Shown: piece after piece, positions 1-42,088 of the stretch | How the letters are laid out: the number at the start of each line of letters is the position of its first letter | Position numbering within the stretch: position 1 is the first letter of the stretch | From: Kiritimatiellia bacterium | GTDB taxonomy: Bacteria; Verrucomicrobiota; Kiritimatiellia; RFP12; UBA1067 | Direction of reading: 5' to 3' | Assembly: GCA_017525225.1 (NCBI GenBank) | Contig: JAFXTB010000053.1 | Coordinates: 1-42,088 of the forward strand | DNA: 42,088 nucleotides | Made by a program: the position numbers and the translations under genes | The notes under the pieces: generated by a model | The model's input: the letters and a program-made list of their open reading frames with translations, nothing else | What the model was told of the DNA's origin: nothing | Database searches by the model: none

Positions 1-101
1 GCGGCCAGTTCTGGTCAAAGGGCGGATTCGCGTCGTTCCTTGAAGCATATGTCTGGTACACGAACAATGAAATCAAGTACCTTTACCGCCCTGCCGCATG
101 A
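1..101 (+). CDS. 3' end of an unidentified gene
   Basis: An open frame enters from the left edge (first full codon at base 3) and stops with TGA at 99-101, leaving the last 32 residues of a protein. The tail is aromatic-rich (it includes FWSKGGF and YVWYTNN) and ends RPAA. I do not recognise the family from so little. The next gene has its own promoter in the 165-base gap, so this is probably the end of a separate transcription unit. No hairpin terminator is obvious between 102 and 168. Confidence 0.45.
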   Translation, partial: GQFWSKGGFASFLEAYVWYTNNEIKYLYRPAA

Positions 102-168
102 TCGGAGCGGTTGGGCTCGGGTGAATTACGCAGATGCGCCCCGCGCCTGGAAGTCCGACAATATTCGA

Positions 169-197
169 TTGAAGCGGAGGACCGGATGGGATATAAT
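169..197 (+). promoter_or_regulatory. sigma-70-type promoter of the NagB-like gene
   Basis: TTGAAG at 169-174 and a perfect TATAAT at 192-197 are separated by 17 bases. The predicted start is near 204, giving a leader of about 63 bases before the ATG at 267, which has AAAGGAG at 251-257. Confidence 0.65.
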
Positions 198-266
198 ATG
201 CGGCGTACCGGACAGCGCTGCGGCGGTTTGCGCCTGCATGGCCTGTCCGCAAAGGAGACTGGACAG

Positions 267-1145
267 ATGAAGCGGAAACTGATGACGGAGAAGCAGAGAT
301 CGGCCGAGGTGCGCAGGATCAACGCGCTGGAGCCTGACGAGGTGATCAGGCGGGCCAAGGGACAGCTTGTGATCTTCGACACGCTCGACGAGGTATACGA
401 CTATCTCGCCGAGGAGATGGTCAATGAGTTCGCGAAGGCCGCGAAGGGTAGGAAGGTCGTGAACTTCATCATGCCCGTGGGGCCCACCCAGCCCTACCGC
501 CTGATGGCCGAAAAGATCAACTACAGAAACCTGAGCCTCGGGAACGTGCGGTTCTTCTTCATGGACGAATATGTGGACGATGAAAAGGACGAACTCATAC
601 CGATGTCGAATCCTCTCTCGTTCCGCGGACAGATCGGCCCCTTGCTCTTCAACCGCATCCGTCCCGATCTCCTGATGCCCAAGGACCAGATCATCTTCCC
701 CAGCCCGAAGAACATAAAGGACCTGCCGCAGATGATCAAGGACCTTGGCGGCATCGAGGTCTGCTACGGCGGCATCGGCATACACGGCCACGTGGCGTTC
801 AACGAGCCTGAGCCCGGCGTGAAGGACTCGAATCCGCGCATCCTCAACATCAACGACTTCACGCGCACGATCGACGCCACCCGCCATCCTGGCGTGGGCG
901 GCAATCTTGTGAACTTCCCGAAGCGCGCGATCACGATGGGTATGAAGCAGTGCCTGGAGGCCCGCAAGATGCTGCTCATGACGCGCAACGAGATGCTAGG
1001 CTTCAACTGGGCGAACACCTGTCTGCGCATCGCCGCGCTCGGCATGCCCGGTGAAGACTACCCTGTTACACTGGCGCGCTTCCACAGGAATCTCAGGATC
1101 GTGTCCGACCGCAACACCCTCGCGAAGCCAAAGTTCAACATCTGA
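267..1145 (+). CDS. glucosamine-6-phosphate deaminase-like (NagB/SIS-fold) protein with altered active site
   Basis: A 292-residue protein of the NagB / 6-phosphogluconolactonase superfamily. FFMDEY at 97-102 matches the NagB motif carrying Asp72 (here D100). GIHGHVAFNEP at 171-181 matches the ring-opening motif of NagB, with His143 and Glu148 conserved as H175 and E180. The position of Asp141 is His here (H173), so standard deamination of GlcN6P to Fru6P is uncertain. The reading frame is open upstream to 111, but ATG 267 is chosen because AAAGGAG lies nine bases before it. The protein is somewhat longer than typical NagB (about 266 residues) because of a basic N-terminal extension of roughly 30 residues. 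It appears monocistronic. Family membership is clear; the exact reaction is not. Confidence 0.75.
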   Translation: MKRKLMTEKQRSAEVRRINALEPDEVIRRAKGQLVIFDTLDEVYDYLAEEMVNEFAKAAKGRKVVNFIMPVGPTQPYRLMAEKINYRNLSLGNVRFFFMDEYVDDEKDELIPMSNPLSFRGQIGPLLFNRIRPDLLMPKDQIIFPSPKNIKDLPQMIKDLGGIEVCYGGIGIHGHVAFNEPEPGVKDSNPRILNINDFTRTIDATRHPGVGGNLVNFPKRAITMGMKQCLEARKMLLMTRNEMLGFNWANTCLRIAALGMPGEDYPVTLARFHRNLRIVSDRNTLAKPKFNI

Positions 1146-1212
1146 CATGCCCTGCGTCCCCGAAGAAGGGAGATGATACAGTACAACGTACGATTTTAGC
1201 TTCTAAAGGGTA

Positions 1213-1241
1213 TTGACTATTTCGGCCGATTATGGTTAAAT
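1213..1241 (+). promoter_or_regulatory. rplM-rpsI promoter with extended -10
   Basis: TTGACT at 1213-1218, a 17-base spacer, then TATGG-TTAAAT with the hexamer at 1236-1241. Predicted start near 1248, giving a leader of about 116 bases. The TATGG just before the hexamer recurs at several promoters in this window. Confidence 0.7.
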
Positions 1242-1272
1242 ATGCGCCCTCACGCGGAATCGGCGATGAAAA

Positions 1273-1338
1273 GTCGGTTCCCGGCCATCGGCATGGGGCT
1301 GGTGGTCCAACCGGACAAAACGTCCCGTCAGCGGGGCG
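1273..1338 (+). promoter_or_regulatory. structured leader of rplM-rpsI (two hairpins)
   Basis: Hairpin A pairs GTCGGTT at 1273-1279 with AACCGGAC at 1309-1316 (one bulge), extended inside by CCGGCC/GGCTGG-type pairing. Hairpin B pairs CGTCCCG at 1321-1327 with CGGGGCG at 1332-1338 around a TCAG tetraloop. There is no U tract, so it does not look like a terminator. Position and structure suit an autoregulatory site for L13 or S9, but I do not recognise a described leader family. Confidence 0.4.
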
Positions 1339-1363
1339 ACAAAGCCACAGGAAAGACAAGAAC

Positions 1364-1795
1364 ATGCAGAAAAGTACTCGTCCAGCGAACCCCGGCGACA
1401 AGCGCCCGTGGTTCCTGGTTGACGCCAAGGACAAGGTCCTGGGCCGTCTGGCGGTAGTGATCGCCAACAAGCTGCGGGCGAAGGATTCGCCTTCGTTCGA
1501 TCCGTCGGTCGATGCCGGAGCGTTCGTGGTGGTGGTGAACGCCGCCCAGGTGAAGCTCACCGGCAAGAAGGAGCAGCAGAAGGAATACCAGCGCTATTCC
1601 GGGTATCGGGACGGCCTGAAGCGATTCTCCGCCGCTCGCATGCGCGAACTCCATCCGGAGCGCATGATCATGGAGGCCGTCTGGGGCATGCTGCCCAAGA
1701 ACAACATCGCGCGCAAGATGATGACGCGCGTGAAGGTATTCGCCGGCCCTGAACACACGCACGCGGCCCAGAGGCCCGTGGAGATCAAGCTTTAA
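1364..1795 (+). CDS. rplM: 50S ribosomal protein L13
   Basis: A 143-residue protein of usual L13 length. It contains the family landmarks WFLVDAKDKVLGRLA near the N-terminus, a Val-rich strand ending in VVNAAQVKLTGKK, and WGMLPKNNIARKMMTRVKVFAG in the C-terminal half. L13 is an early-assembling large-subunit protein that binds 23S rRNA. The frame is open upstream to 1232, but those codons fall in the structured leader, so ATG 1364 is the natural start; the SD before it is weak (AGGAAAG). The stop codon TAA is embedded in the TAAGGAGGT SD of rpsI, which couples translation of the two. The rplM-rpsI pair is conserved across bacteria. Confidence 0.97.
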   Translation: MQKSTRPANPGDKRPWFLVDAKDKVLGRLAVVIANKLRAKDSPSFDPSVDAGAFVVVVNAAQVKLTGKKEQQKEYQRYSGYRDGLKRFSAARMRELHPERMIMEAVWGMLPKNNIARKMMTRVKVFAGPEHTHAAQRPVEIKL

Positions 1796-1809
1796 GGAGG
1801 TAAATCGAA

Positions 1810-2211
1810 ATGGCCAAGGAAACTTTGATCGCCTCCGGCACGGGCCGCCGCAAGACCGCGGTCGCCTACGTCAAGCTCGTCAAGGGCGATGGCAAGTGGC
1901 TCGTCAACAAGACGGCTCTTGAGGCATACATCCCATCCGAGGCGCTGCGCGACTATCTCAAGCAGCCCATCGGCATCGCAGGCTACGATCTCGCAAGCGT
2001 GGACGTGGTGGCGTTCGCCAAGGGCGGTGGCGTGTCCGGCCAGGCCGGCGCCATCCGTCATGGCCTTGCCCGTGCGCTCTGCGCGGCGGATGCGAATCTG
2101 CGCGCGGCCTTGAAGAAGGCCGGCTGCCTCACGCGTGACAGCCGCATGAAGGAACGCAAGAAACCCGGCCAGCCGGGCGCCCGCAAGCGCTTCCAGTTCT
2201 CGAAGCGCTGA
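1810..2211 (+). CDS. rpsI: 30S ribosomal protein S9
   Basis: A 133-residue protein with the S9 signature: GTGRRKTAVAYVKLV at the N-terminus, a central GGGVSGQAGAIRHGLARAL, and the invariant basic tail ending FQFSKR that reaches the P-site tRNA. It has a near-perfect SD, TAAGGAGGT at 1793-1801, overlapping the rplM stop. The second gene of the rplM-rpsI operon. Length and both termini are normal. Confidence 0.97.
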   Translation: MAKETLIASGTGRRKTAVAYVKLVKGDGKWLVNKTALEAYIPSEALRDYLKQPIGIAGYDLASVDVVAFAKGGGVSGQAGAIRHGLARALCAADANLRAALKKAGCLTRDSRMKERKKPGQPGARKRFQFSKR

Positions 2212-2223
2212 TTCACGGGGACA

Positions 2224-2267
2224 AGGCCCGAGCACCGGGCCTCCACGGAACGACGGGTCGTCTGGAG
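2224..2267 (+). terminator. tandem hairpins after rpsI, possible terminator without U tract
   Basis: AGGCCCG at 2224-2230 pairs with CGGGCCT at 2236-2242 (7 bp, 5-base loop). An overlapping second hairpin pairs CCTCCA near 2240-2245 with TGGAGG near 2262-2267. No U run follows, so this may slow polymerase or protect the 3' end rather than terminate it fully. Confidence 0.4.
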
Positions 2268-2329
2268 GCGCCGCTTCCATGCGGTCCGCCGTTTCCATCG
2301 CATTATACAGAAGCTCCAGAGGAGGGGCG

Positions 2330-4297
2330 ATGGCATTTGGTTTTCTGAAGAAGCTGGTGGCGGTCGTCACCGGAAAAGACAAGGCGAAGGGGTCCGCCGA
2401 TGGGAGAAAGGGCGGCTCCTCCCAGAAGGGCGGCCAGCAGAACGGCCGTGGCCGGCATGGCAAGCGCGGCCGGCATGGCAAGGGCGGCGAAGGTGGCGCG
2501 CCGCAGCAGAAGGGCGGTGGACAGCAGGGCCAGCCGCGCAAGGCCGCGCCGCGTCAGGGTGCAGATGCATCCGGCAGACCGGATCGTCCAGGCAAGGGAC
2601 CTCAGCGCGGCGGAGCCAACAGGGATGCGCAGCCCCCGCGCGGACAGCGCAGGGGCGATCGCGGTAGGGACGGTCGGCGCGGTCGCGGTCCGAAGCCAGT
2701 CAATACGGCTGCGAACGAGATGCGTCCCGGCGGAGAGGTGTCGGCCGAGGAGATCGCGCGCCGCCAGGCAGCCCATGCAGCCTGGGATCCGGCGTCCTTC
2801 GTGGTGGAGCCGGTCGAAGGAAAGAAGCGCTTCCATGACTTCGATCTCCCGTCGGAGGTGATGCATGCGATAGCCGATCTCGGATTCAACTATTGTACGG
2901 ACATACAGGCCATTTCGCTGCAGAACGCGCTCGATGGCAAGAACGTTGCGGGGAAGGCGCAGACCGGCAGTGGCAAGACGGCCGCGTTTCTCGTGGCGAT
3001 CCTGACGCGCTACCTGCGCACGCCCGAGTCGCGCGCGAAGACCGGCGGCACGCCGAGGGCGCTGGTGCTGGCGCCTACGCGCGAGCTCGTCATCCAGATA
3101 TGCAAGGATGCCGACGCCATCGGCAAATACTGCAATCTGCGTTCGCTTGCCGTCTATGGCGGAATGGACTACGATCGCCAGAGGCAGGAGCTCGCGAACG
3201 CGCCGGTTGATCTGCTGGTCGCGACCCCTGGCCGGCTGCTGGACTTCTGCAACCAGCGCGTGGTGAACCTGTCGTGCGTGGATACGCTTGTCATCGACGA
3301 AGCGGACCGCATGCTGGACATGGGCTTCATCCCGGACGTGCGGCGCATCATCGGCCGCCTTCCCCCGAAGGACAAGCGCGCGACGATGCTCTATTCCGCC
3401 ACGCTCACGGACGATGTGATGCGGCTGGCCTCGCAGTGGATGGAAGAGCCCGTGAAGGCCGAGGTAGAGAGCGAGCACAACGCCACCGACACCGTGCGGC
3501 AGGTCGTGTACGTGATACGCGCGGAGGACAAGTTCAAGGTGCTGTTCAACCACATAGCCCTGCATCCGGATGCCCGCGCGATCGTGTTCTGCAACCGCAA
3601 GTCCACGACAGAGGACGTGTACGAGTCGTTGAAGTGCCGCGGCGTCAGATGCGAGATGCTTTCCGGCGACGTCAGCCAGAACAGGCGGCTGCAGGTGCTC
3701 GATTCCTTCCGCGACGGCGAGATCAAGATCGTGGTGGCGACGGACGTGGCCGGCCGCGGCATACACGTGGACGACGTGGAGTATGTGATCAACTTCGACT
3801 TCCCCTACGAGGCCGAGGACTATGTGCATCGCATCGGCCGCACGGGCCGCGCCGGCAACACCGGCATAGCGATCTCGTTCGCGGACGAAGACGAGTCCTT
3901 CGCCATCCCCGAGATCGAGGAATACATAAACGAGCCGCTCAAGTGCACCATGATCGGCGGCGACGACCCGCTTCTGAAGGAACTGCCGCCGCGCAATTCG
4001 CGTCTTGGCGAGGTCGACGAGGCCGCCAAGGCCGAGGTCGACGCGCGTGAAGCCGTTACAGAGGCGCAGAAGGCTGCGGCCGCCGCCGTCATAGGCGCAG
4101 GCAAGGTGGGAATACCCGTCAAGAACGCCGCCGGCCGCGAAGGGGTGGTCGTCCTCGACGACACGCCGCCGCGCAAGCTGCCTACGTTTGAGAATGCCCT
4201 TGAGCAGAAGCCGGATGTCGACGAGACTGATGTATACTCCAGGCCCGTCGAGCAGAAGACTCGCTTCGAGGAGTGGAATCTGGAAGAGCCAAAGTGA
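2330..4297 (+). CDS. DEAD-box ATP-dependent RNA helicase
   Basis: A 655-residue cytoplasmic RNA helicase of the RhlB/RhlE/DeaD type, likely acting in ribosome assembly or RNA turnover. Residues 1-140 are a Gly/Arg/Lys-rich tail with RGG-like steps, expected to bind RNA. The two RecA domains carry all motifs: Q motif (FNYCTDIQ), motif I AQTGSGKT at 210-217, PTRELV, TPGRL, DEAD at 323-326, SAT, IVFCN, ATDVAGRG and HRIGRTGRAG. The C-terminal 110 residues are an acidic and Ala-rich extension. ATG 2330 is chosen because AGGAGGGG lies just before it. The last 116 bases overlap the 3' end of the convergent membrane-protein gene on the other strand. Adjacent to ribosomal protein genes, consistent with a ribosome role. 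Confidence 0.93.
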   Translation: MAFGFLKKLVAVVTGKDKAKGSADGRKGGSSQKGGQQNGRGRHGKRGRHGKGGEGGAPQQKGGGQQGQPRKAAPRQGADASGRPDRPGKGPQRGGANRDAQPPRGQRRGDRGRDGRRGRGPKPVNTAANEMRPGGEVSAEEIARRQAAHAAWDPASFVVEPVEGKKRFHDFDLPSEVMHAIADLGFNYCTDIQAISLQNALDGKNVAGKAQTGSGKTAAFLVAILTRYLRTPESRAKTGGTPRALVLAPTRELVIQICKDADAIGKYCNLRSLAVYGGMDYDRQRQELANAPVDLLVATPGRLLDFCNQRVVNLSCVDTLVIDEADRMLDMGFIPDVRRIIGRLPPKDKRATMLYSATLTDDVMRLASQWMEEPVKAEVESEHNATDTVRQVVYVIRAEDKFKVLFNHIALHPDARAIVFCNRKSTTEDVYESLKCRGVRCEMLSGDVSQNRRLQVLDSFRDGEIKIVVATDVAGRGIHVDDVEYVINFDFPYEAEDYVHRIGRTGRAGNTGIAISFADEDESFAIPEIEEYINEPLKCTMIGGDDPLLKELPPRNSRLGEVDEAAKAEVDAREAVTEAQKAAAAAVIGAGKVGIPVKNAAGREGVVVLDDTPPRKLPTFENALEQKPDVDETDVYSRPVEQKTRFEEWNLEEPK

Positions 4298-5558
4298 TGT
4301 ACACCGCGGCGATGGTCGCCACGGGCGCCGCATAGATGGCTCCGATGGCGATCACCCATCCTGGCGCGCCGAGGGCAAGCAGCCCGGCGGCGACGGCGGT
4401 GAGTGTGACGAAGTACGCGATCTGCCCGGCCATCACGCTGTTGGGGCGGTTGCGCCAGGCGGCGATCCCCTCTATGCGGCCTCGGATGGCGTGGATCACC
4501 TCTATGAAGGAATACAGGCCGCTCATGAGAAGCGCCGTGCCCAGCAGATGCGGCGGGATGTTCTGCACCGTGCCGTAGTACCATCCGCCGGGGCCGGGCA
4601 GCGACAGCGCGAACGGCACCAGCCCCAGCAGGAGGCCCGCCACCACAGCGAATCCGAGCAGCCGCCTGTCGCCCTGGTATTCCGGCGGGAACTGTATGGC
4701 CACGGTCTGCATCCTGAGCGCCGCGAACGATACCGGGTTGGCAATGCCCAGCGTGACATAGTGAAGTCCCAGCATGTCGGTGGCGTTGGCGCTGCGTCCC
4801 ACGAAGAGGGCTATGATCACGGGCGAGAAGGCAAGCAGGGCCGAACCGAGCGACAGCGGCATGGTGAAGGCGAACTGTCTGCCCAGCGGCACGCCCTCGC
4901 CCTCGGGTATCTCGCGCATGTATCTGCGCGCGAAGAGCCACGATAGCGCGAGTTCGATGAACACGCTGCCGGTGAGCGCCGCAAGCGCCCAGTCGGCACC
5001 GGTCCATCCCAGGCGCGGGAAGGCGATGGAGCAGAGGAACGCGGCGATGATGCGCACGAACGTCGCCCAGTTGGCCTCTGTGCTGGCGCGTGCGTTGAAC
5101 AGCGCCACGAGCGGCACGTTCCTCACGAAGAAGAAGCCCTGCATTACCACGCCGAAGAGCATGGTGCGGCTGGCGATGTCCGCCAGATGCCGCGGAAGGT
5201 TGAACAGGTGGCAGAATATCCAGTCGCCCATCGGTCCGACGGCGCAGGCTGCCTGGACGGACAGAAGCGCCACCATCATCAGGGCGTTCAGCCTGCGGAA
5301 CGCCGCCATGCCGGCGACCGTGCGCGCGAACACCATGCCGGTGGTGATGAGTCCGCCGCCGATGGCGCCGATGAAGAACATCGCTATCTGGCCCTGGGTG
5401 AAGGCGGTGAGCTCGTCCACGCCGTATGTGCCGCGCGATGCGATGGCGCCCACGAGCGGATAGGTGAGCGACTGCGAGAACGCCTGCAGCAGCAGCGGCA
5501 CGTAGAATCGCGTCGCTCGCCGCGGAGTGTATCCGCCGTATCTGTCCTCGTTGTCCAT
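4182..5558 (-). CDS. MATE/MOP-superfamily-like multi-pass membrane protein
   Basis: A 458-residue protein with about twelve hydrophobic segments and short polar loops, with the overall look of MATE efflux pumps or MOP-type flippases: an N-terminal FYVPLLLQAFSQS and repeated gly-rich helices such as FFIGAIGGGLITTGM. The family call rests on topology and general resemblance, not on an invariant motif. ATG 5558 is chosen because a perfect TGGTATAAT ends ten bases upstream on the minus strand; longer starts (to 5687) would read through this promoter. The transcript would then be leaderless. The Arg/Ser-rich C-terminal tail is encoded antisense to the end of the helicase gene. It diverges from rhaA, so it might export or flip a sugar-linked substrate, but nothing in the sequence proves that. 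Confidence 0.6.
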   Translation of the reverse strand: MDNEDRYGGYTPRRATRFYVPLLLQAFSQSLTYPLVGAIASRGTYGVDELTAFTQGQIAMFFIGAIGGGLITTGMVFARTVAGMAAFRRLNALMMVALLSVQAACAVGPMGDWIFCHLFNLPRHLADIASRTMLFGVVMQGFFFVRNVPLVALFNARASTEANWATFVRIIAAFLCSIAFPRLGWTGADWALAALTGSVFIELALSWLFARRYMREIPEGEGVPLGRQFAFTMPLSLGSALLAFSPVIIALFVGRSANATDMLGLHYVTLGIANPVSFAALRMQTVAIQFPPEYQGDRRLLGFAVVAGLLLGLVPFALSLPGPGGWYYGTVQNIPPHLLGTALLMSGLYSFIEVIHAIRGRIEGIAAWRNRPNSVMAGQIAYFVTLTAVAAGLLALGAPGWVIAIGAIYAAPVATIAAVYITLALPDSTPRSESSARRAWSIHQSRRHPASAQGHSQT

Positions 5559-5567
5559 CGGCGCGAA

Positions 5568-5576
5568 ATTATACCA
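5568..5576 (-). promoter_or_regulatory. extended -10 promoter of the MATE-like gene (predicted leaderless)
   Basis: On the minus strand TGG-TATAAT ends at 5568, with the hexamer at 5573-5568. Nine bases separate it from the ATG at 5558, so the expected start near 5561 leaves 0-3 untranslated bases. The -35 region (TCCGCC) is poor, as is usual with an extended -10. Confidence 0.6.
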
Positions 5577-5616
5577 CAATTCCGTCTGAAGGCGGAGGAC
5601 TAAATCTCCTTCGTGT

Positions 5617-5644
5617 GTTCCGCGGCAAAAAAACATTGCGGAAC
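5617..5644. promoter_or_regulatory. inverted repeat between divergent promoters, candidate operator
   Basis: GTTCCGC at 5617-5623 and GCGGAAC at 5638-5644 form a perfect 7-bp inverted repeat with a 14-base A-rich centre. It is flanked by outer GTGTG/CACAC arms at about 5613-5617 and 5651-5655. It sits between the promoters of the MATE-like gene and rhaA, where a shared regulator could act. Confidence 0.35.
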
Positions 5645-5670
5645 AATTCCCACACACGCGGCGCGGAGTT

Positions 5671-5679
5671 TGATATAAT
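5671..5679 (+). promoter_or_regulatory. extended -10 promoter of rhaA
   Basis: TGA-TATAAT with the hexamer at 5674-5679; predicted start near 5686, leader of about 35 bases with AGGAGG at 5708-5713 before ATG 5721. No good -35 is visible. Confidence 0.6.
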
Positions 5680-5720
5680 AGCGGCACTTCACACCATCAA
5701 ACCAAACAGGAGGCAATCGA

Positions 5721-6968
5721 ATGAGCAAGGCTACATACGAAGCGGCAAGGAAGCAGTACGCCAGGATAGGCGTCGACACGGAGAAGGCGCTGGCGTCGCT
5801 GGCGGCGATCCCCATCTCCATGCACTGCTGGCAGGGGGACGACGTGGGCGGCTTCGAGAACGACCTGGGGGCGTCCGGCGGCATACAGACGACCGGCAAC
5901 TATCCCGGCAAGGCCCGCACCCCGGCGGAGCTCATGGCAGACATCGACAAGGCGTTCTCGCTCATCCCCGGCCGGCACCGACTCAACCTCCATGCCTGCT
6001 ACGCCGTCTTCGAGGACGGAAAGAAGGTCGATCGCGACAAGCTCGAACCGAAGCATTTCCGCGCGTGGGTCGATTTCGCGAAGAAGCGCCGCATCGGGCT
6101 CGACTTCAACCCCACGTTCTTCTCGCACCCGCTCGCCGACGGCCTCACGCTCGCAAGCGAGGATCCGCGCGTGCGCGCGTTCTGGATCAGGCATGGCATC
6201 CAGTGCCTCAAGATAGCCGAATACTTCGGCAAGGAGCTTGGTTCGCCGTGCGGGGTCAACTTCTGGGTGCCGGACGGCTTCAAGGACGATCCAACCGACC
6301 GCTTCGGGCCGCGCAAGCGCCTCAAGGAGTCCTACGACAAGATCTTCAAGTACCGCTACAACAAGAAGCTCTGCGTGCCGACGATCGAGTCCAAGCTCTT
6401 CGGCATCGGCGTGGAAAGCTGCACGCCTGGATCGCACGAGTTCTACCTCTGCTACGCGATGAAGAACAATCTCCTGTGCCTGCTGGACACGGGCCACTTC
6501 CACATTTCCGAGAACGTGGCGGACAAGATCAGTTCGCTCATGCTCTTCTCCGGCAAGGTGGCGTTCCATGTGTCGCGTCCGGTCAGGTGGGATTCCGACC
6601 ATGTGATCCGTTTCAACGACGACGTGCGCGCCTGTGCCCACGAGATCGTGCGCCTCGGGCCGAAGAACTTCCTGATCGCGCTCGACTACTTCGATGCCTC
6701 CATCAACCGCATCGCGGCCTGGGTGCTCGGCATGCGCAACATGCAGAAGGCGCTGCTGGAGGCGCTGCTCGAGCCCACGAAGACCCTCGTGGGCCTGCAG
6801 AACGCACGCCAGTACACCGAACAGCTCGTCCTGCAGGAGGAGCTCAAGACCTATCCGCTGGCGGCGGTGTGGGAGGAGTTCTGCAGCCGCGCAGGGCTGC
6901 CGGCCGACGAGAGCTGGATGAAGGACGTCCTCGACTACGAGCAGAAGGTGCTTCTGGCGCGCAAGTGA
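5721..6968 (+). CDS. rhaA: L-rhamnose isomerase
   Basis: A 415-residue protein of normal RhaA length (about 419). RhaA converts L-rhamnose to L-rhamnulose in the cytoplasm with a divalent metal. The TIM-barrel landmarks are present: SMHCWQGDDVGGFE near residues 33-46, the N-terminal TGNYPGKARTP loop, LDFNPTFFSHP in the middle, VPTIESK, LLDTGHFH and WDSDHVIRFNDD carrying metal ligands. AGGAGG eight bases before the ATG fixes the start. No rhaB or rhaD lies in the window, and the next gene starts 18 bases later without a visible promoter, so the downstream ABC operon may be read through from here. Divergent from the MATE-like gene. Confidence 0.93.
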   Translation: MSKATYEAARKQYARIGVDTEKALASLAAIPISMHCWQGDDVGGFENDLGASGGIQTTGNYPGKARTPAELMADIDKAFSLIPGRHRLNLHACYAVFEDGKKVDRDKLEPKHFRAWVDFAKKRRIGLDFNPTFFSHPLADGLTLASEDPRVRAFWIRHGIQCLKIAEYFGKELGSPCGVNFWVPDGFKDDPTDRFGPRKRLKESYDKIFKYRYNKKLCVPTIESKLFGIGVESCTPGSHEFYLCYAMKNNLLCLLDTGHFHISENVADKISSLMLFSGKVAFHVSRPVRWDSDHVIRFNDDVRACAHEIVRLGPKNFLIALDYFDASINRIAAWVLGMRNMQKALLEALLEPTKTLVGLQNARQYTEQLVLQEELKTYPLAAVWEEFCSRAGLPADESWMKDVLDYEQKVLLARK

Positions 6969-6986
6969 TGCCGGTGCGTTTGGACC

Positions 6987-7661
6987 ATGCTTGAGGCCCG
7001 TGGCATATCGTTCGCGTACGCGCGGCGGCAGGTTCTCGACGGCGCCACCTTCTCGGTGGCGTCCGGCGAGACCGTGGCGCTGGTGGGTGCGAACGGTGCC
7101 GGCAAGACGACGCTGATGCGCATCCTTGCGGGCATCCTGCTTCCAAGCTCCGGCCAGCTCCGCGCGGACGGATTCAACGCCTTCCGCGAGACGCTGCGCT
7201 TCCGCCGCCTGCTAGGCTACATGCCGGAGCAGACGCCGGTCGAACCCGAGCTCACGGTGAAGGCCTATCTGAAGTTCCGTGCCCGGCTCAAGGGCGAACA
7301 GGTGCGGAAGATACGCCATCGGGTCCTGGAGGCGATGGAGGCGTGTTCGCTGGGCGACCTCGCCGACACGCGCATCCGCCTGCTTTCACACGGCCAGCGC
7401 CGCCGGGTGGCGCTGGCCGAGGCGCTGCTGCTGCGGCCGCGGTTCCTTCTGGCCGACGACCTGTTCGCTGGCATCGACCCTGCCACCCGCCAGTCTCTCG
7501 GGCAGACGCTCGCGGCGTTCTCGCAGTTCGCGTCGGTGGTGGTCTCCGGCCACGAGCTGGAGGATCTCGGCCGGGTCGCCTCGCGGTTCCTCGTGCTGAA
7601 GGACGGGCGCATAGCGGAGGCTGGAAACGCCGCCGCCGCAAGAAAGGCGCTTGGCACATGA
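6987..7661 (+). CDS. ABC transporter ATP-binding protein (GldA-like)
   Basis: A 224-residue nucleotide-binding subunit. Walker A is GANGAGKT at 34-41; the signature is LSHGQ rather than LSGGQ; the switch His lies in VVVSGHELED. Walker B reads LLADD, so the catalytic Glu after the Walker B Asp is replaced by Asp, which should slow hydrolysis. It resembles the ATPases that work with GldF/GldG-type partners. The 3' end overlaps the permease start as ATGA, showing translational coupling. There is no good SD before ATG 6987. It supplies energy to the membrane complex encoded by the next two genes; the transported substrate is unknown. Confidence 0.85.
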   Translation: MLEARGISFAYARRQVLDGATFSVASGETVALVGANGAGKTTLMRILAGILLPSSGQLRADGFNAFRETLRFRRLLGYMPEQTPVEPELTVKAYLKFRARLKGEQVRKIRHRVLEAMEACSLGDLADTRIRLLSHGQRRRVALAEALLLRPRFLLADDLFAGIDPATRQSLGQTLAAFSQFASVVVSGHELEDLGRVASRFLVLKDGRIAEAGNAAAARKALGT

Positions 7662-9787
7662 GGACCTTCCGCCTATATGCCACGCGCACGTTCGGTTCGC
7701 TCGCCACTTCGCTGACGGCGGCGTTCGGCACGGCGCTCTTCCTGGCGGCGACGTCGTACCTGTTCGTCCGTGCCCTGGTGCGCGCGGAAGGCACGGTTGC
7801 GGTTCTTTCGTCCATCTGGGCGGAGTCGGCCGTGGCTACGTTGCCATGCCTCGCGGCGATCGTGACGATGCGCATCGTGGCTGACGACCGGCTCTCCGGG
7901 CGGATGGAGCTGATCCTCTCCGCGCCGATCAGCGAGCGCGACTATCTCATGGGGCGCTTCTGCGGCGCGTTCCTCTACTTGTCGCTCATGCTATTGGCCT
8001 ACATGGCGGTTCCGCTTGTGGTCCTGCCATGCTGCGCCACGGGTGGTTCGTCCGTGGCACTTGCCGATTTCCTGCCTGCGCTCGTGGGGCTGCTTTTCTG
8101 GGGGGCGCTTTCGTGCGCGATAGGCACCCTGGCAAGCGCCTGCATCCCACACGCCGCGGCCGCCGGCGCGGCCACGATGGTGTGCGTGCCGCTGCTGCCG
8201 TATGCGATATACCGCGCGGCGTTCGTCTGCAGTCCGTCCGTGCGCGGCGTCTTCCCCGTGTTCCCCGTGGAGCGGTTCGCGTCTGATGCAGGCGCGGGCA
8301 TGTTCTCGTTCGCGTATGTGGCCTGCATGGTCCTTGGAACGGCGCTGGCCCTCTTCACGGCCTCCAAGACAATCGCCGCGCGGAGGTTCGCGGGCAGCGG
8401 TGGTGGGGTGCTTGGCCTCAAGGTCTCCACGGCCGTCGTGGTCGCGCTGGGGTTCGTGTTCGCCGTGATGGCGGCCGTGTGCGCGTGGCGGCTGGACTTC
8501 ACCATGGAGTGGCCGCTCCGTTCGCATTCGCCCGGATTCTCCGCGCGTACGCGCTCAATCCTGGCGGATACGCACGGCGAGACGCGGGCAACGTGCTTCC
8601 TATCGCGTCGCGACCCCGCCTGGCGTGGCACCGCGCGCCTTCTCCGCGGACTGGAGGCGGCCGCGCGCGACGCCGCCGGAACGCGGCTCGTGGTGGACTT
8701 TGCCGATCCGCGCTGGGACCTTTCCACGGCCGTGCGCCTCACCCGCGCCGGCGTCCGCGAGGGAACGGTGGTGTTCGAACGCGGCAGGCGGCGAATCTCC
8801 GTGCCGATCGCGGATGTCGACGAGTCGGCATGCGCCTCCGCGTTGCTGCGCCTTTCCCTGCCTGCGGGTCGCGAGACCGTGTACTGGACCGTCGGGCACG
8901 GCGAGTTCTCCTTCGACTCCTACGATCCCGTCACCGGCATGAGCACGCTGGCCCGTGCCCTGCGCAGGGACGGATATGAGCTTCGTCCTTTCGAGACCGC
9001 CCAGGCGACGTCCGTCCCCGACGGATGCGGAGTCCTTGTGGTGGCGGGTGCGCGCACGCCGTTCTCGTCGGCGGAAAGCGCGATGGTGGATTCCTTCCTC
9101 CGCCGCGGCGGGCGTCTCTTCGTGCTGATCGCGCCTGCGGCCCCCGATGCCGGGCTGGCCCGTCTTCTCGCCGGATGGGGGGTGCGCGCGCTGCCGTTCG
9201 TCGCGGTGTCGCCGCGCACGCTCGATGGTGCCGATCTAGTGGCCACTGATTTCGGCGAGCATGACGTCACGCGGCCGCTTGCCGGAACCGCCGTGGTGTT
9301 CCAGGGTGCGGCGCCGCTTGCCGAGACCACGCCTAGCGCAGGCGAGAAGACGACGTTCACGCCGCTTGTGAGGACCGACGAGACGGCATGGGGAGAATCC
9401 GACGTGACGCACCATCCCTGGACGCGTGACGCCTCCACCGAGCCTGCCGGGCCGCTCGTCCTCGCCGCGGCACTTGAAAGCGGGGCCGGTCCTCGCAAGG
9501 ACCTCGCCCTCAAGCCGACCCGGATCGTGGTGGTGGGCGATGCGTCGTTTGCTGTTGATGGGGCGTTGTCCTCGCGCGCCAATGCCAACCGCGACCTCTT
9601 CCGCAACGCTCTGGCGTGGCTTGCGGGGCTGGATGCCGCCACGGCGCCGGGCACGCCGGCGGACGTCCTGGTCACCGGCATGGACCGCAAGGCGCGCGTG
9701 CGGATGCTCGTTTTCTCCGCGGTTGTGCTGCCTGCCGTCCTGTTCCTCTTCGGATTCGCCCTGGCGATGCGCAGGAGGTTCGTCTGA
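7658..9787 (+). CDS. ABC-2-type permease fused to a GldG-like extracytoplasmic domain
   Basis: A 709-residue protein. Residues 1-270 contain about six membrane helices of an ABC-2 permease (GldF type), starting MRTFRLYATRTFGSLATS. Residues 280-675 are a soluble GldG-like domain in the periplasm, beginning after a single helix with ARTRSILADTHGETRATCF and containing VYWTVGHGEFS and a glutamine-amidotransferase-like FLRRGGRLFVLIAPAAPD. A last helix (VFSAVVLPAVLFLFGFAL) and a basic end anchor the C-terminus. In Bacteroidetes GldF and GldG are separate or fused; here they are fused. ATGA overlap with the ATPase gene and a TGATG overlap with the next gene define an operon. The substrate is unknown; gliding motility need not be implied, since such operons occur widely in non-gliding bacteria. 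Confidence 0.8.
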   Translation: MRTFRLYATRTFGSLATSLTAAFGTALFLAATSYLFVRALVRAEGTVAVLSSIWAESAVATLPCLAAIVTMRIVADDRLSGRMELILSAPISERDYLMGRFCGAFLYLSLMLLAYMAVPLVVLPCCATGGSSVALADFLPALVGLLFWGALSCAIGTLASACIPHAAAAGAATMVCVPLLPYAIYRAAFVCSPSVRGVFPVFPVERFASDAGAGMFSFAYVACMVLGTALALFTASKTIAARRFAGSGGGVLGLKVSTAVVVALGFVFAVMAAVCAWRLDFTMEWPLRSHSPGFSARTRSILADTHGETRATCFLSRRDPAWRGTARLLRGLEAAARDAAGTRLVVDFADPRWDLSTAVRLTRAGVREGTVVFERGRRRISVPIADVDESACASALLRLSLPAGRETVYWTVGHGEFSFDSYDPVTGMSTLARALRRDGYELRPFETAQATSVPDGCGVLVVAGARTPFSSAESAMVDSFLRRGGRLFVLIAPAAPDAGLARLLAGWGVRALPFVAVSPRTLDGADLVATDFGEHDVTRPLAGTAVVFQGAAPLAETTPSAGEKTTFTPLVRTDETAWGESDVTHHPWTRDASTEPAGPLVLAAALESGAGPRKDLALKPTRIVVVGDASFAVDGALSSRANANRDLFRNALAWLAGLDAATAPGTPADVLVTGMDRKARVRMLVFSAVVLPAVLFLFGFALAMRRRFV

Positions 9788-11577
9788 TGAGTAACCGCCG
9801 GTTCATAATTCTGTTCCTGGTGGGCATAGCCTGCGCGTCCGCCCTGCTGACGCTGCTGGCGATTCGCGGGCAGCCGGTGACGCTGGAGGGTGTAGCGAAC
9901 GCGGCTCCGTTCGGTCCCGAAGAGGCGGACGCCGTTGAAATAGTGCTGTCCAGCTGCCAGACGAACCGGCTTGTGCATGTGGTCGGCGAAGACCGCTGGC
10001 GCCTTACCTATCCGTTCCAGGCCGAGGCGGACGGCGTTGCGGTGCAGAAGATGCTGGACGCGCTTCTGCTCCTGCGTCCGGGCGACCGCCTTACGCCGTC
10101 CGACATGCGGAGTCTTGGCCTGACGCCTCGCGACTTCGGGTTGATGCCGCCGCGCGTGGCAGTGTCCATGGCGTCCGGCGCTAGGAGGCTGTCGCTCGAG
10201 ATCGGCGGGGCAACGCCTTCCGGCGTGGAGATGTATGCCAGCATGGCAGGGGACGGCACGGTGTTCACCATACCCGCCGCGGTCGCGGCCACCGTGCCGG
10301 CGGACCTCAACGCCTTCCGTCGGCGCAGCGTGTTCAGCGTGCCTGCCGCAGCGGTCGTGGCGGCCGATTTCCGGGTGCCTGGCGCCACGTTCGTAAAGCT
10401 GGCCCGCTCATCCGGGACCTGGCAGATCGTCCAGCCCGACCAGGCGCCTGCCGAATCGACCGTGGTCAACGACGTGCTGGCGCGGCTTCTCGCGATGCGC
10501 GTGGAAAGCTTCGTGTGGCCGGCGGCGTGGACGACCGAGGCAGACGCGGATCCGGTTACAGGCAAGGTGAAGGCGTCGCGACTCGTCTCGTACGGCCTGG
10601 ACGAGACCGACGGGCTGTCGGTGGCGCTGTGGTCGTCGCCGGTGGCGGTGGAGCGCGTCGTGTTCGGCGCGCCCGCCGGCAGCAATCTCGTGCATGCCCT
10701 GGTCCACAACGGGTCGGCCGTGGTGACGGTGGATGCGTCCATCGCCGCCCTGTGCAGGGCCGGACGCGAGAAATTCCTCGACGCCCGCATCTTCCCGTTC
10801 ACCGCCAACGCGCTCGCGTCCGTATCGGTGACGGTCAACGGGGCCGTTTACGTGCTGGCGCGAATCGGCGACGGACAATGGAGGATCGAGTCGCCCGTGG
10901 TGGCCCCCGCCGACGCCGTCGCGGCTGGCGAGCTGGTGGAGCGCGTGCTGCGCCTCAAGCAGAACGATCGCATCCCGGAGGATGCGAAGTCCGCCACGGT
11001 GACGGTGGCGGTCGGTCCGCCGGCGTTCCCGGCCGTGACGAATCTCGTGCCGGTGGCGGTGCGGCAGGACATCCTTGCCGCGCCTGCGAATCTGCGCGCG
11101 AAAAACATCCTTTCGGTGCCGAAGGCCACGGTAAAACGCATCACCGTGGTGTCCGCCGGCGGCGAGACCGTGGTGGAGAACGATGCGGTGCGCGGCGCAT
11201 GGAACCTCGTGCGTTCGCCGGCGTCCGCCTCGGCGATCCGGGTGGACGTCAGCACGAACGGCGTGACGCGCGTGCTGGACGCGCTCACAAAGGTGATGGC
11301 CGTGAGCGTGGAGAATCTCAACGCCTCGCCGGATGACTTCAAGCGATGCGGGCTCGCGCGTCCGGCGTTCTCAATTGCGGTGGACGTCGATTCGGCGGAT
11401 GCCGTGCGCCGCAACCTCCTTCTCGGCCATGCGGCCCCGGGCGGGGGACGCTATGCCACGGCGGGCGGCGCCGATGCAATCTTCATAATATCGCGCGAGA
11501 CCGTTGCCGAACTGACGGTGCCGCTTATGGAGAGCGAGCTTTCGGACAGCGGTGCGAAGGCGAAAGGAGACAAATGA
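9787..11577 (+). CDS. DUF4340-type membrane-anchored protein
   Basis: A 596-residue protein with one N-terminal membrane helix ([20 protein letters not shown]) and a large Val/Ala-rich periplasmic region made of repeated segments of the form 'W-x-hh-P... L-L-x-hR', typical of DUF4340 proteins. DUF4340 genes commonly follow GldF/GldG-like permeases, as here. The start overlaps the stop of the permease by one base (TGATG), so the earlier in-frame ATG at 9616 is rejected. Probable role: extracytoplasmic partner of the transporter. The molecular function is unknown. Confidence 0.75.
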
Positions 11578-12620
11578 AAACGGTTCTGGTGACTGGGGGC
11601 AGCGGCTTCCTCGGCATAAATCTCATAAGGCATCTGCGCGCGCAGGGCGTTGAACGCATCCGCGTGCTGGACATAGCGGACTTCGACTATCCTGAAAAGG
11701 GCGAGTCCTGGCTCGAGTTCACCCTTGGCGATGTGCGCGACGCAGCCGTCGTTGACCGTCTCTGCGAGGGTTGCGACGTCGTAGTGAACACGGCGGCCGC
11801 CCTGCCGCTCTATTCGCCGGAGGATATCCACACCACGGAGGTGGACGGCATCCGCAACGTGCTTGCCGCCGCTAAGAAGTGCGGCGTGGGGCGCGTGGTG
11901 CAGATATCGTCCACGGCGGTGTACGGCGTGCCGAAGAAGCATCCCATCTACGAGACGGACGAACTGATAGGCGTGGGGCCGTACGGCCATGCCAAGATCG
12001 AGGCCGAGAACATCTGCCGTGCCGCCCGCGCGGAAGGGCAGACGGTGTGCGTCATACGCCCGAAGAGCTTCATCGGGCCAGAACGACTGGGGGTCTTCGC
12101 GCTCTTCTACGATTGGGCCTACACCGGCCACGGCTTTCCGATGATCGGCAGCGGGAACAACCGATACCAGCTGATGGATGTCGCCGATCTCTGCGACGCG
12201 ATATGGAACGCGATGACCTATCCCGACGCAAGCGTCAACACCGAGTTCAACATCGGCGCGGAGGAGTTCACCACCATGCGCGAGGACTACCAGGCCGTCC
12301 TTGACAAGGCCGGGTACGGCAAGAAGATACGCGGTCTTCCGGTGAAGCCCGTGGTGTTCATCCTGCGCATCCTGGAGAAGCTGCATCTTTCGCCGCTTTA
12401 TCCGTGGGTGTACGAGACGGCCTCCACCGACAGCTTCGTGTCCATAGACAGGGCCAAGGAGCTTCTCGGCTTCAGACCGCGCTATTCCAACAAGCAGGCG
12501 CTCGTACGCAACTACGAGTGGTATGTGGAGCACCTGTCCGAATTCGCCGGCAAGACGGGCGTATCCCACCGTGTGCCGTGGAAGCAGGGTCTCCTTGCCT
12601 GCGCCAAGTGGTTCTTCTGA
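11574..12620 (+). CDS. NAD(P)-dependent epimerase/dehydratase (extended SDR)
   Basis: A 348-residue Rossmann-fold enzyme. The dinucleotide motif GGSGFLG lies at 8-14, followed by LDIADFD for the acidic residue that prefers NAD. The catalytic pair is Y137 and K141 in YGHAK, with the upstream Ser in SSTAVYG. It belongs with nucleotide-sugar epimerases or 3-beta-HSD-like SDRs; the substrate cannot be told. AAAGGAG about five bases upstream and ATGA overlap with the DUF4340 gene put it last in the Gld-like operon, which hints that the transporter handles a sugar-modified product. It converges on the response-regulator gene with only four bases between the two stops. Confidence 0.85.
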
Positions 12621-12624
12621 CGCT

Positions 12625-13305
12625 TCAGGGTTTGAGCCTGTAGCCGATGCCGCGCACGGTCTCGATGTGGGTCGCCCAGTCGCCGAGCTTGCGGCGCAGC
12701 CCCACCATCTGCACGTCCACGGTCCGTTCCGTGACCGCCTGCTCCACGCCCTTCACCGCGTCGAGTATGCGCTGGCGGGTATGTACGCGCCCGGGGGACG
12801 AGATGAGCAGCGCGAGAGTGCGGGCCTCCGCGTGCGTGAGCGGGATCTCCTGCCCGCCAAGACGCGCGGTACGCGAATCCTCGTCGAGCGTGAGCCCGTC
12901 GATCGGTTCGCCGTCCGCCGCCGGGGCAGGTCTGCGCAGCACGGCCTGTATGCGCGCCAGGAGCACGCTGCGCGAGAAGGGCTTGGTCACATAGTCGTCC
13001 GCACCTATCTCAAGTCCGCGCACGACGTCGGCGTCCTCCGACTTCGCGGTGAGCATGATTATGCGCGTGTGCGCCAGCTCTGGCGTCTCGCGGATGAACC
13101 GGCACACGGAGAGTCCGTCGATGCCGGGCAGCATCAGGTCGAGGAGCACGAGGTCCGGCTTGTGGCGGCGCACCATCTCAAGTCCGGTGTCACCGCGCGC
13201 GGCCACGCGTACCGAGGTGAACCCGGCGTTGCGCAGCAGCATCTGCAGAAGAGTGCGTATCGTCTCGTCGTCCTCCACGACGACCACTGTCGCGGTGGTG
13301 TTCAT
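12625..13305 (-). CDS. OmpR/PhoB-family response regulator
   Basis: A 226-residue two-domain regulator. The receiver domain (1-122) has acidic EDD at 11-13, the phosphoacceptor D56 in LLDLMLPGIDG, and Lys in YVTKPF. The C-terminal winged helix (about 133-226) has the recognition-region TERTVDVQMVGLRRKLG and the terminal GIGYRL. ATG 13305 overlaps the stop of the upstream gene as ATGA; an alternative ATG at 13314 would add three residues. No histidine kinase gene is present in the window, so the partner is elsewhere or the coupled membrane protein is involved. The 3' end faces the epimerase gene with a four-base gap. Confidence 0.92.
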   Translation of the reverse strand: MNTTATVVVVEDDETIRTLLQMLLRNAGFTSVRVAARGDTGLEMVRRHKPDLVLLDLMLPGIDGLSVCRFIRETPELAHTRIIMLTAKSEDADVVRGLEIGADDYVTKPFSRSVLLARIQAVLRRPAPAADGEPIDGLTLDEDSRTARLGGQEIPLTHAEARTLALLISSPGRVHTRQRILDAVKGVEQAVTERTVDVQMVGLRRKLGDWATHIETVRGIGYRLKP

Positions 13306-14450
13306 GTTCCGCATCCGTCCTTTCCGTTCTCGATGAGTGGGGGGCATATCCATGCCGTCACAGCCGCGCATTCGATGCCGAACGGCAGGTAGCCGGCGAA
13401 GCCGAGGACCGGCATCTCCCATACCATGAACCTGTGCACCCACGGCACGGCGTATATCCATTTCGCGTATGCGTAGTAGTTCCAGGTCTCCCAGCACAGC
13501 CCGCATACGAGCGTCGCGATGGCGAATCTGAAGAAGAACGACCAGTTCCCCACGGCGCACGAATCCACGACGCTGCGCTCCCCGAGGAGGAACTGCACGA
13601 GGACGAACACCATGAGCGGAGATATCCAGAGGAACGGAAAGGCGTAGTCCGGAAAGAACACGATCCCCGTAAGGCCCGTCGCCGCCAGGACGGCGAGGAA
13701 GACGCACCATCCGGGACGGCGGAGGTGCACGCGGGCCATGTCGCGGTACAGTCGGTCGTCGAAGACGGGGAAGGTGTGGAGGTACGCCGCCACCGCCACT
13801 ACCGCGGGCAGCACGGATGCGAAGCATATCGTCGCGTATATCGAATACTCCACCGCGTCCAGCTCCGATATCCCCACGTAGTACCAGTTCCAGACGTAGC
13901 GGTTGAGGTATTCGAAGAACCACCAGAAGAGGGAGCTTGCGGGAAAGGTGGCGGCGTAGGCCCAGGGGTGGTCGGTCATGGGGGAGTGTCCGCTCCGCCT
14001 GACGCAGAGCGCGTTCACAATGAGTATGAGCCCGGCCCACATCGGGAAGTACGAGCATTGTACCTGCATGGGACGGAACCATTCGAACCTCGACCACGAG
14101 AGCGTCCAGCCGACGGCGAGTATGGCGATACCCAGCCATCCCCACCACGGAAACCTCCCTGTGGAGCGGACCGTCACCGGGAGGCTACGGCGAAATACGG
14201 CCTTCAACATCCGGCGTACGAACGGGAAAAGGCAAAGTCCGGTGAAGGCGGCAAGAAAGATGAAGGCGCTCCAGCTGAAGGGACGCCTGCAGTTCCACAG
14301 CAGCTCGGGATGGCCGCCGAAACCCTCGGTGCGCGGGGGGAACTCCTTGACTCCGGCCAATACGTCGCTGTGACCGCCCAGGATGCAGCAGACGAGCGGT
14401 ACGCCCAGCAATATCAAGGCAAGAAGCACGTAGTGGATGATCCTTTTCAT
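13302..14450 (-). CDS. uncharacterised multi-pass membrane protein coupled to the response regulator
   Basis: A 382-residue protein with about nine or ten hydrophobic segments, unusually rich in Trp, Phe and Tyr (for example FWWFFEYLNRYVWNWYY and SRFEWF). I do not recognise the family. There is no kinase, HAMP or catalytic motif. ATG 14450 is chosen because a TGATACAAT box ends eleven bases before it; the longer frame to 14564 would run through that promoter. The gene ends by overlapping the response-regulator start (ATGA), so the two proteins are made together. It could sense a membrane signal for the regulator, or simply be its co-transcribed target; the sequence does not decide. Confidence 0.75.
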   Translation of the reverse strand: MKRIIHYVLLALILLGVPLVCCILGGHSDVLAGVKEFPPRTEGFGGHPELLWNCRRPFSWSAFIFLAAFTGLCLFPFVRRMLKAVFRRSLPVTVRSTGRFPWWGWLGIAILAVGWTLSWSRFEWFRPMQVQCSYFPMWAGLILIVNALCVRRSGHSPMTDHPWAYAATFPASSLFWWFFEYLNRYVWNWYYVGISELDAVEYSIYATICFASVLPAVVAVAAYLHTFPVFDDRLYRDMARVHLRRPGWCVFLAVLAATGLTGIVFFPDYAFPFLWISPLMVFVLVQFLLGERSVVDSCAVGNWSFFFRFAIATLVCGLCWETWNYYAYAKWIYAVPWVHRFMVWEMPVLGFAGYLPFGIECAAVTAWICPPLIENGKDGCGT

Positions 14451-14460
14451 GTGTGGCGGT

Positions 14461-14489
14461 ATTGTATCAAAATCCGCATGGCGGTACAA
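14461..14489 (-). promoter_or_regulatory. promoter of the membrane protein-response regulator pair (predicted leaderless)
   Basis: On the minus strand: TTGTAC at 14489-14484, a 17-base spacer, then TGA-TACAAT with the hexamer at 14466-14461. Ten bases follow before ATG 14450, so the expected start near 14454 leaves about four untranslated bases. Confidence 0.6.
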
Positions 14490-14517
14490 CGCCTTCTTCG
14501 GACAGGCTTGAAGGCAA

Positions 14518-14547
14518 TTGCCCCGCAAGGAGGCTATATGGTATAAT
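14518..14547 (+). promoter_or_regulatory. promoter of the small membrane protein gene (predicted leaderless)
   Basis: TTGCCC at 14518-14523, then TATGG-TATAAT with the hexamer at 14542-14547. Nine bases separate it from ATG 14557; expected start near 14554. Divergent from the promoter at 14461-14489. Confidence 0.6.
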
Positions 14548-14556
14548 GGCGTCCAC

Positions 14557-14781
14557 ATGGACACCCATCTGTTCTACCAGCTCCGCTTCATACCCGTGGT
14601 GCTGCTGCTCGGGATCGCCGCCGCGTTGCTTCGTCGCCGTGGCGAGCCGCCTGTCGTCCTTAGGGCGTTGCGGCGGACGCTTGGCGGCAGGACGGCGGAA
14701 CCTCCTCCTGCCATACCGCTGTGGAGAAGGATGGCGGCGTTCGGCTGCGTGTTGGCGGCGCTTGCGCTTGCGCTTGCCTGA
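14557..14781 (+). CDS. small two-helix membrane protein
   Basis: A 74-residue protein with hydrophobic segments at about 9-24 (FIPVVLLLGIAAALL) and 59-74 (FGCVLAALALALA), joined by an Arg/Pro-rich loop. I do not recognise it. It is supported as a real gene by the perfect extended -10 nine bases before its ATG, the same spacing as at adk, and by the absence of a better frame. The longer frame starting at 14518 would begin inside the promoter. It lies just before adk but adk has its own promoter. Confidence 0.55.
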   Translation: MDTHLFYQLRFIPVVLLLGIAAALLRRRGEPPVVLRALRRTLGGRTAEPPPAIPLWRRMAAFGCVLAALALALA

Positions 14782-14797
14782 TCGCATCGCGAAAAGT

Positions 14798-14827
14798 CTG
14801 TCAATGTTCCGTCCGATATGGTATAAT
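14798..14827 (+). promoter_or_regulatory. adk promoter (predicted leaderless)
   Basis: CTGTCA at 14798-14803 as a weak -35, then TATGG-TATAAT with the hexamer at 14822-14827. Nine bases separate it from ATG 14837; the expected start near 14834 leaves about three untranslated bases, and there is no SD. Confidence 0.65.
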
Positions 14828-14836
14828 CACGGCATT

Positions 14837-15469
14837 ATGAATATTGTCATTCTGCTGGGTGCGCCCGGTTCGGGCAAGGGTACGGTCGCGGCACGGCTTG
14901 CGGCCGAGAACGCGAATCTCAAGCACGTGTCGAGCGGAGATCTTCTGCGCGGCGCCGTGGCCAAGGGTACGCCTGCGGGCGTGGAGGCGAAGAAGTTCAT
15001 GGATGCCGGCCAGCTTGTGCCGGACGAGCTCATCGCCCAGATGATCAAGGATGTGATCGCCGAGACGGAGGGCGATGTGACGATGCTGCTCGACGGATTC
15101 CCGCGCAACGTGCAGCAGGCCGACATCCTTGCCGCCACCGGCGCGAAGATACGTTCGGCCGTGCTGCTGGACGTGCCCGATTCGATCATCCAGGACCGCA
15201 TCGCCGGTCGCCGCACGTGTCCGAAGTGCAAGGCCGGATACCATGCGAGGGATCTGCCGCCCAAGGTTGAGGGCATCTGCGACAAGTGCGGCACGCCGCT
15301 CGTCATCCGCAAGGACGACAATCCCGAGACGGTGAGGGACCGTCTCGTCGTCTACCACCGGCAGACCGAGCCGCTGATCGCCTACTACCGTGAAAAGGGC
15401 CTTCTTCGCACCATAGACGGAAACCAGGGCCCGGAGAACAACGCCAAGGCATTTCTGGCGGCGATGTGA
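14837..15469 (+). CDS. adk: adenylate kinase
   Basis: A 210-residue enzyme that interconverts ATP + AMP and 2 ADP. P-loop GAPGSGKGT at 8-16, AMP-site SSGDLLR at 32-38, DGFPR at 86-90, and an LID domain with four Cys (128, 131, 148, 151) that should hold Zn, the long zinc-type LID. The N-terminal MNIVILLGAPGSGKG is canonical, which fixes ATG 14837 and makes the short distance to the promoter credible. It overlaps map by one base (TGATG), so adk and map are co-transcribed. Length is normal. Confidence 0.97.
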   Translation: MNIVILLGAPGSGKGTVAARLAAENANLKHVSSGDLLRGAVAKGTPAGVEAKKFMDAGQLVPDELIAQMIKDVIAETEGDVTMLLDGFPRNVQQADILAATGAKIRSAVLLDVPDSIIQDRIAGRRTCPKCKAGYHARDLPPKVEGICDKCGTPLVIRKDDNPETVRDRLVVYHRQTEPLIAYYREKGLLRTIDGNQGPENNAKAFLAAM

Positions 15470-16239
15470 TGAAGGTTGACGTCAAGTCCAGGGCACAGAT
15501 CGACCGCATGCGCGTCGCGTGCCGGATGAGCGCGGAGGTCCGCGACCTCTGCGCGAGGGCCATCGAGCCGGGAATGCGCACTTCGGACATAGATGCGATC
15601 GTGAAGGACTACTGCGCGAGAAACCGGGTGAAGGCGTCCTTCTTCGGCTATCTCGGCTTTCCCGGCTTCCTGTGCGTGAGCGTCAACGACGAGGTGATCC
15701 ACGGCGTTCCCGGCGACCGCATGATATTGCCGGGCGACCTTGTGAAGTGCGATGTCGGCGTGCTGACGCAGGGATACAACGGCGACACCAGCCGCACGGT
15801 GATGGTCGGCGTGACAGATCCCGAGGTGATCCGTCTCGTCGAAACCACGAAGCGCTGCCTTGCCGCCGGCATAGCCGCGGCGGGTCCGGGGGTCCATATC
15901 GGCGACGTAGGGTATGCCATCCAGAAGGTCGCGGAGGATGCCGGGTTCGGCGTGGTACGCGACTGGATAGGGCATGGCGTAGGGCGCACCGTGCATGAGG
16001 ATCCCGAGGTGCCGAACTACGGCAGGCCAGGCACCAAGCTCAGGCTGAAGCCAGGCATGACCATCGCCATCGAGCCGATGATAACGCTTACCAAGGCAGG
16101 CGAGAAGACGTATGTGGACAAGGCGAACGGCTGGACGGTGATCACCGAAGACCATTGCATGGCGGCGCACTTCGAGCATACCGTCGCCATCACGGACGAT
16201 GGTTGCGAGGTGCTTACGCTACCCGCGGACTATCCATGA
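15469..16239 (+). CDS. map: methionine aminopeptidase, type I
   Basis: A 256-residue enzyme that removes the initiator Met from nascent proteins. The pita-bread fold ligands are in place: D95 and D106 (CDVGV, GDTSRT), H169 (GHGVGR), E202 (IEPM) and E236 (HFEHT), plus the substrate His H78 in VNDEVIHG. There is no N-terminal zinc-finger extension, so it is the simple type Ia form. ATG 15469 overlaps the adk stop; an in-frame GTG three bases earlier is possible. The adk-map order is common in bacteria. A 13-bp hairpin downstream likely ends the transcript. Confidence 0.97.
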   Translation: MKVDVKSRAQIDRMRVACRMSAEVRDLCARAIEPGMRTSDIDAIVKDYCARNRVKASFFGYLGFPGFLCVSVNDEVIHGVPGDRMILPGDLVKCDVGVLTQGYNGDTSRTVMVGVTDPEVIRLVETTKRCLAAGIAAAGPGVHIGDVGYAIQKVAEDAGFGVVRDWIGHGVGRTVHEDPEVPNYGRPGTKLRLKPGMTIAIEPMITLTKAGEKTYVDKANGWTVITEDHCMAAHFEHTVAITDDGCEVLTLPADYP

Positions 16240-16255
16240 CAAGGTTTTCATGTTT

Positions 16256-16313
16256 CCGGTGGATGGACCCGAAGGCGCCACGGTCGAACGGCGACTGATT
16301 GTCCATCCACCGG
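16256..16313 (+). terminator. 13-bp inverted repeat after map, probable terminator
   Basis: CCGGTGGATGGAC at 16256-16268 is perfectly repeated in inverse at 16301-16313, with a 32-base loop, followed by TTTATTG. A third partial copy, GTCCACCGG at 16325-16333, lies ten bases further on and overlaps the spacer of the next promoter, so an alternative shorter pairing is possible. The long loop is unusual for an intrinsic terminator. Confidence 0.5.
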
Positions 16314-16317
16314 TTTA

Positions 16318-16346
16318 TTGCAATGTCCACCGGAATATGGTAGAAT
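16318..16346 (+). promoter_or_regulatory. promoter of the Nif3-like gene (predicted leaderless)
   Basis: TTGCAA at 16318-16323, a 17-base spacer, and TATGG-TAGAAT with the hexamer at 16341-16346. Ten bases follow before ATG 16357; expected start near 16353. No SD is present. Confidence 0.65.
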
Positions 16347-16356
16347 CGGCGCAACC

Positions 16357-17019
16357 ATGAACATCAGGAAGATTACAGACTGGCTTGACCGCGTGCTGGA
16401 CGTGGCGGCGTTCTCGGACGTATCGAACAATGGCGTGCAGATCGACCGGGAAGGGGAGGAAGTGGCGAAGGTCGCCTTCGCCGTAGATGCGTCGGCAGCC
16501 ACGGTGGAGGCCGCGGCCGAGGCCGGTGCGCAGCTCCTGGTAGTGCATCACGGCATATCGTGGGGCGGCGGCATCAAGCGCGTCGCCGGCGGCGTAGGGC
16601 GCGTGGTGCGTACCGCAATCAAGGCGAACATCGCGCTATACGGGGTCCATCTGCCCCTGGACGCGAACGAACGATACGGCAACAACTTCGAACTGGCGCG
16701 ATTCCTGGGGCTCAAGAAGCTGAAACGCGCGTTCGTCTACCACGGCGAATCGATCGGCGTAATAGGGGTTCTGCCCAACGGGCGCAAGGTGGGCGTCTGC
16801 TCCGGCGGAGCCGGGGATTTCGCGGAGGAGGCAAAGCGCCTTGGCTGCGATCTCTACATCACCGGCGAGGCCAGCTGGGGCGAGACTATCGCCGCCGAGA
16901 ACTGTGGCATGAAGATGATCTGCGCCGGCCACTACCAGACGGAGACCTTTGGCGTAAAGGCCCTAGCAAAGGCCATGAAGCGCGCCTTGAAGGTGGATAC
17001 GGAGTTCATCGGGACATGA
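16357..17019 (+). CDS. Nif3/YbgI-family dinuclear metal-binding protein
   Basis: A 220-residue protein of the Nif3-like (YbgI/YqfO) family, which forms ring-shaped hexamers with two metals per subunit. The metal motifs are visible: VVHHG with H64 and H65, YGVHLPLD with D102, and GHYQTET near the C-terminus. It lacks the extra inserted PII-like domain of longer family members. Often annotated as GTP cyclohydrolase I type 2, but that activity is not established for the family. ATG 16357 matches the family N-terminus (MNIRKITDWLD). A separate promoter for the next gene follows, so it is probably monocistronic. Confidence 0.88.
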   Translation: MNIRKITDWLDRVLDVAAFSDVSNNGVQIDREGEEVAKVAFAVDASAATVEAAAEAGAQLLVVHHGISWGGGIKRVAGGVGRVVRTAIKANIALYGVHLPLDANERYGNNFELARFLGLKKLKRAFVYHGESIGVIGVLPNGRKVGVCSGGAGDFAEEAKRLGCDLYITGEASWGETIAAENCGMKMICAGHYQTETFGVKALAKAMKRALKVDTEFIGT

Positions 17020-17070
17020 GATATGACGCATCGGTGGACGCCAATTTTTAATGTAGGCTTAACGGAAAAA

Positions 17071-17079
17071 TGGTAGAAT
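17071..17079 (+). promoter_or_regulatory. extended -10 promoter of the MoxR operon
   Basis: TGG-TAGAAT with the hexamer at 17074-17079 and predicted start near 17086. Unlike the leaderless genes, AAGGAG at 17093-17098 precedes ATG 17108. No clear -35. Confidence 0.55.
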
Positions 17080-17107
17080 ACAGGCAAGTCGAAAGGAGCA
17101 ACAGGAC

Positions 17108-18097
17108 ATGGATCTCACGAATGCAACGAACCGCATCGCCGCCCAGGGCGAGCTGGTGACTAAAATCAAGGAAGAAGTCGGCAAGGTGATCGTAGGCCAG
17201 GAGAGGCTGATAGACCGACTGGTGCTGGCGCTGGTAACGGACGGACACATCCTGCTGGAAGGCGTGCCGGGGCTCGCGAAGACGCTCAGCGTAAACACGC
17301 TCGCCAAGGCGCTGGGCATGGACTTCAAGCGCATATCCTTTACGCCAGACCTTCTGCCGGCCGATGTGGTGGGCACGCTCATCTATTCGCCGAAGACCGG
17401 CGAGTTCTCCCCGAAGAAGGGGCCGGTGTTCACCAATCTGCTTCTGGCGGACGAGATCAACCGCGCGCCCGCGAAGGTTCAGAGCGCGCTCCTGGAATCG
17501 ATGCAGGAGCGCCAGGTGACGATCGGCGAGACGACCTACGCGCTGCCCAGGCCGTTCCTCGTGCTGGCCACCCAGAACCCGATCGAGCAGGAAGGCACCT
17601 ATCCGCTGCCAGAGGCCCAGGTGGACCGCTTCATGTTCAAGTGCCTCGTGGAGACGCCTAGCCGCAGCGACGAGCGCCGCATCATGGAACGCTTCGCGCA
17701 GCAGGCGAAGGCGCCCGAGGTCCAGACCGTCGCCACGCCTGACGCCATCGCCGATCTTCGCGAGACGTTGAAGGAGGTCTACTGCGACGAGAAGGTCGGC
17801 GACTACATCCTCGATATCGTCTTCGCGACACGCGAGCCAGACAAGACGAAGGGGCTCGAATCCCTCAAGGAGCAGATCCAGGTCGGCGCGTCTCCGCGTG
17901 CCACGCTCTGCCTCAACAAGGCCGCTCGCGCCAACGCGCTTGTGCACGGCCGCGCCTACGCGACTCCGCAGGACGTGAAGGAGATCGTGCATGACGTGCT
18001 GCGCCACCGCATCCTGCTCACCTACGAGGCCGAGGCGGAGAACGTGACAAGCGACATGGTGATCGACAAGATACTTTCCGTCGTGCCAGTGCCGTGA
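17108..18097 (+). CDS. MoxR-family AAA+ ATPase
   Basis: A 329-residue AAA+ ATPase of the MoxR group. Walker A is GVPGLAKT at 52-59; Walker B has D115-E116 in LLLADEINRAP; sensor 1 lies in LATQNPIEQEGTYPLPEAQ. MoxR proteins act as chaperones or remodellers for von Willebrand factor A proteins, and the next gene encodes a DUF58/VWA-like partner, as is usual. It heads an operon of three or four genes. SD and promoter fix the start. Length is normal. Confidence 0.95.
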   Translation: MDLTNATNRIAAQGELVTKIKEEVGKVIVGQERLIDRLVLALVTDGHILLEGVPGLAKTLSVNTLAKALGMDFKRISFTPDLLPADVVGTLIYSPKTGEFSPKKGPVFTNLLLADEINRAPAKVQSALLESMQERQVTIGETTYALPRPFLVLATQNPIEQEGTYPLPEAQVDRFMFKCLVETPSRSDERRIMERFAQQAKAPEVQTVATPDAIADLRETLKEVYCDEKVGDYILDIVFATREPDKTKGLESLKEQIQVGASPRATLCLNKAARANALVHGRAYATPQDVKEIVHDVLRHRILLTYEAEAENVTSDMVIDKILSVVPVP

Positions 18098-18140
18098 AGG
18101 CGGTGACTGGGACATCTGGTACTGCTGACGCTTCCGGAAC

Positions 18141-19040
18141 ATGGCGACTGACGTAAAAGAGCTGATGGCGAAGGTGGGGAAGATAAGGATCCTCACCAAC
18201 CGCCTCGTTGACGACCGTCTGAGCGGCGACTACCATTCGACGTTCAAGGGCCAGGGCGTCGAGTTCGACGAGGTCCGCCCGTATGTCGCCGGCGACGATG
18301 TACGCTCCATAGACTGGAACGTCACGGCCCGCACCGGCACGCCGTTCATCAAGCGCTTCAGCGAGGAGCGCGAGCTGACGGTCCTTTTCATGGTGGACGT
18401 CTCTGGTTCGCAGAGCTACGGCAGCGTGGAACGCTCCAAGATGGAGCTGGCGGCCGAGGTGACCGCGCTTCTCGCGCTCACCGCCATACGCAACCAGGAC
18501 AAGATCGGGCTCGTGCTGTTCTCCGATAAGATCGTTAAGTACATCCCGCCGCGCAAGGGACGGCAGCCCGTGATGCGGCTCGTACGCGAAGTTCTTGCCG
18601 CCGAGGACGAGGCGACAGGCGGTACCGACCTCGCCGGGGCGCTCAAGTTCCTCAACGGCGTGCAGAAGCGCCGAGCCGTGGTGTTTCTGGTGAGCGACTT
18701 CATGGGGCGCGCTGGTGGAGAGTCCGAATGGGAGAAGCTCCTTCGCGTGGTGGCGCGGCGGCACGACGTGGTGTGCATCCCCGTGAGCGACCCTGCTGAA
18801 GGTGAACTGCCGATCGCTGGACTTGCCGAACTCGAGGACCCCGAGACTGGCGAACTCGTGCTGGTCGATACCGCCGACAGGAAGCTGCGCGAGCAGTTCG
18901 CCGCTGTGGCGGCAGCCGAGCGAGAACATCTTCTGCGCTATTTCGCCAGGACTGGCATAGACCATGTGGCCGTGTCGACCGACCAGCCCTATATACAGGG
19001 CATACGCGCGCTTTTCAAGAGAAGGGCGGCAAAAAGATGA
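18141..19040 (+). CDS. DUF58 domain protein (VWA-like)
   Basis: A 299-residue cytoplasmic protein. The DUF58 signature GVEFDEVRPYVAGDD followed by RSIDWNVTARTG lies at 39-66, and a MIDAS-like DVSGS at 86-90 marks the VWA fold; D664-equivalent TGGTDLAGAL supplies the Thr/Asp loop of the metal site. DUF58 proteins pair with MoxR ATPases and with BatA/BatD-type membrane proteins, in stress or envelope functions. It begins 43 bases after moxR and overlaps the following gene as ATGA. Confidence 0.92.
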   Translation: MATDVKELMAKVGKIRILTNRLVDDRLSGDYHSTFKGQGVEFDEVRPYVAGDDVRSIDWNVTARTGTPFIKRFSEERELTVLFMVDVSGSQSYGSVERSKMELAAEVTALLALTAIRNQDKIGLVLFSDKIVKYIPPRKGRQPVMRLVREVLAAEDEATGGTDLAGALKFLNGVQKRRAVVFLVSDFMGRAGGESEWEKLLRVVARRHDVVCIPVSDPAEGELPIAGLAELEDPETGELVLVDTADRKLREQFAAVAAAEREHLLRYFARTGIDHVAVSTDQPYIQGIRALFKRRAAKR

Positions 19041-19486
19041 ACGGCGTCTTCAGTTTTAAGGGCATTATGGGCCTTATTGGCCTTATGGTTCTGCCGCTGG
19101 CCGCGGAACAGGTTGCCGATCTTGGACGCGACGGTATAGATATAAAGGTGGATGCAGAGCCTGCCCAGGTCGATGTGGCGCGCGACTTCTTCGTGACGCT
19201 TACCTTCACAGTGCCGTCAGGCCGAACCATCGCGTTGCCCGATCTGCGCGATCGTTTCACCGGTTTCCGCGTGGCCGAGGATTTCACCGAAGACCCCGTT
19301 GCCGCACCAGACGGTTCCACCATGCTCGTCTCGCGCTGGCGGCTTGTACCTGAACCTGTCGCCCCAAGTACCGCCTCGCCCCATTTGTCGTATATGTTTC
19401 GATTACGAACAATCTTCCCACCTCCTCATCCTCTTTCTACACCGCCCCCGTATACTTCACGCCGCCGTCGGCCAGGGAGCCTGTGA
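19037..19486 (+). pseudogene. BatD/DUF4381-like membrane protein, N-terminal part (frameshifted)
   Basis: The first 110 or so residues form a signal peptide (MGLIGLMVLPLAAEQ) and a beta-rich extracytoplasmic domain (VDVARDFFVTLTFTVPSG). After the CCCC at 19362-19365 this frame turns into low-complexity Pro/Ser/Arg codons and stops at 19486. Adding one C to that run joins it without a stop to the reading frame that continues as KYRLAPFVVYVSITNN and then into the C-terminal part, giving one protein of about 326 residues. Either the base is missing through a sequencing or assembly error, or the gene is broken or recoded. ATGA overlap with the DUF58 gene shows operon membership. Confidence 0.65.
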
Positions 19487-20016
19487 CGGGCGATATGGAG
19501 ATAGATCCCAGGAAGGATATGCCTCCGCTCAGCTGGAAGTTTGTCGGCATGCTTGCGGCGGCCCTTGTCGGTGTGGCGCTTCTCGTGGCGTTGATATACC
19601 TTGCGGTGCGCAAGATCCGCACCATGGTGCGCGTGCACCGCATGAGCCCCATAGAGCGCGCATACTACGAGCTGGACAGACTGTTGAAGAAGGGGCTTCC
19701 CGGGCGCGGATTATACAAGGACTTCTACGTGGAGCTTACGATGGTGGTGAGACGGTATGTCGAACGCAAGTACGGCGTGAAGGCACCGAACATGACGACA
19801 CAGGAATTTCTTGGCGAGCTGGCGCGCCGTGCCTCCGATGCCTCCGTGCAGCGCATCGGCGATCCGGCGGCGCTTCGTGAATTCCTCGAATCCGCCGATC
19901 TCGTGAAGTTCGCCGGCGTGGAGGCCACCCCTGAGATGGCCGACACTGCCACAGGCAAGGCCCGCAACTATCTCACGACCGACAGCAAGGGCGAAAGCGC
20001 AGCGCGTCCCAACTGA
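19483..20016 (+). pseudogene. BatD/DUF4381-like membrane protein, C-terminal part (frameshifted)
   Basis: The continuation of the preceding frame-broken gene. From GTG 19483 it encodes 177 residues: a short extracytoplasmic end, one membrane helix (FVGMLAAALVGVALLVALIYLAV, preceded by PPLSWK), and a cytoplasmic domain of about 125 residues beginning RKIRTMVRVHRMSP and containing YELDRLLKK and FYVELTMVVRRYVERKYG. This topology is that of DUF4381/BatD-like proteins in MoxR-DUF58 clusters. The frame stays open well upstream of 19483, encoding sensible sequence back to the CCCC run, so this is not an independent gene. The usual BatA/BatB genes do not follow; the operon ends here. Confidence 0.65.
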
Positions 20017-20051
20017 GGATGAAATCGTTGCCACCCTTGCATGCCGAACCA

Positions 20052-20083
20052 GATGACATTTTTTTTTCATTTTTTCTGTCATC
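20052..20083. repeat. inverted repeat with T-rich centre after the MoxR operon
   Basis: GATGACA at 20052-20058 and TGTCATC at 20077-20083 with an 18-base loop that is almost all T. The half site TGTCATC occurs again at 20276-20282, next to the -35 of the strong promoter downstream. It may be a weak terminator or a remote regulator site. Confidence 0.35.
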
Positions 20084-20154
20084 GGTGCTCGGTGCGCGCA
20101 TATCACAAGGTGAAGACGATTTCATAAAAGATGTTCTTTCCTTCTTGTTCTTGG

Positions 20155-20186
20155 CACCCGGACCGGCTCCCTACCCGTTCCGGGTG
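20155..20186 (+). terminator. 8-bp hairpin in the gap after the MoxR operon
   Basis: CACCCGGA at 20155-20162 pairs perfectly with TCCGGGTG at 20179-20186 around a 16-base loop, followed by TTGCAATTTC. It likely marks the 3' end of the MoxR transcript. The rest of 20017-20240 shows no gene I can support. Confidence 0.35.
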
Positions 20187-20240
20187 TTGCAATTTCAAGG
20201 GGATTTGCGGTGCCTCCAGGTGGTTTGCTTACCCCGTCCG

Positions 20241-20298
20241 AAAAAAATTATTTTTTTTATTTTATCCCATTGACATGTCATCCGAACTATGGTAAAAT
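20241..20298 (+). promoter_or_regulatory. very strong promoter with UP-like element for the Cys-rich secreted protein
   Basis: A run of A and T (20241-20266) resembling an UP element precedes a perfect TTGACA at 20270-20275, a 17-base spacer, and TATGG-TAAAAT with the hexamer at 20293-20298. This is the best promoter in the window. Predicted start near 20305. Confidence 0.75.
20271..20280. promoter_or_regulatory. TGACATGTCA palindrome over the -35, candidate operator
   Basis: A perfect 10-bp palindrome overlaps the -35 hexamer of the strong promoter. Its half site extends to TGTCATCCG and is echoed by TGTCATCGG at 20077-20085. Confidence 0.35.
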
Positions 20299-20304
20299 GT
20301 CGTC

Positions 20305-20428
20305 GCTTTCGAGCACCATAGGCCTTTTCGGGCTGCCTGGGCGATTTAGGGATCGGTTGGGCGCGATGGTCCGGCAAGACTGGGTGTGGTAAAAGCAACA
20401 ACAAACAAAACAAAAGGAAAGAAAGAAA
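20305..20428 (+). promoter_or_regulatory. 124-base leader of the Cys-rich protein gene
   Basis: The first 85 bases are G-rich and can fold (for example AGGC/GCCT around 20320-20340). The last 37 bases are A-rich and unstructured (AAAGCAACAACAAAC and onward) and carry the SD AAAGGAAAG. An open A-rich standby region before a weak SD suits high translation. Confidence 0.45.
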
Positions 20429-21205
20429 ATGAAGAAGATCATGATCGCAGCTGCTGTGGCTGCCATGGGCGTTGCCGCTTTCGCGGATTGCGCTCCCAAC
20501 CCTGAGGTCTGGGTTTACACCTGGAAGTTCACGGGCAAGACCACGACCGGTAAGGAAGCTAAGGCAGCAGCCATTAATCCCTGCCAGCCTTCGGGCAATA
20601 CGCAGGCTGGTGACTGCAGCAAGGCGTATCGCGTTCCTGCGTCTCTCAAGATTCAGGGCTACACCTATGCCTGCCCCGCCAAGTACTGCTCTGACGGTGA
20701 CAATGCCGGTGACAGCCTCGGTTTCGAGACCGCGTTCACCGAGCCCAACGAGGTGTTCTATATGACCAAGCCCTACAAGGCTTCCTTCTTCGGTGGTGTG
20801 ACGACTGAGATCGCCCACATCATCGGCAAGAACAAGAAGCAGGCTGAGATTCAGGGTGTTGCCAACCTCACCGAGGACGTTGAGTACTCCACCTTCAAGC
20901 TCACCTATGCTGGTTTCGGCAAGATCAACGGCAGCAAGAGGGTGACCTCTGCTTCGGGTAACTTCGCCGGCACGCTCTCCCAGCCTTGGGCTGTTGGGAC
21001 GTCGGGCACGGGTTCGAACAAGAAGTACATCTGCGACGCCGCTGGTTACTGGAGCTGCGAGAGCATCAACACGCTCCTGTGCGGTCCGTCCATCGCCTAT
21101 GGCAAGTGGTCGGTCAAGTACAACAGCACGGCCTCCAAGAAGTTCAAGAAGGATGGTACGACTGTCAAGATGCCGAACTGGGTTGTCTGGGAGAACGCGA
21201 AGTAA
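20429..21205 (+). CDS. abundant secreted Cys-rich protein of unknown function
   Basis: A 258-residue protein with a clean signal peptide (MKKIMIAAAVAAMGVAAFA, cleaved before D20). The mature part has eight Cys (21, 52, 63, 82, 87, 202, 210, 218), an even number grouped near both ends, so four disulfides are plausible. It is rich in Tyr, Trp, Gly and Lys, with segments such as VYTWKFTGKTTTGK and YGKWSVKYN that suggest a beta-sandwich. I do not recognise the family. Codon use differs from the neighbours: more GCT, GGT and GTT, the pattern of a very highly expressed gene. Together with the near-consensus promoter, the A-rich leader and a strong terminator, this implies a major surface, periplasmic or secreted protein. 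Monocistronic. Confidence 0.85.
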   Translation: MKKIMIAAAVAAMGVAAFADCAPNPEVWVYTWKFTGKTTTGKEAKAAAINPCQPSGNTQAGDCSKAYRVPASLKIQGYTYACPAKYCSDGDNAGDSLGFETAFTEPNEVFYMTKPYKASFFGGVTTEIAHIIGKNKKQAEIQGVANLTEDVEYSTFKLTYAGFGKINGSKRVTSASGNFAGTLSQPWAVGTSGTGSNKKYICDAAGYWSCESINTLLCGPSIAYGKWSVKYNSTASKKFKKDGTTVKMPNWVVWENAK

Positions 21206-21254
21206 GGCATGATTGCTGTTACTACCGATGTTTGATCATCGGGATAAAGCAAGA

Positions 21255-21289
21255 AAAGCGGTTGGCAGAGATGCCAGCCGCTTTTTTTT
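21255..21289 (+). terminator. intrinsic terminator of the Cys-rich protein gene
   Basis: A 13-bp stem: AAAGCGGTTGGCA at 21255-21267, loop GAGA, TGCCAGCCGCTTT at 21272-21284 with one G-T pair, and T8 at 21282-21289. The clearest terminator in the window. Confidence 0.92.
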
Positions 21290-21308
21290 AATAAAATCAA
21301 TTTCAGGG

Positions 21309-21337
21309 TTGTACACCGCGTAGAATTATGATAGAAT
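21309..21337 (+). promoter_or_regulatory. promoter of the long secreted-protein operon
   Basis: TTGTAC at 21309-21314, a 17-base spacer, then TATGA-TAGAAT with the hexamer at 21332-21337. Predicted start near 21344. GGAGGT at 21353-21358 lies 25 bases before ATG 21384, with a CTCGATATCGAG palindrome (21363-21374) between them that could fold and shorten the gap. Confidence 0.55.
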
Positions 21338-21383
21338 GTCCATGTTTTCTACGGAGGTAGATCTCGATATCGAGGCGTGGGAG

Positions 21384-22670
21384 ATGCAGATAAAAATATT
21401 GTTTAAATTTGCGCTCTATTTGTTGATTGTGACGTCTTTGACGGGATGTCCGCAACAAAAGGGTGAGGATGGCTCCGGCAAGGAGAAGTCGAAGCGGTCG
21501 GCAGAAGCGTCGTCCGGTGGTGGTGCTTTGTCTGTAAAGAAGAAAAGCCGTTATCCAGTGGATGATCTTGCCGCCACGGCAGTTGTGATCAAGGTCAATG
21601 GTCAGCCGATAACGCAGGCTGACTACAGGAAATGGTTCAAGTTGCGTGACAGGATATACCGTGCCATGCAGCGCCTTTCCCCCACGGAAAAGAACGACAA
21701 GACGGCGGCTTTCGCGCGTGATAGCCGGCAACATGTGTTGTTTGAGTTGATACGGCGCGAATTGATGCGGCAGGAGGCTGAGCGCTTAGGGGTCGTGGTT
21801 GACGAGAAACGCATCCGCCGCCTTGAAAAGGAATTCATGGAGGCAATACACAGGCCCAAAGAGCCGTTTTCCTCCATCGGGAAGTATTTTGAGGAGCCAT
21901 GGGGGACGGCTTTGCGGGAATCAATATTCAAAGATGCGCGCGAGAGTGCCACGCTTGAGAAATCCACGACGAACAACCTTGTAAGCGTGACGGACGAGGA
22001 GGTCGACCGCTACATCAAGTACATAAAAGAATGGAACAAAGAGGCCGAAGCAAAGAACAAGGTGCAGCGCGAGAAGGCCCTAAAGGCCAAGCACGATATC
22101 CTGAACGGCGGATACTTCTACGCCATAACGACCAATCGTGCGGATCTGGCCAAGGAGGACGGACTGGATTGGCAGACGGTCGAGCTGGGTGAATTTCAAG
22201 CGGACGAGCCTTTGGCCAAATGGCTGATGACAGCCAAGCCCGGCGACATATCGGATCCGATAGACATGGAAGACGGACTGGCCATAGTAGGGCTGAAAGC
22301 CGCCTACATGGGGGATGCGCCACCAGACTCTCCGCCGGCCATGCAATACGAGCTGGTGCGTTGTACGTTCTATGCGTACGACAAGTATGACGAACCGGAG
22401 GATCGTGCGGAGTTTGCCCGCGATGTGGTCAAGGAGCGGAGAAAGGTCGCCCTTGAGGCGCTTGGCAAGCGACTCTGGGATTCGGCAAAGATAGAATTCC
22501 CCTACGGCGTGAAAATCTTCAAGCCCAGGGCGAAGAAGAAGGTAAAGAAGGCGAATAAGCCTGTCGGTGCCTCCGCGACGAACGGCGTGGAAAAGACGAA
22601 GAGTCTTGTGACCCCAAAGGAGAAAAAGAAGGATGCGCCTGTAGAAAAACAACAGGCCGGTGCGTTCTGA
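21384..22670 (+). CDS. SurA/PrsA-like peptidyl-prolyl isomerase lipoprotein
   Basis: A 428-residue lipoprotein: signal MQIKILFKFALYLLIVTSL ending in the lipobox LTGC with Cys22. A SurA-type N-domain begins VVIKVNGQPITQADYRKW. A parvulin-like domain lies near 245-320, with KHDILNGGYFYAI, VELGEF and KPGDISDPIDMEDGLAIVGLK matching the family pattern. The C-terminal 55 residues are Lys-rich and disordered. It should act outside the cytoplasmic membrane as a chaperone or proline isomerase for exported proteins. ATG 21384 is chosen because it gives a normal 22-residue lipoprotein signal; in-frame ATGs at 21336 and 21342 would put 14-16 charged residues before it. It heads the operon that encodes the giant secreted proteins, its likely clients. 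Confidence 0.75.
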   Translation: MQIKILFKFALYLLIVTSLTGCPQQKGEDGSGKEKSKRSAEASSGGGALSVKKKSRYPVDDLAATAVVIKVNGQPITQADYRKWFKLRDRIYRAMQRLSPTEKNDKTAAFARDSRQHVLFELIRRELMRQEAERLGVVVDEKRIRRLEKEFMEAIHRPKEPFSSIGKYFEEPWGTALRESIFKDARESATLEKSTTNNLVSVTDEEVDRYIKYIKEWNKEAEAKNKVQREKALKAKHDILNGGYFYAITTNRADLAKEDGLDWQTVELGEFQADEPLAKWLMTAKPGDISDPIDMEDGLAIVGLKAAYMGDAPPDSPPAMQYELVRCTFYAYDKYDEPEDRAEFARDVVKERRKVALEALGKRLWDSAKIEFPYGVKIFKPRAKKKVKKANKPVGASATNGVEKTKSLVTPKEKKKDAPVEKQQAGAF

Positions 22671-22690
22671 TTTAACAAGGAGAGAGAAAG

Positions 22691-25600
22691 ATGAAAACGA
22701 AGATGATATTAACGGCGATTGTCGTCGGTGTGCTGGCGCTATCTTCCCAGGCAGACGAGACGTCGAAACTCGTCAAGACACGCCTTAAGAGTTCGGCTGC
22801 GGTCCAGCTGGGCGTCTGGCACGCCGATCTGAACAAATGCAAGAGCTATGCCGAGAAGAACGGGGTGCCGTTGATCGCGGTATGGTCCAACGGCGAAAGC
22901 TGTGGACACTGCGTGATGTTCGAGCAGGCATGCAACCAGTCCTCGTTCAAGACCTGGATGAAGAACAGCGGTTGCGTGTTCCACTTCGTCTATTCCGGGG
23001 ACAAGGGCAATACAAGTACGTACAACTTCTGCTACAAAAGCCAGGCTCTTTATCCTTTCATACGCGTTTACTGGAAGAAGGGCGGCAAGCAGATGCTTAA
23101 CGTGTATAAGCATGGTGACCAGCTGGATGGATCCACCGGCGGTTCCAAGGGCGCCAGCAAGCTAGTGGCCAATCTAAAGAGCATACTCAAGAACTACAAG
23201 TATTCGCCAACGCCAGCTACGCCAAAATATACTGGCGGCGAGTTCGGCGTGTCCGACGAGCCGGGGGCCAGGCTCGAGGCCGAGGCCGGCGTGACGACCG
23301 AGGTGACGCTCCCCTTGACGCGCACGAACGTGACGGCGCAGGCGTCGGTGAGCACGAACACGGTCATGGCGACGTACCCCGACGGCACCGTCGTCACGAA
23401 CACCGTCATCTGGGATGCGGGCGAGTCCGCCCAGACTCTGACATACGACACGTCGTCCCTGAAGGCCGACGAGCAGATCACCCTCACGATGCTCAATGCC
23501 GCCGGGGAGGAGCTCGGCACGAGCCACATAACCGCAGTGGCTCCAGTTGAGAATTCGCCCAAGAACCCGCTGTGGATCGGCGAGCGTGACAAGGATTCGC
23601 TCGAGTGGGGCGAATGGACGATGGATCTAGACGTTGCCACCAACAAGGTGAACGCCTTCAATGCGACGCATTCGACCCCGTCGCAGACGGCGGCAGGCGG
23701 CCGGGCCTTCCTCAATGGCGGTGCGTCGAAGGCGTATACGCTGCTTCTCATCGGCGGTTCGCTCTGGTGCCCCGACTGCTATGCGGCCGACGAGTTCCTC
23801 TTCGATACGGACGCATTCCGCGAATGGGCCACCAACACGCACAAGGTTGCGTGCGTCGCGATAGACGAGCCGCGTGTAGGCGGTTCGAGCCCGACGTACG
23901 ACCGTCCGACGCTTCTTACGCGCAAGTCCTACGAAACGAAGAACTACGGCGTCGTCAGCGGCGCGGGCTACCTCTCGAGAAAGATGATAGCCGACGATGA
24001 GGCGGCGGAGGTTTTTGCGCGAAACCTCAATTTCGCAACCAATGACACGCAGCACGGAGGCTTCTGCCTTCCGGACAACATGTCGGGGACGGGCAACACC
24101 GGCAAGTGGAAGACGGGAATCCCCTGCATCATCCTCCTGCGCGCCGACGGTTCCGTGGCGGGGCGTCTCTTCCAGTTCTCGAACTCCACCGCGGGGATCA
24201 CTGCCGCCGACGCGCCGGCTCTTGTGAAGCGCCTCGACGAACTGCTCGAGCAGGATGCCGACGCCGACGAGGAGAAGAACGACAACCGCTATACGACGGA
24301 GGCGACCATCTCCGACCGGCAGACCATCGCAGGCAAGACGCTCTCCTTCACCGACACGGCCGACGTCTATCGCTTCGGCCAGGGGATGTACGGCAAGCGC
24401 ATCTCGCTTTCTCTGAGCGGCACGTCCGACGCCTCCCTGATCCTCAAGGTGACGAAGGTCTCGGGGAAGTCCGAGATCGTCGCCGCTGTGGCCACGAACA
24501 AGCTTTCGGAGGGGATATCCGTCGGCATCGATGTCTCGATGGATGAAAAGATCTCGTGGTTCGCTTCCATAAGCTATCCAACCGATGCAAACGCCTATCC
24601 GGTCGAAGACCAGTTCGCGCTGAAGTCGGCAGCGTCCACGCTCTGCGCATACACGCTGAAGTCTGACTTCGTCGTGATCCCTGCGGAGGTGGTAGACACG
24701 AACTCCGTCCCTGACGAGACCGGTGCCATGTCGGTGGCGTTAGTCTCCAACGAGACGTACCGCATTAGCGGCTTGGACCCCACCGCCCCCGAGAACGACG
24801 AGTGGCTCGTGCAGGAGGACGGATCAGACATCTTCAAGGCGATCAAGACAGGCGACGCACCGCTCTTGTTCATGTCGGAATCCACCAGGGTACAGCTGTG
24901 GCATCCAGGCAAGGTGGGCTTCGTCACGCCAAGTGGCTTCACCAGCGAATCCCTGAGCCTGTTCCGGATCCGTCTGCGCCGGTCCGGCGGCGTGTCTGGC
25001 ACGGCATCCGCAACGGTGTTCTACACCAATGCGGTCGATTCCACCAAGCTGGACATATCGACGCTGATCGTGGAGCCCGCGACGAACTTCACGCAGACGT
25101 TCACCTGGGAGGAGGGCGACGACAGCGAGAAGGAGCTTGAGGTCGTGATATTCGACAACGCATTCGCAGACGGCGACCAGTCCGTGTACTTCGCCGCGGA
25201 CTTCGCCGGCGACGCCGCGCCGGGCCTCGACACGTTCAAGCTCACGCTTCGCGACAACGACGCCCGCAAGCCCGGGAAACTCGCGATCACAGCCTCGGAG
25301 CCGTCGTTCTCCAGCCCCATGACGGTGTTCGCGCGCGCCGGCGAGGAGATGTACGTGCGCCTGGAACGCCTGGACGGGGCGGACGGCGACATTGCAGGCA
25401 CGCTTGCTGCCACAGCCGGCGTTCTCGAAGAGACGCGCTTCTTCTGGCCGTCGCGCCATGCGTATGTCCAGGAGGCCAAGCTCACGCTTCCTTCGTCTGG
25501 CAAGAAGCTGACGGTCACCCTCACGCCCGACAAGGGTACCGCGGTGGATGCCGACAGGCGCAAGCTCACGGTGAATCTGCTTGACCCGGACGTGCCGGGT

Positions 25601-27247
25601 TTTGAAACGAATTCCATCTTCATCGCCGCGACGCGCTACGTGCCGATTGACGAGATCCGTATACCTCTTGATGGCAAGGCGTCCGACGCGGCCACTGTGA
25701 AGAAGCACTCCGGAACGCTTGCAAGCGGCCTTTCCTGGCGGCAAGAGGGTAAGGAGCTCGTGATCTCCGGCGTGCCCACGAAGGCTGGAAGCACGACGGC
25801 CGCGTTCCGGGTCCATAACGGCGCAGTGGCCGGCCTCACGGTGGCGGTGACGGTGATCGTGTTCGATCCGACCGTCTCCATCATCGAAGGCGTCGAGCCG
25901 GTGAACACTACTGTCAAGACTTCTCGGACGTTCTCGGATGTGTCGGTCTTCGCGACCAACGTCAACTGCCTCGCCGGCGTGCTCACGCTGACAATTCCGC
26001 CGACAGGGCGTCTGAGCGCCAAATACCGCACGACCGCCGGCACGGTGTCGCTCGCGTGCAAGAGCTGGTCCAAGATCGAGGAGATCGGTGACGATGCCCC
26101 CATCGGCACCCTCTTCGCCAAGCTTGAGGGCGTATCGGGGACGAACACCTATGCGCTTGTGGTTCGGGCACTGCCGGACGGCGTGGTGGAGGTGGACGTG
26201 GAAGACCCGCTCTTCCCGGGCGAAGTCTGCTGCGACATCCCGCAGAACGTCTGGAGCAAGGGCAATCCCGCCGCAGACTTCAAGGGGTACTACACGGTGA
26301 GCCTTTCGCGCGACAAGTCCGTGCCCGTGGTGGGCGACCTTCTGGCGACCGGCGATGCGTACGTGACGCTCAAGATGAATACCGCCGACGCGATCAATTC
26401 CGGCAAGTTCACCTATGCGGGCGTCCTGCCCACGGGCAAGTCGTTCTCCGGCTCGGTGGTCATAACGTCCAAAGACTGGAATCCGGCCGAAGGGTTCAAG
26501 TTCTGGGAGCGCGCACTGCTGCCGATCGTGGTTTCGTCTTCGACCGACATCCTCTCCGGGGCGCTTGAGCTGAAGAACGTCGCCCATACGACCGAACGTC
26601 GCAAGGTGTACCGCGCGGATGAGAATGCCATCGTCTGGCGGCATGTCGAGAACGGAACCGTTGTCGCGAGCGCCATCGAGCTCGATGCCGTCGGCGGACT
26701 ATATGTCAGCACCGAGAACTTCGCGCAGTGCTGCACGGCGGTCCTTGGCAAGGCGACCCTCTCGTTCTTTGCGTGTGAAGGGTTGAACGAGTTGAGGGAG
26801 GACTTCTTCGACAACGGCGTGGACGATGACGGGGTAGAGCTTTCGGCGGGTCGAATGAATACGGACGGCTCCTCCAAGATCGGAACGGTGAATGTCGTCT
26901 ATACGGCCGCCAACAAGAAGAAGAAGACGGCCGCAAAGAACGCCATCACGTCGGGGACAAAGGCACTTTCCCTTTCGTTCGCATTGTCCACGGGAATCGT
27001 AACCGGTACATTCAAGCTGCCGTTCGAGGAGGAGACCAAGACCATGAGCTTCTCCGGCGTGGTGATGCCCGGATGGGGGGATAGCGGAGATGACTGTGGC
27101 GATTGCGGTGCCATCAAGGTCGACAAGTCGCGTCCTTTCATAAGCGGAACGGCGTGGTTCAACGACGAGTTCGAGAATGAGGTCCACAAGAAGGTGAAGG
27201 TACGCCGCAGCTGTCCGTTCTCCGTGGGCGTGATCTCGGGCAAGTAA
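22691..27247 (+). CDS. giant secreted protein with two thioredoxin-like domains and beta-rich repeats
   Basis: A 1518-residue protein with signal peptide (cleavage near A21). Domain 1 (about 40-165) is thioredoxin-like, with CGHC at 71-74, the same active-site quartet as eukaryotic PDI, a cis-Pro at 122 in YPFIRVYW, and three further Cys. Domain 2 (about 345-530) is a second thioredoxin-like domain with WCPDC (Cys360, Cys363). Then follow Calx-beta-like modules (FYTNAVDSTKLDISTL; DGDIAGTLAATAG), an Ig/He_PIG-like segment (GLSWRQEGKELVISGVPTKAG), and a C-terminal module with GYYTVSL near 1198 and STGIVTGTF near 1431 shared with the next gene. AAGGAGAGAG precedes the ATG. No LPxTG, PEP-CTERM or type IX-like tail is visible. 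Role: surface or secreted protein with built-in disulfide chemistry (inference). Confidence 0.8.
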   Translation: MKTKMILTAIVVGVLALSSQADETSKLVKTRLKSSAAVQLGVWHADLNKCKSYAEKNGVPLIAVWSNGESCGHCVMFEQACNQSSFKTWMKNSGCVFHFVYSGDKGNTSTYNFCYKSQALYPFIRVYWKKGGKQMLNVYKHGDQLDGSTGGSKGASKLVANLKSILKNYKYSPTPATPKYTGGEFGVSDEPGARLEAEAGVTTEVTLPLTRTNVTAQASVSTNTVMATYPDGTVVTNTVIWDAGESAQTLTYDTSSLKADEQITLTMLNAAGEELGTSHITAVAPVENSPKNPLWIGERDKDSLEWGEWTMDLDVATNKVNAFNATHSTPSQTAAGGRAFLNGGASKAYTLLLIGGSLWCPDCYAADEFLFDTDAFREWATNTHKVACVAIDEPRVGGSSPTYDRPTLLTRKSYETKNYGVVSGAGYLSRKMIADDEAAEVFARNLNFATNDTQHGGFCLPDNMSGTGNTGKWKTGIPCIILLRADGSVAGRLFQFSNSTAGITAADAPALVKRLDELLEQDADADEEKNDNRYTTEATISDRQTIAGKTLSFTDTADVYRFGQGMYGKRISLSLSGTSDASLILKVTKVSGKSEIVAAVATNKLSEGISVGIDVSMDEKISWFASISYPTDANAYPVEDQFALKSAASTLCAYTLKSDFVVIPAEVVDTNSVPDETGAMSVALVSNETYRISGLDPTAPENDEWLVQEDGSDIFKAIKTGDAPLLFMSESTRVQLWHPGKVGFVTPSGFTSESLSLFRIRLRRSGGVSGTASATVFYTNAVDSTKLDISTLIVEPATNFTQTFTWEEGDDSEKELEVVIFDNAFADGDQSVYFAADFAGDAAPGLDTFKLTLRDNDARKPGKLAITASEPSFSSPMTVFARAGEEMYVRLERLDGADGDIAGTLAATAGVLEETRFFWPSRHAYVQEAKLTLPSSGKKLTVTLTPDKGTAVDADRRKLTVNLLDPDVPGFETNSIFIAATRYVPIDEIRIPLDGKASDAATVKKHSGTLASGLSWRQEGKELVISGVPTKAGSTTAAFRVHNGAVAGLTVAVTVIVFDPTVSIIEGVEPVNTTVKTSRTFSDVSVFATNVNCLAGVLTLTIPPTGRLSAKYRTTAGTVSLACKSWSKIEEIGDDAPIGTLFAKLEGVSGTNTYALVVRALPDGVVEVDVEDPLFPGEVCCDIPQNVWSKGNPAADFKGYYTVSLSRDKSVPVVGDLLATGDAYVTLKMNTADAINSGKFTYAGVLPTGKSFSGSVVITSKDWNPAEGFKFWERALLPIVVSSSTDILSGALELKNVAHTTERRKVYRADENAIVWRHVENGTVVASAIELDAVGGLYVSTENFAQCCTAVLGKATLSFFACEGLNELREDFFDNGVDDDGVELSAGRMNTDGSSKIGTVNVVYTAANKKKKTAAKNAITSGTKALSLSFALSTGIVTGTFKLPFEEETKTMSFSGVVMPGWGDSGDDCGDCGAIKVDKSRPFISGTAWFNDEFENEVHKKVKVRRSCPFSVGVISGK

Positions 27248-27285
27248 GAGTAAGGCTGTTTACAATGAAAAAGAGAGGTTTGGAC

Positions 27286-30200
27286 ATGAAGAGCAAGATG
27301 ATCGTGTTTGCTGTGTTTGCGTTCACGGCTGTGGCGGTGTTCGGTGCCCGCAAGACCGGCGACAGCATAAATAACGCAAAGTCGCTCATGTCTTCGCAGA
27401 TGGCTACACTCGTCGGTGAATGGGATACAGACGAGAAAGAGACCACTGACGATGGCGTGTGCTACTTCAAGAAGACCTTGAACCGCGGGAAGGCATATAC
27501 GATCTGGATCACCGGCGGCAACGCGGAGTACATCGATCTTGACGTGTACACCGATCCCAACTACTACGAGGACCGCGAGGACGAGCCGTCAGCTGGATTC
27601 GACCTGGTCGAGTTCGATGGAGGCAAAACGAAGATCGCATACCTCTATTCCGAGGATTGGGACAGCGAGGATCCGGCATCGGGCCGTTTCATAGTGGAGC
27701 TTACCGGTGACGTCGGTGCCTCCACGACCCTTCATTTCCAGAGCGGCATCGTGTCGTTCACCCGCACTGGCACGGAGGAGAGCCCCAAATCAGTGTCGAT
27801 GGCGAACTCATGGAAGACCCTCACAGCGAACGCCATAGAGGGCGGCTACTACATTAGATCGGCATTGAAGGCCGGGCGCAAGTACAGCGTGTACACGACG
27901 AGGGGGACGGTGGCCTCCCCGCTGGGAATCGAAATCGATCCAGACGACGGCGGCATATCGGTGCTGGCGGATCCGAGCCGCACCGACGGGAAGAACGAGG
28001 GGTGGGTGGTGGTCCCGCCCGTGAGTGCCACGTACACGTTCCTTGTTATGACCTCCGACGAGACGCAGAAGTTCACGTTCCACTACAAGTCGCTTTCCCC
28101 CCGCAAGATATCCGCGCATCCCTCGATTCCGCTCCTTGAGGAGAATGGCTATGAGGCCAGCTTCATCCCCGGGCGTATCTCGGACAACAACACATACTAC
28201 GACGAGATCGTGGACGAGCACCTCTGCAGGATACATCTTGCCGCCGGAGAACGCTGGGTGTTCGAGACGACGGGCGCCAAGACGAACCTGGTTATGGTGG
28301 CGTACGATTCGACCGGAAAGGTGCTTGGGAGGAACGAGGCGAGCGGCGTCGGCACCTCCAGGGACACGCGTCTGGTGGTGACACCGGCGTCAGCGGGGCT
28401 GGTGTATGTGGGCGTCTACAACCCCGAGCTTCTGGTCAACGATGAACCCGTCGGGGACCCCATCACGCTCTCGGCGCGCCGCGCCGAGAACCTGCCGCCA
28501 GCGGATGGCTGGGATCCGCTTGACGACGTGATCGCCGGTGCATCCATGATGGTACCCTGGCCCGGCACGACGAACGAGATGGGGGTGATTGAGACGACGA
28601 TCACGAACAGCTACGCCGATGCGGTCGCGCTGGGGGCCGTACACGGTTCCCACCGCCTTGGTGCGAACGACCATGAGGATGTCTTTGCCATCAACTGCGT
28701 GGCGAACCAGCGCTATTACCTGCGCGCGGTGTACAAGGATGAAACGACGGCTCTCGGCCTGGCCGCTAAAGTGTTCACGATGTCGGGGGCGAAGGAGGTG
28801 AAAGTAGCCTCGACGGAGGACATCACGTACGAGGATCTCTCGTTCAAGGCGGGAACGAGCGGAGTTTACTACATCCGCACGTGGGTCAACGAGGGCAAGG
28901 GGCTGGAATATCCCGACTATTTGATGTACGCCATGGTCGATGTCGGAACGAACGACGTGGGGCTTATCAGGGTGGACGTGGCGGGCGCGCAGGGGACTTG
29001 GACGTACAACAAAGGCAGCTACCCGTCCGGCGCGACCATCGTTACTGCACCTGCTGATGACATGACGGTTTCGTTCGCCGCCGTTAGCGGCTTCGTTGCG
29101 CCTGCGAGCCAGTCTGTCTCCGTCCCCGCCTGGAATCCAGGCGGCGTGCCGGTCTTGGTCACGGCTAAATACATCGACATATACGACACCGTCCGCACTA
29201 ACAAGACCACCAAGACCGTGAAGGGGAAGAAGCAGACGATCACCACGGTCTACCCTGCCGACGATACTCCGCAGGGGGCGATCTCCATCGTTCCCGCAGT
29301 CGCGGCGGCCACGGCGAGGCGCACGCTCTGGCAAGGCGATGCCGCAGACCATTTCGTCTTTTCGGCCGCGGCCGGGGTCTATTACTCGTTCGCGCTGGAT
29401 GGCGACGACAACGCCAGGCTCGTAGTCTCCAATGCCGTCGATGGCGTGCTGGCCGACGTCGTGTCGGCCGATGGCCGTGAGATGGAGAAGCGCCTTCTCC
29501 CTGCCGGCACCACCTATGTGATCGTCGTTCCCGACGACCCGGCCGCGGAGGGGGGTGCGTACACGCTCACCTACAGCAAGGCCGCTACGGGGTTGGTGAA
29601 GTTCACGGCCGACAAGTTCAACGTGAAGGAGGGTACCGAATATGCATCGTTGACGGTCGTACGTACGGGGACGGAGGGTGCGGTGCGCGTCAAGTACGCG
29701 ACGCAGGCCGGCACGGCGCTTCCAGGCACGAATTACTACCCCGTGACCGATGGCGTCATTTCGTGGGCTGCAGGCGACAAGGCGAAAAAGACGATCAAGA
29801 TACGCATGGTGCCCGATCTCGTGGGCAAATGGGCGGCGTCCAATCTGACGTTCTCGGTCGTTCTCTACCCCGTTGACGAGTACGATCTTGCCGCCAACGA
29901 GTATCTTGCGCGCACGAACGCCCAGAACACGGCGACGGTCGTTCGCGTCGAGGCCACCGCGAAGAAGCCGGGGACCATCCAGCTCGCCTCGTATGGCGAT
30001 GGTTCCATCGATGACGATCCGGTCGCGAACGTCAAGAGTCCTGTTGTGACGGGCCGTGCGGGTGACGACAAATTCACGCTCACCTTCGCGCGTTCCGGCG
30101 GATCGGACGGCAGGGTGTCCGTGAAGGTGTCCACCGCTACCGCCAAGGGTGACACGGCCAAGGCCGGCGTGGACCACGTCGCCAAGACGGAAACGCTCGT

Positions 30201-32970
30201 CTGGGAGGACGGTGATGCCGAACCGAAGCAGTTCGAGATCGAGTTGAACGAATCCACCGGCTATGCGGCGTCGAAGAAGTTCACGCTCAACATGACGGCC
30301 GTGAAGGCGGCGACGACGCCTACGCTTGCGGCAAAGAAGGCATCCGTTATCGTTCGTAGCGAAGTCGTGGACCAGACCGCCGCCGAGGTCGCGAGTTCCG
30401 TCGCCGCGTCCTCCGGTGCCAAGCTCGCGACGAAGGGGACGTGGTTCACCGACGTCGAGAGCGGCGCCCTGCGCAGTGCCCCGCAGAATGGTACGTTGAC
30501 ATACACCCTCACCGGCCCCGGCTTCTTCCTCTGCGAGCCTTCGCTCGTGGCGGATGCGGGCGAAGCGGAGGACAGTTCCGCCGATTTCACCTGCCAGTTC
30601 AACAAGGAGGCGCCCATCGACTGCGCCGACACGAACTTCAACGGCAGGATCGCGCGTGTCATTCCGTCAGGCAAGACCACGGTCACGTTCAAGCTCTCGA
30701 ACGTCAAAGGCGGCGCCTATGCCATGTTCGATCCGCAGGACGACGGCAGCCCCTGCCTCTGGGTGCCGTTCTCAAAGGTCGCGCCGATGGATCCCATGAA
30801 CAAGGCGGTGGTGACGAATGTCACGATGTTCGCCTGGAGCGTCCCTGAAGAGCTTGTGGACCAGGACGGCATCTACTGCCGTGTGCGTTTCGGCACGTCA
30901 TCCAAGCCTTCCGAGGTTGTCTCCAACGACTACTTCACGGCCGGTTCGGTCGCGTTCGCGGGCGCGCTGGAGGCTGGAAAGATATACTACTGGGCGCTCG
31001 ACTACGCATACACTTCCGAGACGAATCTCACGGCGGAGCAGATCGCGGCACTCGACTACAAGTCCGGCGCCAACACCTGGAGCTTCTCCATGCTCACGCC
31101 GGGGGCTCCAATCACCAGAGTCATCGACGGTGACGATGCGACTGGCAGCAGTATCGCGGATATCTTGTCCGCCGGAGACACAGTGACGCTGTTGCAGGGG
31201 GTCAAGCCGGACATGATGCTCGGCGGCGTGGGAGATGGCGAGGCCGGCCTTAGCGCGGATGGCGTCCGCCTTGTGGGCGGAGTGCTTCCGAAGGGGCTGT
31301 CCCTCTCGAACGGCGCACTGAAGGGGGTGCCCACCACCCCTGGCACGTATACCGCGCTTCTGCAGGGCTTTCATGACGAAGTCACAGAGACGACCAAGAA
31401 GGTGAACGGAAAGAAGAAGACCGTGACGTCCCATGTCTACACGTATGGCACCACATTGCCCGTGACGTTCGAGGTGGTTCCCGCCGGCACGTCGATCGGC
31501 TCCTTCCGCGGAACCCTTGTGGAGGACGGCGACACGTTCGCGTTCGATGCGCGCCACCTGGGCAATCTCACGCTTTCCGTCACGTCCGCCGGAAAGTTCA
31601 CGGCCAAGGTTGCCATCGGGGGTATCACCCACACGTTCACCGGTACCGGATACGACGAGATGCTTTCCTATGACGAGACGGCGGAGGGCGTGACGCGCCA
31701 GCTCGTCGTCACGCTTTCGAACTATACGAAGATCAACAAGAAGAACTACAAGGAGAAGAACGTTCTCACGCTGTACATGGGCGATGGACCGTCCACCAAC
31801 ACAATAGCGCTTGCGGAGGCCGTGGGCAGGGCGGAGCTCGTCATGCAGGTACCGAACGCGAAGAAGACCGCAGTCACGCCAGATATCCTCTACACCGCTA
31901 CCATATACCGCAACAACGGCGGCAGTGCGGTGGGCAATGCCGCGATGGCCGACTTCGCCGGCTACTACACGGCCGCGCTCGCGCCGGAGGGCGTCTCCGC
32001 GGCGGACGGAGTGCCCGTGGGCAACGGCTATCTGCTCATGACGGTCGCGGCGGCCAACACAGTCAAGATTACCGGAGTCCTGGCCAACGGGACTTCCGTA
32101 TCCTGTTCTTCGATCGGACAGCTTGTCGGCGACGATCTGGACGATCCGCGCGGATGCGTCCTGAAGGTTCCCGTGTATGTCGGTGGTTCGGCGTACGCCC
32201 TCGGCGGAGTGGTCGAGATAGCGACCCCGACGAATTCGGTCGGCGAGGCGACCCTGCCGGTTGTCCTTCCCGCTGCCAAGCTGCTGTGGGTGAAGAATGC
32301 GGCGGCGGTCACATCGCGCGGCGGAACGGGCTTCGCGATCTCGCAGGCGCCCACGGGCGGCTGGTACGACAAGGTGGTCAATCTCCAGGCGTACTACCTG
32401 AACCGCGAATTCGCGGTGCAGGCCGCAGAGACCGGCGATGACCTTCCAACCGCGGCGTGCGCGAGCGGATACGAGTTTAGGACGGAGTCCACGCCGCAGG
32501 AACTTGCGATGAAGTTCACAGGCAACGCGATGACAGTGGCATCCCGTAAACTCGTCAAGCACCCGACCCTCGGCCTCTACGACTTCGTGGGGGATGTGAC
32601 GACGACCAGCGTGAATCCATGGAGCGTGGTATTGAAGTTCACGCGGGCTACAGGCGTCGTGACTGGCACGTTTAGCGCATGGGAGTGGAAGTACAGGACG
32701 GTCGATGGCTACATGTATCCGATCGCGCAGAAGGAGATCAAGAAGCTCGCGCACAAGGGCGTCATGCTCTTCTCGCGCGACGACTCTTCGGACTCGCCTC
32801 TTGACGCCAACGTGCTTTCGGCCGGGTTCTTCCTGATGCCGGCAACCACCAGCACCAAGGCCAAGGTGGTGAACGCGACATGGAAGGCATCGCTGCCGTT
32901 CAATATCGTCGTCACCGATGAATCGGAGCGTTCGTGGGACGAGAAAGATATGTCTTCAGAAACTGAATGA
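27286..32970 (+). CDS. giant secreted multi-domain surface protein (Calx-beta, Ig-like)
   Basis: An 1894-residue protein with signal peptide (MIVFAVFAFTAVAVFG). The N-terminal 700 residues hold pre-peptidase-C-like beta domains (for example RLGANDHEDVFAINC and DAADHFVFSAAAGVYYSFAL type segments). Two Calx-beta modules lie near 771-850 (FNVKEGTEYASLTVVRTG) and 921-992 (DDKFTLTFARSGGSDG). A He_PIG/Ig-like segment lies near 1330-1360 (LPKGLSLSNGALKGVPTTPG). The C-terminal modules repeat motifs of its neighbours: GSFRGTLVEDG, AGYYTAAL and ATGVVTGTF. Two Lys-rich linkers (VKGKKQTITT and VNGKKKTVTS) recur. ATG 27286 is preferred because GAGAGG lies seven bases before it; ATG 27265 adds seven residues. 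Probable adhesin or structural surface protein; no enzyme motif is seen. Confidence 0.8.
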   Translation: MKSKMIVFAVFAFTAVAVFGARKTGDSINNAKSLMSSQMATLVGEWDTDEKETTDDGVCYFKKTLNRGKAYTIWITGGNAEYIDLDVYTDPNYYEDREDEPSAGFDLVEFDGGKTKIAYLYSEDWDSEDPASGRFIVELTGDVGASTTLHFQSGIVSFTRTGTEESPKSVSMANSWKTLTANAIEGGYYIRSALKAGRKYSVYTTRGTVASPLGIEIDPDDGGISVLADPSRTDGKNEGWVVVPPVSATYTFLVMTSDETQKFTFHYKSLSPRKISAHPSIPLLEENGYEASFIPGRISDNNTYYDEIVDEHLCRIHLAAGERWVFETTGAKTNLVMVAYDSTGKVLGRNEASGVGTSRDTRLVVTPASAGLVYVGVYNPELLVNDEPVGDPITLSARRAENLPPADGWDPLDDVIAGASMMVPWPGTTNEMGVIETTITNSYADAVALGAVHGSHRLGANDHEDVFAINCVANQRYYLRAVYKDETTALGLAAKVFTMSGAKEVKVASTEDITYEDLSFKAGTSGVYYIRTWVNEGKGLEYPDYLMYAMVDVGTNDVGLIRVDVAGAQGTWTYNKGSYPSGATIVTAPADDMTVSFAAVSGFVAPASQSVSVPAWNPGGVPVLVTAKYIDIYDTVRTNKTTKTVKGKKQTITTVYPADDTPQGAISIVPAVAAATARRTLWQGDAADHFVFSAAAGVYYSFALDGDDNARLVVSNAVDGVLADVVSADGREMEKRLLPAGTTYVIVVPDDPAAEGGAYTLTYSKAATGLVKFTADKFNVKEGTEYASLTVVRTGTEGAVRVKYATQAGTALPGTNYYPVTDGVISWAAGDKAKKTIKIRMVPDLVGKWAASNLTFSVVLYPVDEYDLAANEYLARTNAQNTATVVRVEATAKKPGTIQLASYGDGSIDDDPVANVKSPVVTGRAGDDKFTLTFARSGGSDGRVSVKVSTATAKGDTAKAGVDHVAKTETLVWEDGDAEPKQFEIELNESTGYAASKKFTLNMTAVKAATTPTLAAKKASVIVRSEVVDQTAAEVASSVAASSGAKLATKGTWFTDVESGALRSAPQNGTLTYTLTGPGFFLCEPSLVADAGEAEDSSADFTCQFNKEAPIDCADTNFNGRIARVIPSGKTTVTFKLSNVKGGAYAMFDPQDDGSPCLWVPFSKVAPMDPMNKAVVTNVTMFAWSVPEELVDQDGIYCRVRFGTSSKPSEVVSNDYFTAGSVAFAGALEAGKIYYWALDYAYTSETNLTAEQIAALDYKSGANTWSFSMLTPGAPITRVIDGDDATGSSIADILSAGDTVTLLQGVKPDMMLGGVGDGEAGLSADGVRLVGGVLPKGLSLSNGALKGVPTTPGTYTALLQGFHDEVTETTKKVNGKKKTVTSHVYTYGTTLPVTFEVVPAGTSIGSFRGTLVEDGDTFAFDARHLGNLTLSVTSAGKFTAKVAIGGITHTFTGTGYDEMLSYDETAEGVTRQLVVTLSNYTKINKKNYKEKNVLTLYMGDGPSTNTIALAEAVGRAELVMQVPNAKKTAVTPDILYTATIYRNNGGSAVGNAAMADFAGYYTAALAPEGVSAADGVPVGNGYLLMTVAAANTVKITGVLANGTSVSCSSIGQLVGDDLDDPRGCVLKVPVYVGGSAYALGGVVEIATPTNSVGEATLPVVLPAAKLLWVKNAAAVTSRGGTGFAISQAPTGGWYDKVVNLQAYYLNREFAVQAAETGDDLPTAACASGYEFRTESTPQELAMKFTGNAMTVASRKLVKHPTLGLYDFVGDVTTTSVNPWSVVLKFTRATGVVTGTFSAWEWKYRTVDGYMYPIAQKEIKKLAHKGVMLFSRDDSSDSPLDANVLSAGFFLMPATTSTKAKVVNATWKASLPFNIVVTDESERSWDEKDMSSETE

Positions 32971-34808
32971 TGAGAGCTGTCCAGGTACTCGCCATTCTCC
33001 CGCTTGTCGCCTTCGCCGCCGCGCGGGAGAGGTTGAGTTTCGACGCTGCGACGAATTCCGCGCCTGCCGCCGCCGCCTACATCGCCCCAGAGAATCTGGT
33101 TCTTTATAGGATGCGGTATCCAGACGGCTCCTATAGGGAGTTTGAGCACAACTTCGACAATCCCGACATCCTCTACAGCGTCGGGGGCTGGCGTGGCCGC
33201 GTGAAGGGGCGTAGGATATTCGTGAGGTCCGGCAAGAACTTAGAGGGCGGGCGCGCGGAGTTCGTGTTCGACAGAGGTCGCCTTGTGTCGTTCTCCCAGA
33301 AGGGCAAGACGATTGAATTCCCGTACGATGCTCCCCGCCCGCTCGCGGGAACTGTCCCCCCATACCACTTCGGCGAGGAATGGATGACGGACCCTGTCGC
33401 CGTCAAGAAGGCCGCCCAGGGCAAGAGGCGCGCGGTGGTGGACGCCAAGGTCATGAAGGTGTACAAGGGGAAGTGGAAGGGGAGCGGACGCTTCAGATGG
33501 CCTTTCCCAAACCCCAACGAGAACGGCTGTCTCTACGCCTCGTTCGCCCTCTTGTCATGCTTTCTTTTCTTCGCGGGCCGGCGCTGGCTCAATGTGCTGG
33601 GCGGTGGGCTTTTCCTGGCCTCCTGCATCGCGCTGATCGCAACCGCTTCGCGCGGGTCTATCCTGGCGCTGGGGGTCGGCCTCGTCCCAGTGATGGCTCT
33701 CAAGGCCAAGACGCTGTTCAGGTCGAAATCGGCGTGGATACTCGCGGCGCTCGTGGTCGCCGCCGCCGTCGGATGGTTCTTCACGCATGATGCGCGCCTG
33801 TTCACGCGCGGATTCAAGGGGGCCTCGACCTGGTCGAATGACATCCGCATCGACATGTGGCGGGCCGCTCCCAAGATGATGGCCGAGGCGCCGGGGGGGT
33901 GGAACTTCGCGCACGTGGGCCGGGCCTACATGGACTGGTATCAACCGCTGGAGATCGTGGCGATGCCCGGCTCGTTGATGAACGAGCACCTCACGCGCCT
34001 TGTGGGCCATGGATGGGCAGGGCGATACGGCTATCTTTTAGCATGGTTCGCTGGGATTGGTCTCCTCGCTCTTGTGGCCTGGCGCACGAAGAACGCCGTG
34101 ACCCTGGGCATGTGGCTCATGTTCGCGGTTGCGGGATGGTTCAATCCCGTCTTCGCGCGAACTTCGCTATGGTATGTCCCGTGGACCTCAGCGGGAATCT
34201 GCCTCTTCTGGAAACCATGGCGGGGGCTACGCCCTCTGTGGCTCGCCAGTGTGGCTGGTGGTGCCGCGCTCGCGTCGGCGGTTGTGTGTGTTGCCATATA
34301 CCTTGCCGGGTCAGGTTCTTCCCCTCGCGGCTATCCAGTCCGCGCGGATGGCCATCGCGTCTTCGTGAAAGGCATGAACCCAAGCGTGTGGATAGTCGAT
34401 GACTGTAAGGCGCTCGGGGGTTATCTCGCGTGCAAGGAGATACGCGGCTGGTATGCAGCGCACCCGAGAACGACGTCCCTTGGCTATGTACGGGATGTGA
34501 AAGACCTTCCGGATGGCGTCCATCGCCTTGTTCTCGCCGGGCAGGCAGGTGACGATTGGCTGCGCATAGTGTCGTCAAGCCCGGACGCCCGCAAGAATCT
34601 TCCCAAGGAGGTTGTCTTCATCACTCCGCCTTTCCCGCCATCGGCGCTGCCGCAGGGACTTCTCGCCTCGTGCAAGGTCACGTTCGCGGTGGGCGAGTTC
34701 GTGGCGCAGTACGATTCGGAATACGACAAGCCTCCGCCATGGGTGAGGATCGTGCCGGGCATGGAGCTCTATCTGCCGGGATGGATGGAGCTGGCGGTTG
34801 GCCTGTAG
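32967..34808 (+). CDS. O-antigen ligase/polymerase (Wzy_C)-like membrane protein with unusual N-terminal domain
   Basis: A 613-residue protein. Residues 1-20 are a signal or membrane helix. Residues 21-175 are soluble, with strands such as VLYRMRYPDGSYREFEHNF. From 178 a set of about seven membrane helices carries the features of the O-antigen ligase/polymerase family: FPNPNENGCLYASFALL, ATASRGSILAL, then after a loop SNDIRIDMWRAAPKMMAEAP and MNEHLTRLVGHGWAGRYGY. Family members join glycans to lipid A, to each other, or to proteins (PglL-type). Usual members have five or so membrane helices before the PN motif; here a soluble domain replaces them. A further soluble domain (about 465-613) ends the protein. 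It overlaps the giant gene before it as ATGA, so it is coupled to surface-protein synthesis. Glycosylation of the neighbouring secreted proteins is a possibility, not shown. Confidence 0.6.
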   Translation: MMRAVQVLAILPLVAFAAARERLSFDAATNSAPAAAAYIAPENLVLYRMRYPDGSYREFEHNFDNPDILYSVGGWRGRVKGRRIFVRSGKNLEGGRAEFVFDRGRLVSFSQKGKTIEFPYDAPRPLAGTVPPYHFGEEWMTDPVAVKKAAQGKRRAVVDAKVMKVYKGKWKGSGRFRWPFPNPNENGCLYASFALLSCFLFFAGRRWLNVLGGGLFLASCIALIATASRGSILALGVGLVPVMALKAKTLFRSKSAWILAALVVAAAVGWFFTHDARLFTRGFKGASTWSNDIRIDMWRAAPKMMAEAPGGWNFAHVGRAYMDWYQPLEIVAMPGSLMNEHLTRLVGHGWAGRYGYLLAWFAGIGLLALVAWRTKNAVTLGMWLMFAVAGWFNPVFARTSLWYVPWTSAGICLFWKPWRGLRPLWLASVAGGAALASAVVCVAIYLAGSGSSPRGYPVRADGHRVFVKGMNPSVWIVDDCKALGGYLACKEIRGWYAAHPRTTSLGYVRDVKDLPDGVHRLVLAGQAGDDWLRIVSSSPDARKNLPKEVVFITPPFPPSALPQGLLASCKVTFAVGEFVAQYDSEYDKPPPWVRIVPGMELYLPGWMELAVGL

Positions 34809-34853
34809 CGGCGGTTTTGCAGGAGCTTTGTGGTTGAAGAAAGCGAGGTCTCC

Positions 34854-36851
34854 ATGAAGAAGTCCATATTGTCGCTGGCGATTGTGTGCTGCTTCTCCTC
34901 CGCGCTATTTGCGGGGGAGACGGCGAAGCTCGTGAAGACGCGCGCCGCCAAGGCCGCCGCAGTGACGCCTGGGAAGTGGCACGCAGACCTCTCCAAGGCG
35001 AAGTCGTACGCGGTGTCGAAAGGGGTGCCGCTGATCGCGGTGTGGTCCAACGGCGACAGCTGCGGCCACTGCGTGATGTTCGAGGCGGCCTGCAACTCGT
35101 CGACCTTCAAGACATGGATGGCGTCCAGCGGATGCGTGTTCGTGTTCGTCTATCCCGGGGATTCGGGCGGATCCGTCGGGGGGAGCGTATACAACTGGTG
35201 CTACAAGAGCCAGCCGCTGTTCCCGTTCGTCCGCGTGTACTGGCCAAAGGGCGGAGTGGACATCCGCGCCATGGGGGACACCATCGACGGCGGCGCCAGC
35301 GGGGCAACTGGGGGCAAGAAGGCCGTGTCGTGGTTCAAGGCGAAGCTCAAGAAGTTCAAGCCGGCCGCCACAGCGGCTTCGACGCCGGTGAAGCCGTACA
35401 CGATCAAGTTCGCGCCGAACGGGGCCACGAACGAGATGCCGTCGGCGGCCACAAAGGTCGGTGCTGCGTTCACGCTGCCCGCCAACTCGCTGATCCGCCC
35501 CGACTACTCTTTCGCCGGCTGGGCCAAGACGGCGACAGGCTCCGTCGCGTACAAGAACAAGGCGTCCGTGAAGAACCTCACCACCGTCTCGAACGGCGTG
35601 GTGACGCTGTACGCGAAATGGACGCGCACGACGTACCGCACATACTACACGGGGTTGAAGTACACCATAGCGATGTCCGACTGCAAGGGCTGGACGACCT
35701 CGTCCAAGGTGGCCGGCCTAAAGTGGAGCAAGTCATCCGGCAAATGGACAGGCACGCCGACGAAGGGCGGCACGTTCACCGTCAAGTTCAAGAAGGGCTC
35801 GTCGTCAAAGAGCCGCAAGATCGTCGTCGTGAAGGACGCAGTCATCTTCGCGGACGAGACGTCCTCTAGGCGCATCGCCGCAGCCGGAGAGCCATTGACG
35901 CTCAACCTTTCGCCGACGTCCTCCGCAGGCGCGCCCAAGTCTATATCCGTGACGGGGCTGCCTGACGGCCTCGTGTACGACAACGCCAGCGGCGTCGTCT
36001 CCGGTGCGTCGGAGAAGGTGGGAACCTTCAAGATAACGACCACCATCGTGTCGGCGGCCGGGCAGAAGCTCACGAGGACGTTCTCCCTTGAAATCGGAGT
36101 GCCGGACTGCTGCATAGGCACGTTCAACGGCTTCATAGGCTTCTTCGACGACAAGCGCCTCGACCCGCTCGACCTCTCGAACAGCGGGCTGTTCCGCCTG
36201 AATGCCCCCTCCAACGCGAACCTCTCCGCCAAGATCGTGACGGCGAAGGGCACGTATTCGTTCACCGGCCTGGGCTGGACCAAGAACGACGACGGCACGT
36301 ACACGGCCACGTTGGCCACGTCCGGCGGGAAGGATGCGCTGGTCTTCACCGTGAAGGACGCCGCCGCCGCAGAGTTCGGGCCGCTCGGCGCCTTCGTGCC
36401 CTCCTATGGAGTTTCGTACGAGATATACGCCCAGCGCTCGCGTTTCGCACAGGACGCCTCCGGCGAGTACGTGGACGACATGGTGAGGCAGACGATGCCG
36501 CGGATACTCGGCAAGTGGTACTTCAAGGCGTTCGCCGTGGACACGAAGTGGCAGTTCAAGTTCGCCACCTCGAAGACCGCCGACCTCACGCTTTCCGTCG
36601 CCGCCGACGGCACAGCCACCCTCGCCGGAAAGGTCGGCTCCTACAAGGTTAGCGCGTCCTCCGCCGTGTTCCTCTTCGAGGACTGCGTGGAGAAGGGCTA
36701 TGCCTGCGCCGAGTTCCCGGTGCCGATTACCGTGAACAAGGCGAAGAAGACGCTCGACATCTGGCTGACGCTTTGGTTCGACAGGGACAACAAGCACTTC
36801 AACCTGCGCTATGAGCACATCGGCGGAGCCGCCGTGGAGGCCTTTGAATGA
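34854..36851 (+). CDS. secreted thioredoxin-like protein with InlB-type repeat and Ig-like modules
   Basis: A 665-residue protein with signal peptide (MKKSILSLAIVCCFSSALFA). The thioredoxin-like domain (about 40-165) has CGHC at 70-73 and is a close paralogue of domain 1 of the 1518-residue protein, sharing GVPLIAVWSNG, CVMFE and CYKSQ, cis-Pro in FPFVRVYW and the same three extra Cys; similarity is visible at DNA level too. Then comes a Listeria-Bacteroides (InlB B) repeat (near 182-262, FAPNGATNEMP... FAGWAKT... VVTLYAKW), two Ig/He_PIG-like segments (KWTGTPTKGGTF; LPDGLVYDNASGVVSG), and a C-terminal module starting GTFNGFIGFF. ATG 34854 gives the signal peptide; a GTG at 34830 after AGGAG could add eight residues. 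It ends by overlapping the sugar-transferase gene. Confidence 0.8.
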   Translation: MKKSILSLAIVCCFSSALFAGETAKLVKTRAAKAAAVTPGKWHADLSKAKSYAVSKGVPLIAVWSNGDSCGHCVMFEAACNSSTFKTWMASSGCVFVFVYPGDSGGSVGGSVYNWCYKSQPLFPFVRVYWPKGGVDIRAMGDTIDGGASGATGGKKAVSWFKAKLKKFKPAATAASTPVKPYTIKFAPNGATNEMPSAATKVGAAFTLPANSLIRPDYSFAGWAKTATGSVAYKNKASVKNLTTVSNGVVTLYAKWTRTTYRTYYTGLKYTIAMSDCKGWTTSSKVAGLKWSKSSGKWTGTPTKGGTFTVKFKKGSSSKSRKIVVVKDAVIFADETSSRRIAAAGEPLTLNLSPTSSAGAPKSISVTGLPDGLVYDNASGVVSGASEKVGTFKITTTIVSAAGQKLTRTFSLEIGVPDCCIGTFNGFIGFFDDKRLDPLDLSNSGLFRLNAPSNANLSAKIVTAKGTYSFTGLGWTKNDDGTYTATLATSGGKDALVFTVKDAAAAEFGPLGAFVPSYGVSYEIYAQRSRFAQDASGEYVDDMVRQTMPRILGKWYFKAFAVDTKWQFKFATSKTADLTLSVAADGTATLAGKVGSYKVSASSAVFLFEDCVEKGYACAEFPVPITVNKAKKTLDIWLTLWFDRDNKHFNLRYEHIGGAAVEAFE

Positions 36852-38230
36852 TGCGGCCGGTCGCCCAGTCTCGCATCAGGGTGCTACTGCTGATGGTCGC
36901 GGACGTCGTCTGCATGGGCGCCGCATGGGCTTTCGTTGTATGGGGCTACCGCGCGGTGGGGCTCGGGCACTACAAGTTCGGCGCGGAGTTCTACCTGCAG
37001 CTCTGGCCCGCCGCCCTTGCCTTCGTTGCGCTCAACGCGCTCTTCCGCCTCTACCACGGGAACCTGTTCTATCCGGCTGCGCCGGTGTCGCCAGTGGAGG
37101 AGCTGCGTCGCCTGGCTGGAGCGTCCGTGATAACGCATCTGGGGGTGATCGCCTACCTCGTCCTCGCCTACCAGACCACCGAGCACTATTCGCGCGCCGT
37201 GATAGTCCTGTCGGGGTTGTTCACCGCGGCTCTGGCGCAGCCCGCACGCGATCTGGTACGCGCCGTCGCCCTGCGCCTCGGGGTGGCGCAGATACCTGTC
37301 GTGCTTGCCGGCTCCGGCGATGCCGCCCGCCGCGTGGCCGTGTCGCTCTCGGACGATCCCTATACCGGGTTCCGCGTTGTACGGACGTTTACGGACGATA
37401 ACCACGCCATCGTTCCCGAATCCCGCAAGCTCGGCGTACGCATCCTCCTAGCATGCCAGGACGACCGCCTCTTCCGCTGCCAGATGTCGGAATTCGTCAC
37501 CTGGTTCACCCAGATCGAGTACCTGACGTCGGCAGACACCTTTCCGATATATGGCGCGCAGACGGTTTCGTTCGACGGCATCTGCGGCCTCGAGATGGTC
37601 AACCAGCGCCGCATGGGGGCGCTGCGTACGGAGAAGTGGCTCCTTGACAAGACCCTGGCCGTGATGGCGTTCGTGTCGCTGCTGCCGTTCTTCGTGCTGA
37701 TACCCATCCTGATCAAGCTTACGAGCCGCGGTCCCGTGTTCTACCGCCAGAACAGGCTCGGCAGGAACGGCGTTCCCATCCGCGTGTGGAAGTTCAGGTC
37801 GATGTACGTGGATGCGGACGAGCGGCTGGAGAAGCTCCTCGCCTCCGACCCGGCGCGCAAGGCGGAGTGGGAGGCCAATTTCAAGCTTGCGGACGATCCG
37901 CGCGTGACGCCTTTCGGGAAGTTCCTCCGAAAGACGTCCATCGACGAGTTCCCGCAGCTTTTCAACGTCTTTGCCGGCGACATGGCGCTGGTGGGTCCCA
38001 GGCCGATAGTGGAGAAGGAGGTTCCTCTCTACGGGGCGGCCTACGCCACGTTCGCCTCGGTGGAACCTGGCATCACCGGGCTCTGGCAGGCTTCCGGGAG
38101 AAGCGGAACCGACTATGCCCGCCGTGTGGCCCTGGATACGTACTATGTACTCAACTGGTCGCCGTGGCTCGATCTCTGGATCATGAAGAAGACCGTAGGA
38201 GCGGTTCTTTTCATGCGTGGCGCATGCTGA
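36848..38230 (+). CDS. polyprenyl-phosphate sugar-1-phosphate transferase (WbaP/WcaJ-like)
   Basis: A 460-residue inner-membrane enzyme that starts glycan synthesis by moving a sugar phosphate from a nucleotide sugar to undecaprenyl phosphate. Four or five N-terminal membrane helices (residues 10-140) lead to a Rossmann-like middle domain (VPVVLAGSGDAARRVAVSLSDD-type region, near 145-230). The catalytic bacterial-sugar-transferase domain (about 262-460) shows SRGPVFYRQNRLGRNG, VWKFRSM, KTSIDEFPQLFNVFAGDM and LVGPRPIVEKEVP, then GITGLWQASGR. Length is typical of the long PGT form. ATGA overlap with the secreted-thioredoxin gene and the O-antigen-ligase-like gene two positions upstream place glycan assembly inside this operon. 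No other glycosyltransferases are in the window. Confidence 0.92.
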   Translation: MMRPVAQSRIRVLLLMVADVVCMGAAWAFVVWGYRAVGLGHYKFGAEFYLQLWPAALAFVALNALFRLYHGNLFYPAAPVSPVEELRRLAGASVITHLGVIAYLVLAYQTTEHYSRAVIVLSGLFTAALAQPARDLVRAVALRLGVAQIPVVLAGSGDAARRVAVSLSDDPYTGFRVVRTFTDDNHAIVPESRKLGVRILLACQDDRLFRCQMSEFVTWFTQIEYLTSADTFPIYGAQTVSFDGICGLEMVNQRRMGALRTEKWLLDKTLAVMAFVSLLPFFVLIPILIKLTSRGPVFYRQNRLGRNGVPIRVWKFRSMYVDADERLEKLLASDPARKAEWEANFKLADDPRVTPFGKFLRKTSIDEFPQLFNVFAGDMALVGPRPIVEKEVPLYGAAYATFASVEPGITGLWQASGRSGTDYARRVALDTYYVLNWSPWLDLWIMKKTVGAVLFMRGAC

Positions 38231-38241
38231 GGGAATTCGAA

Positions 38242-40092
38242 ATGGAGAAAAAAGAGATGAAGAAGGATGTGATTGCAGCGGCGGCGGTGGCCGCTTCGCT
38301 TGGTGCCGTGGGCGCACCGCAGAACGATGCTGTCTGCGCCGAAGGCTTCTCCGACGCTGTGAAGGCGCGTGCGCGCGAGTTCATCGAGAATCAGAGGTCG
38401 TTCCGCCTCGGCTTCCTGCCCACGGAACGCTCGAACCCAATCACCGCCTCGCTGGAACGCGACTTCAAGCGCTCGTTCATAGATGGCGTTGAATGCCTCC
38501 AGCGCGCGGACCGGCAGGTTCCGATCGCGATGCGGCATGTGGTGGTCTCGCCGGAATACAAGGCGCTTGTCGATGCCATGGAGTCCGCCCTCCGCTCCGA
38601 GAAGGGCCGCATCGTCTTCACCGGCTGCGGCGCAACGGGCCGCCTTTCCATACTGCTCGAGTCGATGTGGCGCGACTTCTTCTCGCGGCGCTCCGCGGAG
38701 CTGTCGCCCGACGAACTGCGCCTCGCGGACCGCGTACAGTCGATAATGACCGCCGGCGACTATGCGCTCATCAAGTCCGTAGAGTTCTTCGAGGACTACA
38801 CCGAAGGAGGCGCCCGCCAGACCGATGCGCTCGGCATCGGTCCCGGCGACGTGATCGTGGCGCTGAACGGCGGGGGCGAGTGCTCAACCATCCTCGGGTC
38901 GCTGATGCGCGGCGTGGAGCGCGGCGCGCGCGGCTTCATGAACGTCAACAACCCTGTCGAGCTTCTGCGAAAGATAGAGCGCAGCCGCGTGGCGATAGAC
39001 GATCCCCGCGTAACGGTGCTCGATCTCTATTGCGGATCCATGGCGCTTGCCGGATCCACCCGCATGCAGTCCACAAGCACCCAGCAGTTCATCTACTGCG
39101 CGGCCCTCGAGACGGCCCTTGCGCGCATCATGCCGCGTTTCGCCAAGGAGCTGCCAGAGGATTTCGTGGGTATGCTGGAGGATCTGCTGTCGTCCCTCGA
39201 GGCGCCATCTGGACGCAACGGGCTCGCCGCCGCGATCGCCTTCGAGAAGGGTGTGTACGACGTGGGCGGGCGCATTACGTATCTTGCGGACGACTGCATG
39301 CTGGACCTGTTCACCGACAATACCGAGCGTTCCCCCACGTTCATGCTTCCGCAGCTGTGCAGCTCCGATTGCAAGGACGGCGTGCAGAGCTGGGCGTTCG
39401 TCAAGAACCCCCTCTACTCCACGCCGGAATGCTGGCCGCGGATGTTCCGCCGCCAGCCGCGCTGCCTCGACGGCTTCTCCGGCGAGGACGCCCGGTCGCT
39501 CGGCATGCCGCAGCGGTTCATCGACAACCCTCCGAAGATCGGTTGCTCCGACCTGATGAAGTTCCTGATCGGCAACGAGCCTGCGCCCGAGCGCATCGCT
39601 GGATTCAAGCGGGCCGTGGCGGTCAAGTTCTGCGTGGGTGCGCCGAGCCGGGAGTTTGCGGCGGCGGCGGACAGGCTTGCGGCCGCCTGGCCCGAGCGCG
39701 TGACCTTCTTCATCGGCCCCGGCGGCGCCGCCGTGGACAAGGATGCGATCCATATCGACATCCCCATCCCCGATTCGCCCCTTGAGATGTGGAAGCACCT
39801 GGCCGTCAAGTTCGTCATCAACAACCTTTCCACCGGCACGATGGCCGCCATGGGGCGCGTGGCCGGAAACTACATGAGCTGGGTGTCGATATCGAACAAG
39901 AAGCTCATAGACCGCGGCTCTCGCCTCCTCCGCGATCTGGGGAACATCTCATACGAGGAGGCTGTCCACCGCCTTTTCGCGGCCGACGAGTGGATCGACT
40001 CGCAGGACTGGACCGGCAAGGAGCGTCCATGCGCCGTCCAGGTGGCGCTTGAACGAATCAGGCGTGCTTCTCCTGCACAGGGCCGGGAGTAG
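38242..40092 (+). CDS. double-SIS protein of the GCKR/MurQ family with signal-like N-terminus
   Basis: A 616-residue protein with two SIS (sugar isomerase) domains. The first has TERSNPITASL near 63 and FTGCGATGRLSIL near 130; the second has NLSTGTMAAMGRVAGNYM near 539 and KLIDRGSRLL, matching the MurQ C-terminal pattern. MurQ cleaves the lactyl ether of MurNAc-6-P, whereas the longer two-SIS GCKR proteins are glucokinase regulators; this length fits GCKR. The Glu expected after the GRL motif in MurQ is not obviously in place (LLESMW), so etherase activity is doubtful. The N-terminus from Met6 (MKKDVIAAAAVAASLGAVGA) looks like a signal peptide, odd for a family that binds phosphosugars. ATG 38242 follows GAGGG; ATG 38257 is an alternative. 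It lies 11 bases after the sugar transferase. Confidence 0.7.
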   Translation: MEKKEMKKDVIAAAAVAASLGAVGAPQNDAVCAEGFSDAVKARAREFIENQRSFRLGFLPTERSNPITASLERDFKRSFIDGVECLQRADRQVPIAMRHVVVSPEYKALVDAMESALRSEKGRIVFTGCGATGRLSILLESMWRDFFSRRSAELSPDELRLADRVQSIMTAGDYALIKSVEFFEDYTEGGARQTDALGIGPGDVIVALNGGGECSTILGSLMRGVERGARGFMNVNNPVELLRKIERSRVAIDDPRVTVLDLYCGSMALAGSTRMQSTSTQQFIYCAALETALARIMPRFAKELPEDFVGMLEDLLSSLEAPSGRNGLAAAIAFEKGVYDVGGRITYLADDCMLDLFTDNTERSPTFMLPQLCSSDCKDGVQSWAFVKNPLYSTPECWPRMFRRQPRCLDGFSGEDARSLGMPQRFIDNPPKIGCSDLMKFLIGNEPAPERIAGFKRAVAVKFCVGAPSREFAAAADRLAAAWPERVTFFIGPGGAAVDKDAIHIDIPIPDSPLEMWKHLAVKFVINNLSTGTMAAMGRVAGNYMSWVSISNKKLIDRGSRLLRDLGNISYEEAVHRLFAADEWIDSQDWTGKERPCAVQVALERIRRASPAQGRE

Positions 40093-40130
40093 CCAGATGG
40101 CTGTGAACGCGGGTTTGACATGCTGTCGCC

Positions 40131-42088
40131 ATGGGAAATGATCGGTTGATGGTGACGCGGGCACGCGCTGCGTGCGTGTTGTCGGTGCTGGCGGTCGTCG
40201 CGGCCGTCTTCGGCGAGGTCGGTGAACGGCCTGGCGTGCTGACGGGTACGCCCGATGCGCCGTTGCTCGTTTCAGCAAGCGGAAGAAAGGGTGGTCGCGT
40301 CTACCTCCTCGGAATCGACGGACGGATCGTCTGGGAGCAGTCCGGCTGCGGCAACGTGCACCGGGCGTTCCTCTCCAATGGACGCCTGTTCTACTCCAAC
40401 GGCTGCCTGTGGCGCGTGGACGACCCGGGCAAGGGGAAGGCGACGCTTCTCTACGATCCTGCGCCGGATGCGTCTCGCGAACGCTCGAAGCCGGGCGAGG
40501 GCGTATACGGCTTCGACCTTCTGGAGAACGGCAATCTCCTGGTCGCCGAGAACGCGACCGACTTCCTTTCCGAGATCACGCAGGATGGACAGGTAGTCCG
40601 CCGTTTCAAGGGCAATGCCGCGGGGCTCGACGGCAAGACGCCTAAGAGCCTCCACCACCATTACCGCATGTGCCGCGCTACGGCGTTTGGCACGTGGCTC
40701 GTGTGCTGTTCCGGCGTCGGCCTCGTGCGCGAGTTCAATCCGCGCACGAAGGCGCAGATCGCCCAGTGGAAGATCGGCGAACTCGCCTTCGACGCCTACC
40801 GGAAGGCCAACGGCAACACGGTCGTCTCGCACCTCTCCGCCATCTCGGAGTTGTCTCCTGCGGGACGCGTGGTGTGGCGCTTCGCGTGCGCCGACCATCC
40901 GGACCTCAAGCTCGGTAACCTTTGCGGCATACAGGATCGTCCGAACGGCAATCTCGTGGTCGGCTCCTACCGGAACGGATCGCAGGACGGAACGCGCACG
41001 ACGGCGTTCGAGCTGACGCCGGAGGGGAAGGTGGCCTGGCGGTTCGCGTCCACCAACGATGCGACGATGATGACGGTGTGGATGGTGGACGAGGCGCGTG
41101 CGGGGACGGACGTCCGCGCCGCGCGCGAACAGATGCGCGTGTTCAATGCGGCGGCGGCGAAGCGGTTCCTCGCCGACATGAAGGGCAACGCGAAGTACGA
41201 CTACGCGAAGCATGCACCGGCAATCGAGGCGCTGATCGAGAAGGAACAGGCGGTACGTGTGGCGCTGGGAGGGGTGTGTGCAACGGGCGGTACGCCCGTT
41301 GTCACAGCGAAGGAGGCCGTGCGGATGGTGGAGGCGTACCGGCAGGCGATGCTGGCAAACCCCGTGCTTGACTTCGAGGAAATCCTCTGCGTGCGACGCA
41401 AGGTCGCCGAGCCGCGCCGGGGCACGTATCCACTGCAGCTGCTGGGCGAATACGATTTCGGCTTCACGGGACTAAACGCCCACAACCACATGGACCTCCA
41501 TCGGAAGGGCTACGACAACGACATCGTCCTACTCTCGGGTTGGAAGACCGGTACGGCCACGGCGCGCAGCCTGTACCATCCGTCGGATACGGGCATCGTG
41601 CGCGATCTCGACCTCGACTTCGACGCCACCCGCATCCTTTTCACCGGTTACCGCGGCACGAACGACCTCCTCGGCGTTTACGAGATTGAATTAAATGGTG
41701 AAATAGTTAAATCGCCGCCTGCGGCGGCTTTAAATGGATTAAATGGTGAAATGGTTAAATCGCCGCCTTCGGCGGCTTTAAATGGAGCGGAGCGCAATTT
41801 AATGGGAGCGAAGCGACCATTTAAAGGCGGCGAAGCCGCCGATTTAAAGGGCGAAGCCCGATTTAATCTTCAGCCGACCCTCGTCTCTCCTGAAGACGGC
41901 CACTACGACATCCAGTGGTGGGACGCCTGCTATCTGCCGAACAAGGACCAGGTGGTCATGCTTGGCACCGCCCCTTGGCAGTTCCTGCCGTGCGAGGATG
42001 GCAACTACCCGATGTGCGTGCTCTACCGCGTGGACCGCAAGACGGGCGAGGTGCGCCAGCTCACGTTCGAGCAGGACAGCGACTTCAC
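40131..42088 (+). CDS. secreted beta-propeller protein with hydrazine-synthase-alpha-like C-terminus (partial)
   Basis: An open frame of 652 codons that runs off the right edge. A signal-like segment (ACVLSVLAVVAAVFGE) is followed by propeller blades of PQQ/arylsulfotransferase-like pattern (GRVYLLGIDGRIVWEQ; GYGFDLLENGNLLVAE-type; CGIQDRPNGNLVVGSY), residues 40-310. After a helical stretch, residues 455-652 resemble the domain of hydrazine synthase alpha-like proteins common in PVC bacteria: GLNAHNHMDLH, PSDTGIVRDLDLDFD, and QWWDACYLPNKDQVVMLGT. Between these, residues 521-579 are encoded by an inserted repeat element that keeps the frame open. The start at 40131 lacks an SD; ATG 40149 is an alternative. 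Function unknown; perhaps a carbohydrate- or metal-binding surface protein. Read from the three-frame translation by eye. Confidence 0.65.
   Translation, partial: MGNDRLMVTRARAACVLSVLAVVAAVFGEVGERPGVLTGTPDAPLLVSASGRKGGRVYLLGIDGRIVWEQSGCGNVHRAFLSNGRLFYSNGCLWRVDDPGKGKATLLYDPAPDASRERSKPGEGVYGFDLLENGNLLVAENATDFLSEITQDGQVVRRFKGNAAGLDGKTPKSLHHHYRMCRATAFGTWLVCCSGVGLVREFNPRTKAQIAQWKIGELAFDAYRKANGNTVVSHLSAISELSPAGRVVWRFACADHPDLKLGNLCGIQDRPNGNLVVGSYRNGSQDGTRTTAFELTPEGKVAWRFASTNDATMMTVWMVDEARAGTDVRAAREQMRVFNAAAAKRFLADMKGNAKYDYAKHAPAIEALIEKEQAVRVALGGVCATGGTPVVTAKEAVRMVEAYRQAMLANPVLDFEEILCVRRKVAEPRRGTYPLQLLGEYDFGFTGLNAHNHMDLHRKGYDNDIVLLSGWKTGTATARSLYHPSDTGIVRDLDLDFDATRILFTGYRGTNDLLGVYEIELNGEIVKSPPAAALNGLNGEMVKSPPSAALNGAERNLMGAKRPFKGGEAADLKGEARFNLQPTLVSPEDGHYDIQWWDACYLPNKDQVVMLGTAPWQFLPCEDGNYPMCVLYRVDRKTGEVRQLTFEQDSDF
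41691..41867. repeat. 177-bp in-frame palindromic repeat insertion
   Basis: Two 48-bp tandem copies (41691-41738 and 41739-41786, differing at two bases) are followed by 81 bp of related palindromes. Each 48-mer contains a hairpin GCCGCC-NNC-GGCGGC (triloop TGC or TTC) bordered by TTAAAT/TTTAAAT. The right half has the inverse form GGCGGC-GAA-GCCGCC at 41826-41840 and a shorter GGGC-GAA-GCCC near 41849-41859. The total of 59 codons has no stop and inserts LNGEIVKSPPAAALNG-type repeats plus a basic stretch between two conserved parts of the propeller protein. Base composition is unlike the host gene. Confidence 0.85.

Follow-up and report, generated by a model that had tools for sequence, protein, structure and literature searches.

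How does a 177-bp stretch of repeated, self-complementary DNA come to lie in frame within a protein-coding gene, and is it one element or several? The stretch (41691-41867) belongs to a gene with a propeller-like N-terminal part at the end of the window, that is, the entire 42,088 nucleotides of Kiritimatiellia DNA analyzed here. The first-pass annotation described it as a palindromic element between adjacent conserved flanks, suggested that it belongs to a mobile or self-propagating family in this genome, and proposed looking for a REP-associated tyrosine transposase. The gene itself extends beyond the window. The window end overlaps exactly, over 141 bp, with the end of a second contig of the same genome (G000:C157), and the break in the gene is made by assembly, not by biology. 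The part of the protein encoded on C157 includes an HZS_alpha domain and then a C-terminal FGE-sulfatase domain, and the same open reading frame (ORF) contains a second array (site 2) in the linker preceding the FGE domain. Outside the arrays, two orthologues of the gene (G034:C226 and G037:C192) are broken up into several frames, and are either decayed genes or assembly errors.

The stretch at site 1 consists of GC hairpins with C(GNA)G triloops, with TTAAAT words as spacers, and it stays open in the frame of the gene (ORF 40131-42086+). Its two 48-bp direct repeats are 94% identical, and inverted arms of 31 nt (41755-41785 and 41817-41847) are 87% complementary. A unit pattern, TTTAAAGN{4,24}CGATTTAA, which corresponds to TTTAAA-G, stem, loop, complementary stem and C-GATTTAA, has four matches, all of them within the array and none elsewhere in the window (0 in 100 shuffles); two minus-strand units are followed by two plus-strand units (Table 1). 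Folded as single-stranded DNA, the array reaches -44.1 kcal/mol (z = -4.45), a value equalled by none of 200 shuffled sequences. No match was obtained in an Rfam search of the array region. Repeat comparison, ORF, pattern and folding thus bear out the 177-bp in-frame stretch with 48-bp repeats and hairpins in both orientations that had been proposed. As described, it is palindromic, inserted and in frame; it is, nonetheless, an array whose hairpin modules are separable, and not a single palindromic element. A 55-bp block from the array centre and the first plus unit recurs exactly at site 2 of the orthologue in G037. A second, different in-frame palindrome occurs in the same gene at 41283-41299 (ACGGGCG-GTA-CGCCCGT, read as CATGGTPVV); there is no other exact match to its pattern in the window genome, and a near-identical copy is present in the G029 orthologue.

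Table 1. Host gene and components of the site 1 array, in window coordinates
Feature	Position	Strand	Basis
Host ORF, propeller-like N-terminal part; gene runs on into C157	40131..42088	+	ORF, contig overlap, domains
First 48-bp direct repeat, linker word and hairpin	41687..41734	+	repeat comparison
In-frame hairpin array, site 1, between VYEIE and QPTLVSPEDG	41691..41867	+	repeats, pattern, folding, orthologues
Hairpin unit TTTAAA-GCCGCC(GCA)GGCGGC-GATTTAA	41707..41734	-	pattern match
Second 48-bp direct repeat	41735..41782	+	repeat comparison
Hairpin unit TTTAAA-GCCGCC(GAA)GGCGGC-GATTTAA	41755..41782	-	pattern match
Array centre between minus and plus units	41786..41819	.	55-bp block comparison
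Hairpin unit TTTAAA-GGCGGC(GAA)GCCGCC-GATTTAA	41820..41847	+	pattern match
Hairpin unit TTTAAA-GGGC(GAA)GCCC-GATTTAA, border common with preceding unit	41843..41866	+	pattern match

Seven orthologues, with flanks 86-96% identical to each other, show what can occupy site 1. The window genome (G000) has TTAAAT hairpins, G034 has TTAAGT hairpins, G036 and G037 have GGTGAAA heptamers, and G029 has GTGGTTC heptamers. Alignment of the propeller homologues also reveals an empty site, since in G030 and G042 the position is unoccupied and consists of a 36-nt loop; around it, G030 is 96% identical to the heptamer-bearing G029. From VYE to LVSPEDG there are 36 nt in the empty orthologues and 195 nt in the window, a net gain of about 53 codons. 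The array is therefore extra sequence relative to orthologues, although the flanks are not strictly adjacent, given that the empty site is not of zero length. Between occupied and empty sites, a short loop is replaced, and there is no clean insertion with a target duplication. The 59 residues were also looked for in more distant homologues and are not carried there, and the feature recurs in independent metagenome-assembled genomes (MAGs), so that it is neither unique nor an assembly artefact.

A comparable loop in nspC, encoding carboxynorspermidine decarboxylase, contains TTAAGT hairpins in G034, G030 and G027, GGTGAAA in G036, CTCAACG in G037, AAATGGA-like words in G038, G041 and G035, GAACCAC in G031 and G040, and little in G039. 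These different occupants of fixed codon sites suggest that loops of working enzymes, where they are tolerant, are rewritten again and again by repeats acting at the DNA level. A second variable loop in nspC, site A, contains other palindromes (GGTCGCAG-TTTA-CTGCGACC or GGACGCAAT-AAA-TTGCGTCC) or CTCAACG-type heptamers.

In-frame arrays are found in propeller/FGE proteins, nspC, the xylulokinase gene xylB and glycyl-radical-enzyme-like genes. G027 has three glycyl-radical-enzyme-like genes with arrays, all at one site, and the same module series is present in its glycyl-radical and propeller genes. Arrays are absent from the solved homologues 9eaf chain A and 5vm1 chain A; the nspC insert maps between residues 293 and 295 of the former, and that in xylB to the interval from about 311 to 333 in the latter. 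An open frame in G027 (L306:12822-16163) joins a GH5 cellulase-like domain to an array-carrying glycyl-radical-enzyme-like domain.

Pairing in the modules was assessed on 53 distinct 13-mers with ACTTA on both sides, picked regardless of pairing. In this set, 88.7% of cells are paired, against 60.9% after shuffling, and the covariation score is 0.625, against 0.169 after shuffling and no more than 0.162 when partners are slid, these units being related to one another, so that the shuffle counts are not probabilities. A GNA loop is present in 37 of the 44 distinct units that have at least four of five pairs. The very stable d(GCGNAGC) mini-hairpins of single-stranded DNA have this trinucleotide as their loop. 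A mini-hairpin DNA containing GCGAAGC has been used for stabilising aptamers (PMC4686876). What the modules conserve is base pairing and not peptide.

The layout is equally regular. Minus-then-plus (convergent) order holds in 38 of the 39 arrays that have both orientations, although arrays are not independent events. Such a convergent plan is its own reverse complement, and would thus provide an open frame of the same kind for genes on either strand. Inside ORFs, taken as stop-to-stop frames rather than curated genes, the distance between same-orientation neighbours is divisible by three for 97 of 101 pairs, compared with 31 of 68 outside. The sister heptamer arrays follow the same rule: across three in-frame GGTGAAA arrays, each of the five words with a would-be in-frame TGA is altered to GGGGAA or GTCGAA; in the remaining words of those arrays, GGTGAA is kept in 16 of 17. 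All in-ORF arrays are readable, and they occupy loops and the linkers between domains, the linker that contains site 2 among them, which is what would be expected if selection kept them as linkers in the protein or as regulators, at the mRNA or DNA level, of their host genes. However, the peptides are wholly different between orthologues, arrays are absent from other orthologues with 90-96% identical flanks, the same modules lie outside long ORFs at many G022 and G023 loci, and what is conserved is pairing instead of peptide. Selection for such a function is thus a very improbable explanation.

The modules do form part of a dispersed family, as the first-pass annotation supposed, but a high copy number in the window genome is not supported; the large expansions are in relatives. 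G000 has 25 TTTAAA-pattern units in five clusters, against none for the reversed control. Two clusters are in the window gene, one occupies the corresponding site in a paralogue (C177), and the other two (C140 and C74) are outside long ORFs. Two genomes of the taxonomic family have 124 and 55 TTTAAA-type units, and a sister type, with the word TTAAGT in place of TTAAAT, is more abundant, with 265, 222, 59, 49, 45 and 31 matches in six genomes; all of these counts come from exact-pattern searches and sampled stretches of fragmented MAGs, and are lower bounds. The relatives with these hairpins are Kiritimatiellae MAGs recovered from the guts of goats, sheep and horses, together with RUG-series assemblies.

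Further afield, two genomes in a phylum-wide sample of 388, members of the same order, have the TTAAGT hairpin pattern, and no others do. The second of these belongs to another family, and its array is at the xylulokinase loop used by G034 and G029, so that this loop has arrays in two taxonomic families. Among 84,980 species, nearly all matches to the TTTAAA-type pattern outside Kiritimatiellae are unpaired and single, and are taken as chance. Viral contigs yielded 7 and 22 stretches matching the hairpin patterns, nearly all without paired stems. One isolated paired copy (ACTTAGCCCGAAGGGCACTTA) is common to two viral contigs; it forms no array, and was set aside as chance. Other short repeats are present in these bacteria. 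In another genus (G007, G009 and G010) tandem units, ACTTAGTCNNNNNAC, recur about every 14 bp, and their variable middle is not self-complementary. Sampled stretches of G000 and G037 are full of other tandem or convergent arrays of short words (ACTAACC, TCACAAC, GTGCTTA, TGTTGAG, TTAAGGT and more), many inside long open frames, where the control has nearly none.

Could such arrays simply be born in place? Replication slippage and foldback at weakly constrained loops, with gene conversion sharing words between them, would require no mobile element. Unit number does vary at one site, other tandem heptamers fill these genomes, and in C177-type genes the end of the site 1 array is an inverted copy of the adjoining host codons, in which a base change in the host codons is matched. 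Nevertheless, the same module series occurs in unrelated genes of one genome (G027), and the 55-bp block occurs at different sites in two genera, and both require transfer between loci. Part of the pattern could arise in the absence of mobility, by slippage at a site together with gene conversion, but as a full account local birth is quite improbable. Dispersal follows from the blocks common to different loci; mobility is suggested by their presence in unrelated genes and by site turnover.

If modules do move, a transposase is the obvious candidate for moving them. The arrays could be REP/REPIN-like elements that a Y1 (RAYT-type) transposase moves in trans, recognising their hairpins in single-stranded DNA, and they do have REP-like traits, namely hairpins, inverted order and occasional intragenic copies (PMC3733652). 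Y1_Tnp genes are indeed present in 13 of the 14 genomes examined. However, eight Y1 loci inspected, including the only match in the window genome, have no array units within about 1.5 kb on either side, and G110 has hairpin units and no Y1 match. The modules lack a GTAG or CGTC tag, the conserved unpaired flank being TTTAAA/GATTTAA or ACTTA (the TTAA word), and their stem sequence is free, which is not the case in REP families. The transposase suggested by the first-pass annotation thus exists as a gene, but at the eight inspected loci not in the expected company, and mobilisation of this type is rather improbable. The unflanked Y1 loci and the missing REP tags, together with the inverted host-codon copy, a clue that favours copying by foldback, point instead to copying of single-stranded hairpin DNA.

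Taken together, the evidence supports, at a probability of roughly two-thirds, a DNA-level repeat array that lies in frame in a permissive loop and belongs to a dispersed, non-autonomous hairpin-repeat family, similar to REPs and Rickettsia palindromic elements, in one order of Kiritimatiellae. The module of this family comprises a TTAA-core word (TTAAAT or TTAAGT) flanking a variable, self-complementary GC stem with a C(GNA)G triloop. Modules may be copied from locus to locus at the DNA level, and the likeliest occasion is replication or recombination, when single-stranded modules could fold and a template switch or unequal exchange could follow; this exact copying step is proposed with much less confidence than the overall reading. 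Insertions that break genes would be purged by selection, a translatable architecture could explain why modules persist in permissive loops, and loops that tolerate one array would go on gaining, losing or swapping arrays. No host benefit need be assumed. A bolder version, which seems unlikely, is that the modules form a new class of self-propagating DNA, in which superstable mini-hairpins, of any stem sequence that pairs, spread via host replication or recombination, with no transposase, and compete with heptamers for fixed in-frame loops of enzymes.

Several known systems resemble parts of this picture, the closest precedents being intragenic REPs and Rickettsia palindromic elements. Like REP, REPIN and BIME sequences, the modules are short palindromic hairpins, dispersed in numerous copies that frequently form inverted pairs; those sequences are mostly intergenic and sometimes intragenic, and roughly the same position in recB is occupied by different REPs in two species of Xanthomonas (PMC3733652). 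The GTAG/CGTC tag of REPs is not found here, stems are not family-conserved, and the flanking of RAYT genes by repeat copies is not seen at the eight inspected loci, a subset of the Y1 matches. The cyanobacterial STRR and TAACTGA repeats are dispersed tandem words of about 7 bp (PMC4679880), and resemble the heptamers of the sister arrays at the same sites, whereas the window units are modules of 15-48 bp, with GC hairpins between words, in frame deep inside genes. The very small mobile repeated elements that Elhai et al. described from cyanobacteria in 2008, a study cited in PMC3116915, are reportedly dispersed, hairpin-forming repeats of about 20-27 bp, and by description are similar in both respects. 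Perfect inverted repeats also occur inside functional coding genes in Nematomorpha mitochondria (PMC6649704); there, both arms encode conserved protein, whereas here the array is extra, variable loop sequence. As for MITE features, the ends of convergent arrays form inverted repeats, and occupied and empty sites differ by replacement without clean target duplication.

Literature searches on Kiritimatiellae and palindromic repeats, or on TTTAAA and in-frame palindromic elements, returned nothing relevant, and no description was found, in a search that lacked most subscription papers, of stems that vary freely yet stay paired, of strict convergence, and of turnover among several repeat types at a single codon site. 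Because the inserts are read as protein, the arrays matter for annotation. They also raise the question of whether hairpins of freely varying sequence can spread without a dedicated enzyme.

In-frame palindromic insertion is itself already known. Rickettsia palindromic elements (RPEs) are palindromic repeats lying in frame in unrelated protein genes, with several families per genus (PMC10969869), and the arrays share this in-frame insertion in unrelated genes. By description, an RPE is about 150 bp with a family-specific sequence, whereas the modules here are short, with free stems, a fixed triloop and strict convergent order. Here, moreover, unrelated repeat families occupy one and the same codon site of a conserved gene in sister species, and this turnover makes enzyme loops a natural record of repeat turnover.
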